From Paludibacter sp. (GTDB lineage: Bacteria > Bacteroidota > Bacteroidia > Bacteroidales > Paludibacteraceae): a stretch of DNA of 37,401 nt. The stretch is from assembly GCA_009781075.1 (NCBI GenBank), contig WQYU01000009.1, positions 1 to 37,401 of the forward strand. The letters run 5' to 3'. Every line of letters starts with the position of its first letter. Position 1 is the stretch's first letter. The notes beneath the pieces were generated by a model. That model was given only the letters and a program-made list of their open reading frames with translations. It was not told the origin of the DNA and did no database searches. Of the stretch, positions 1 to 37,401 are shown piece after piece. The translations under genes were made by a program, and so were the position numbers.

Positions 1-1
1 A

Positions 2-187
2 ATTTATAACTCGAAATACGATATTTATCTCAATGATTGGCTAAAATTTGGTCTTAAATTGCCTTCTGTTGTGCGTATTCATAAAATGGCAACATTGGAA
101 ATGGATATGATAGAAACAATAATTGGGCAAATAGACTATACCATTCTAAGTGAAATCAGAGAAATATACAAATCAATAATTGAATAA
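2..187 (+). CDS. C-terminal end of a MazF/PemK-like toxin (partial)
   Basis: The window opens inside this gene; 61 codons remain before the TAA at 185-187. The residues read DWLKFGLKLPSVVRIHKM, then a helix containing IIGQIDYTILSEI. This resembles the C-terminal half of MazF/PemK endoribonuclease toxins, where a 'GL..PSVVR..K' strand is followed by 'iG.L' and a closing helix. The family cleaves mRNA and is neutralised by a partner antitoxin, which would lie upstream of the window. An attC-like palindrome follows 20 bases after the stop, fitting a toxin-antitoxin cassette in an integron-like array. The catalytic N-terminal part cannot be seen, so the family call rests on the C-terminal pattern only. 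Confidence 0.55.
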   Translation: MYNSKYDIYLNDWLKFGLKLPSVVRIHKMATLEMDMIETIIGQIDYTILSEIREIYKSIIE

Positions 188-206
188 AAAAAGAAAAATG
201 GCCAGC

Positions 207-290
207 CACTAACGAGGGGTTTGGCGTCAGGCGGGGCGTTGTCTCGTTTGACACATTAGTGAATCCACGCCTGCCAAGCCTCAAACACAT
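207..290 (+). repeat. attC-like cassette recombination site, copy A
   Basis: A GC-rich imperfect palindrome lies between AT-rich genes. It begins with an R''-like box (CACTAAC, 207-213). CAGGCG (229-234) pairs with CGCCTG (268-273), with further pairing of GGTTTGGC and GCCAAGCC. From TAACGAGG to about 250 it is nearly identical to the copy at 5000. The R'-like end near 284-290 is degenerate, without GTT. Bases 300-406 show nothing else except an AT-rich leader to the next gene. Confidence 0.5.
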
Positions 291-406
291 TAACAACAAT
301 GGCAGAATAGCAGTGCGAACAGGAGGCAATAGATTTTGGAAACAAAATAAGGTCAATCAAAAAAAAATATATATTTTTCAGGACTAAAACAATAATAAAA
401 AATAGT

Positions 407-726
407 ATGAAAGAAGTAAAAACGCCAATAAACATTTATCTTCCTTTAATTATTTCGCTTTTTGAAAAGCATAAAATTAAAGATGCCTACCTTTTTGGGT
501 CGGTGCTTACCGATAAATTTGATGAAAAAAAAGCGATGTGGACTTTTTAGTCAATTTTATTGACGGGATAGACCCTTTGGAAAAAGGTGAGTTATTGTGG
601 AATTTACGGTTTTCTTTGGAAGACAATCTAAAAAGACCCATCGATTTAATTACAGAAACTTCGCTTAAAAACCCTTATTTTATTGAAGAAGTAAACGAAA
701 CAAAAATGAAAATATATGCAATTTGA
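407..726 (+). pseudogene. Minimal nucleotidyltransferase (MNT-like), frameshifted
   Basis: From ATG 407 the protein reads up to LFGSVLTDKFDEKK and then stops early at a TAG near 549. Adding one A to the run of eight A at 525-532 restores SDVDFLVNF and an open frame to the TGA at 724-726, giving about 106 residues. Together these give the GS-x(n)-SDVDFLV signature of minimal nucleotidyltransferases of the DNA polymerase beta fold, often the antitoxin or regulator half of MNT/HEPN pairs. No HEPN partner follows; a DUF433/DUF5615 pair does. The lesion is a single homopolymer change, so it could be a real mutation, phase variation or an assembly error. Confidence 0.7.
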
Positions 727-756
727 CAAGTTAGGAGAAAATTTTTTTTAATTTTG
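722..756 (+). promoter_or_regulatory. Bacteroidota-type promoter for the DUF433/DUF5615 pair
   Basis: TAATTTTG at 749-756 matches the -7 consensus TAnnTTTG. A TTTG at 722-725, overlapping the previous stop codon, is a possible -33 element with a slightly long spacer. The first start codon is 44 bases downstream. Confidence 0.5.
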
Positions 757-800
757 CAGTTATATTAGTTATCAAAGTTTATATAAAATATTAAAGGAAT

Positions 801-1022
801 ATGAACGTTTTTAATGACATTATTAGAATTAACCCCGAAAAACGCTTTGGGAAACCTTGTATAAGAGAAACTCGTATTACAGTTTACGATGTGTTAGGGT
901 GGCTGTCGGTGGGAATGACATACAACGATATTCTTGCCGATTTTCCGGAACTGACACAGCAGGATATTCTTGCCTGTCTTGCTTTTGCTGCTCAACGTGA
1001 ACGCACTTTACAATATGCCTAA
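801..1022 (+). CDS. DUF433 family antitoxin-like protein
   Basis: A 73-residue protein with the DUF433 pattern: INPEKRFGKPCIRETRITVYDVLGWL near the N-terminus, then GMTYNDILADFPELTQQDILACLAFAA. DUF433 is a small helix-turn-helix-like fold. It is commonly encoded just upstream of PIN-like DUF5615 proteins, and the pair is regarded as a VapBC-like toxin-antitoxin system. The next gene starts inside this one (8-base overlap), indicating translational coupling. Its own promoter lies just upstream, as expected for a toxin-antitoxin cassette. The family assignment is strong; the antitoxin role is inferred from family and context. Confidence 0.85.
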   Translation: MNVFNDIIRINPEKRFGKPCIRETRITVYDVLGWLSVGMTYNDILADFPELTQQDILACLAFAAQRERTLQYA

Positions 1023-1356
1023 CATTAAATTACTGTTCGACCAAAATATATCGTCTCGTGTTTTGCGTTTACTTCCTGACAACTTCTCTGATTCTTGTCA
1101 TGTTCGGTCGGTAGGCTTGAATGATTGCGATGATGCAAAAATATGGCAATTTGCTAAACAAAATGGTTTTACTATCGTAACATTTGATGCTGATTTTTTT
1201 GATATATCCGTGCTTAGAGGTTTTCCTCCTAAAATTGTTTGGCTTCGCACAGGAAACTTGACTACTTCCGAAATCGCAGAATGTATCACTCTCAATTACT
1301 CAGATATAGTTTCCTTTATTGATAATTCTGACCAAAGTTGTTTAGAAATTGATTAA
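1015..1356 (+). CDS. DUF5615 PIN-like toxin
   Basis: A 113-residue protein starting at ATG 1015, chosen because it overlaps the DUF433 stop by 8 bases and gives the family's typical N-terminus (MPNIKLLFDQNIS). The acidic residue in LFDQN, the DDAKIWQFAKQNGFTIVTFDADF block and a later KIVWLRTGN strand are the hallmarks of DUF5615, a PIN-like nuclease fold whose conserved aspartates bind metal. It is likely an RNase toxin controlled by the DUF433 partner. An attC-like site follows at 1429, so the pair can be seen as one cassette. Confidence 0.85.
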   Translation: MPNIKLLFDQNISSRVLRLLPDNFSDSCHVRSVGLNDCDDAKIWQFAKQNGFTIVTFDADFFDISVLRGFPPKIVWLRTGNLTTSEIAECITLNYSDIVSFIDNSDQSCLEID

Positions 1357-1428
1357 AAAGCGACAAGTATTTGATTATTTGTTCGACTATGACATTTGAT
1401 ACAGAACAAATAATAAAAAGAGACCAGC

Positions 1429-1512
1429 GCCCAACAGGCAGTTTCACGCAGACGGAGGTGTTGCTTCGTGGGATTTTGGAAGTTCGCCTCCCGTACAGCG
1501 ATATTGCAAATT
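1429..1512 (+). repeat. attC-like cassette recombination site, copy B
   Basis: GCCCAAC at 1429-1435 matches the integron R'' consensus RYYYAAC exactly. ACGGAGG (1451-1457) pairs with CCTCCCGT (1487-1494) with one unpaired base, an arrangement typical of attC hairpins. The block GGCAGTTTCACGCAG closely matches AGCAGTTTCACGCAG in copy D. The R' side (near 1502-1510) is degenerate. Confidence 0.45.
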
Positions 1513-1589
1513 GACTGAGTAAAGTAATTTTAAATATGTTTATTTTAATAATTTAGAAGTTGCACCCGACACGAATTAGGGATTTTGGA

Positions 1590-1781
1590 ATGAAAAAGAA
1601 AATCAAAGAGAACCTATTTTACATTGGGGTTATTATTTTTTCTCTAACCTTATTTGCAGAAAACTTATTTGAAATCAAAACAAATTTTACTGCTTTTTGT
1701 TCAGGTTTTGGCATTGGTCTTGAGTTGGTGGGTGTGTTTTTTTTAATAAAGAAAAAGAAAGACAATAATCTCAGAGACTGA
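1590..1781 (+). CDS. Small two-helix membrane protein
   Basis: A 63-residue protein from ATG 1590. A TTG 30 bases further upstream could extend it, but ATG followed by three lysines gives a normal membrane-protein start. There are two hydrophobic segments (about residues 9-24 and 38-56) separated by a short polar stretch, ending in KKKKDNN, so both termini are probably cytoplasmic. It matches no family I recognise. Tiny membrane proteins of unknown role are common in cassette arrays and this one sits directly after an attC-like site. Confidence 0.5.
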   Translation: MKKKIKENLFYIGVIIFSLTLFAENLFEIKTNFTAFCSGFGIGLELVGVFFLIKKKKDNNLRD

Positions 1782-1790
1782 AAAGATAAA

Positions 1791-1823
1791 TTTCATAATA
1801 TTCAAAATAAAAGCGTAACTTTG
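1791..1823 (+). promoter_or_regulatory. Promoter of the ParE-type toxin-antitoxin pair
   Basis: TAACTTTG at 1816-1823 is a perfect TAnnTTTG -7 element. TTTC at 1791-1794 is an imperfect -33 element about 21 bases upstream. Transcription would start near 1830, only about 20 bases before ATG 1849. Confidence 0.55.
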
Positions 1824-1848
1824 TAAATATAATAAAAACGTGAAGATT

Positions 1849-2091
1849 ATGGATACAACATTTCATTTTGCATCAGCACAAGAAATCACGCCTGTTATTT
1901 TAGATGTAATTAGGCAAGCATATCAGGAAAAACCTGTTTCTATTTATATTCGGGAAGACAAATTCGATGTACCTGATTGGCAAATACAGGAAGTAAGGCG
2001 CAGAGATGCCGCTATGGTAAACAATCCTGCTTATTTGTTCGATTGTGATATGGTTATTAGCGACTTGGAAAGAGAATTGGAAACGCTATGA
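1849..2091 (+). CDS. Probable antitoxin of a RelE/ParE pair
   Basis: An 80-residue acidic protein. ATG 1849 is preferred over the upstream in-frame GTG at 1840 because it gives a normal start at a normal distance from the promoter. An N-terminal part with QEITPVILDVIRQAYQEKPVSIYI is followed by a charged C-terminal tail (DCDMVISDLERELETL). I do not recognise a named family. The arrangement, a small acidic protein whose stop overlaps the ATG of a ParE-like protein by 4 bases, is the standard antitoxin-toxin layout. Confidence 0.65.
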   Translation: MDTTFHFASAQEITPVILDVIRQAYQEKPVSIYIREDKFDVPDWQIQEVRRRDAAMVNNPAYLFDCDMVISDLERELETL

Positions 2092-2390
2092 AAGCAAATA
2101 AATTCATTTCCATATACGCAAAAACAGACCTTTCTGATGCTTCAAAATGGTATGAGAAACAACAACAAGGTTTAGGAAAACGCTTTTTGAATGAAATGAA
2201 AGAGGCATTTGATATTATTTGCAAAAATCCGGTAGGGTTTCAAGTCCGCTACGATAATTATCGTATTTATTTTACAAAAATCTTTCCTTATGGTATTCAT
2301 TATCAATATATAGCCAATAAAAATGAAATTCACATAAAGGCGATTTTTCATACATCGTTAAATCCCCAAAAATGGGAAGAACGAATGTGA
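2088..2390 (+). CDS. RelE/ParE family toxin
   Basis: A 100-residue basic protein with the ParE/RelE pattern: an N-terminal strand, then DLSDASKWYEKQQQGLGKRF (helical hairpin), FQVRYDNYRIYFTKIFPYGIHY (core sheet) and a C-terminal HIKAIFHTSLNPQKW strand. Family members either cut mRNA at the ribosome (RelE) or poison gyrase (ParE); the sequence does not say which. It overlaps the upstream antitoxin by 4 bases (ATGA), so the two are translationally coupled. Confidence 0.85.
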   Translation: MKANKFISIYAKTDLSDASKWYEKQQQGLGKRFLNEMKEAFDIICKNPVGFQVRYDNYRIYFTKIFPYGIHYQYIANKNEIHIKAIFHTSLNPQKWEERM

Positions 2391-2504
2391 TACACTTAAT
2401 AATAAAGTTTTATGAAAAATGAAGGTAAAAAATAAACTCCTAATGAAAAAAGAGGTAATCATTAAAATAAAAAAGATAAAATAATAATAAAATACAAATA
2501 CATT

Positions 2505-2990
2505 ATGGCAAATACAAATATGAAAACCCTACTGGCTGCGAGTAAGAAGATAACGATACTTCTATTTTTCCTGTCGAATTTTATTTGTTTATATTCACAA
2601 AATATTTCAAATGAATTCAAGCAGGATACTGCGCGTGTTGAACAAAAAGTGCGCAATATGCTCGACAAGGACTACAGCACTTACGGAATGCATGAGGCAA
2701 ACAAAACTCTCGAAATCGAATATGACAAATTGTTGAATAAATACTACAAAATTTTATACAACAAATTAGACGACAACGGCAAAAAGGCATTGAAAGAAGC
2801 ACAGTTGAATTGGATAAAATTTCGTGATTCTGAAAAGGAACTTGTTGCACAATTATATCAAAACACATACAACGAAGAGGGCGGCGGCACTATTTGGGGC
2901 GTAATTTATGGAAATTCAGCTGCGCAAATAACACGCGAAAGAGTTTTTGTATTATACGGTTATTTGGTTTTAGATAACTTGGAAGAGTAA
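2505..2990 (+). CDS. Secreted LprI-like (DUF1311) protein
   Basis: A 161-residue protein with an N-terminal signal peptide (KKITILLFFLSNFICLYSQ); an alternative start is ATG 2520. The mature part carries the DUF1311/LprI pattern: a long helix with LEIEYDKLLNKYYKILYNKL, then KKALKEAQLNWIKFRDSEKE, then a C-terminal helix ending ITRERVFVLYGYL. LprI-type proteins are periplasmic, and one mycobacterial member inhibits lysozyme; whether this one does is unknown. It is followed at once by a weak attC-like remnant. The codon and base use match its neighbours. Confidence 0.7.
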   Translation: MANTNMKTLLAASKKITILLFFLSNFICLYSQNISNEFKQDTARVEQKVRNMLDKDYSTYGMHEANKTLEIEYDKLLNKYYKILYNKLDDNGKKALKEAQLNWIKFRDSEKELVAQLYQNTYNEEGGGTIWGVIYGNSAAQITRERVFVLYGYLVLDNLEE

Positions 2991-3032
2991 GATGATTAAG
3001 TGAAATAAAAAAGAGCAATTAAAAACACCAGC

Positions 3033-3092
3033 GCATAACAAGCGTAGCGAAATTTCCGCCTATAGTGCCGCCCGTGAGAGCAAAAACTGTCC
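3033..3092 (+). repeat. Possible truncated attC-like site, copy C
   Basis: GCATAAC at 3033-3039 resembles an R'' box and is preceded by a CCAGCGC-like context as in copy B. The right end AAAAACTGTCC resembles AAAAACGTTGG of copy D. The central stem is shorter and poorly paired, so this is either a degenerate copy or coincidence. It falls where a cassette boundary is expected. Confidence 0.25.
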
Positions 3093-3189
3093 AAGAGTCA
3101 TATTGGGAAAAAATGAATTTAACAAATACTAGTTGTTTGTTAGGAAAAATGTTCTTAATTTTTGTATTTAGAAATAAAATCATAGATTT

Positions 3190-3378
3190 ATGGCAAACGA
3201 AACAAATATGTATTACAGATTCACGAGTGATAATGAACCAAAAGAAGAACAGCTTTTGCTTCTTATGCAAGAAGTTAAAGAGGAAGTTCGAAAAAAAAAT
3301 TCAAACTTACAGTCTACAATAGTGGAAAATATTAAGCGAGAATACGAAAAGATAAAAAAAATATATCCAAACTTATAG
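3190..3378 (+). CDS. Small protein upstream of zeta-like toxin, possible antitoxin
   Basis: A 62-residue, highly charged and mostly helical protein (KEEQLLLLMQEVKEEVRKK, then NIKREYEKIKKIY), starting at ATG 3190 and ending 3 bases before the zeta-like gene. No family is recognised. Epsilon antitoxins of zeta kinases are small helical proteins encoded directly upstream, so its size, composition and spacing suggest an antitoxin role. That role is inference from position. Confidence 0.55.
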   Translation: MANETNMYYRFTSDNEPKEEQLLLLMQEVKEEVRKKNSNLQSTIVENIKREYEKIKKIYPNL

Positions 3379-3381
3379 AAA

Positions 3382-3975
3382 ATGGAACGACCAAAACTTC
3401 TCATAATCGCAGGACCCAATGGAGCGGGAAAAACAACCGTTACAAGTCAAATTCTGAAACATGAATGGGTTGAAGGCTGTGACTATATAAACCCCGATTT
3501 TATTGCACGAGATTTATTTGGAGATTGGAACTCACAAGAAATGGTTTTAAAAGCTGCTCAATTTGCTGAGAAACAGAGAGAAAAATGCTTAGGAAACCGA
3601 AGCAGTTTAATTTTTGAAACAGTCTTGTCGGCGCCTGATAAAATTAACTTCATTCAACGGGCAAAACAACAAGATTATTTTATTCGTCTATTTTTTATTG
3701 GGACAGACAATCCGCAGATAAATGCCTTGCGCATAGCTCAACGAGTAATGCAGGGAGGACACGATGTTCCAATTCAAAAAATTGTAAGTCGTTACTACAA
3801 GTCAATCGCAAATTGTATTTTATTATCAAAAATTGTTGATAGACTGTATGTTTACGATAACTCAATTGAAAACGAGCAAACAGAATTGTTGTTTAGGGCT
3901 AACGGTGGAAAACTTGTAAAACAATATGCACCAATGCACGAATGGGCAAAGCTGATTTATGAAAATACTATTTAG
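3382..3975 (+). CDS. Zeta-toxin-like P-loop kinase
   Basis: A 197-residue protein with Walker A GPNGAGKTT at residues 11-19, the zeta-type DYINPDFIARDLFGDW segment after the first helix, the ETVLSAPDKINFI strand-helix, and RVMQGGHDVPIQKIVSRYYKS near residue 120. The GGHDVP block is characteristic of the zeta toxin/AAA_33 group in Bacteroidota and Proteobacteria. Classic zeta toxins phosphorylate UDP-N-acetylglucosamine and block wall synthesis; the substrate here is not proven. The gene is 3 bases after a small charged protein and 36 bases before an attC-like site. Confidence 0.8.
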   Translation: MERPKLLIIAGPNGAGKTTVTSQILKHEWVEGCDYINPDFIARDLFGDWNSQEMVLKAAQFAEKQREKCLGNRSSLIFETVLSAPDKINFIQRAKQQDYFIRLFFIGTDNPQINALRIAQRVMQGGHDVPIQKIVSRYYKSIANCILLSKIVDRLYVYDNSIENEQTELLFRANGGKLVKQYAPMHEWAKLIYENTI

Positions 3976-4011
3976 ACAAATTCTTATAGCCGAGAATAAT
4001 AAATGGGCGGC

Positions 4012-4095
4012 ATACAACGAGCAGTTTCACGCAGGCGAGGCGTTGTCTCGTCCGAACTTTACCGATGCCCCCGCCTGCTGCTAAAAACGTTGGCT
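4012..4095 (+). repeat. attC-like cassette recombination site, copy D (best formed)
   Basis: R''-like ATACAAC (4012-4018) and R'-like GTTGGCT (4089-4095) bracket an 84-base hairpin. CAACGAGCAG (from 4015) and GCAGGCG (4031-4037) pair in order with CGCCTGC TGCT and CGTTG on the right side, with an asymmetric bulge on the left. This is the R''-L''...L'-R' layout of integron attC sites. The central GGCGTTGTCTCGT block is shared with copies A and E. Confidence 0.55.
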
Positions 4096-4317
4096 GTAAT
4101 TCCCACTTTTACGGGAAGCAAATAACTTCCAATGCTAACGTTTGGAAGCAGCGTTAATGGAAATTTTGATGAATTTGAGTGTAAAAAAAATGATGCTGAA
4201 AATCAATGGTTTACAAAAACGTTAGTCAGAAGCGGCGTACCAGCGAGAGACAGAGAAGCCGAGAAACGTAAGGAGTGATGTTTTGAAAATATTATTAACT
4301 ATAAATTATAAATAAAA
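4096..4317 (+). other. Non-coding stretch with small hairpins
   Basis: No credible ORF. TTCCC/GGGAA (4105-4122) and CTTCCAA/TTGGAAG (from about 4129) form short hairpins. AAAAACGTTAG near 4217-4227 echoes the right end of attC copy D. This may be a decayed cassette that has lost its gene. Confidence 0.35.
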
Positions 4318-4923
4318 ATGAAAAAAGTAATGATTATGAGTATTTTAAGTTCGCTGATTGTTGCAGCGATTTTGACTTCTTGTGGCGGCGATAATGCAAC
4401 GAACAAATTAGTTAAAGAACTAAATTCAAGTTACACAAACGACGGAAAAGAGGTGGAACTTGTTGGCTATATTGCCATTGTATCTGGTAGAGCGGGTGGC
4501 ACATCAGTAAATAATGGCAAAATTACAGTTGGTTTGACAAATTCAAATTGGCAACAAAAACAAGATGCTTTTGCACAAGCAAAAATAAATTTTGGGAAAG
4601 ATAGTAATAGTTTGTGGTTACCTGAAAAATTTTTACTTTCTGATGTGGAAATTTACGATTCAAAAGGACAAAAACATGATGTAAACACCAAATTAGCCAT
4701 AAAAGGAATCGTTCATTACACAAATAAAGATTGGGAAAATGCTCTCAAACAGGAACAGGAAGGCAAAAAGGATATGTTCAGCAACAATCCTGCGTTCCAA
4801 AAAATGCGTGAAAAATCATTGAACGAAGACAAAGCCGCCGCCAAAGCACGAGAAAAGAAAACAGGCGACCCCAACAATTATTCGTTTGAAATAAGTGTAA
4901 ACGAAATTTCTGTTGCGAAATAA
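4318..4923 (+). CDS. Lipoprotein of unknown function
   Basis: A 201-residue protein with a basic N-terminus, a hydrophobic signal and the lipobox LTSC at residues 19-22, so Cys22 would be lipidated. The mature part has a VELVGYIAIVSG strand region and DVNTKLAIKGIVHY, which together hint at a small OB-like beta barrel, then a Lys/Glu-rich helix (KSLNEDKAAAKAREKK) and a last strand. No named family is recognised. It stands alone between two attC-like sites and is therefore probably a one-gene cassette. Confidence 0.65.
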   Translation: MKKVMIMSILSSLIVAAILTSCGGDNATNKLVKELNSSYTNDGKEVELVGYIAIVSGRAGGTSVNNGKITVGLTNSNWQQKQDAFAQAKINFGKDSNSLWLPEKFLLSDVEIYDSKGQKHDVNTKLAIKGIVHYTNKDWENALKQEQEGKKDMFSNNPAFQKMREKSLNEDKAAAKAREKKTGDPNNYSFEISVNEISVAK

Positions 4924-4999
4924 ATTTTAGAATAACAGGGGTAGTAAATGAATGTTTAAAGAAAGAGTAAAAGTAAAAAAGATATTAAAAATGCACAGC

Positions 5000-5083
5000 C
5001 GATAACGAGGGGTTTGGCGTCAGGCGGGGCGTTGTCTCGTGTGAACATTTGTGTAACCCACGCCTGCTGCCAACACGTTTGTG
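5000..5083 (+). repeat. attC-like cassette recombination site, copy E
   Basis: R''-like CGATAAC (5000-5006) and R'-like GTTTGTG (5077-5083) enclose exactly 84 bases, the same span as copy D. CAGGCG (5021-5026) pairs with CGCCTG (5061-5066), and TTGGCG pairs imperfectly with TGCCAA. The left half is almost identical to copy A. The next gene begins 87 bases downstream. Confidence 0.55.
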
Positions 5084-5169
5084 TGCAAGTGAGTGAGAAG
5101 TGTCGTGAAAAGATGATGAGTGTGCCGAGAAAAAATATAAACAAACATTAAGAACTAAAATTTATAAAT

Positions 5170-5751
5170 ATGAGTTTATTAATGATATTATTAGGTTATC
5201 CTAATTGGACAGATATTTTACAAGCCATAGGAGCGGTTATTGCGATACCTTTGACTCTAATAACTGTTTACAAGTTGGTTAAAAGAGACAAAGAACGAGA
5301 ATCTGAAATTAAAAGTTTGTCTACTATTGCTAATCAACTGACTGCAATGCAAATTGAATCTGAAAAAAGGTATAAATCTTCTAAAAAACCATTTATCAAT
5401 ATTACTTTAGAGTATAATCCCAGCAAAAAATATGTAAGATTAGATTTCACTAACACTAATCCAAATTCGACAATTACTGATTTAAAAATATCTAATGACC
5501 GTTCTGATTTTAAGGATTTTAGTGCTGTGAAAACTACAATTAATACTATAGATAAAACGCAACATTTTTGGATTGGATTAAGTTATGAAGACAATCCTTT
5601 TGAATTTGCACCGTTACATTTGAGTTATAGAACAGAAGAAGGATATTTATTTATACAAGACATATTAATTTGGCTTGAAGGCGGTCGGTTCATTTTATCG
5701 CCTTCAGCAATAATTGACGAACAAAATAGCCCTGCAATCTATACACAATAA
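5170..5751 (+). CDS. Membrane-anchored protein of unknown function
   Basis: A 193-residue protein. One hydrophobic anchor (about residues 15-35, ILQAIGAVIAIPLTLITVY) is followed by a charged helix (LVKRDKERESEIKSLSTIANQL) that may form a coiled coil, then a soluble beta-rich domain of about 120 residues containing KKPFINITLEYN and YLFIQDILIWLEGG. A single N-terminal helix plus a beta-sandwich-like tail is a common layout of small Bacteroidota cassette proteins, but no family is recognised. The stop codon lies inside an attC-like remnant. Confidence 0.6.
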   Translation: MSLLMILLGYPNWTDILQAIGAVIAIPLTLITVYKLVKRDKERESEIKSLSTIANQLTAMQIESEKRYKSSKKPFINITLEYNPSKKYVRLDFTNTNPNSTITDLKISNDRSDFKDFSAVKTTINTIDKTQHFWIGLSYEDNPFEFAPLHLSYRTEEGYLFIQDILIWLEGGRFILSPSAIIDEQNSPAIYTQ

Positions 5752-5790
5752 CGCCTGCCGTCAAACCCAAAACATGTGTAGGTGAATACA
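5745..5790 (+). repeat. attC-like remnant, copy F (right half)
   Basis: CAATAAC at the stop codon of the preceding gene is joined directly to GCCTGCCGTCAAACCC, which matches the right arm of copies A and E (CGCCTGCTGCCAAC). The left arm and loop are missing. This looks like a deleted site or a very short degenerate one. Confidence 0.35.
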
Positions 5791-5804
5791 AACAGAATAA
5801 AAAT

Positions 5805-6923
5805 ATGAAGTCAATACTGTTTCTTTTATTTTTACTTGTTGCTTGTGTGAGTTTTGGACAAGACATTGTAGTTGAGAAAGTACGTTTGACCAACAATGAC
5901 AATGATGTTTCGGAAATACCAAGAGTAAAAGACCTGAAAAATGCCAATAATGTTGCTGTAGAAAAGATAAACGCTCAAATTCTCGACAGGTTTATGATTA
6001 CAGGTTTTGAGCAAAATGAAAAATTAGCCGAAGAACTTACTAATTGGTTTGGAATTGAGTGTAGTTCGGAATTAAAAGATGATATTTTATATATCTGGCT
6101 TAGTGGAACATACTATGGAGCATACGATAATGATATTGAGGATTGTTTTTATTTCAACCTGAAAACAGGAGAAGAATTACAAATGAGTGAAATACAATTT
6201 CAATCACTATTTACACTGTCGGGATATCTGGACTTTATTAATAAATATTGGCTCAAAGGCGTGAAAAAAGAGTTTAAAGAGGCGATTAAATGTGCTGATT
6301 CCGAACCATATTGCAGTTATTACGATATAGATTATTCTGTGGACGAAAACAAACTATCAATATCTTTGAATGACGATTGCTATCCGAGGGTAGTTCGGGT
6401 TTGCTCGCCTTACTATAATTTGTCGATACCGCTTGATTCTGTTAAGACATATCTAAACGATGTGGGCAAATATATACTTGTTGAAAGCGATTATTTTTCA
6501 AAATCACCGATTGATAAATTTATTGAAAACAAACGACTTAAAGAAAAAATACCTGATAATGTATTTCTTTTTGGCAAAATAGATGATAAATATCCAATAA
6601 GTATGGCTATTTGCATTGATAAACAAAATCAAATTTCAGGATATTATTATTACGATAATAAATTGCAGAAATTAAATCTATATGGGGGAAAAAATGGAGA
6701 AGATATTCTGCTGACAGAAGAAGTAAATGGAAAAATTACCGGTTTTTTTGAGTTAAAGATTAGTAAAGATTATAACTCCAAAGGATTTTTCATTATGGCA
6801 AATTCAAATGAGGAGAACGACGAATATTTAACAGGCAAATGGTATGATGCAGAGAAAACAAAGCAATTTGATATTAAATTTACAGAAGCAAAGACAAAAA
6901 ATAGTTGGTTATGGGAGGGTTAG
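5805..6923 (+). CDS. Secreted protein of unknown function
   Basis: A 372-residue protein with a clear signal peptide (MKSILFLLFLLVACVSFGQ) and a Gln after the predicted cleavage site, as is usual in Bacteroidota. The central region resembles periplasmic proteins with a DUF3298-like layout (LKTGEELQMSEI, then a cysteine-containing segment CSYYDIDYSV) but not closely enough to name. The C-terminal third (GKIDDKYPISMAICIDKQNQ, then GKITGFFELKIS and LTGKWYDAEKTKQFDIKFTE) looks like a lipocalin- or MliC-like beta structure often found at the end of such proteins. It lies at the end of the cassette array with no recognisable attC site after it. Confidence 0.6.
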   Translation: MKSILFLLFLLVACVSFGQDIVVEKVRLTNNDNDVSEIPRVKDLKNANNVAVEKINAQILDRFMITGFEQNEKLAEELTNWFGIECSSELKDDILYIWLSGTYYGAYDNDIEDCFYFNLKTGEELQMSEIQFQSLFTLSGYLDFINKYWLKGVKKEFKEAIKCADSEPYCSYYDIDYSVDENKLSISLNDDCYPRVVRVCSPYYNLSIPLDSVKTYLNDVGKYILVESDYFSKSPIDKFIENKRLKEKIPDNVFLFGKIDDKYPISMAICIDKQNQISGYYYYDNKLQKLNLYGGKNGEDILLTEEVNGKITGFFELKISKDYNSKGFFIMANSNEENDEYLTGKWYDAEKTKQFDIKFTEAKTKNSWLWEG

Positions 6924-7106
6924 TTGTCCATTTTTTAATTTTGAAATATTCGGGAAACAATTTGAGATGATAAAAGAGATATGAACTGTTTGAAACAAAA
7001 AATAAATTACATCTTTGATAATCTTTTCCAAATATCATAATAAAATTATTGAAAAAATGGAAAATTTGAGTTATTTGCATGTTGAAAAAAACTAAAAAAT
7101 GAATAT

Positions 7107-8144
7107 ATGAATAACAAAGTAGAACACAATAAATACGGTGAAATGTTGCGGTATATCATTACCGAAATAAAATCTACGCGGGTAACTCTTGCCCACAGGA
7201 TAAATTCGGGAATGATGCAAATGTATTGGAATATCGGCAAACGTCTTTCTGTAGAAAAAATAGAAAAGGGTTATGGAGCGAGTGTTGTAAAACGCCTTTC
7301 GGCGGATTTACAGCAAGAATTTCCGGAAACAACAGGCTTTTCGCCGCGCAACTTGTGGAATATGAAGAACTTTTTTGAGTTCTATGCTTTGGCTGATGAA
7401 AAAATGCAACGCAGCGTTGCACTTTTACCGTGGCGACATAATATACTCATTATCAGCAAAGTAAAAACACTTGAAGAAGCAAAATATTATATAGAAATAG
7501 CGCACGAAAACAGTATGTCGCGTGATGTTTTGTTAAATTTTATTAAGGCAGACAGTTATAGAAATGCCAAAATTTTGCCGAAACACAACAATTTTGCGCT
7601 AACTTTACCCGAAGGTTTACAGGAACAGGCAAATGAAATTCTGAAATCAACTTACAATCTTGAGATGCTTGGGCTAAGACAGCCATTGAAAGAGCGCGAA
7701 CTTGAGCAGAGAATTGTTGAAAAAATCAAATTCTTCTTACTTGAACTCGGCGCGGGTTTTACTTTTGTTGGAAATCAGTATCGTCTGACCTACAATGAAG
7801 AAGAATATTTTGTGGATTTGTTGTTTTACAACCGTAAAGTTCGTTCGCTTGTGGCAATAGAACTGAAAGTTGGAGCATTTCAGCCGGAATATATCGGAAA
7901 AATGAATTATTATCTCGGCATTTTGGACAAAACAATGCGGGAGGAATATGAAAATCCGTCAATAGGCATTATTCTGTGTGCTGACAAAGGAAAAGTAGAT
8001 ATTGAATTGGCATTGCGCGATTTCAATAAACCAATTGGTGTTGCTGAATATATGTTGCAATTTCCAGAAAAAGCAATCAAGGAGTTAATTAACAAAGAAG
8101 TAGAAGAATTTGCAGCAGAAAAAATATTACAAAAAAATGATTAA
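7107..8144 (+). CDS. DUF1016/YhcG family PD-(D/E)XK nuclease
   Basis: A 345-residue protein. The N-terminal DUF1016_N region (MQMYWNIGKRLSVEKIEKGYG, then PETTGFSPRNLWNMKNFFEFY) is followed by a C-terminal PD-(D/E)XK fold with FVDLLFYN at about residues 233-240 and AIELK at about 249-253, the Asp and Glu-x-Lys of the active site. The length is typical of YhcG proteins. They are widespread in accessory regions and are linked to restriction, mobile elements or toxin-antitoxin-like roles; the exact task is unsettled. It precedes gmd by only 23 bases, but its function is unrelated to sugar synthesis, so it probably marks the edge of the accessory region. Confidence 0.85.
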   Translation: MNNKVEHNKYGEMLRYIITEIKSTRVTLAHRINSGMMQMYWNIGKRLSVEKIEKGYGASVVKRLSADLQQEFPETTGFSPRNLWNMKNFFEFYALADEKMQRSVALLPWRHNILIISKVKTLEEAKYYIEIAHENSMSRDVLLNFIKADSYRNAKILPKHNNFALTLPEGLQEQANEILKSTYNLEMLGLRQPLKERELEQRIVEKIKFFLLELGAGFTFVGNQYRLTYNEEEYFVDLLFYNRKVRSLVAIELKVGAFQPEYIGKMNYYLGILDKTMREEYENPSIGIILCADKGKVDIELALRDFNKPIGVAEYMLQFPEKAIKELINKEVEEFAAEKILQKND

Positions 8145-8167
8145 AAAAAATCTAAAATACATTCATT

Positions 8168-9232
8168 ATGTCTAAAATAGCGTTAATTACAGGAATTTCC
8201 GGGCAGGATGGTTCATATCTTGCTGAGTTTTTAATTGAAAAGGACTATGAAGTTCACGGTATTTTACGGCGGTCGTCGTCGTTCAATACAGGCAGAATTG
8301 AACATCTTTACCTTGACGAATGGGTGCGCGATATGCACCAAAAACGGCTCATAAACTTGCATTATGGCGATATGACCGATTCAAGTTCGCTAATTCGCAT
8401 TATTCAGCAGGTGCAACCGGATGAAATTTACAATCTTGCGGCTCAAAGCCACGTTAAAGTGTCGTTTGATGTGCCGGAATATACCGCAGAGTGCGATGCA
8501 GTCGGCACTTTACGAATTTTGGAGGCGGTGCGGATTTTGGGATTGGAGAAAAAAACTAAAATTTATCAGGCATCAACCTCCGAACTTTACGGCAAAGTGC
8601 AGGAGATACCGCAAAAGGAGACAACGCCGTTTTATCCGCGTTCGCCGTATGGCGCTGCAAAAATGTACGCTTTTTGGATAACGAAAAATTACCGTGAAAG
8701 TTACGGAATATTCGCTTCAAACGGCATTCTTTTCAACCACGAAAGCGAACGGCGCGGTGAAACATTTGTAACGCGAAAAATCACGTTGGCGGTGGCTCGT
8801 ATTGCACAGGGACATCAGGATAAACTCTATCTCGGCAATCTTGACGCCTTGCGCGACTGGGGTTATGCCCGCGATTATGTCAAGTGTATGTGGCTGATTT
8901 TGCAGCACCACACGCCCGACGATTTTGTGATTGCCACAGGCGAAATGCATTCGGTAAGGGAGTTTTGCACATTGGCATTTCGTGAGGCGGGCATCGAAAT
9001 TCGTTGGGAAGGCACGGGAGTTTATGAAAAAGGTATTTGCGCAAAAACAGGTAAAATTCTTGTTGAGGTTGATGCAAAATACTTTCGTCCCACCGAAGTA
9101 GAACAACTTCTTGGCGACCCCACAAAAGCCAAAACCCTGCTCGGCTGGAATCCAACACAAACACCATTCGCCGAACTCGTAAAACTTATGGTGGAACACG
9201 ATATGAAAAAAATAGAGAGAATGTTTAAATAG
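8168..9232 (+). CDS. gmd: GDP-mannose 4,6-dehydratase
   Basis: A 354-residue short-chain dehydrogenase/reductase. It converts GDP-D-mannose to GDP-4-keto-6-deoxy-D-mannose, the first step to GDP-L-fucose. The NADP-binding motif [10 protein letters not shown] starts at residue 9. The catalytic residues Thr137, Glu139, Tyr161 and Lys165 are all present with the same spacing as the E. coli enzyme (numbers shifted by four). Its partner fcl lies 2 kb downstream, separated by a glutamine synthetase gene. Base composition is richer in GC than the glycosyltransferase genes, as is usual for core nucleotide-sugar genes. Confidence 0.95.
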
Positions 9233-9363
9233 AATTAAAAATTTGAGATATGATTTCTAATAAAAAAGATTTACTGCATATTTTTTCTACTCTTGTATGC
9301 AAAAAAAATTCACAAAAATATATTATTTTTACAAATCATTAAAACAATTATAATTTTTATTAT

Positions 9364-10872
9364 ATGAAAGATAACATCACAATGAATTTGAATCCGTTGG
9401 TTCAATTTTTACAGAAGAATCCTCAAGAATTTACCAAAGCCGATATTATTAAATATATTGAGGCAAAGGGCATCCAGATGGTAAATTTTCGTTATGCTGC
9501 CCAAGACGGACGTTTGAAAACGTTAAATTTTGTTCTCACTAATCGGAATTATTTGGAACAAATTTTGTCTGCCGGCGAGCGTGTAGATGGCTCAAATATT
9601 TTCCCTGCTTTTATCAATGCCGATTCAAGCGACCTGTATGTGGTTCCTCGTTTCAGTACAGCATTTGTAGATCCTTTCAACGAAATTCCTACGTTGTGCT
9701 TTTTGTGTTCCTATTTCAACAAAGACGGACAACTGATGGCAAACGCTCCAGAAAATATTCTGCGTAAAGCCCTAAAATCTTTTGAGACAACAACAGGAAT
9801 GGCTTTTCACGCTATGGGTGAACTTGAATATTACGTTATTGCCGAAGAAGAAACGCTTTATCTCACGGAAAATCAGCGCGGCTACCATGAATCTACTCCA
9901 TTCAGCAAATTTGAGCAGTTCCGCACCGAATGTATGTTGCTGATAGCACAAGCAGGAGGGCAAATCAAGTATGGACATTCCGAAGTGGGTAATTTTACAT
10001 TAGACGGAAAAATTTACGAACAAAATGAGATAGAGTTTTTGGTAACCGAAGCAATGGATGCTGCCGACCAGTTGGTTATTGCCAAATGGATTATTCGCAG
10101 TTTGGCATATCAATACGGCTTAAATGTAACCTTCGCACCCAAAATAACTGATGGCAAAGCCGGCAGCGGATTGCACATTCACACACGTATTGTGGATAAA
10201 ATCGGTGATAATAAAATGGTTGACAACGGCAAATTAACTACCACTGCCAAAACCGCCATCGCAGGATATATGACTTGTGCCGCATCGCTTACCGCCTTTG
10301 GAAACACAAATCCTACTTCCTATTTTCGTTTGGTGCCACATCAGGAAGCCCCCACCACCATTTGTTGGGGCGACAGAAACCGCTCCGTTTTGGTGCGAGT
10401 GCCACTTGGTTGGACACACACAAACGATATTGTGGCAGATGCTAATCCTTTGGAAAAACCGCAACATAACAACCTGTCTCAAAAACAAACCGTTGAATTT
10501 CGTTGTCCCGATGGTTCTGCCGATATCTACTTGTTGTTGGCGGGATTGGTAATTGCCGCACGGCACGGATTTGAAATGGAAAACGCACTCTCATTTGCAG
10601 AAAAAACATACGTTAATGTTAATATTCACAAGCCCGAGGAGAAAGAGCGCTTGTTGAGTTTAGAGCAACTACCTGCCTCTTGCTGGGAATCTGCCGATGC
10701 CCTTTCCGAAAAAAGAGCTATTTATCAAAACTACGGCGTATTTCCTGCCGAAATGATTGATGATATAATTAAATATTTGAAATCGTTTGATGACAAAGAT
10801 ATTAGAAAAGATATTGTGAAAAATCACAAAATAATGTTAGAATTGGTAAATAAATATTTTTACTGCGGCTAA
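9364..10872 (+). CDS. glnA: Type I glutamine synthetase
   Basis: A 502-residue protein; ATG 9364 is used, but ATG 9382 (MNLNPLVQFL) is equally possible. It has the GS beta-grasp N-terminal domain (MVNFRYAAQDGRLKTLNF) and the catalytic domain with GELEYYV, the glutamate-binding GSGLHIHTRI near residue 267, HQEAPTTICWGDRNRSVLVR near residue 326 and EFRCPDGSADIYLLLAGL near residue 377. The enzyme makes glutamine from glutamate, ammonia and ATP in the cytoplasm. Its place between gmd and fcl is odd: it may be a housekeeping gene caught in the locus or may supply amide nitrogen for sugar synthesis. Both intergenic gaps around it exceed 130 bases, so it is probably transcribed alone. Confidence 0.92.
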   Translation: MKDNITMNLNPLVQFLQKNPQEFTKADIIKYIEAKGIQMVNFRYAAQDGRLKTLNFVLTNRNYLEQILSAGERVDGSNIFPAFINADSSDLYVVPRFSTAFVDPFNEIPTLCFLCSYFNKDGQLMANAPENILRKALKSFETTTGMAFHAMGELEYYVIAEEETLYLTENQRGYHESTPFSKFEQFRTECMLLIAQAGGQIKYGHSEVGNFTLDGKIYEQNEIEFLVTEAMDAADQLVIAKWIIRSLAYQYGLNVTFAPKITDGKAGSGLHIHTRIVDKIGDNKMVDNGKLTTTAKTAIAGYMTCAASLTAFGNTNPTSYFRLVPHQEAPTTICWGDRNRSVLVRVPLGWTHTNDIVADANPLEKPQHNNLSQKQTVEFRCPDGSADIYLLLAGLVIAARHGFEMENALSFAEKTYVNVNIHKPEEKERLLSLEQLPASCWESADALSEKRAIYQNYGVFPAEMIDDIIKYLKSFDDKDIRKDIVKNHKIMLELVNKYFYCG

Positions 10873-11021
10873 TATTAAGAATTGGTAATTGAGAGGAGAA
10901 AGGCGAATGTAGGAAGGCAAACTATTTCCCACTAAAAACAACATAATAAATAGGGAAATAAACTTCGTCCCAATTTTTAAATTGTGGTTGAAAGATATTT
11001 TTTGAGTAAAAACAAAATCCT

Positions 11022-11053
11022 TTTGCACTGTTAAAAAAAATGTATTATCTTTG
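11022..11053 (+). promoter_or_regulatory. Strong Bacteroidota promoter of the polysaccharide operon
   Basis: TTTG at 11022-11025 (-33) and TATCTTTG at 11046-11053 (-7) are separated by 20 bases, matching the consensus well. It lies about 150 bases before fcl and probably drives the run of closely packed genes that follows. Upstream (10873-11021) there is only a weak inverted repeat, TATTTCCC/GGGAAATA (10923-10960). Confidence 0.75.
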
Positions 11054-11059
11054 CGTATA

Positions 11060-11201
11060 ATGAACAAAAATAAAACAGTGCATTTATATTGATACTTCAG
11101 TTTTTGACGGTTATTAGCTATTATGAGCTTGAAAAATATACAAAACCTTTGTTTGATGAATAAATAAAGGAATTTTGCAATAAAAAATATAAAAATCAAA
11201 T
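11060..11201 (+). promoter_or_regulatory. ~140-nt leader of the polysaccharide operon
   Basis: This untranslated stretch lies between the promoter and fcl. It contains a 10-codon ORF starting at 11060 (MNKNKTVHLY) and a possible hairpin just before fcl in which AAAACCTTT pairs with AAAGGAATTTT around a ~15-base loop. No UpxY-type antiterminator gene is in the window. A regulatory role is inferred only from length and position. Confidence 0.35.
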
Positions 11202-12272
11202 ATGAATAAATCCTCAAAAATATATGTTGCAGGACATACAGGCTTGGTTGGTTCGGCACTTTGGAAAAACCTGCTTTCAAAAGGTTATACAAATCTAGTT
11301 GGGCGGACGATAGAAGAATTGGATTTGCTTGATGCAGTTGCTGTAAAGCGCTTTTTTGATGTGGAACAACCTGAATACGTGATACTTGCAGCGGCAAAAG
11401 TCGGCGGAATTGTAGCGAATAACACCTACCGAGCCGATTTTATTTATCAAAATCTGCAAATTCAAAACAACGTTATCAACGAAAGTTTTCTCCATAATGT
11501 AAAAAAACTGCTCTTTTTGGGCAGCACCTGTATCTATCCGCGTGATTCGCACCAGCCGATTGCCGAAACCGAACTGCTGACCGCACCGCTCGAATACACT
11601 AATGAGCCGTATGCCATTGCCAAAATTGCGGGTCTGAAAATGTGCGAAAGTTTTAATATTCAGTACGGCACAAATTTTATTGCCGTTATGCCTACAAATC
11701 TTTATGGTCCGAACGATAATTTTGATTTGGAAAAATCGCACGTTTTGCCTGCAATGATACGCAAAATTTTCCTTGCTGATTGCTTGATGAGAGGCGATTG
11801 GCAGTCAATTCGCAAGGATTTTGCTGTTGGTCCTGTGGAAAATGTAAATGGCGATGCTCAAAAGGAAATTATTTCACAGAAACTTGAAAAATACGGCATT
11901 TTCGCTGACCGCGTGGAACTTTGGGGCAGCGGAAAGCCATTGCGCGAATTTCTTTGGAGTGAAGAAATGGCTGATGCATCGGTTTTTATTATGGAAAATG
12001 TTGATTTTAAGGATTTGGTTAATGGTCAGGAAATCAGAAATTGCCATATCAATATCGGTACGGGTAAGGAAATTTCTATAAAAGATTTATCGGAATTGAT
12101 AAAGCAAACCATTGATTATCAAGACAATATCATTTTTGACACTACAAAACCCGACGGCACAATGCGCAAACTTACAGACCCTTCAAAACTACACTCTTTA
12201 GGCTGGCACCACAAAATTGAGATTGACGAAGGCGTAAAAAAAATGTTTGAATGGTACAAAAAGGACTTTTGA
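11202..12272 (+). CDS. fcl: GDP-L-fucose synthase
   Basis: A 356-residue short-chain dehydrogenase/reductase performing epimerisation at C3 and C5 and reduction to GDP-L-fucose. Gly11, Gly14 and Gly17 form the NADP motif (VAGHTGLVGS). Catalytic Ser108 (GSTCIYP), Tyr137 and Lys141 (YAIAK) are intact, matching the E. coli residues shifted by one. It is longer than the E. coli protein because of an insertion around residues 205-230 (VENVNGDAQKEIISQKLEKY), which as far as I recall is common in Bacteroidota homologues. It is the first gene after the strong promoter and is 17 bases from the flippase gene. Confidence 0.95.
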   Translation: MNKSSKIYVAGHTGLVGSALWKNLLSKGYTNLVGRTIEELDLLDAVAVKRFFDVEQPEYVILAAAKVGGIVANNTYRADFIYQNLQIQNNVINESFLHNVKKLLFLGSTCIYPRDSHQPIAETELLTAPLEYTNEPYAIAKIAGLKMCESFNIQYGTNFIAVMPTNLYGPNDNFDLEKSHVLPAMIRKIFLADCLMRGDWQSIRKDFAVGPVENVNGDAQKEIISQKLEKYGIFADRVELWGSGKPLREFLWSEEMADASVFIMENVDFKDLVNGQEIRNCHINIGTGKEISIKDLSELIKQTIDYQDNIIFDTTKPDGTMRKLTDPSKLHSLGWHHKIEIDEGVKKMFEWYKKDF

Positions 12273-12289
12273 TTTTTGGGTGAAAAATA

Positions 12290-13828
12290 TTGCATAAAGT
12301 GGAAAGCAATAACAAACGTATAGCGAAAAACACATTATATCTATATTTCCGTATGTTACTTACTATGGGAGTAAGTTTATATACTTCTCGCGTGGTATTG
12401 AACACATTAGGGGTTGAAGATTTTGGGATTTATAACGTGGTGGGCGGTGTTATAGTAATGTTTGGCTTTCTGAACAGCAGCATGAGCGGTGCAACATCGC
12501 GGTTTTTGACATTTGAACTTGGCAGGCAGGACTATGAAAAACTGAAAAAAACTTTTTCAGCGGCTCTGACTGTTCATTTTATTATTGCCGGAATTATTTT
12601 GATTTTGGGAGAAACTATTGGTTTGTGGTTTTTGGAAAATAAATTGGTTATTACCCCTGAGAGAATGGATGCCGCACAATGGGTTTACCAACTGTCAATT
12701 TTGAGTACTATGATTTCCATTACACAAGTTCCTTATAACGCTATGATTATTTCGCACGAAAGGATGAGGGTTTTTGCTGTGATAGAAATTATCAATAAAC
12801 TGCTGTTGCTTGGCATTATATTTATTGTTGCCACAAGTGACTTTGATAAACTTATTTTTTATGCTGTACTTATGCTTGGAGTGTCTGTAATAATAGCAAT
12901 GTCTTACAGAATTTATTGCATAAAGCATTTTTCAGAAAGTCATTACAAATTTGAATGGAATAAGGAAATAATGAAACCGATGGTAAGTTTTTCCGGATGG
13001 AATTTATTTGGTAATATAGCGTATGTGGCGAAAGGGCAAGGTAATAATGTACTGTTAAATCTTTTTTTTGGTACGATAGTTAATGCTGCATATTCAATTG
13101 CTGCGACTATACAAGGTGTAGTAGTGAATTTTGTATCAAGTTTCCAAACTGCAGTAAATCCACAAATTACAAAAAATTATGCCTCTAAAAATTATGAGCA
13201 ATTTCTCAATTTACTGTACAAAAGTAGTAGATTGTCCTTTTGTATAATGTTGATTCCAATCGTACCCATTTTATTTAATGTGGATTATATTCTGAAATTA
13301 TGGTTAAAAATACCGCCGTTATATTCAAACTCTTTTATTACGTTATGTTTGATAAACTCGTTGATTGACACAGTTTCCAATCCACTAATAACTGGAGCAA
13401 TGGCTACAGGAAAAATAAAAATTTATCAACTAGTATTAGGCACATTATTATTTCTTAATCTGCCTGTGTCATATGTCTTATTGCTTTTTTATAAGGAACC
13501 AACAACAATGTATTGGGTAAGCATAGTTATTTCAGGTATAGTTTTGATTTTTAGAATAAAATTTTTAGAGCGAATGATAAATTTAAATGTCAAAGATTTT
13601 TTATTACAAGTAGTAAATAAAATCACGTTAACTTGTGTGCCAATATGTGGTATTGTTTACTTGTTTTATAAATATTGGGGAATAGCACATAATATTAAAT
13701 TACTAATATTTCAAAGTTGTACACTAGCTTTACTTTCTGTTTTTTGCGTATTATTATTTGGAATAAAAAGAACCGAAAGGCAATATATTTATAGTGTTTT
13801 AACAAATAAAATATCAAAATATTTATAA
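12290..13828 (+). CDS. wzx: Wzx-type polysaccharide flippase (MATE/MOP superfamily)
   Basis: About 512 residues with 12-14 predicted membrane helices. The N-terminus NNKRIAKNTLYLYFRMLLT then LYTSRVVLNTLGVEDFGIYN is the usual start of Bacteroidota oligosaccharide flippases, which move lipid-linked repeat units to the periplasmic face of the inner membrane. No ATG precedes the conserved segment. The start is therefore TTG 12290 or GTG 12299; the first ATG (12353) would remove the start of helix 1. The G+C content drops from here on, marking the strain-variable part of the locus. Confidence 0.9.
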   Translation: MHKVESNNKRIAKNTLYLYFRMLLTMGVSLYTSRVVLNTLGVEDFGIYNVVGGVIVMFGFLNSSMSGATSRFLTFELGRQDYEKLKKTFSAALTVHFIIAGIILILGETIGLWFLENKLVITPERMDAAQWVYQLSILSTMISITQVPYNAMIISHERMRVFAVIEIINKLLLLGIIFIVATSDFDKLIFYAVLMLGVSVIIAMSYRIYCIKHFSESHYKFEWNKEIMKPMVSFSGWNLFGNIAYVAKGQGNNVLLNLFFGTIVNAAYSIAATIQGVVVNFVSSFQTAVNPQITKNYASKNYEQFLNLLYKSSRLSFCIMLIPIVPILFNVDYILKLWLKIPPLYSNSFITLCLINSLIDTVSNPLITGAMATGKIKIYQLVLGTLLFLNLPVSYVLLLFYKEPTTMYWVSIVISGIVLIFRIKFLERMINLNVKDFLLQVVNKITLTCVPICGIVYLFYKYWGIAHNIKLLIFQSCTLALLSVFCVLLFGIKRTERQYIYSVLTNKISKYL

Positions 13829-13836
13829 TTTTAATT

Positions 13837-14760
13837 ATGAATTATCTTTATTACGACAATATCAATAACTTTGGTGATGATTTGAACACTTGGTTGTGGC
13901 CCAAAATTTTCAAACGGGATAAAATCGCCAATTGCAATAACACACCATATTTTTTAGGAATAGGCAGTATTCTAAATAAACCATTTGTTGAAAGACACAA
14001 TTTAACAAGTAATGTTAAAAAGTATATTTTCGGTGCAGGAGTCAGTGGCTTTAATGCTAATATTTATGAAATAATGGATACTACATGGGATATTAGATTT
14101 CTGAGAGGTCCATTGTCTTCCATAGTATTAGGTAATAAACACAAATATATAACAGATGCAGCATACGCTATTCGCCAAATTAATATTTTTGAAGAAATCA
14201 AAAACACAAAAAAGAAATACAAAGTCAGCATAATGCCACATTTTAAGTCTGTAAGGTATATTGACTGGCAAAGTATTTGTTCCGAATTAGGTTTTCATTA
14301 CATATCTCCAATAGTGAAATCTGACGATGTAGAATTTATCCTTAGTGAAATATCTGCTTCTGAAATGTTAATAACAGAAGCAATGCACGGTGCTATTTTG
14401 GCAGATATTTTTCGTGTGCCATGGCATAGATTCGTTTATGATATATATAGGACAGATGGAGCAGAATACACCGAATTTAAATGGAATGATTGGTTGTATT
14501 CTATTGGAATGCACAAATATGATTTTATAAAATTTCCATATAAAAAACAGAGGATATCTAATGTAATTAAGATGTATACAAAAGGACTTGTAGCCATTGA
14601 ACTTTGGTATTGTTCTAAGAAACAAATAATTAAAAAATTTAAAAATATTGATAATCATAATTATTTTTTATCTGAAAGTTCTATTTTACAATCGATAGAT
14701 GAAAGAATTGAAGAACAGATATTTTTATTAAATCAAGAGGTTATACATACATCATTATGA
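13837..14760 (+). CDS. Polysaccharide pyruvyl transferase family protein (1)
   Basis: A 307-residue protein of the ExoV/CsaB-like family (PF04230). It begins YYDNINNFGDDLNTWL, has IFGAGVSGFNAN and RFLRGPLSS in the middle, and the family's C-terminal signature ITEAMHGAILADI near residue 180. Members transfer pyruvate from phosphoenolpyruvate to a sugar, giving an acidic ketal. It follows the flippase by 8 bases and overlaps the next glycosyltransferase by 4 bases (ATGA). A second, distantly related family member is encoded at 18249. Confidence 0.85.
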   Translation: MNYLYYDNINNFGDDLNTWLWPKIFKRDKIANCNNTPYFLGIGSILNKPFVERHNLTSNVKKYIFGAGVSGFNANIYEIMDTTWDIRFLRGPLSSIVLGNKHKYITDAAYAIRQINIFEEIKNTKKKYKVSIMPHFKSVRYIDWQSICSELGFHYISPIVKSDDVEFILSEISASEMLITEAMHGAILADIFRVPWHRFVYDIYRTDGAEYTEFKWNDWLYSIGMHKYDFIKFPYKKQRISNVIKMYTKGLVAIELWYCSKKQIIKKFKNIDNHNYFLSESSILQSIDERIEEQIFLLNQEVIHTSL

Positions 14761-15911
14761 ATGAATATAAAAAATTAATTTTTTTTAAAGTTAATGATAG
14801 TGGTATGATAGGCGGATTGCCCATTATTGATTTGCGGAATAAAGAGGTTTTTTCCCATTTTGCAGAAAATACATATTGCTTGCAGGAAAAAGTGAGGCGT
14901 TGGACAAAGCTTAAAAGTTATTTTTATTTTGTTTGGAAAACAGAATTTCACATAATTTGCAGTCAAATAACAGATCCTAAATCTACATTCCTTTTTGTGT
15001 CTCACTCACTTTATGGTAAATTAATTAAAAAAATCAAAAAAAAACTACCAACTGTTAAAATTTATGTATTTTTTCATAATGTAGAAGCAAAATTAGCTTG
15101 TGACAACAACAAAAATAAAAAAGGGTTACTAAATAAAATCGGTTTTCATTTGAAAAAACACTATTTAAATGAGTCTGAAAGACTATCTGTTCTTTATTCG
15201 GATATGGTTTTTACATTGACCGAAAGGGACAGGCAAGATATATTAAAACTATATGAAGTTAAGGGACAAATTATCGTAATACCGACTTCTCTAAATGACA
15301 CGTACAATCCTGATTTACAAACATATAATTTAAATAAGCCTTTAAAATTGTTGTTTGTTGGAACACGTTTTGGGGCAAACGAAGATGCTGTAGTTTGGTT
15401 AGCACAAAGAATTTCTCCATTCGTAAATGCAACATTTCATATAGTAGGAAATAGGATGGACGAACTTTCAGCCAAATTAAAACAATATAACAATATTGTA
15501 GTAACAGGCAAAGTATCAAACGACGAATTATCAAAGTATTATTATGAATCTGATGTATTCATTTCTACGTTGTTTAAAGGTGGAGGAATGAAAACAAAAA
15601 TAGCCGAAGCAATGATGTATGGATTGCCTGTAATAGGGACAAAAGAATCTTTTATTGGATATGAGTTTGACCATAATTTGATTGGAATTAATACAGATGA
15701 TGAAGATGAAATAATAAGATTTATCGATAAATTAGACAAAAACAGGGATCTATTGAAAGTGATGTCTATGAATTCTCGCGATATTTTCGTAAACAGGTAT
15801 TCAATTCTGCAATCTGTTAGTTACATTGGGAGTGCTTTAGTGTATCCTTTATCGGAAAAAATTTATCAAAATGCGAATGAAAAAGAACTACATTCTAATA
15901 TTAATTTTTGA
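14757..15911 (+). CDS. Glycosyltransferase, GT4-like
   Basis: A 384-residue GT-B fold protein. The C-terminal nucleotide-sugar-binding half shows LLFVGTRFGANEDAVVWLA, FHIVGNRMDELSAKL, VVTGKVSNDELSKYYYESDV and the donor-site block GGGMKTKIAEAMMYGLPVIG. It probably adds one sugar of the repeat unit at the cytoplasmic face of the inner membrane; donor and linkage cannot be read from the sequence. Its 3' end overlaps the polymerase gene by 41 bases. Confidence 0.85.
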   Translation: MNEYKKLIFFKVNDSGMIGGLPIIDLRNKEVFSHFAENTYCLQEKVRRWTKLKSYFYFVWKTEFHIICSQITDPKSTFLFVSHSLYGKLIKKIKKKLPTVKIYVFFHNVEAKLACDNNKNKKGLLNKIGFHLKKHYLNESERLSVLYSDMVFTLTERDRQDILKLYEVKGQIIVIPTSLNDTYNPDLQTYNLNKPLKLLFVGTRFGANEDAVVWLAQRISPFVNATFHIVGNRMDELSAKLKQYNNIVVTGKVSNDELSKYYYESDVFISTLFKGGGMKTKIAEAMMYGLPVIGTKESFIGYEFDHNLIGINTDDEDEIIRFIDKLDKNRDLLKVMSMNSRDIFVNRYSILQSVSYIGSALVYPLSEKIYQNANEKELHSNINF

Positions 15912-17133
15912 AATAGGATTTGGATTAACCTATAATATTATCGGGGTTATTTCCATCAGCGAATTATTTCTTTTCCTTTTTGGCTTTTATTTGTTGTTTG
16001 ACAGCAAAATTCTGTTCCGCAGATATCCTGTTCTCAAAAAAATATCATGGCTGTATTTAGGCTTACTTGTCAGCCAAATTATTTCTGAAATACTTGTTGA
16101 AAATGTACTAAACAATGCTTTAAAGGGAATTGCGGTTACTGTAGTTTCTTATCTGCACTTTATGTTTTTATTTAAATATTTCGCAAAAGATAGAAAATTG
16201 ATATTGTTTGCACTTGTAGGACTCACTATAAGACAACTTGTTTTCGGTAGTGGTATGGATGTTGAAACGGCGAGTGCAGAAGAAGTTTTGGCGGGAGAAG
16301 GAGCAGTATTTCTGAAATTTTATTTAGCAGGTATTATTGTACCTTTGTTATTGATAATTTCTGCTTTGTTTTTGAAAAAAAGGGGAATAATATACATAAT
16401 AATAGTAGCGTCTGGATTAGTGTTTGTTGTATTAGGAGCACGTAGTGCTGGATTAGTTTTAGTTATTACCGGAATTATTTCTTATTTTGTTTTGAAAGGG
16501 GAAAAAATCAACAGGAAACAGTTAATTACCACATTGGTAATCACTGCGATTTTAGGATATGGACTGTATGTTGTTTATGTTAATCAAGTGTTGGAGGGGA
16601 AAATAACCGCAGGTAATAATGAACAAATAGCATCATTAAAAAATCCGTATAACCCTGTTAATCTCATAATTTTCGGGAGGACAGGATTTTTTGTAGGTTG
16701 GCAGGCATTTATGGACAGTCCTTTGATAGGTAATGGTGCTTGGTCAATCGATGTTTCAGGGAAATATATGTCTATGTATGCCTACTTTAAAGGAGATTCA
16801 TCTGGAGTACTAGCAGATAAAAATCGAATGATTCCTTCTCACTCTGTTTTAGTTGGTGCCGGTATGAATAATGGTGTTTTTGCTTTTGTATTCATGTTTT
16901 CTATTTTATTTTTCTTTATAAAGACGGGATTTAAGGCATTAGACAAAAAAGACCCTTACGTGGCTGCTGTTGTTTATTCCATTTTATTCATTCTTTGGAA
17001 TGGATTATTTTCGCCTTTACCACATTTTAAAAACACTTTGCCTCTTTATTTTGTGATAATTTTGGCTTCATATATTGCCAATCAAAGAACAAAAATATTA
17101 AAAGATAACAAACAGATAGAAACGAAAAAATGA
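15871..17133 (+). CDS. wzy: Wzy-like O-antigen/capsule polymerase
   Basis: A 420-residue, very hydrophobic protein with about 11 predicted membrane helices and one large periplasmic loop (about residues 245-330) containing GRTGFFVGWQAFMDSPLIGN, a pattern of the O-antigen ligase/polymerase superfamily. Only one such gene is present, and a flippase is also present, so polymerase is the likely role. It overlaps the upstream glycosyltransferase by 41 bases (ATG 15877 is an alternative) and the downstream one by 4 bases. Very low GC and low sequence conservation are typical of wzy. Confidence 0.8.
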   Translation: MRMKKNYILILIFEIGFGLTYNIIGVISISELFLFLFGFYLLFDSKILFRRYPVLKKISWLYLGLLVSQIISEILVENVLNNALKGIAVTVVSYLHFMFLFKYFAKDRKLILFALVGLTIRQLVFGSGMDVETASAEEVLAGEGAVFLKFYLAGIIVPLLLIISALFLKKRGIIYIIIVASGLVFVVLGARSAGLVLVITGIISYFVLKGEKINRKQLITTLVITAILGYGLYVVYVNQVLEGKITAGNNEQIASLKNPYNPVNLIIFGRTGFFVGWQAFMDSPLIGNGAWSIDVSGKYMSMYAYFKGDSSGVLADKNRMIPSHSVLVGAGMNNGVFAFVFMFSILFFFIKTGFKALDKKDPYVAAVVYSILFILWNGLFSPLPHFKNTLPLYFVIILASYIANQRTKILKDNKQIETKK

Positions 17134-18239
17134 GAATTTGTTTTATAAGTACTGGCGACTTCGCCACAATAAAACGTGCCACAGGAATGGCTAATCCGCT
17201 TATTGAAGCGGGGCACGAGGTCGCTATCATTGCATTAGATAGTGAAAAGAACAGAAAACGTTTTGCTTTGGAATGTCCTGAAGCCCAAATTTTGTATTTT
17301 TCTTCAAGAAATGTAATCCAGGAAATTGCACAAAAAAAACATTTAGTAAAATTATATCAACCCGATTTGGTTTATATTTGCGCTTTTGTAAGCAGAAATT
17401 TCATTCACAGAAAAAATGCAAAAACCGGAAAACGCACGATTTTTGTAATAGAACATTCTGAGTTACCATCGGCAATTAAAAACAATATTTGGTATAAAAA
17501 AATTATTGATTATTTTCTTGAATGGTCAACGATTTTTCTGTTTGATGGTCAACTATTGGCAAGCAAATATTTGGAAAATTTGTTTAAAAACAAACTTAAA
17601 AAAATCAGAAGGAAGCAGCCTTTACTTTATTCGCCATACGCTTATCATAAAGAGGTTTTGCTGTCCGAACCGTTTTTGTTGGATAAACTGCAAAAGCAGT
17701 ACGAAAATAAAAAAGTAATTCTATATATGGGAACACTTGGAATCAAGTATGGATTTTTAGACATTTTAAAAGGTGTTCAAATTCTTAACGAACAAAGAAA
17801 AGATTTTGTTGTTTTAATAATGGGTATAGGAAAACATAAGGAAATTGCGGAAAAGTATGTGACCGAAAATAATCTTACAACTTTTGTTAAGTTATTAGGG
17901 TATGTTTCTGAAGAAGAACTTTCGTCATATTTTAGAATAGCCGATGCTTTTGTTTCGCCAATACACAATACAGTTCAGGACAAAGCACGTTGCCCAAGTA
18001 AACTTTTTATGTATATTCCATTTCAGAAACCTGTTGTTACATGCAAAGTGGGCGAGGGCGAATCGCTTTTTGGTGATAACGGCTATTATTACGAACCTCA
18101 CAATGTTGAACATTTATCAAAAGTATTAAGCGAAGCAATAGATACAAAAACTTTAAAGTATGATATTGACCCTGAAAAACATTCATGGAATTACAGAACA
18201 AAAGAATTTTTAAACTGGATAGAAACAAACTTTAAATAA
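17130..18239 (+). CDS. Glycosyltransferase, GT4-like
   Basis: A 369-residue GT-B enzyme. The N-terminal acceptor half begins MRICFISTGDFATIKRATGM and contains HSELPSAIKNN. The C-terminal donor half has VILYMGTLGIKYGFLDILKG, VVLIMGIGKHKEIAEKY and IADAFVSPIHN with CPSKLFMYIPFQKPVV. It overlaps the polymerase stop (ATGA) and is therefore translationally coupled. The donor sugar is unknown. Confidence 0.85.
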   Translation: MRICFISTGDFATIKRATGMANPLIEAGHEVAIIALDSEKNRKRFALECPEAQILYFSSRNVIQEIAQKKHLVKLYQPDLVYICAFVSRNFIHRKNAKTGKRTIFVIEHSELPSAIKNNIWYKKIIDYFLEWSTIFLFDGQLLASKYLENLFKNKLKKIRRKQPLLYSPYAYHKEVLLSEPFLLDKLQKQYENKKVILYMGTLGIKYGFLDILKGVQILNEQRKDFVVLIMGIGKHKEIAEKYVTENNLTTFVKLLGYVSEEELSSYFRIADAFVSPIHNTVQDKARCPSKLFMYIPFQKPVVTCKVGEGESLFGDNGYYYEPHNVEHLSKVLSEAIDTKTLKYDIDPEKHSWNYRTKEFLNWIETNFK

Positions 18240-18248
18240 AATACTATA

Positions 18249-19271
18249 ATGATGAAGAACAATATTCTTATTCTGACGCTGACGCTTCAAAAAAACTATG
18301 GGGGAGTGCTTCAAGCATTTGCCTTATATAAAATTTTATTGAAATTGGGGTACAATCCCTATGTTTTAAGGGAAATCCCAAAAGATATTAAGAGTAAATT
18401 GAAAAATTGGATTGACAATAAATCTCATTTTGCAAATTTTAGGAAAAATAATATTAGAGAGATAAACACTTCTTCTATTACAGAAAAATTTTTAATTAAA
18501 AATGAAATATCAACTATTGTTGTAGGAAGTGACCAAATTTGGAGACCATTGTATTACCATATTCAAACTGCTTTTTGTGGGTTTCTTTCACCAAATAGTT
18601 CCATAAAACGAATTTCTTATGCAGCATCATTTGGACAAGATTTTTGGGAGTATTCACAAGAAGAAACTCTTGTTGCGAAAGATCTAGTAAAACGATTTTC
18701 TTCGGTATCTGTTAGAGAGATGTCTGGAGTCTCGTTATGTAAAAAATTTTTAAGTGTTGATGCAATACAGGTTTTAGACCCAACAATGTTGCTTGACGTT
18801 ACTGATTATAAAAAGTATATAAAACCAGACGATTCTTCATTTGTATATGTATACCTTGTTAATAATAAATGTGATGATTCCATGGTGAACAGCATTTTAA
18901 AACAGACGAATAAACCTATAAGAACAACAAGAATTTTAACAAATAAAATACTAAAAAGAATAAGTAAACAAACAACTATACCAGAATGGCTGTCAAATAT
19001 TTACAATGCAGATTATATTATTACTGATTCTTTTCATGGTTGTGTGTTCAGCATATTGTTTAACAAATTTTTTTACGTTATAGGAAACGATGCTGGAGGT
19101 AATACCAGAATTGAGTCCTTACTAAATCTCTTTCACTTGAACAAAAGGTTTGTTAACAATATGGAAGATATGGATTTCTCAAATCATATTGATTGGATTA
19201 GCGTGAATGATAAAGTTGAAAAATATAAAGATGTTTCTATATCATTTTTAAAGAATGCACTATCAGAATAA
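18249..19271 (+). CDS. Polysaccharide pyruvyl transferase family protein (2)
   Basis: A 340-residue member of PF04230. N-terminal NYGGVLQAFALYKILLKLGY is the common family start. GSDQIWRPL, SYAASFGQDFW, SVREMSGVSLCKKF, LDPTMLLD and the C-terminal ITDSFHGCVFSILFNKFFYV (near residue 258) follow in the expected order. Proteins with this layout occur in many Bacteroides capsule loci. It may ketal-pyruvylate a residue different from that modified by the first homologue, or act in another transfer. It overlaps the raw upstream extension of the next ORF, whose preferred start is downstream. Confidence 0.88.
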   Translation: MMKNNILILTLTLQKNYGGVLQAFALYKILLKLGYNPYVLREIPKDIKSKLKNWIDNKSHFANFRKNNIREINTSSITEKFLIKNEISTIVVGSDQIWRPLYYHIQTAFCGFLSPNSSIKRISYAASFGQDFWEYSQEETLVAKDLVKRFSSVSVREMSGVSLCKKFLSVDAIQVLDPTMLLDVTDYKKYIKPDDSSFVYVYLVNNKCDDSMVNSILKQTNKPIRTTRILTNKILKRISKQTTIPEWLSNIYNADYIITDSFHGCVFSILFNKFFYVIGNDAGGNTRIESLLNLFHLNKRFVNNMEDMDFSNHIDWISVNDKVEKYKDVSISFLKNALSE

Positions 19272-19281
19272 ACATAAAGTT

Positions 19282-20358
19282 ATGACTTTTATTATTTATC
19301 AGAATATACTTAGTTTTCATCAATCTGCTTTTATTCGCAATTTAGCAGAGAAGCATGATGTTACACTGATTGTACAAAATGAAATAGAAGAAAAAATGCT
19401 AAGACAAGGTTGGAAGAAACCTGATTTTGGTAAAACCAAAATTATCATAAATCCTGATAGTGATTTGCTAAATAAATTTATGGAACAAAAAGATGCAATT
19501 CATTTTTTTGCGGGAATAGATGCTTTTCCGTTATCTGCAAAAGCATTTAAGATTGCTATTCGCAACAGATTAAAAATAGGGGTTTATTCCGAACCATTCA
19601 ATTGGCTTGGTTGGAAGGGTAAATTAAGATTCTTGAAATATTGGATATTGAAATTAAGGTACAATAAACATATTGATTTTATTTTAGCAATAGGTAATAA
19701 GGGACGATGGTGCTTCGAAAAAACAGGATTTTCAAAATCAAAAATTTACGATTGGGCTTATTTTACAGAAGATATTGGAAGTACTTCTTTCAACAATAAA
19801 CACACACTTAATAGATTCCTCTTTGTAGGTCAGATTATTAAAAGGAAAAATATTTTGTCTTTGGTGGAAGTGTGTAAAAAAGTTGACCTTATCAACCAAT
19901 TAAGCATAATAGGAGTTGGACAGTTGGAAGAGAAATTAAAAAAGGCGATAGAAAATACAGAGTGTGCATATTTAGGGAAAGTGCTAAATGCTGATGTGTA
20001 TCAAAAAATAGCAGAATCAAGTATATTAATTCTTCCGAGTGTATTTGATGGTTGGGGAGCAGTGGTAAATGAAGCGTTGATGTGTGGTACTCCGGTTATT
20101 GCAAGTGATAACTGCGGTGCGTCAGTTTTATTGAGAGATGGAAGAGGGAAAGTTTTTTCAATAAAAGAAAATAATTTAGAACAAATTTTATCTGATTTTT
20201 TGAGAGAATTACCATATAGTGCAGATAAACGCAAAGAAATACATAATTGGGCATTGCAGAATATTTCCGGAGAAGCGGCTGTTATGTATTTTGAAAATAT
20301 TATGGGTTATGTTTATGGCAACTTATCTCAAAAAGATGTAGCACCTTGGTTAAAATAA
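19282..20358 (+). CDS. Glycosyltransferase, GT4-like
   Basis: About 358 residues from ATG 19282, chosen because the upstream ATG 19255 would only add MHYQNKHKV from inside the previous gene. GT-B signatures are FLFVGQIIKRKNILSLVEV, SIIGVGQLEEKLKKAI, ESSILILPSVFDGWGAVVNE and ALMCGTPVIASDNCGAS, including the conserved E-x(7)-E type donor-site region. The usual N-terminal domain is short. It sits 10 bases after the pyruvyl transferase and 11 bases before the CapA-like gene, so it lies in the same operon. Confidence 0.85.
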   Translation: MTFIIYQNILSFHQSAFIRNLAEKHDVTLIVQNEIEEKMLRQGWKKPDFGKTKIIINPDSDLLNKFMEQKDAIHFFAGIDAFPLSAKAFKIAIRNRLKIGVYSEPFNWLGWKGKLRFLKYWILKLRYNKHIDFILAIGNKGRWCFEKTGFSKSKIYDWAYFTEDIGSTSFNNKHTLNRFLFVGQIIKRKNILSLVEVCKKVDLINQLSIIGVGQLEEKLKKAIENTECAYLGKVLNADVYQKIAESSILILPSVFDGWGAVVNEALMCGTPVIASDNCGASVLLRDGRGKVFSIKENNLEQILSDFLRELPYSADKRKEIHNWALQNISGEAAVMYFENIMGYVYGNLSQKDVAPWLK

Positions 20359-20369
20359 ATTGTAGTTAT

Positions 20370-21506
20370 ATGATACGAATTCTAATTGCCGGAGATTTTT
20401 GCCCGCCTGCAGATGTGGTATTTGAAGCAGGACACGATAAAATATTAGGAGATTTTTCTTCAATGTTGAAAGAAACCGATTTTAATGTTGTGAATTTGGA
20501 GTGTCCGGTAGCAGAACCTGATAATCGGAGAAAAATCGTAAAAAGTGGTCCGCATCTTCGTTGCTCAAGTCTGACAATAGACTTTTTACATAAATCCGGA
20601 TTTAATTTGTTGACATTGGCGAATAATCATTTCTATGATTATGGAAATTCCGGCGTGCAAAAAACTTTGTCGGAATGTGAAAATGTGGGAATAAATTATG
20701 TTGGAGGAGGAAATAATATTACCGAAACGTCTACACCTTTTTTTCAGGAGATAAAAGGAAAGAAAATTGCCTTTTTAAATTTTTGCGAAAATGAATTTTC
20801 AATCGCAACATCAACCAATGGCGGCTCCAATCCATTAGACCCAATTTCCAATTATTACCAAATACAAAAGGCAAAAACACAGGCAGATTATGTGATTGTG
20901 ATTATACACGGCGGCAACGAACATTATCAATTACCTAACCCCCGAATGCAAAAAACATATCGTTTTTTTGCTAACGCAGGAGCTGATGCCATTATTAATC
21001 ATCATCAACATTGTTTTAGCGGTTATGAAATATATAATAATACGCCAATTTTCTACGGACTTGGTAATTTTTGTTTTGAAGGTACAAAAAATAGTATTTG
21101 GAACGAAGGATATGCCGTTGAGTTAATTATTGAAGAAACAGTTTCATTCAAACTTCACCCCTATTTACAATGCAATACTTCAGAGTTTGTCATTCAAACT
21201 CTGACAAATGAACAAAAAAAATCATTTGAAACAAAAATCGACAATCTAAATAAAAAAATCTGCGATGAAAGTGCTTTAAATACCTCGTTTATAGAATATT
21301 CAAAGGCAATGAGCAAAAAATATATGTCTTTATACGAACCATATAATTGCAAGTATTTACGAGCATTTTATAAAAGATTTTGGTTGCCTTCTTTTATTAA
21401 GAAAAACCGATTTATAGAGGCTTTTAACGCTATTAATTGCGAATCTCATTACGATGTATTAAGGTCGGTTTTCAATTCATTTATACAAAAGTACAGTAAA
21501 AGGTAA
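20370..21506 (+). CDS. CapA-like metallophosphatase family protein
   Basis: About 378 residues from ATG 20370 (MIRILIAGDFCP). The in-frame ATG 20346 would overlap the preceding gene. PGA_cap-type motifs are AGDFCP, NLECPVAEP, LLTLANNHFYDYG (near residue 85), VIIHGGNEHY and INHHQHCFSGYEIY, together forming the metal site of the calcineurin-like fold. Family members include the poly-gamma-glutamate capsule protein CapA, but in capsule loci of Gram-negatives the role is uncertain. There is no signal peptide, so it is probably cytoplasmic. It is paired with a CapK-like enzyme. Confidence 0.85.
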   Translation: MIRILIAGDFCPPADVVFEAGHDKILGDFSSMLKETDFNVVNLECPVAEPDNRRKIVKSGPHLRCSSLTIDFLHKSGFNLLTLANNHFYDYGNSGVQKTLSECENVGINYVGGGNNITETSTPFFQEIKGKKIAFLNFCENEFSIATSTNGGSNPLDPISNYYQIQKAKTQADYVIVIIHGGNEHYQLPNPRMQKTYRFFANAGADAIINHHQHCFSGYEIYNNTPIFYGLGNFCFEGTKNSIWNEGYAVELIIEETVSFKLHPYLQCNTSEFVIQTLTNEQKKSFETKIDNLNKKICDESALNTSFIEYSKAMSKKYMSLYEPYNCKYLRAFYKRFWLPSFIKKNRFIEAFNAINCESHYDVLRSVFNSFIQKYSKR

Positions 21507-21528
21507 AGTTCAAAAAACTACAAACGAT

Positions 21529-22842
21529 ATGCTGAAAAGACAAAATATTATCGCAGGGTTAAGGGGTAATGAATACAATGAATGTTGCAGAAAAGCCTCG
21601 TTATATTGGCAATATCAGACGATTGAACAGATAGAACATTATCAAGTGGCTTATTTCAACAAAATGTGGCAGGAAATAATAAAAGATGTCCCTTTTTATG
21701 AAATACAAAAACAAAAATACTCTTTGCCGACAGAAATAAAATCGTTGAATGAACTAAGAGAATGGCCTGTTCTTACCAAACAAGACCTTCGGACAAATCA
21801 AGACCTTTTTATTCGAAAAAGCGGACCTCCTGACGGTTATACAATGACCGGAGGTTCCACTTGGGAGCCATTTCGTTTCGGAACTTGGAAAGGATATCCT
21901 GTTGCTTCTGTTAATCAATGGATTGGACGTTTCAATTACAATGTATCTCCCGAAATGAAAACGTTTTACATTTGGGGGCATCGCCATTTGTATGGTAGTG
22001 GATTAAAAGGACAGATTAAAAAAGGAATGAGAAGGATTAAGGATATTTTTATGAATTCGTATAGGATGTCTGCGTTTGATTTGTCTGTGCCTGCTTTAAA
22101 TGCTATTTTGAAGAAAATGTTGAAACATAAACCGCAAGTAATCGTTGCATATTCGGCATCTGTTTTAGCCTTTTGCAAGGCTAATCAAAACTCTCAACAG
22201 GCAATTAAAGATTTGGGAATAAAATGTGTTATTTGTACGGCAGGTCCACTAAGTGAGAGCGAACAGCACGAAATTTCTTTATTTTTTAATGCTCCTGTGT
22301 GTATGGAATATGGCAGCATGGAAGCCGGTGTTATGGCTTATACTATTCCGAAAACATCGGAATACAAAGTTTTTTGGGATACACATTTGATTGAAACCGA
22401 GAAAGATAAGTTCGGATATAGAAATATTGTTACAAATTTGATGCCTACATATTTGCCGCTAATTCGTTTTGACATAGGAGATTATCTTGAGTTATCGTAT
22501 TCAAGTAATGAATTGCGACCTCTTTTTTTCAAATCTGTAACAGGCAGACCTAATGACATCATTACATTACCGAATGGAACAACTTTTAATGGAATATTGA
22601 TAGGAGGCTATGTAAAAGATATTTCCAAAGTAACAGCCTTTCAATTAATAGTAAACGGCAATACTATACAAATACACTTTACAGCAATCGGCGAATTGAC
22701 AAATGATGAAATACAAATGATAAAAAACGGATGCATAATAGCAGTACCCGATTTGAAAAACAGTGATATTCAAGTTATTAGAAAAGATAAATTACGTCAA
22801 ACTCCTGCGGGTAAAATTCCTTTGGTAGTTTTTGAAAATTGA
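21529..22842 (+). CDS. CapK/PaaK-like adenylate-forming enzyme
   Basis: A 437-residue protein related to phenylacetate-CoA ligase. Key parts are the nucleotide-binding TMTGGSTWEPFRFG near residue 105, CTAGPLSESEQHEISLFF, the EYGSMEAGVMAY motif near residue 263, IRFDIGDYLEL near residue 315 and the C-terminal AGKIPLVVFEN. Such enzymes activate a carboxylic acid with ATP. CapK-type members occur in capsule clusters, where they may provide an acyl or amino-acyl decoration. It follows the CapA-like gene by 22 bases. Its substrate cannot be inferred. Confidence 0.82.
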   Translation: MLKRQNIIAGLRGNEYNECCRKASLYWQYQTIEQIEHYQVAYFNKMWQEIIKDVPFYEIQKQKYSLPTEIKSLNELREWPVLTKQDLRTNQDLFIRKSGPPDGYTMTGGSTWEPFRFGTWKGYPVASVNQWIGRFNYNVSPEMKTFYIWGHRHLYGSGLKGQIKKGMRRIKDIFMNSYRMSAFDLSVPALNAILKKMLKHKPQVIVAYSASVLAFCKANQNSQQAIKDLGIKCVICTAGPLSESEQHEISLFFNAPVCMEYGSMEAGVMAYTIPKTSEYKVFWDTHLIETEKDKFGYRNIVTNLMPTYLPLIRFDIGDYLELSYSSNELRPLFFKSVTGRPNDIITLPNGTTFNGILIGGYVKDISKVTAFQLIVNGNTIQIHFTAIGELTNDEIQMIKNGCIIAVPDLKNSDIQVIRKDKLRQTPAGKIPLVVFEN

Positions 22843-22877
22843 TTTTTATAAATTTTTCAAAAAATAATTTTTTGTTC

Positions 22878-22918
22878 AATATATTGATATAAATATTGTA
22901 ATTTTGTATCAATATATT
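22878..22918 (+). promoter_or_regulatory. Promoter enclosed by a perfect 12-bp inverted repeat (operator-like)
   Basis: AATATATTGATA (22878-22889) and TATCAATATATT (22907-22918) are exact reverse complements. The -7 element TAATTTTG (22899-22906) directly abuts the right arm. This is the layout of an autoregulated or repressed promoter. The gene it should drive is only a remnant. Confidence 0.55.
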
Positions 22919-22930
22919 AAACCATTTTTT

Positions 22931-23057
22931 ATGAATAAATAATGCTTTCAAACTTGACAAACTGCAAATTATAACATACAACGAAGAAAAAACCATTGAA
23001 ACAGAAAATGTTATCATAGACATCATTCCTGTTTGGAAATGGTTGTTAAATCTGTAA
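22931..23057 (+). pseudogene. Remnant of a small or truncated gene, perhaps the tail of an AAA ATPase
   Basis: ATG 22931 is followed by only AATAAATAA. One base out of frame, an open stretch gives NAFKLDKLQIITYNEEKTIE, then ENVIIDIIPVWKWLLNL, ending at TAA 23055-23057. The ending 'IITYNEE...IPVWKWLL' is, as far as I recall, like the C-terminus of the DUF4143-type AAA ATPases frequent in Bacteroidota, but I cannot confirm that. A promoter with an operator-like repeat lies just before it. The body of the gene would have been deleted, leaving start and tail. Confidence 0.4.
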
Positions 23058-23063
23058 AGCATT

Positions 23064-24254
23064 ATGAAAATCCTCCGTATTATCCCTTCAATGAACCCTA
23101 AAGGCGGCGGACCTTGTCAGGGCATCAGAAACTCTATTCCCGAAATGAAGAAATCAGGCGTGGAAAACGAAGTTGTTTGTTTGGATTTGCCTAATTCAGA
23201 GTACTTAGGGAAGGATAACTTTGTCATTCATACCATTGGTACATCAAAAAACTTATGGGGTTACAGTAAAAATTTGCTTCCATGGCTCTTGAAAAATTTT
23301 GAGAAATATGATGCTGTTATTGTTCACGGTTTGTGGACATATCATAGTTATGCAACTGTAAAAGCATGGAAAAAATTCAAAAAACAGAATATAAAATTTC
23401 CGAAACTTTTTGTAATGCCTCACGGAATGCTCGACCCATATTTTCAAACAGCAAAAGGACGAAAATTAAAAGCAATACGTAATTGGATTTACTGGAAAAT
23501 AATTGAAAATAAAGTGATTAATTCGGCAGATGGCGTTTTGTTTACTTGTGAAGAAGAACTTCTTTTGGCAAAAAATCCATTTAAACCCTATTTCCCTAAA
23601 AAAGAATTAAACATAGGTTACGGTATAGAGCCGCCGCCTGTTTTTTTGGAAAAAATGACAGCCGCTTTTGCAGAAAAAGTGCCTGCATGGAATGGTAAAC
23701 CTTTTATTTTGTTTTTAAGTCGGATACACGAAAAAAAAGGCGTAGATTTGTTGATAAAATCATATAATAAATTACAAAAAGATGCTCCATCGCCTTTGGA
23801 GAGGGCTGAGGAGGGGCTTCCGCAACTTATTATTGCAGGACCTTTAGGAAGCAATTATGCAAAAGAGATGCAAAAGTTAGCAGAAAATAACAACAACATT
23901 CTTTTTGCAGGAATGCTGAATGGCGATAGTAAATGGGGCGCATTTTACAATTGCGAATGTTTTGTTTTGCCGAGCCATCAGGAGAATTTCGGCATAGCAA
24001 TTGTGGAGGCAATGGCTTGCAAAAAACCTGTATTAATTACAAATAAAGTAAATATTTGGCGCGAAATTGCAAGTGAAAACGGCGGATTTATAGCAAACGA
24101 TACCGAAGAAGATATACAGATGTTATTAAATAAATTTTTGACTTTGTCTAAAAAAGAAAAAACAATAATGGGTGAAAATGCTTTTCATACATACCAAAAG
24201 TATTTTTCAATAGAAAAAGCAGCAGAAAAAATGATTGAAACATTATGGAATTAA
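23064..24254 (+). CDS. Glycosyltransferase, GT4-like
   Basis: A 396-residue GT-B protein. N-terminal LRIIPSMNPKGGGPCQGIRN and FVMPHGMLDPYFQTAKGRK are typical of a large Bacteroidota GT4 group. The C-terminal half has PFILFLSRIHEKKGVDLLI, ECFVLPSHQENFGIAIVEAM and ACKKPVLITNKVNIW. An extra segment of about 11 residues (SPLERAEEGLP) sits in the loop before LIIAGPLGS and is encoded by a palindrome-like repeat. The last residues (ETLWN) differ from the likely ancestral EVLK because the Fic gene begins inside the final codons. Otherwise it looks intact. Confidence 0.88.
   Translation: MKILRIIPSMNPKGGGPCQGIRNSIPEMKKSGVENEVVCLDLPNSEYLGKDNFVIHTIGTSKNLWGYSKNLLPWLLKNFEKYDAVIVHGLWTYHSYATVKAWKKFKKQNIKFPKLFVMPHGMLDPYFQTAKGRKLKAIRNWIYWKIIENKVINSADGVLFTCEEELLLAKNPFKPYFPKKELNIGYGIEPPPVFLEKMTAAFAEKVPAWNGKPFILFLSRIHEKKGVDLLIKSYNKLQKDAPSPLERAEEGLPQLIIAGPLGSNYAKEMQKLAENNNNILFAGMLNGDSKWGAFYNCECFVLPSHQENFGIAIVEAMACKKPVLITNKVNIWREIASENGGFIANDTEEDIQMLLNKFLTLSKKEKTIMGENAFHTYQKYFSIEKAAEKMIETLWN
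23786..23822 (+). repeat. Palindrome-like repeat inserted in frame within a glycosyltransferase
   Basis: CCTTTGGAGAGGG followed by CTGAGGAGGGGCTTCC resembles the 'CTCCAAAGG...AGGGG' intergenic palindromes common in Bacteroidota. The same theme (CCCCTCCAAAGGAGGGG) occurs at 37178-37194 in non-coding DNA. Here it is translated as part of a surface loop. Confidence 0.5.
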
Positions 24255-24967
24255 TAACATATCTCAAAGAAGAAAAAGATTCAAAACGAAAAGGTGGTTT
24301 ATATCATAAAACTCAGGTAAATCTCGCCTACAACTCAAATAGGATAGAGGGAAGTAAACTTACAGAAGAACAAACCCGTTATATTTTTGAAACTCGTACT
24401 ATAGGATTTAAAGACCAGGAGGCTGTACCTGTGGATGATATTATAGAAACTTCAAATCATTTTGTAGCGTTTGATTATCTGATAGATACGATTGATATGC
24501 CATTTTCAAATGTTTTAATCAAAAAATTTCACAATATTTTAAAAACAGGTACTTCCGATACAACAAAAGAGTGGTTTAAGGTTGGCGAATGGAAAAAACT
24601 GCCAAACGAAGTTGGCGGAACAGCAACCACCTTACCACAAAATGTAGAAACCGAAATGAATAAACTCAATCAATGGTATAATTCCACACACGAAATTGTT
24701 TTTGAAAATATTGTGGAATATCATTATCGCTTTGAGAAAATTCACCCGTTTCAGGATGATAATGGCAGAGTTGGACGCTTGATTATGTTCCGTCAGTGCT
24801 TGAAAAATAACATAATTCCATTCATTATTGACAATAATCACAAGCAGTTTTACTATCGCGGCTTGAAAGAATTTGCAAAAACAAGAAGTTATTTATTGGA
24901 TACTTGCCTGTCGGCACAGGATACATATAAAGAATGGGTTAAGTATTTTTATGTAGATTTTTGGTGA
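24245..24967 (+). CDS. Fic family protein with N-terminal inhibitory motif
   Basis: A 240-residue Fic protein. Fic enzymes usually transfer AMP from ATP to a target protein hydroxyl. The active-site motif is HPFQDDNGR at residues 167-175; the usual HPFxDGNGR has Gly where Asp172 is found, so anion binding may be altered. The inhibitory (S/T)xxxE(G/N) motif is present as Ser31-x3-Glu35-Gly36, making it a class II (self-inhibited) Fic. It starts 10 bases before the stop of the glycosyltransferase and is followed by a decayed copy of that gene's 3' end, so it appears inserted into the polysaccharide locus. A link to sugar synthesis is unlikely. Confidence 0.88.
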   Translation: MELITYLKEEKDSKRKGGLYHKTQVNLAYNSNRIEGSKLTEEQTRYIFETRTIGFKDQEAVPVDDIIETSNHFVAFDYLIDTIDMPFSNVLIKKFHNILKTGTSDTTKEWFKVGEWKKLPNEVGGTATTLPQNVETEMNKLNQWYNSTHEIVFENIVEYHYRFEKIHPFQDDNGRVGRLIMFRQCLKNNIIPFIIDNNHKQFYYRGLKEFAKTRSYLLDTCLSAQDTYKEWVKYFYVDFW

Positions 24968-24985
24968 AAAAACTAAAACAGACAG

Positions 24986-25062
24986 AAATGCTTTTCGTGC
25001 TTACAAAAAAATATTTTTCAATAGAAAAAACAGCAGAAAAAATGATTGAAGTATTGAAGTAA
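24986..25062 (+). pseudogene. Duplicated 3' end of a GT4 glycosyltransferase
   Basis: This stretch repeats the end of the glycosyltransferase at 24176-24246. A 39-base core differs at one position, and the reading frame gives YFSIEKTAEKMIEVLK then a stop, against YFSIEKAAEKMIETLWN in the intact gene. One extra A in an A-run breaks the frame upstream of the core. The Fic gene lies exactly between the two copies. Confidence 0.8.
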
Positions 25063-25114
25063 ACCATTGTAAAACAAGAAAAATATAATTATTGCCCCCA
25101 ATTTTATTAAAAAA

Positions 25115-25657
25115 ATGAATGATAATATACCAAAATACGTTGATAATATCTCCAAGGTGGATAAATTTAAAAGATTAATTTGGAGGATGGCATCTTTATT
25201 TTTATTTAAACCTTTTTCTCTGCCTTTTTTTAATTTTTGGAGAATATTTATTTTAAAATGCTTCGGTGCCAAAATAGGTAAGGGGAGTATTGTCTATTCA
25301 GATGTATATATACCATCTCCGTGGAATTTGGTAATAGGCATAGAAAGTTGTGTTGGTCCGGAGGTAAAATTACACATTGGAAAAACTATTATCGGCAATA
25401 AAGTTACAATTTCTCAGAGAAGTTATCTTTGCAGTGCAACGCATGAAACCACTTCTTTAAATACTCCTTTTGTATCAGGTTGTATTATTATAGATGATTA
25501 TTCATGGATTGCAGCAGAAGTTTTTATAATGACTAATATAACAATAGGGAAAGGTGCTATCGTCGGAGCAAGGGCTGCTGTATTTAAAAATGTAGAACCG
25601 TGGACAATTGTTGGTGGAAATCCCGCAAAATTTATTAAAAAACGTATTATAAAATAA
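25115..25657 (+). CDS. WcaF-like left-handed beta-helix acyltransferase (1)
   Basis: A 180-residue hexapeptide-repeat protein of the colanic-acid WcaF/LbH type. An N-terminal amphipathic region (FNFWRIFILKCFGAKIGKGS) is followed by repeats with isoleucine/valine every sixth residue, the acceptor-loop SATHETTSLNTPF with catalytic-type His, ITIGKGAIVGARAAVFKNV, and the C-terminal IVGGNPAKFIKKR. Such enzymes acetylate sugars from acetyl-CoA as trimers in the cytoplasm. The neighbouring gene is a paralogue. Confidence 0.88.
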   Translation: MNDNIPKYVDNISKVDKFKRLIWRMASLFLFKPFSLPFFNFWRIFILKCFGAKIGKGSIVYSDVYIPSPWNLVIGIESCVGPEVKLHIGKTIIGNKVTISQRSYLCSATHETTSLNTPFVSGCIIIDDYSWIAAEVFIMTNITIGKGAIVGARAAVFKNVEPWTIVGGNPAKFIKKRIIK

Positions 25658-25663
25658 TCATTT

Positions 25664-26215
25664 ATGAGTTTCAATCCTGTTCAAACAAATCAGATGTCAA
25701 TGTCATTGAAGATAGGGAATATCATTTGGCGCATTGTAAACAAAACTATTTTCCGGCTTATACCGCGATATACCCCTTTATTCAAAAGAACAAAGGTATT
25801 ATTATTAAAAATGTTTGGTGCAAAGGTAGCATGGACTGCAACTATTGATTCTTCTGCAAACATTGAATATCCATGGAATTTAACAATGGGACATTTGTCC
25901 TCTTTGGGCGAAAAAAGTTGGATATATGCTATGGCTCCAATTATTATAGGAGAAAAAACGTGCATTGGGAAAAATGTATATTTAATAACAGGTTCTCACG
26001 ACATAACTTCTTGTACATTTGATTTAATTGTAAAACCAATAATAATTGGAGATAACGTTTGGATTGCTACCGGTTCATACGTTTTACAGGGTATTCAAAT
26101 CAACAATAATGCTGTGATAGCAGCAGGAGCTGTTGTTGTAAATAATGTAGGAGACAGTGATATTGTAGGCGGCAATCCTGCAAAATTTATTAAGAAAAGG
26201 GAAATAAAAGAGTGA
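25664..26215 (+). CDS. WcaF-like left-handed beta-helix acyltransferase (2)
   Basis: A 183-residue hexapeptide acyltransferase only 6 bases after its paralogue. It shows LLLKMFGAKVAWTATIDSSA, YPWNLTMGHLSSLGEKSWIY, ITGSHDITSCTFDL (with the catalytic-type His), NNNAVIAAGAVVVNNV and the C-terminal IVGGNPAKFIKKREIKE. It probably acetylates a different sugar position from the first enzyme. Its 3' end (from 26172) is found again in decayed form at 27511-27549, beyond the BRO-N/Fic gene. Confidence 0.88.
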   Translation: MSFNPVQTNQMSMSLKIGNIIWRIVNKTIFRLIPRYTPLFKRTKVLLLKMFGAKVAWTATIDSSANIEYPWNLTMGHLSSLGEKSWIYAMAPIIIGEKTCIGKNVYLITGSHDITSCTFDLIVKPIIIGDNVWIATGSYVLQGIQINNNAVIAAGAVVVNNVGDSDIVGGNPAKFIKKREIKE

Positions 26216-26261
26216 TTTTTTTTTACAAATATAGAATTGAATTCCATATTTGTAAAAAAAA
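26216..26261. terminator. Probable bidirectional terminator
   Basis: A run of T, then ACAAATAT (26225-26232) and ATATTTGT (26245-26252) as stem arms, then a run of A. Inner bases GAATT/AATTC extend the pairing. It directly follows the stop of acyltransferase 2, so the operon may end or attenuate here, and the BRO-N/Fic gene starts anew. Confidence 0.65.
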
Positions 26262-26336
26262 TATTATGACTTTGTGTCGTAAAATTTTATAAAATGACAA
26301 TGACAAAACCAATCACTAATCTCTTATTATTGTATA

Positions 26337-27197
26337 ATGAGTAAAATATCGATTCGATTTTTCGATGATAAAGAAGTTCGAGCCGTTTGGGACGATGAAA
26401 ATTCCAAATGGTGGTTTTCTGTGCTTGATATTGTTGCCATATTGAGCGAAAGCGCCGATGCTCGAAACTATTGGTATGTTCTGAAAAACCGTCTAAAAAA
26501 GTCGAATAGCGAAGTCCTTACAAATTGTAAGGGGTTGAAATTAATTGCACCGGACGACAAACTTCGTTTAACAGATGTGCTTGATGATAAAGGAATTATC
26601 GCTCTTGCTAAAGAATTTCCGGGCAAAAAAGCAAATAAATTTATCGAGTGGTTTACTTACAGTTCCGAAACCATTGACGGCAAAAGTAAAACCAAGGCAT
26701 ACGCCTTATTTGAAAGCGGTATGTTAAAATCGCTTGAACCCGGCAGCATAAAATGCTTGCAACAAATTCACGCTTATTTGTTTGGCGGTCTTTACGATTT
26801 TGCAGGACAGATACGAACATTGAACATAAGTAAAGGAGGCTTTCGTTTTGCTCCTGCACAATATTTAGACCATAGTTTGAAAGTCATAGAGAATATGCCC
26901 GAAACGACTTTTGATGAAATTATAAATAAATATGTTGAAATGAATGTAGCCCACCCTTTTATGGAAGGAAACGGCAGAAGCACAAGAATATGGCTTGATT
27001 TAATATTGAAACGGACACTGAAAAAATGTGTGGATTGGAGTAAAATTAACAAAAACGACTATCTAAGTGCTATGACCGAGAGCGTTGTTAATAGCACAAG
27101 AATAAAATCACTTATCGAAAACGCATTGACCAATAAAATTAACGACCGTGAAATGTTTCTCAAAGGTATTGACTATTCATATTATTATGAAGAATAA
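26337..27197 (+). CDS. BRO-N domain fused to a Fic domain
   Basis: A 286-residue protein with two parts. Residues 1-95 ([28 protein letters not shown], then [20 protein letters not shown]) resemble the BRO-N/antirepressor domain of phage proteins. Residues 110-270 are a Fic domain with [19 protein letters not shown] and the motif HPFMEGNGR (206-214), complete in catalytic His and Asn/Arg residues. The likely activity is AMP or other nucleotide transfer to a protein, with the BRO-N part as a DNA- or partner-binding regulator. It is unrelated to polysaccharide genes, comes after a terminator and is flanked by a duplicated acyltransferase end. Confidence 0.85.
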
Positions 27198-27510
27198 AAA
27201 AATTGTATCTTTCTTCTATTTTTTTTGCAAACTAAATTATCGGTCTGTGTATAAGTGCAAACTTTTGTGTACATTTGTCGAAAGTTTATTGTATGAAATA
27301 AAGACTTGTAGTAAACAGTCATTGTCGACCATGAACGTCATTTTTGAACAATTCATGGCATTTGCTCGAAAAATTAGTATTTGTAGAACTTTTAAGACGA
27401 AACAAAAGATTTATTATCACAACAAAAGTCAAGAATGTAATTTTTTATTGATTAATGAGGAAAATTTCAATCATTCCTACGTGAAAATAGTTGCTTAAAA
27501 ATAATCATAA
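27198..27510 (+). other. AT-rich gap with a possible tiny gene
   Basis: A TACATTTG at 27270-27277 matches the -7 consensus but lacks a clear -33 element. An ATG at 27331 opens 55 codons to TAA 27496-27498, with no recognisable domain and poor coding character. I see nothing else here. Confidence 0.25.
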
Positions 27511-27549
27511 AACAATCTTGCAAAATTTATTAAAAAAATAGAGAAATAA
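27511..27549 (+). pseudogene. Remnant of the 3' end of a hexapeptide acyltransferase
   Basis: It translates as NNLAKFIKKIEK then a stop, matching GNPAKFIKKREIKE at the end of acyltransferase 2 and GNPAKFIKKRIIK of acyltransferase 1. Over the first 26 aligned bases (27513 against 26173) 24 are identical. It lies 13 bases before the start of the membrane acyltransferase gene. Confidence 0.75.
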
Positions 27550-27561
27550 AAAGGATAAAAA

Positions 27562-28569
27562 ATGGAAAATACATCAAATAAAATTCGTTTTAGAGAGGTT
27601 GATTTTACCAAAGGAATATTAGTTTCATTTATGGTATTGTTTCACTTGTCATATATTGGTATGTTTGAAAAACAATTTGGTTATATGACGCAGGTAGCTT
27701 ATGCATTTCACATACCAGGTTTTTTGCTTTTGTCTGGATTTTTAACAAATTTTAATAAAGGAATTAAAACATTTATTTCTGATAATTTAAGGAAAATATT
27801 TATTCCTTTTATAATTTTTGAATTTTGTTATATATTACTATTATTTGCTGTTGGAAAAACAGGTATCCAAACTTCAAATATTGTATCTGATATTAGTATT
27901 TCATCGCTTGCAGACAAATTATTCTTGCACCCAATAGGAACGTATTGGTATTTATATACACTGATTATTTGTAATATGGTATTATATTTTACTTCTTCAA
28001 TATTTAATAAAATATCTGCAAATTGGCTGAACACTGCCATAACCGCAACGATAATTTTGTTTTTATTGACTTCTGTTACAGGAATAAAAATTGAAAATAT
28101 TATTTATTATGTTTTTGGCATTTGTTTAAAGAATATTAATACAAACGATAATGTATACAATACCACCATCAAGCCATCAATATTGTCTATAATACCTTTT
28201 ATTTTGATAGTTTATTTAAGTATGCCGACATTGGACAGATTTTCAATTTCAGGAATTGTAGCGACATATTTGGTTTTATCTTTTTGTTCTGCAATGTTTG
28301 TAAAATTAAAATTAACAAAAAATAATCTATTTTCTTATTTAGGACGTAACAGTTTGTCAATAGTTGTATTTTCGCCATTCTTTACATTTCTAAGTAAATT
28401 TCCAATGCTTAAAAATATGTTTTCGTTTGATAAAAGTGGAATTTTGTTATTGTTGCTTGTGTTGTTGACATCATTTATTGGTTCTTTGTTTATTGCATAT
28501 ATTTTTGATAGAATAAAAGTAAGCAAATATATTTTTGGAATGAGTAATTTTTATAAATCATTAAAATAA
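27562..28569 (+). CDS. Membrane acyltransferase (acyltransferase family 3)
   Basis: A 335-residue integral membrane protein with about 10 helices. The N-terminus REVDFTKGILVSFMVLFHLS carries the family His in the first helix, and HIPGFLLLSGFLTNF is the typical second block of PF01757 proteins such as OafA and NodX-like O-acetyltransferases. It would acylate the sugar chain across the inner membrane. The gene follows the acyltransferase remnant and precedes a GT2 gene by 7 bases. Confidence 0.87.
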   Translation: MENTSNKIRFREVDFTKGILVSFMVLFHLSYIGMFEKQFGYMTQVAYAFHIPGFLLLSGFLTNFNKGIKTFISDNLRKIFIPFIIFEFCYILLLFAVGKTGIQTSNIVSDISISSLADKLFLHPIGTYWYLYTLIICNMVLYFTSSIFNKISANWLNTAITATIILFLLTSVTGIKIENIIYYVFGICLKNINTNDNVYNTTIKPSILSIIPFILIVYLSMPTLDRFSISGIVATYLVLSFCSAMFVKLKLTKNNLFSYLGRNSLSIVVFSPFFTFLSKFPMLKNMFSFDKSGILLLLLVLLTSFIGSLFIAYIFDRIKVSKYIFGMSNFYKSLK

Positions 28570-28576
28570 GTCCATT

Positions 28577-29485
28577 ATGCTTGATTTATCTACAATAATT
28601 CTCACATTCAACGAAGAAATTCACATTGAACGCTGTATTAGTAATGCACAAAAATTTTCGAAAGAAATTTTTGTAGTAGATTCGTTTTCTACAGATAAAA
28701 CAGTGGAAATAGCAGAATCGCTTGGCACAAAGGTTTTTCAAAATAAATGGGAAAAAACTTATGCTAAGCAGTTTAATTGGGCATTGGCAAATCTTCCCAT
28801 AACAACAAAATGGATTTTGCGCCTCGATGCAGATGAATATTTAACAGACGAATTGATTGAGGAAGTGAAGCAAAAGTTACCGAATTTGGAGGAAAATGTT
28901 ACAGGTATAATTCTGAACCGTGAGCAGGATTGTTTTGGGAAATGGGTACATCCACTTGAATTATTGCGTATTTTCCAATATAAAAAAGCAGTTTGCGAGC
29001 AGCGTTGGATGGATGAGCACATTCAGATTTTAGAAGGCACAACCATAAAATTTCAACATAAATTTTGCGACTATAATCTAAACTCTTTCGGTTGGTGGAT
29101 AGAGAAACACAACGGATATTCTATTCGCGAAGCGATTGATTTGCTTAATGTAGAATTAGGATTATTGGAAGACGTAGAAACGCTGGACAATACATTTTTA
29201 CAGATTGGTGCAGAGGCAACTGTTAAGCGTAATAAAAAACTGAAATATGCCCGCTCTCCACTATTTTGGCGTTCTTTCGGTTATTTTATTTACCGTTATT
29301 TTATCAAATTAGGTTTTATAAAAGGGAAACAGCAGTTTATTTGGGATTTTTTTCAGGGCTGGTGGTATCGTACTTTGGTTGATGTGAAAATTTATGAAAT
29401 AAAACGTGCCTGTGGGAACGACAAAGAAAAAATTATAGAATTTATCAGAGCAAAATACGGAATCGATGTGAGGGCGATACAATGA
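28577..29485 (+). CDS. Glycosyltransferase family 2 (WaaE/KdtX-like)
   Basis: A 302-residue GT-A enzyme. LSTIILTFNEEIHIERCI, IFVVDSFSTDKTVEIAESLG, WILRLDADEYLTDELIEEV (DxD-type motif) and WMDEHIQIL form the typical core of WaaE-like beta-glycosyltransferases. The C-terminal region, including FLQIGAEATVKRNKKLKY and FIKGKQQFIWDFFQGWWYRT, is also typical. Its stop overlaps an ATG (ATGA) that begins a vestigial second GT2 reading frame, showing where the next gene of the operon originally began. Confidence 0.9.
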   Translation: MLDLSTIILTFNEEIHIERCISNAQKFSKEIFVVDSFSTDKTVEIAESLGTKVFQNKWEKTYAKQFNWALANLPITTKWILRLDADEYLTDELIEEVKQKLPNLEENVTGIILNREQDCFGKWVHPLELLRIFQYKKAVCEQRWMDEHIQILEGTTIKFQHKFCDYNLNSFGWWIEKHNGYSIREAIDLLNVELGLLEDVETLDNTFLQIGAEATVKRNKKLKYARSPLFWRSFGYFIYRYFIKLGFIKGKQQFIWDFFQGWWYRTLVDVKIYEIKRACGNDKEKIIEFIRAKYGIDVRAIQ

Positions 29486-29547
29486 AAATTTCAATTATAA
29501 CTATAGTTTTTGTTTCCAAAAAAATCACTATTACAGGGAAAAATTAA
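29482..29547 (+). pseudogene. Vestigial 5' end of a GT2 glycosyltransferase
   Basis: Starting in an ATGA overlap with the previous stop, it encodes MKISIITIV, identical to the first nine residues of the intact GT2 at 30863, then runs into tandem repeats and stops after 21 codons. In the first 28 bases 25 match the intact copy, and all three differences are synonymous. The AAA ATPase gene lies between the two copies. Confidence 0.8.
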
Positions 29548-29608
29548 ATAAAAAAAATCACTATTACAGGGAAAAATTAAACAAAAAAAATCACTATTAC
29601 AGGGAAAA
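29518..29608 (+). repeat. Three tandem 33-bp direct repeats
   Basis: The core ATCACTATTACAGGG recurs at 29524, 29557 and 29590, an exact 33-base period (about three helical turns). Each copy is flanked by A-runs. The array ends just upstream of the -7 element of the ATPase gene, so it may be an operator or recombination-related array. No other copies were seen in the window. Confidence 0.85.
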
Positions 29609-29613
29609 TTTTG

Positions 29614-29621
29614 TATCTTTG
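29614..29621 (+). promoter_or_regulatory. -7 promoter element of the AAA ATPase gene
   Basis: TATCTTTG is a perfect TAnnTTTG match. The third tandem repeat occupies the place of the -33 element. Because this element overlaps the GTG at 29621, translation should start at ATG 29639. Confidence 0.6.
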
Positions 29622-29638
29622 TGAAAAATTTATTGAAA

Positions 29639-30814
29639 ATGGAAGAATTGTACCAAAATTTTGAGGAACTTTTGAGTAAAACCCCTACTGATTTTAAGCG
29701 TTATTTATTTGAAAAAATCAATTGGAACTCTCGAATGTTCGGTATTGTTGGTCCGCGTGGAGTAGGCAAAACAACGCTCGTGTTGCAGCGTATAAAGGAA
29801 AATCACAGCGCAAGCGACACGCTTTATGTTTCTATGGACAATTTTTATTTTGCCAATCATTCGTTACAGGACACAGTAGACGCATTTTACAAAGATGGTG
29901 GCAAATTTCTCTTTATAGACGAAATACACAAATACCCTCAATGGTCGGTAACTTTAAAATATCTATACGACAATTATTCCGATTTGAAAATAGTTTTTAC
30001 AGGTTCGTCTGTTTTGGATATTTTAAAAGGTAATGCTGATTTGAGTCGTCGTGCTTTGCTTTTTTATTTGCAGGGCATGTCATTTCGCGAGTATCTGCAT
30101 TTTTTCCATAACATTATAATTCCTGTTTTATCTCTTAATGAAATAATTTCGCACAAAAGCAACGAATTAAAGCAAATAATCGGTTATCCGATTAAATTTT
30201 TTAAAGAATATTTGCAAAAAGGATATTTCCCTTTTGCAAATGACAGCGATTTTTCGGCTCATTTGCAGCAAATTGTTGTCCAAACATTGGAATCAGACAT
30301 TCCAATGTTTGCAAATATGAATGTTAGCACGGGCAGAAAACTGTTGAAACTTTTAGCAATAATCGCAAATTCCGTTCCGTTTAAACCAAATTTCTCAAAA
30401 CTTGCACGACTTATCGATGCGAGTAAAAATAGTATTACCGACTATTTTTATTACATCGAAAAAGCGGGAATGATTGCTCAACTTCGCGAAAAAACCGAAA
30501 GTTTTTTAGTAGTTGGAAAAACTGAAAAAGTTTATTTAGATAATACTAATCTTGCTTTTTGCCTTAGTGAAAAAGAACCGGACGTTGGAAATTTGCGTGA
30601 AACAGTTTTCTTTAATCAAATGCGGGTAAATAATAAAGTTTTCTCAAGCGTAAAAGGCGATTTCAATATTGAAAATATGACTTTTGAAGTAGGCGGAAAA
30701 AGCAAAAATCACAAACAAATAGAAAATTTAAAAAATGCGTTTATTGTCAAAGACGACATTGAATACGGGTATAAAAATGTTGTGCCGTTGTGGGCATTTG
30801 GATTAAACTATTAA
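29639..30814 (+). CDS. AAA ATPase, DUF4143-type
   Basis: About 391 residues from ATG 29639, preferred over GTG 29621, which lies in the promoter. Walker A GPRGVGKT is at residues 38-45 and Walker B KFLFIDEIHK has Asp94-Glu95. Sensor-like IVFTGSSVLDIL and DLSRRALLFYLQGMSFREYL follow, then a winged-helix region (SKNSITDYFYYIEKAGMI) and a PD-(D/E)XK-like C-terminal domain (MTFEVGGKSK). This architecture is common in bacterial and archaeal solitary ATPases of unknown role. It has its own promoter, is unrelated to polysaccharide synthesis and splits two GT2 genes. Confidence 0.88.
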   Translation: MEELYQNFEELLSKTPTDFKRYLFEKINWNSRMFGIVGPRGVGKTTLVLQRIKENHSASDTLYVSMDNFYFANHSLQDTVDAFYKDGGKFLFIDEIHKYPQWSVTLKYLYDNYSDLKIVFTGSSVLDILKGNADLSRRALLFYLQGMSFREYLHFFHNIIIPVLSLNEIISHKSNELKQIIGYPIKFFKEYLQKGYFPFANDSDFSAHLQQIVVQTLESDIPMFANMNVSTGRKLLKLLAIIANSVPFKPNFSKLARLIDASKNSITDYFYYIEKAGMIAQLREKTESFLVVGKTEKVYLDNTNLAFCLSEKEPDVGNLRETVFFNQMRVNNKVFSSVKGDFNIENMTFEVGGKSKNHKQIENLKNAFIVKDDIEYGYKNVVPLWAFGLNY

Positions 30815-30862
30815 AATTGTGATGTAAGTTTAAAATTATGCAATAAACGCATATTAAATTCT

Positions 30863-31621
30863 ATGAAAATATCAATAATTACTATAGTTTATAATAACGC
30901 TGATTTTATTGAAGAATGTATTCAATCGGTTTTAAATCAGGACTTTGAGAATATTGAATACATTGTAATTGACGGTGGCTCAACTGATGGTACCCGGCAA
31001 ATTATTGAAAAATATTACGATAAAATCGCTTTCTATATTTCGGAAAAAGACAATGGCTTGTATAGCGCTTTGAACAAGGGAATTACACACTCAACAGGCG
31101 ATATTATAGGTATTTTACATTCTGATGATGTGTTTTTTGAAAAAAATACTTTGTCGGAAATCGCCCGAACATTTGAAAAAACTAATGCCGATTTGGTTTA
31201 TGCAAACGGGCAATATGTTGATGAACAAGATATTAATAAAGTCAAGCGAATTTATCCTGCAAAAGTATTCAAAAAATATTATTTAAAATTCGGTTGGATT
31301 CCGTTGCACACAACAATTTACGTAAAACGCAAAATTTTTGAAAAGTACAGACTTTACGATGAAAATTATTCAATAGCAAGCGATTATGATATTTCTCTGC
31401 GCTGGTTTTTTACTGATGAAATAAAAAAAGTTTTCCTCGACAAATGGGTTGTAAAGATGCGGCTCGGAGGGAAAAGCACGTCAATGAATTTACAAAAAAG
31501 AAAATCTGCCGAAGACTTAAAAATCATTAAAAAATATAAATTGTGGGGAAGGTTTACATTATTTTTTAAAATCGTACGGAAAATTCCACAATATACGTTA
31601 CCAAAAATAAAAAGATATTAA
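30863..31621 (+). CDS. Glycosyltransferase family 2 (WcaA-like)
   Basis: A 252-residue GT-A protein: MKISIITIVYNNADFIEECI, YIVIDGGSTDGTRQIIEKYY, EKDNGLYSALNKGITHSTGD and GILHSDDVFF (DxD-like) are typical of the family group that includes colanic acid WcaA/WcaE enzymes. SIASDYDISLRWF near residue 170 is the acceptor-side motif of this group. It is intact, but its natural operon context was broken: a decayed copy of its first codons remains 1.38 kb upstream, on the other side of the ATPase gene. Translation probably depends on transcripts reading through the ATPase gene. Confidence 0.9.
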   Translation: MKISIITIVYNNADFIEECIQSVLNQDFENIEYIVIDGGSTDGTRQIIEKYYDKIAFYISEKDNGLYSALNKGITHSTGDIIGILHSDDVFFEKNTLSEIARTFEKTNADLVYANGQYVDEQDINKVKRIYPAKVFKKYYLKFGWIPLHTTIYVKRKIFEKYRLYDENYSIASDYDISLRWFFTDEIKKVFLDKWVVKMRLGGKSTSMNLQKRKSAEDLKIIKKYKLWGRFTLFFKIVRKIPQYTLPKIKRY

Positions 31622-31636
31622 AAAAATAATGCTCAG

Positions 31637-32710
31637 ATGATTTCAAAAGAACTTTCTCTATTATTTTCTCTTTTACGTGCTGCTCTGTGGCAAACGCCGC
31701 CTGAAGCAGCACTTTTTGTTGATGTCGATGAGGTTTTATGGAGAAAAATTATGAAGATAGCAACACAACATCGCGTTTTTGCTTTGGCTGTTGACGGGGC
31801 AATGCTTTTGCCGCCACAGGCGCTTCCGCCCCGTTCGCTGCAAATTGAGTGGATAGTAAAAATTGACAGAATTGAAAAGCAATATGCTTACAAATTGTCG
31901 GTTTTGCAGGAGGTGGAAAAACTTTTTGCTCAAAATGGAATGAAAATGTTGCATTTTAAGGGTTTTGCCTTGGCAAAATGTTACCCAATACCCGAACACC
32001 GACAATTCGGCGATTTGGATATTTATCTTTTTGGGAAAACAAAACAGGGACACCGATTATTGCTTGAAAATGGCGCAACACTCGATTATTGTTCATACAA
32101 GCATCTTTGTGTGATTTTCAAAAATGTCTTAATTGAGAATCATGCCTTTTTTCTGAACACGCACGATTCAAGGAAAATTAAGGCATCCGACAAAATTCTC
32201 AAAAAAATTATTGCCGACAGCAAGGACGTTCAAAATTGGCAGGAGTTTCCTTTTGAATTTCAGGCATTGTTTTATATGTTTCACACTATTCATCATTTCT
32301 CGTGGGAAGCATTTTCAATAAAATTGATAATCGATTTGGCTGCTTTTTGGAAAACTAATCTTGCAAAAATTGATATTGACCGCTACCGCCAAACTCTCAA
32401 ATCGGTTGGCTTACTCAAACAGGCGGACGCAATTACTGCGCTCACAGTCAATTTCTTACAAATTGATAAAAAGTATGTTCCTGCTTTTGAAATTGACCGC
32501 TCTTTGGAAGACAAATTTTTATTTTATATGTTTCATCCATACGTCCCGCCAAAGAATAATGAAGAATCGTTCTCCGTTTTAAAGTTAAAATGGGACAGGT
32601 TTTTTCACCGTGCTCAAAGTTACGAACTTATTTATCCGGGAGAAAATTATAAACGTTTTATTTCCTCAACGATTTCCAACCTAAAAAATCGAACTTTTTT
32701 TAAGTCATAA
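31637..32710 (+). CDS. Nucleotidyltransferase family protein (PF14907-like)
   Basis: A 357-residue protein with the NTP_transf_5 pattern: LHFKGFALAKCYPIPEHRQF followed by GDLDIYLFG near residue 125, where the two acidic residues of a polymerase-beta-like nucleotidyltransferase active site lie. A helical FYMFHTIHHFSWEAFSIKLI segment follows. Proteins of this family are common in exopolysaccharide and lasso-type clusters, but their substrate is not established. It is the last gene of the locus before kbl, which has its own promoter. Confidence 0.78.
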   Translation: MISKELSLLFSLLRAALWQTPPEAALFVDVDEVLWRKIMKIATQHRVFALAVDGAMLLPPQALPPRSLQIEWIVKIDRIEKQYAYKLSVLQEVEKLFAQNGMKMLHFKGFALAKCYPIPEHRQFGDLDIYLFGKTKQGHRLLLENGATLDYCSYKHLCVIFKNVLIENHAFFLNTHDSRKIKASDKILKKIIADSKDVQNWQEFPFEFQALFYMFHTIHHFSWEAFSIKLIIDLAAFWKTNLAKIDIDRYRQTLKSVGLLKQADAITALTVNFLQIDKKYVPAFEIDRSLEDKFLFYMFHPYVPPKNNEESFSVLKLKWDRFFHRAQSYELIYPGENYKRFISSTISNLKNRTFFKS

Positions 32711-32720
32711 ATTCAATTCT

Positions 32721-32752
32721 TTTGCAAATTTTCATATTTTCAACTAACTTTG
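32721..32752 (+). promoter_or_regulatory. Promoter of kbl
   Basis: TTTG (32721-32724) and TAACTTTG (32745-32752) with a 20-base spacer match the Bacteroidota -33/-7 consensus and the spacing of the promoter at 11022. The start codon is 43 bases downstream. Confidence 0.75.
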
Positions 32753-32795
32753 CCGACTAAAAATCGACAATTTTTATTTTAATCTTTAATTTAAT

Positions 32796-33983
32796 ATGTA
32801 TTCACAATTTCAAAAATATTTACAGGGAGAACTTGCTGATATTCAGCAGGCTGGGCTGTCAAAAAATGAGCGAATTATTGTTTCGCCGCAAAATGCAGTA
32901 ATAAAAGTTGATAGCGGGCAGGAAGTAATTAATTTTTGTGCCAACAATTATCTTGGGCTGTCTGATAATGCCGAATTGATAGCAGCGGCAAAATCAGCGC
33001 TCGACCAGCGCGGATATGGAATGTCATCGGTGCGGTTTATTTGCGGAACGCAGGACTTGCACAAAGACCTTGAAGCGACAATCTCACGTTTTTTCGGTAC
33101 AGAAGATGCGATTTTGTATGCTGCATGTTTTGATGCAAATGGCGGCGTTTTCGAGCCGCTGCTTTCCGAAGAAGACGCTATTATTTCAGATGTACTTAAT
33201 CATGCATCAATTATTGACGGGGTGCGCCTTTGCAAAGCACAACGGTATCGTTATGCAAATGCAGATATGGCTGACCTTGAAAATCAATTGCAAATTGCTC
33301 AGGCACAAAGATTTAGACTTATTGTTACCGATGGCGTTTTTTCAATGGACGGCAACGTTGCTCCGTTGGAAAAGATATATGCTTTGGCACAAAAATACAA
33401 TGCAATGGTGATGGTCGACGAAAGTCATTCTGCCGGTGTTGTAGGGAAAACCGGACATGGAGTGACAGAACGTTACAATCTTCGCGGACAAATTGAAATA
33501 ATTACAGGAACGCTCGGAAAAGCATTTGGAGGCGCTATAGGAGGTTTTACAACCGGAAAGAAAGAAATAATTGATTTGCTGCGCCAACGCTCGCGTCCAT
33601 ATCTGTTTTCAAATTCCATTCCGCCAATGGTTGCGGCTGCCGGAATAAAGACCTTTGAATTGCTCGAAAATTCTAATACATTGCAGGACAAACTTCACGC
33701 AAATACTGCTTTTTTTGTGGAAAAAATGAAATCGGCGGGTTTTGACATCAAACCGACAGAATCGGCAATTTGTGCGGTTATGCTGTATGATGCTCCGCTC
33801 TCTCAAACGATGGCAGCGCGGCTAATGGACGAAGGAATTTATGTTACAGGTTTTTATTTCCCGGTTGTTCCAAAGGGGCAGGCGCGTATTCGTGTGCAGA
33901 TTTCTGCCGCTCATAAGAAAGAACATTTGGAAAAATGTATTGACGCATTTGTAAAAATTGCCAAAGAGTTGAAAGTGATTTAA
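32796..33983 (+). CDS. kbl: Glycine C-acetyltransferase (2-amino-3-ketobutyrate CoA ligase)
   Basis: A 395-residue PLP enzyme of the alpha-oxoamine synthase family, nearly the same length as E. coli Kbl (398). It has FCANNYLGLSDN near residue 47, SVRFICGTQDLHKDLE near residue 78, NHASIIDGVRLCKA, the cofactor-binding VDESHSAGVVGKTG (Asp208, His211) and the Schiff-base Lys242 in GTLGKAFGG. It cleaves 2-amino-3-oxobutyrate with CoA to glycine and acetyl-CoA in threonine breakdown, usually after threonine dehydrogenase, which is not next to it here. A related role in sphingolipid-like synthesis (serine palmitoyltransferase) is less likely given the Kbl-specific SVRFICGTQ motif. Confidence 0.9.
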   Translation: MYSQFQKYLQGELADIQQAGLSKNERIIVSPQNAVIKVDSGQEVINFCANNYLGLSDNAELIAAAKSALDQRGYGMSSVRFICGTQDLHKDLEATISRFFGTEDAILYAACFDANGGVFEPLLSEEDAIISDVLNHASIIDGVRLCKAQRYRYANADMADLENQLQIAQAQRFRLIVTDGVFSMDGNVAPLEKIYALAQKYNAMVMVDESHSAGVVGKTGHGVTERYNLRGQIEIITGTLGKAFGGAIGGFTTGKKEIIDLLRQRSRPYLFSNSIPPMVAAAGIKTFELLENSNTLQDKLHANTAFFVEKMKSAGFDIKPTESAICAVMLYDAPLSQTMAARLMDEGIYVTGFYFPVVPKGQARIRVQISAAHKKEHLEKCIDAFVKIAKELKVI

Positions 33984-34114
33984 TTACTTCTATTTTTATT
34001 TTTGGCAGTGTATTAAAAAGCATGTTGTAATAAAACTTTGATAATCAATAAATCAAGTAATATTCTGGGATTATGATAATAAAATTTAGGCATTATTGAT
34101 TTGGTGTAGAAACA

Positions 34115-34157
34115 TTCTGGATTGCTTCGCCGCTTGCAGCGGCGAAGCAATCCAGAA
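34115..34157. repeat. Perfect 20-bp inverted repeat (REP-like)
   Basis: Arms TTCTGGATTGCTTCGCCGCT (34115-34134) and its exact reverse complement (34138-34157) around the loop TGC. Its outer part ('GGATTGCTTC') is shared with the repeat at 34624. A long GC-rich hairpin after kbl could act as a terminator or RNA-stabilising element, but there is no T-tract on either side beyond a few bases. Confidence 0.85.
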
Positions 34158-34250
34158 AAATACAAAAAACTATACTGAATAAACAATACCAAAAATAATT
34201 CTCTATTACCAAGGTGCAAGGATAGAGAAAAATAGTAAAAATTCCGAAAA

Positions 34251-34285
34251 TTTGTATTGCATAACTAAAAAATGTATTACTTTTG
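34251..34285 (+). promoter_or_regulatory. Promoter of a candidate small transcript
   Basis: TACTTTTG at 34278-34285 is a perfect -7 element; TTTG at 34251-34254 may be the -33 element with a 23-base spacer. Transcription would begin near 34292, 500 bases before the next gene. Confidence 0.55.
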
Positions 34286-34291
34286 TAGCCA

Positions 34292-34528
34292 TTTTTGTAC
34301 AATAAAAACAGAAAAATGGTTTATAAAAATATGGATATTGATAATCTGTTAAAATCCCAACAACAAGAGGTCTCAGAAGGTAGTTACGGCTTTTTTGGTT
34401 GTAACACTTTGATTATCAATACGCTACCCCTTTCACAGCAAAACACTGATAATCAAGTAATTACAGGGTTATCATCAATAAATACAAATATACAACGGGG
34501 AATTTATAAAAATATATTCCCCGTTTTT
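34292..34528 (+). ncRNA. Candidate structured small RNA (about 235 nt)
   Basis: The stretch between a promoter and a strong terminator has no convincing ORF: the reading frame from 34334 has no recognisable domain and runs through the terminator and later repeats. It can form three hairpins: CCATTTTT/AAAAATGG (34289-34318), ACTTTGATTATCA with TGATAATCAAGT (34406-34418 with 34447-34458), and the terminator. GGTAG...CTACC (34379 and 34424 region) may close an additional helix. It could be a small RNA or a leader with a short peptide. Confidence 0.45.
34495..34528 (+). terminator. Rho-independent terminator
   Basis: ACGGGGAAT pairs perfectly with ATTCCCCGT, followed by TTTTTGTT. The AT-rich inner part extends the stem partly. 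It ends the candidate small transcript. Confidence 0.75.
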
Positions 34529-34623
34529 GTTGTGTCATATCTTTTACGTCATTGCGATGGTGTTAGCCCAAAGCAATTCGGAATAAGAAACATTGTTAAT
34601 TTGGATATAAACAAAGAATTAAA

Positions 34624-34716
34624 TTCTGGATTGCTTCCTGCTTCGTACCTCGCAGTCGCAATGACGTATGTTCACTTTGTTTATCGTCATTGCGAGCGTA
34701 GCGAAGCAATCTAGAA
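34624..34716. repeat. Composite REP-like inverted repeat
   Basis: TTCTGGATTGCTTC at 34624 and GCAATGACG to 34666 face CGTCATTGCGAGCGTAGCG and AAGCAATCTAGAA (34685-34716) in inverse order. The arms are imperfect. A further degenerate right arm (ACGTCATTGCGATGG, 34546-34560) lies upstream. These are typical of scattered Bacteroidota REP-like elements. Confidence 0.8.
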
Positions 34717-34804
34717 AAATACAATGACAGAAATAACGAAAATATTAAAATATTAATAAACATTTATTTTATATAACTTAAAACAATAATTAAATTAAAA
34801 GAAA

Positions 34805-36340
34805 ATGAAAGCAAAAGCACTTTTTTCTACAATGGCAACCGCAGTGTTGCTGTTGTGTAACGGTGCGTTTTTGGGCGCACAGGTAACGGTGGGGAGTGAT
34901 AAAACCCCAGAGAGTTTTTCGGTATTGGAATTGGTAAGCAACCAGCACAATGGCATGCGCCTTCCGCAAATACCTACTACTAATGCCCGCAATGCAATTT
35001 CTACCGCACACGGTACGGAACCTGCAATGATGGGGCTGACTATTTTTAATATGGAAACGCAGTGCGTGGAAACGTGGAATGGCTCTGTGTGGATTAGTGC
35101 GTGTGCCACTATTGACCAGCAAGATCTTGATGCCATTGATTTAGGACCAGGAACCTTGATAGGAAAAACATGTTATGATATTGGCGAAGGCAATTTTGGC
35201 ACAATATATCGCGACCTGACAGGTCATACACCTAACAGGTCAGATTTCTCTCTGAATTCTGTCCGAATACAATATTATACCTTTACTTCTCCTGCATCTG
35301 GGACGATAAAAAATGTTCGCTATGTGGTAAAAGATCCCAAGGGCGTGCTTGTAGGTACACAGGGAACAACACTGCTTTCAGGATGTCTGGAACCGGGCAA
35401 TATGGCAAATAGCACTGATATTGCCTTAGAGTTGGATTTTAGAGATGACCTCAACAGCCATTCAGGACCTGTTTACGAACTTACCCGTGAAAATGCGGCT
35501 ACTGTAACCATAACTATTATTTACTATAATGTAGAAATGAATAAAGACATGAAAGCGCCGCCTCTTACTGCAAAACTACAGGACTGTTTTTGCTGTGGTG
35601 CATCGATGAACAACAATACGCAAGGGAAAGAGTTTATGTGTTACAATCTCGGAGTAACATCGACAACAATACAATCTATATCGCCTGATGAACAGGCAAA
35701 ATATAATACTCCCGACGATGAGTATGGCGACTTGTACCAGTGGGGGCGCAACTCCGACGAACATCAATTGCGCAACTCTGAAATAGTATCCGGTCCTATC
35801 AGCGCCTTGGATACTTACGGACAGCCCACTGGTAGTAATGTAGGCAAGTTTATAATAAATCTAACTGGCGATAACATTAATGATTGGCGTAGTACTAGAA
35901 ATAACGACCTGTGGAATTTTAGTACATATCCTTCCAATAACCCTTGTCCTACCGGTTGGCGTGTTCCTAATACAACCGAATTGCAAAATATATTTATTGG
36001 AAGTGAATATTCAGTATCAATTGCTTCTGGCACAAGTTACTCAAGTAGTTCGGGCAACACATGGTTATGGAGTAATACTAATTCGCCGGGCTGGTTGTTA
36101 ACCCCTTCTGGTAGTAGTACTGCCACGCTTTTCCTGCCTGCTGCAGGGTGGCGTAGTAGCCTCCGTAGCAGCGATATGTTTCTAAACGTGGGTTTGTGGG
36201 GATACTATTGGAGTAGTTCGGCTAATCTTACGGGGAATGGCGCTGCCTACAGTGCGATATTCTCCGGTACATACGTGTGTACAGGATACAATCTTGGTGC
36301 TCGTGCTTACGGTATGAGTGTTCGCTGTGTGGCGGAATAG
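34805..36340 (+). CDS. Secreted FISUMP-domain protein
   Basis: A 511-residue protein with a signal peptide (about residues 1-25, ATAVLLLCNGAFLGAQ). An N-terminal region common to Bacteroidota surface proteins follows (SFSVLELVSNQHNGMRLPQI, then ETQCVETWNGSVWISACA). A middle beta-rich part with paired cysteines precedes a C-terminal Fibrobacter succinogenes major paralogous domain (KEFMCYNLGVTSTT, YGDLYQWGRNSDEHQLRNSE, PCPTGWRVPNTTEL, LPAAGWRSSL, GYYWSSSAN, MSVRCVAE). The function of FISUMP proteins is unknown; they are exported and often occur in large families. No C-terminal sorting domain is visible after the FISUMP part. Confidence 0.9.
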   Translation: MKAKALFSTMATAVLLLCNGAFLGAQVTVGSDKTPESFSVLELVSNQHNGMRLPQIPTTNARNAISTAHGTEPAMMGLTIFNMETQCVETWNGSVWISACATIDQQDLDAIDLGPGTLIGKTCYDIGEGNFGTIYRDLTGHTPNRSDFSLNSVRIQYYTFTSPASGTIKNVRYVVKDPKGVLVGTQGTTLLSGCLEPGNMANSTDIALELDFRDDLNSHSGPVYELTRENAATVTITIIYYNVEMNKDMKAPPLTAKLQDCFCCGASMNNNTQGKEFMCYNLGVTSTTIQSISPDEQAKYNTPDDEYGDLYQWGRNSDEHQLRNSEIVSGPISALDTYGQPTGSNVGKFIINLTGDNINDWRSTRNNDLWNFSTYPSNNPCPTGWRVPNTTELQNIFIGSEYSVSIASGTSYSSSSGNTWLWSNTNSPGWLLTPSGSSTATLFLPAAGWRSSLRSSDMFLNVGLWGYYWSSSANLTGNGAAYSAIFSGTYVCTGYNLGARAYGMSVRCVAE

Positions 36341-36383
36341 TTAAATTAGAGTATAGATATTAGAGTGTAGAGTTTAGAAAAGC

Positions 36384-36417
36384 AGGGTCGTAAATGTGTG
36401 CGGCGCTGCTTTTTTTA
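36384..36417 (+). repeat. Dispersed repeat, copy 1
   Basis: AGGGTCG followed by YAAATRTG-type bases and CGGCGCTGCTTTTTTTA. The same element recurs at 37205-37235. AAAGCAG (from 36379) can pair with CTGCTTT, so it may act as a terminator for the FISUMP gene. Confidence 0.65.
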
Positions 36418-36429
36418 GTGCTTTCGTGC

Positions 36430-36450
36430 GGGCGACTATAAAAGTCGCCC
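36430..36450. repeat. Short palindrome
   Basis: GGGCGACT and AGTCGCCC are exact inverted copies around ATAAA. This is a scattered intergenic palindrome of the Bacteroidota type. Confidence 0.75.
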
Positions 36451-36532
36451 CTACATTCGTGTCTTCGTGCTTTCTTAACTCAAAAAGTTGTATACTTGCA
36501 AGCAGACAAAACAGTTTAAAAACTTAGTGTTT

Positions 36533-36563
36533 TTTGTAAATTTAAAAATAATTTGTACTTTTG
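36533..36563 (+). promoter_or_regulatory. Promoter of the second toxin-antitoxin-like pair
   Basis: TTTG (36533-36536) and TACTTTTG (36556-36563) with a 19-base spacer fit the consensus. Because the TTG at 36561 is in this element, translation should start at ATG 36582. Confidence 0.7.
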
Positions 36564-36581
36564 CATAAAAAAATTTTGAAT

Positions 36582-36776
36582 ATGGAAGCATTGCTTGAAT
36601 CTTTGGATATGACGGAATACAATATTGATGAAAAAAAAATATATTCCGTAAATGAAGTATTTGATAAAATTGATAATAAATTTATTGATTTCTACGGCGA
36701 ATATGGGCGCAGAATGGTAAATTCACGCCGCGCCGATTGGAATGAAGATGATTTTATGAGTTTTAAAATGCTGTAA
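36582..36776 (+). CDS. Small antitoxin-like protein
   Basis: A 64-residue acidic protein (MEALLESLDMTEYNIDEKKI, ending NEDDFMSFKML). No family is recognised. It has its own promoter and ends 6 bases before a ParE-like gene, the usual position of an antitoxin. A DNA-binding N-terminus is not obvious. Confidence 0.6.
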   Translation: MEALLESLDMTEYNIDEKKIYSVNEVFDKIDNKFIDFYGEYGRRMVNSRRADWNEDDFMSFKML

Positions 36777-36782
36777 TTTGTT

Positions 36783-37088
36783 ATGCAGAAATATGATGTA
36801 AAAATTACAAATATGGCGTTTTATGACATTGCAAGTACGCACGATTATATTGCTTATGAACTTTTTGAACCGATTACAGCAGATAAATATATTCGAGGAA
36901 TCTATGATACAATAAAAAAGTTGGCTTTTTATGGTGCAAGTGTTGCGGTTAGTGAAAATGAGGTGCTTTTAAAGCAATACGGCTCAAGAGTGCGAAATGT
37001 AAAATATAAAAAAATGGCTATAATTTACACCATTGAAGAGGAAAGAGTTATTATTCAACGAATTAAAGCAGGTGCTTTGATTTTTTAA
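36783..37088 (+). CDS. RelE/ParE family toxin
   Basis: A 101-residue protein with the ParE-like layout: KITNMAFYDIASTHDYIAYE (strand and helix), DKYIRGIYDTIKKLAFYG, then the sheet YGSRVRNVKYKKMAIIYTIE and the last strand RVIIQRIKAGALIF. The central 'VRNVKYKKMAIIY' and final 'V.I.RI' strands are characteristic. It probably targets gyrase or mRNA. It is coupled to the small protein upstream and independent of the earlier pair at 1849-2390, with which it shares the fold but little sequence. Confidence 0.78.
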   Translation: MQKYDVKITNMAFYDIASTHDYIAYELFEPITADKYIRGIYDTIKKLAFYGASVAVSENEVLLKQYGSRVRNVKYKKMAIIYTIEEERVIIQRIKAGALIF

Positions 37089-37135
37089 CTCGTCATTCGC
37101 ATAAATTAAAAATTTTGACACAGGTTTCCCTCGTT

Positions 37136-37158
37136 GGCGCGGATTTGCAATCCGTGCC
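37136..37158. repeat. Intergenic inverted repeat
   Basis: GGCGCGGATT and AATCCGTGCC pair in 9 of 10 positions around TGC. It is typical of short scattered palindromes. Confidence 0.75.
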
Positions 37159-37177
37159 TGAAAAACGCCTCCCATAG

Positions 37178-37194
37178 CCCCTCCAAAGGAGGGG
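37178..37194. repeat. Palindrome CCCCTCC-AAA-GGAGGGG
   Basis: A perfect 7-bp stem with a 3-base loop. It is related in sequence to the element translated inside the glycosyltransferase at 23786-23822. Confidence 0.75.
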
Positions 37195-37204
37195 AACAAT
37201 TGAA

Positions 37205-37235
37205 GGGTCGCAAATATGCGGCGCTGCTTTTTTTA
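37205..37235 (+). repeat. Dispersed repeat, copy 2
   Basis: It shares GGGTCG-AAAT-TG and CGGCGCTGCTTTTTTTA with copy 1 at 36384. Together the two copies bracket the second toxin-antitoxin-like pair. After it (37260-37267) TACCTTTG is a possible -7 element without a following recognisable gene until 37378. Confidence 0.6.
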
Positions 37236-37377
37236 TCCGTAAATTCTCAATTATTTTTGTACCTTTGCAAAAAAATATTATAGATAATCACTACTGCCCG
37301 ATAAAAAAAAAGGGTTACTCCTTCTAAAGTTTCACCCTAATGTTGTATTTTTGTTGTACCACCAATAAAAAAACAAC

Positions 37378-37401
37378 ATGGGCAAAGGTAGTGAAAATAA
37401 A
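37378..37401 (+). CDS. Start of a gene that leaves the window
   Basis: ATG 37378 begins MGKGSENK before the window ends. A TATTTTTG -7 element lies at 37346-37353, 24 bases before the ATG. The MGKG start is reminiscent of the small ribosomal protein THX, but eight residues do not allow identification. Confidence 0.35.

What the first reader, a model, noticed from the sequence alone, without database searches (positions are those of the whole stretch)
29482..30892. AAA ATPase splits two GT2 genes and leaves a vestigial start codon region
The first GT2 stop overlaps an ATG that starts MKISIITIV, the exact N-terminus of the second GT2 located 1.38 kb downstream. The three base differences are all silent. 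The original genes were thus coupled by ATGA, and the ATPase module with its tandem repeats was placed between them.
Basis: partly seen in the sequence, partly recalled or inferred. Interest (0 to 1): 0.62.

Follow-up and report, generated by a model that had tools for sequence, protein, structure and literature searches.

The report
Defence-candidate gene inserted between sugar-transferase genes
A single self-contained gene (an ATPase of a family suspected of anti-phage defence) has been inserted exactly where two overlapping sugar-transferase genes met, leaving a stray copy of the second gene's start behind; a sister species carries a different defence-type gene at the same junction with its own matching scar, so these genes appear to move in a recurrent, gene-sparing way.

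Summary
29482-29509 repeats the first 28 nt of the second GT2 gene (30863-30890), with three silent changes. A degenerate form of this start motif occurs nowhere else in the 2.48-Mb genome. In a sister species, orthologous GT2A and GT2B are separated by a different gene (DUF1016/YhcG nuclease), and GT2A's ATGA again runs into a stub matching that genome's own GT2B start (28/29 nt). A more distant relative has GT2A joined by ATGA to a GT2B-like gene, nothing between. Both Fic genes in the window also have duplicated neighbour-gene ends. In three congeneric genomes such scars flank 7-9 of 41 cargo genes versus 3 of 108 controls. This resembles 'insertion with long target duplication', described for restriction-modification genes. 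The ATPase is a PDC-S01 phage-defence candidate. Its three 33-nt repeats belong to its own promoter: 29 of 34 relatives have direct repeats at exactly 32-33 nt spacing there, different in sequence, often palindromic, suggesting a cognate autoregulatory operator. The clearest diverged duplicates differ only silently, so recombination with a diverged donor is likelier here than a fresh staggered-cut duplication. The insertion mechanism is not shown.

The parts
28577..29485 (+). GT2A glycosyltransferase, intact; stop TGA overlaps the stub's ATG (ATGA)
   Evidence: Pfam PF00535, 5e-18; orthologue 85-86% in G002 followed by the same ATGA stub arrangement
29477..29509 (+). Stub: duplicated start region of GT2B (MKISIITIV, then non-homologous), left edge of the insertion
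   Evidence: 28/33 nt identical to 30858-30890; unique start motif in genome apart from GT2B
29510..30857 (+). Inferred inserted cassette, about 1.35 kb (promoter/operator, ATPase, short tail)
   Evidence: Bounded by the two copies of the GT2B start; edges are inference
29518..29616 (+). Three 33-nt direct repeats (core TCACTATTACAGGGAAAA), inferred operator array
   Evidence: TRF; core only here in the genome; 29/34 family members have their own repeats at 32-33 nt spacing
29614..29621 (+). TATCTTTG, matches the Bacteroidota -7 promoter box (TAnnTTTG)
   Evidence: present upstream of most homologues; consensus from established knowledge, promoter activity not shown
29639..30814 (+). STAND-like AAA_14 ATPase with probable winged helix and PD-(D/E)XK-like C-terminus; PADLOC family PDC-S01
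   Evidence: Pfam AAA_14 1e-29; PDC-S01 4e-27; invariant catalytic motifs; model pLDDT 88.8, residues 10-311 match 2qen/2fna at Z 15
30858..30890 (+). Second copy of the duplicated segment: the working start of GT2B
30863..31621 (+). GT2B glycosyltransferase, intact
   Evidence: Pfam PF00535 1e-33; orthologue 79% in G002
24245..24967 (+). Fic gene 1 (PDC-S04), second cargo gene of the same cluster
24156..24244 (+). 3' end of the upstream GT4 gene, copy 1 (reads into the Fic start for its last codons)
   Evidence: alignment score 54 against a null 99th percentile of 22.5
24966..25055 (+). Extra copy of the GT4 3' end after Fic 1
   Evidence: 92% over 49 nt, 73% over the adjoining 44 nt
26337..27197 (+). 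Fic gene 2 with BRO-N domain (PDC-S04), third cargo gene
26173..26216 (+). 3' end of the acetyltransferase gene (NPAKFIKKREIKE-stop)
27513..27556 (+). Extra copy of the acetyltransferase 3' end (NLAKFIKK..) after Fic 2
   Evidence: 77% over 44 nt; score 27

Best explanation
Ancestrally GT2A and GT2B were adjacent and translationally coupled by ATGA. A self-contained single-gene cassette (own promoter, operator array and a PDC-S01 ATPase) was inserted at the overlap so that about 30 nt of the GT2B start is present on both sides; both transferases stayed intact and the left copy is now a dead stub. This is one case of a recurrent process in this genus: single-gene defence candidates (AAA_14 ATPase, DUF1016, Fic) enter at gene ends with a duplication of about 29 to 150 nt of the neighbouring gene's end. 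Shown: the duplication, its uniqueness, a different cargo at the same junction in a sister species, an uninterrupted arrangement in a relative, recurrence at other loci. Inferred: insertion (rather than loss of a third gene); that duplication-bearing events survive because they spare both genes; that the silent divergence reflects recombination with a diverged donor already carrying the cassette; that the 33-nt repeats are bound by the ATPase's own DNA-binding domain to limit its expression; that the protein acts as an ATP-gated nuclease in anti-phage defence.
For: Duplicated start, unique in the genome. Sister genome G002: same gene order, different cargo, stub 28/29 nt identical to its own GT2B start. 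Empty ATGA junction in G108. Duplicated neighbour ends at Fic 1 and Fic 2 in the window and at DUF1016 and AAA_14 genes in G001. Enrichment 9 of 41 cargo against 3 of 108 control genes (Fisher p = 0.0004, computed with 40); 7 of 40 when only gene-end cases count, p = 0.004; 6 of 39 without this locus, p = 0.011. Further case outside the genus: holA 3' end duplicated around an ATPase homologue in G072. Operator spacing 32-33 nt in 29/34 family members against 8/68 controls, p = 2.5e-13, palindromic in several.
Against: No strain of this species without the cassette was found, so insertion is inferred from relatives. The two copies here differ at 5 of 33 nt, more than a fresh duplication would. 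Most cargo genes (about 32 of 41) show no detectable flanking duplication. All genomes in the genus are draft assemblies of many contigs. The operator feature was noticed in the same loci in which it was then counted. No experiment ties the ATPase to its repeats or to defence.
Confidence: 0.82

Rival explanations
1. The stub is what remains of a third GT2 gene, not GT2B, that was deleted or overwritten when the ATPase arrived. MKISIITIV-like starts are common in GT2 proteins, so the resemblance is family resemblance.
For: GT2B orthologues elsewhere score nearly as high against the stub (23/27 for L056), and the three silent differences suggest two separately evolving genes.
Against: In G002 the stub is identical over 22 coding nt (28/29 overall) to that genome's own GT2B while differing from all others by 4 or more of 22. 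No other gene in G000 starts this way. Similar gene-end copies flank other cargo genes whose neighbours are not GT2 genes.
Confidence: 0.1
2. Simple transposition: the ATPase (or an associated nuclease) cuts the target with a long stagger and the gap is filled, giving a target-site duplication; the copies later drifted apart.
For: G002's copies are nearly identical (28/29); duplication lengths vary, as reported for insertion with long target duplication (PMC3874152).
Against: In the two clearest diverged cases the differences are all silent (3/3 here; 6/6 in 81 nt at holA in G072, next to a longer identical stretch), whereas about 22% of random changes would be silent. A dead copy drifting freely should collect coding changes. 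No terminal inverted repeats shared by the cassettes were noticed, though none were searched for systematically.
Confidence: 0.3
3. Assembly artefact: strain mixture in a metagenome produced chimeric joins.
For: All three genomes of the genus are multi-contig draft assemblies.
Against: The pattern recurs in three genomes with different cargo and at several loci, with copies that are mostly too diverged to be shared assembly words; flanking genes are intact and in the same order in G000 and G002.
Confidence: 0.04

Closest known systems
Insertion with long target duplication (Nobusato, Uchiyama, Ohashi, Kobayashi 2000, Gene 259:99; as described in PMC3031569, PMC3874152 and PMC1643837)
   Same: Defence-type genes inserted without a recognisable transposon, flanked by long, variable direct duplications of target DNA.
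   Different: Described for restriction-modification genes, with duplications of the order of 100 bp. Here the cargo is single-gene candidates (ATPase, Fic, DUF1016) in Bacteroidota, at gene ends inside a polysaccharide cluster, with duplicates of about 29 to 150 nt that are often diverged, at silent sites only in the clearest cases.
PDC-S01 phage defence candidates / guilt-by-embedding (Payne et al. 2024 preprint, cited in PMC12988326 and PMC13356809; the preprint itself was not read)
   Same: The ATPase is a PDC-S01 member; such single genes were found because they sit embedded inside other systems.
   Different: Embedded here in a glycosyltransferase operon rather than in a defence operon, with a readable insertion scar; the 32-33-nt operator array was not mentioned in the passages read.
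RptR-controlled defence island (PMC12255303)
   Same: Three palindromic direct repeats overlapping the promoter of a defence unit; a DNA-binding protein represses through them.
   Different: RptR is a separate 9-kDa repressor with 9-bp repeats. Here there is no separate regulator gene and the spacing is 32-33 nt; control by the ATPase itself is inferred.

Membership tests
PDC-S01 (AAA ATPase plus PD-(D/E)XK domain) | Match to the PADLOC PDC-S01 profiles | tested here: met
   Best E 3.9e-27, residues 36-305
PDC-S01 (AAA ATPase plus PD-(D/E)XK domain) | Walker A/B ATPase core | tested here: met
   Invariant R40-G41-x-G43-K44, D94-E95, R137-R138 in 13 homologues; AAA_14 E 1.3e-29; residues 10-311 on 2qen, Z 15.5, rmsd 4.2, 257 aligned
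PDC-S01 (AAA ATPase plus PD-(D/E)XK domain) | PD-(D/E)XK nuclease-like C-terminal domain | tested here: inconclusive
   Invariant D341, E350, K356, Q360 fit such a site; DUF4143 match is below its cut-off (20.9 vs 28.1); the structure searches barely covered residues beyond 314
PDC-S01 (AAA ATPase plus PD-(D/E)XK domain) | Anti-phage activity | not testable with these tools
   Said to be experimentally pending for most PDCs (PMC12988326)
Insertion with long target duplication | Direct duplication of target DNA on both sides of the inserted gene | tested here: met
   28/33 nt here, 28/29 nt in G002
Insertion with long target duplication | Related genome with the uninterrupted target | tested here: inconclusive
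   Uninterrupted ATGA junction only in a different genus with a diverged GT2B-like gene (G108); none in the same species or genus
Insertion with long target duplication | No linked transposase or integrase | tested here: inconclusive
   None was noticed among the ORFs at 28-33 kb, but only the ATPase, both GT2 genes and the next gene were searched against profiles

The most novel reading that the evidence does not exclude
PDC-S01 genes are minimal, self-regulating mobile units: one ATPase-nuclease protein that recognises its own palindromic repeats (32-33 nt apart, sequence co-diversifying with the protein), represses itself through them, and uses the same recognition and nuclease activity to spread the cassette into gene ends with a variable target duplication.
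Probability: 0.12. Interest if true: 0.85.

Novelty: new variant of a known kind. Interest (0 to 1): 0.56.

Why it matters
PDC-S01 is reported as the fourth most common defence family across prokaryotes (PMC12988326) and the most frequent single locus in a rumen survey (PMC13356809), yet how such single genes spread and how they are kept quiet is not established. Readable scars at gene ends, two cargos at one junction, and a conserved promoter repeat array with member-specific sequence make both questions testable: scars give insertion boundaries, and the arrays give predicted binding sites for each protein.

Tried and rejected
Repeat core as a dispersed element: found only three times in the genome, all here, so not a dispersed mobile repeat. 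Repeat core in homologues: exact core absent; homologues have their own sequences instead. GT2A relatives in 358 family genomes: no closer empty site than G108. DUF1016 at 7107-8144 in the window: no flanking duplication above threshold. L104 and L114 exceed the score threshold but look like tandem or palindromic repeats rather than gene ends, so I also give the count without them. Solved structures by sequence: only Walker-A-level matches to RecA. No PD-(D/E)XK nuclease stood out among the listed structure rows, which says little because one domain filled the list. Literature: 'DUF4143' is in only one held paper, on another subject; the 2010 Furuta paper is not held, and the key Payne preprint appeared only as a citation. 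The sigma-70 scan found nothing useful, as expected for this phylum.

Full report
Observation. The 28-nt start of the second GT2 gene (GT2B, 30863-31621) recurs at 29482-29509, where its ATG overlaps the TGA of the first GT2 gene (GT2A, 28577-29485). The nine codons are identical in meaning and differ at three silent sites. Allowing three mismatches, the window has no third match and 100 shuffles have none. A degenerate GT2-start pattern finds only these two places in the 2.48-Mb genome.

Sister genome. In G002 (same genus) the order GT2A (85-86% aa), GT2B (79%), NTP_transf_5 gene (70%) is kept. Between GT2A and GT2B lies not the ATPase but a DUF1016/YhcG nuclease gene. GT2A again runs by ATGA into a stub, ATGAAATTCTCTATCATCACCA, that is identical to that genome's own GT2B start (28/29 nt including the leader). 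The stub length and the cargo differ from the window, so either two separate insertions hit this junction or one cargo replaced another. In G108, of another genus, GT2A (65%) ends in ATGA with a GT2B-like gene (39%) and no cargo.

Generality. The window holds three more genes of the same sort: DUF1016 at 7107-8144 and Fic genes at 24245-24967 and 26337-27197; PADLOC files them as PDC-S02 and PDC-S04, and the ATPase as PDC-S01. Both Fic genes are followed by an extra copy of the 3' end of the gene before them: a GT4 end (92% over 49 nt) and an acetyltransferase end (77% over 44 nt). I compared left and right flanks of the Fic, DUF1016 and AAA_14 genes of G000, G001 and G002 for which flanks were held. 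Against a null from mismatched flanks (99th percentile 22.5), 9 of 41 exceed it; among other genes 3 of 108 do. Fisher p is 0.0004 (computed with 40), 0.004 if two repeat-like cases are dropped, and 0.011 if the window locus that prompted the test is dropped too. G001 examples include a 101-nt copy of an epimerase start before a DUF1016 gene (L081) and a GT end after an AAA_14 gene (L110). Outside the genus, in G072, the end of holA is duplicated around a homologue of the ATPase.

How the copies differ. In G002 they are nearly identical. In the window all three coding differences are silent, and in G072 six of six differences over the last 81 nt are silent, next to a further stretch of more than 60 identical nt. 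About 22% of random changes would be silent. A dead copy drifting alone should not look like this. The simplest reading is that the two copies had been working gene ends in two diverged strains, and that recombination brought the cassette in with a piece of donor flank. Other cases (L081, L110, Fic 1) also carry coding changes, as older scars would. This part is inference.

The ATPase and its repeats. The protein (start 29639) has invariant Walker motifs, a DLSRR segment and an invariant D341/E350/K356/Q360 set that fits a PD-(D/E)XK site. Its model is confident (pLDDT 88.8, pTM 0.88). Residues 10-311 match the archaeal STAND-like ATPases 2qen and 2fna (Z 15.5 and 15.1) and CED-4/NLR proteins. 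A winged helix is expected from that similarity and from the helical region after the ATPase core; it was not tested on its own. The C-terminal domain was hardly covered by the structure matches.

The three 33-nt repeats end in TATCTTTG (29614-29621), matching the Bacteroidota -7 box. Homologues lack this repeat sequence but carry repeats of their own at the same place. The best direct repeat in the 170 nt upstream has an offset of exactly 32 or 33 nt in 29 of 34 family members, against 8 of 68 control genes (p = 2.5e-13). In several members the unit is a clear palindrome, such as TTGCAC-N7-GTGCAA, with a spacing of about three helical turns. I noticed the feature and counted it in the same loci, so an independent set should be checked. 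The likeliest role is an operator read by the ATPase itself, since no regulator gene travels with it; a comparable three-repeat palindromic operator controls an RptR defence island (PMC12255303).

Known background. Insertion with long, variable target duplications has been described for restriction-modification genes (Nobusato et al. 2000, cited in PMC3031569 and PMC3874152). PDC-S01 is a very common single-gene defence candidate, an ATPase fused to a PD-(D/E)XK member, found by its embedding inside other systems and mostly untested (PMC12988326; PMC13356809). The window is therefore a new variant of a known kind: the same style of movement, other cargo, other phylum, at gene ends within a polysaccharide cluster.

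Verdict. New here are the second cargo at the same junction, the recurrence of gene-end scars, the silent divergence of the copies, and the family-wide promoter array. Not settled are the mechanism of insertion, whether the ATPase binds its array, and whether GT2B is still expressed.

Noticed in passing
window 29518-29616; upstream regions of L005 and L008-L039: PDC-S01 ATPase genes carry member-specific direct repeats at 32-33 nt spacing in their own promoters, often palindromic; possibly a protein-operator code.
   Followed up: partly
window 24156-25055: Fic gene 1 has taken over the last codons of the GT4 gene: GT4 now ends inside the Fic start, and a second GT4 end lies after Fic.
   Followed up: partly
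window 26173-27556: Fic gene 2 (with a BRO-N domain) is followed by a remnant of the acetyltransferase 3' end.
   Followed up: partly
G001 C63 (L045, L066, L110): This G001 contig holds several AAA_14 genes, one directly upstream of GT2A and one after a GT gene with a duplicated GT end; a long AC-dinucleotide run follows GT2A.
   Followed up: partly
L089 (G001 C80): A ketoacyl-synthase-like gene end seems to occur three times around an SDR gene and an AAA_14 gene.
   Followed up: no
window 4018-4091 and 5006-5095: A control gene (4318-4923) is also flanked by a 75-nt imperfect direct repeat that looks richer in G+C than its surroundings.
   Followed up: no
L019 (G006 C18): A complete ATPase homologue is followed by a second, partial ATPase copy (3' half), suggesting tandem insertion or decay.
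   Followed up: no
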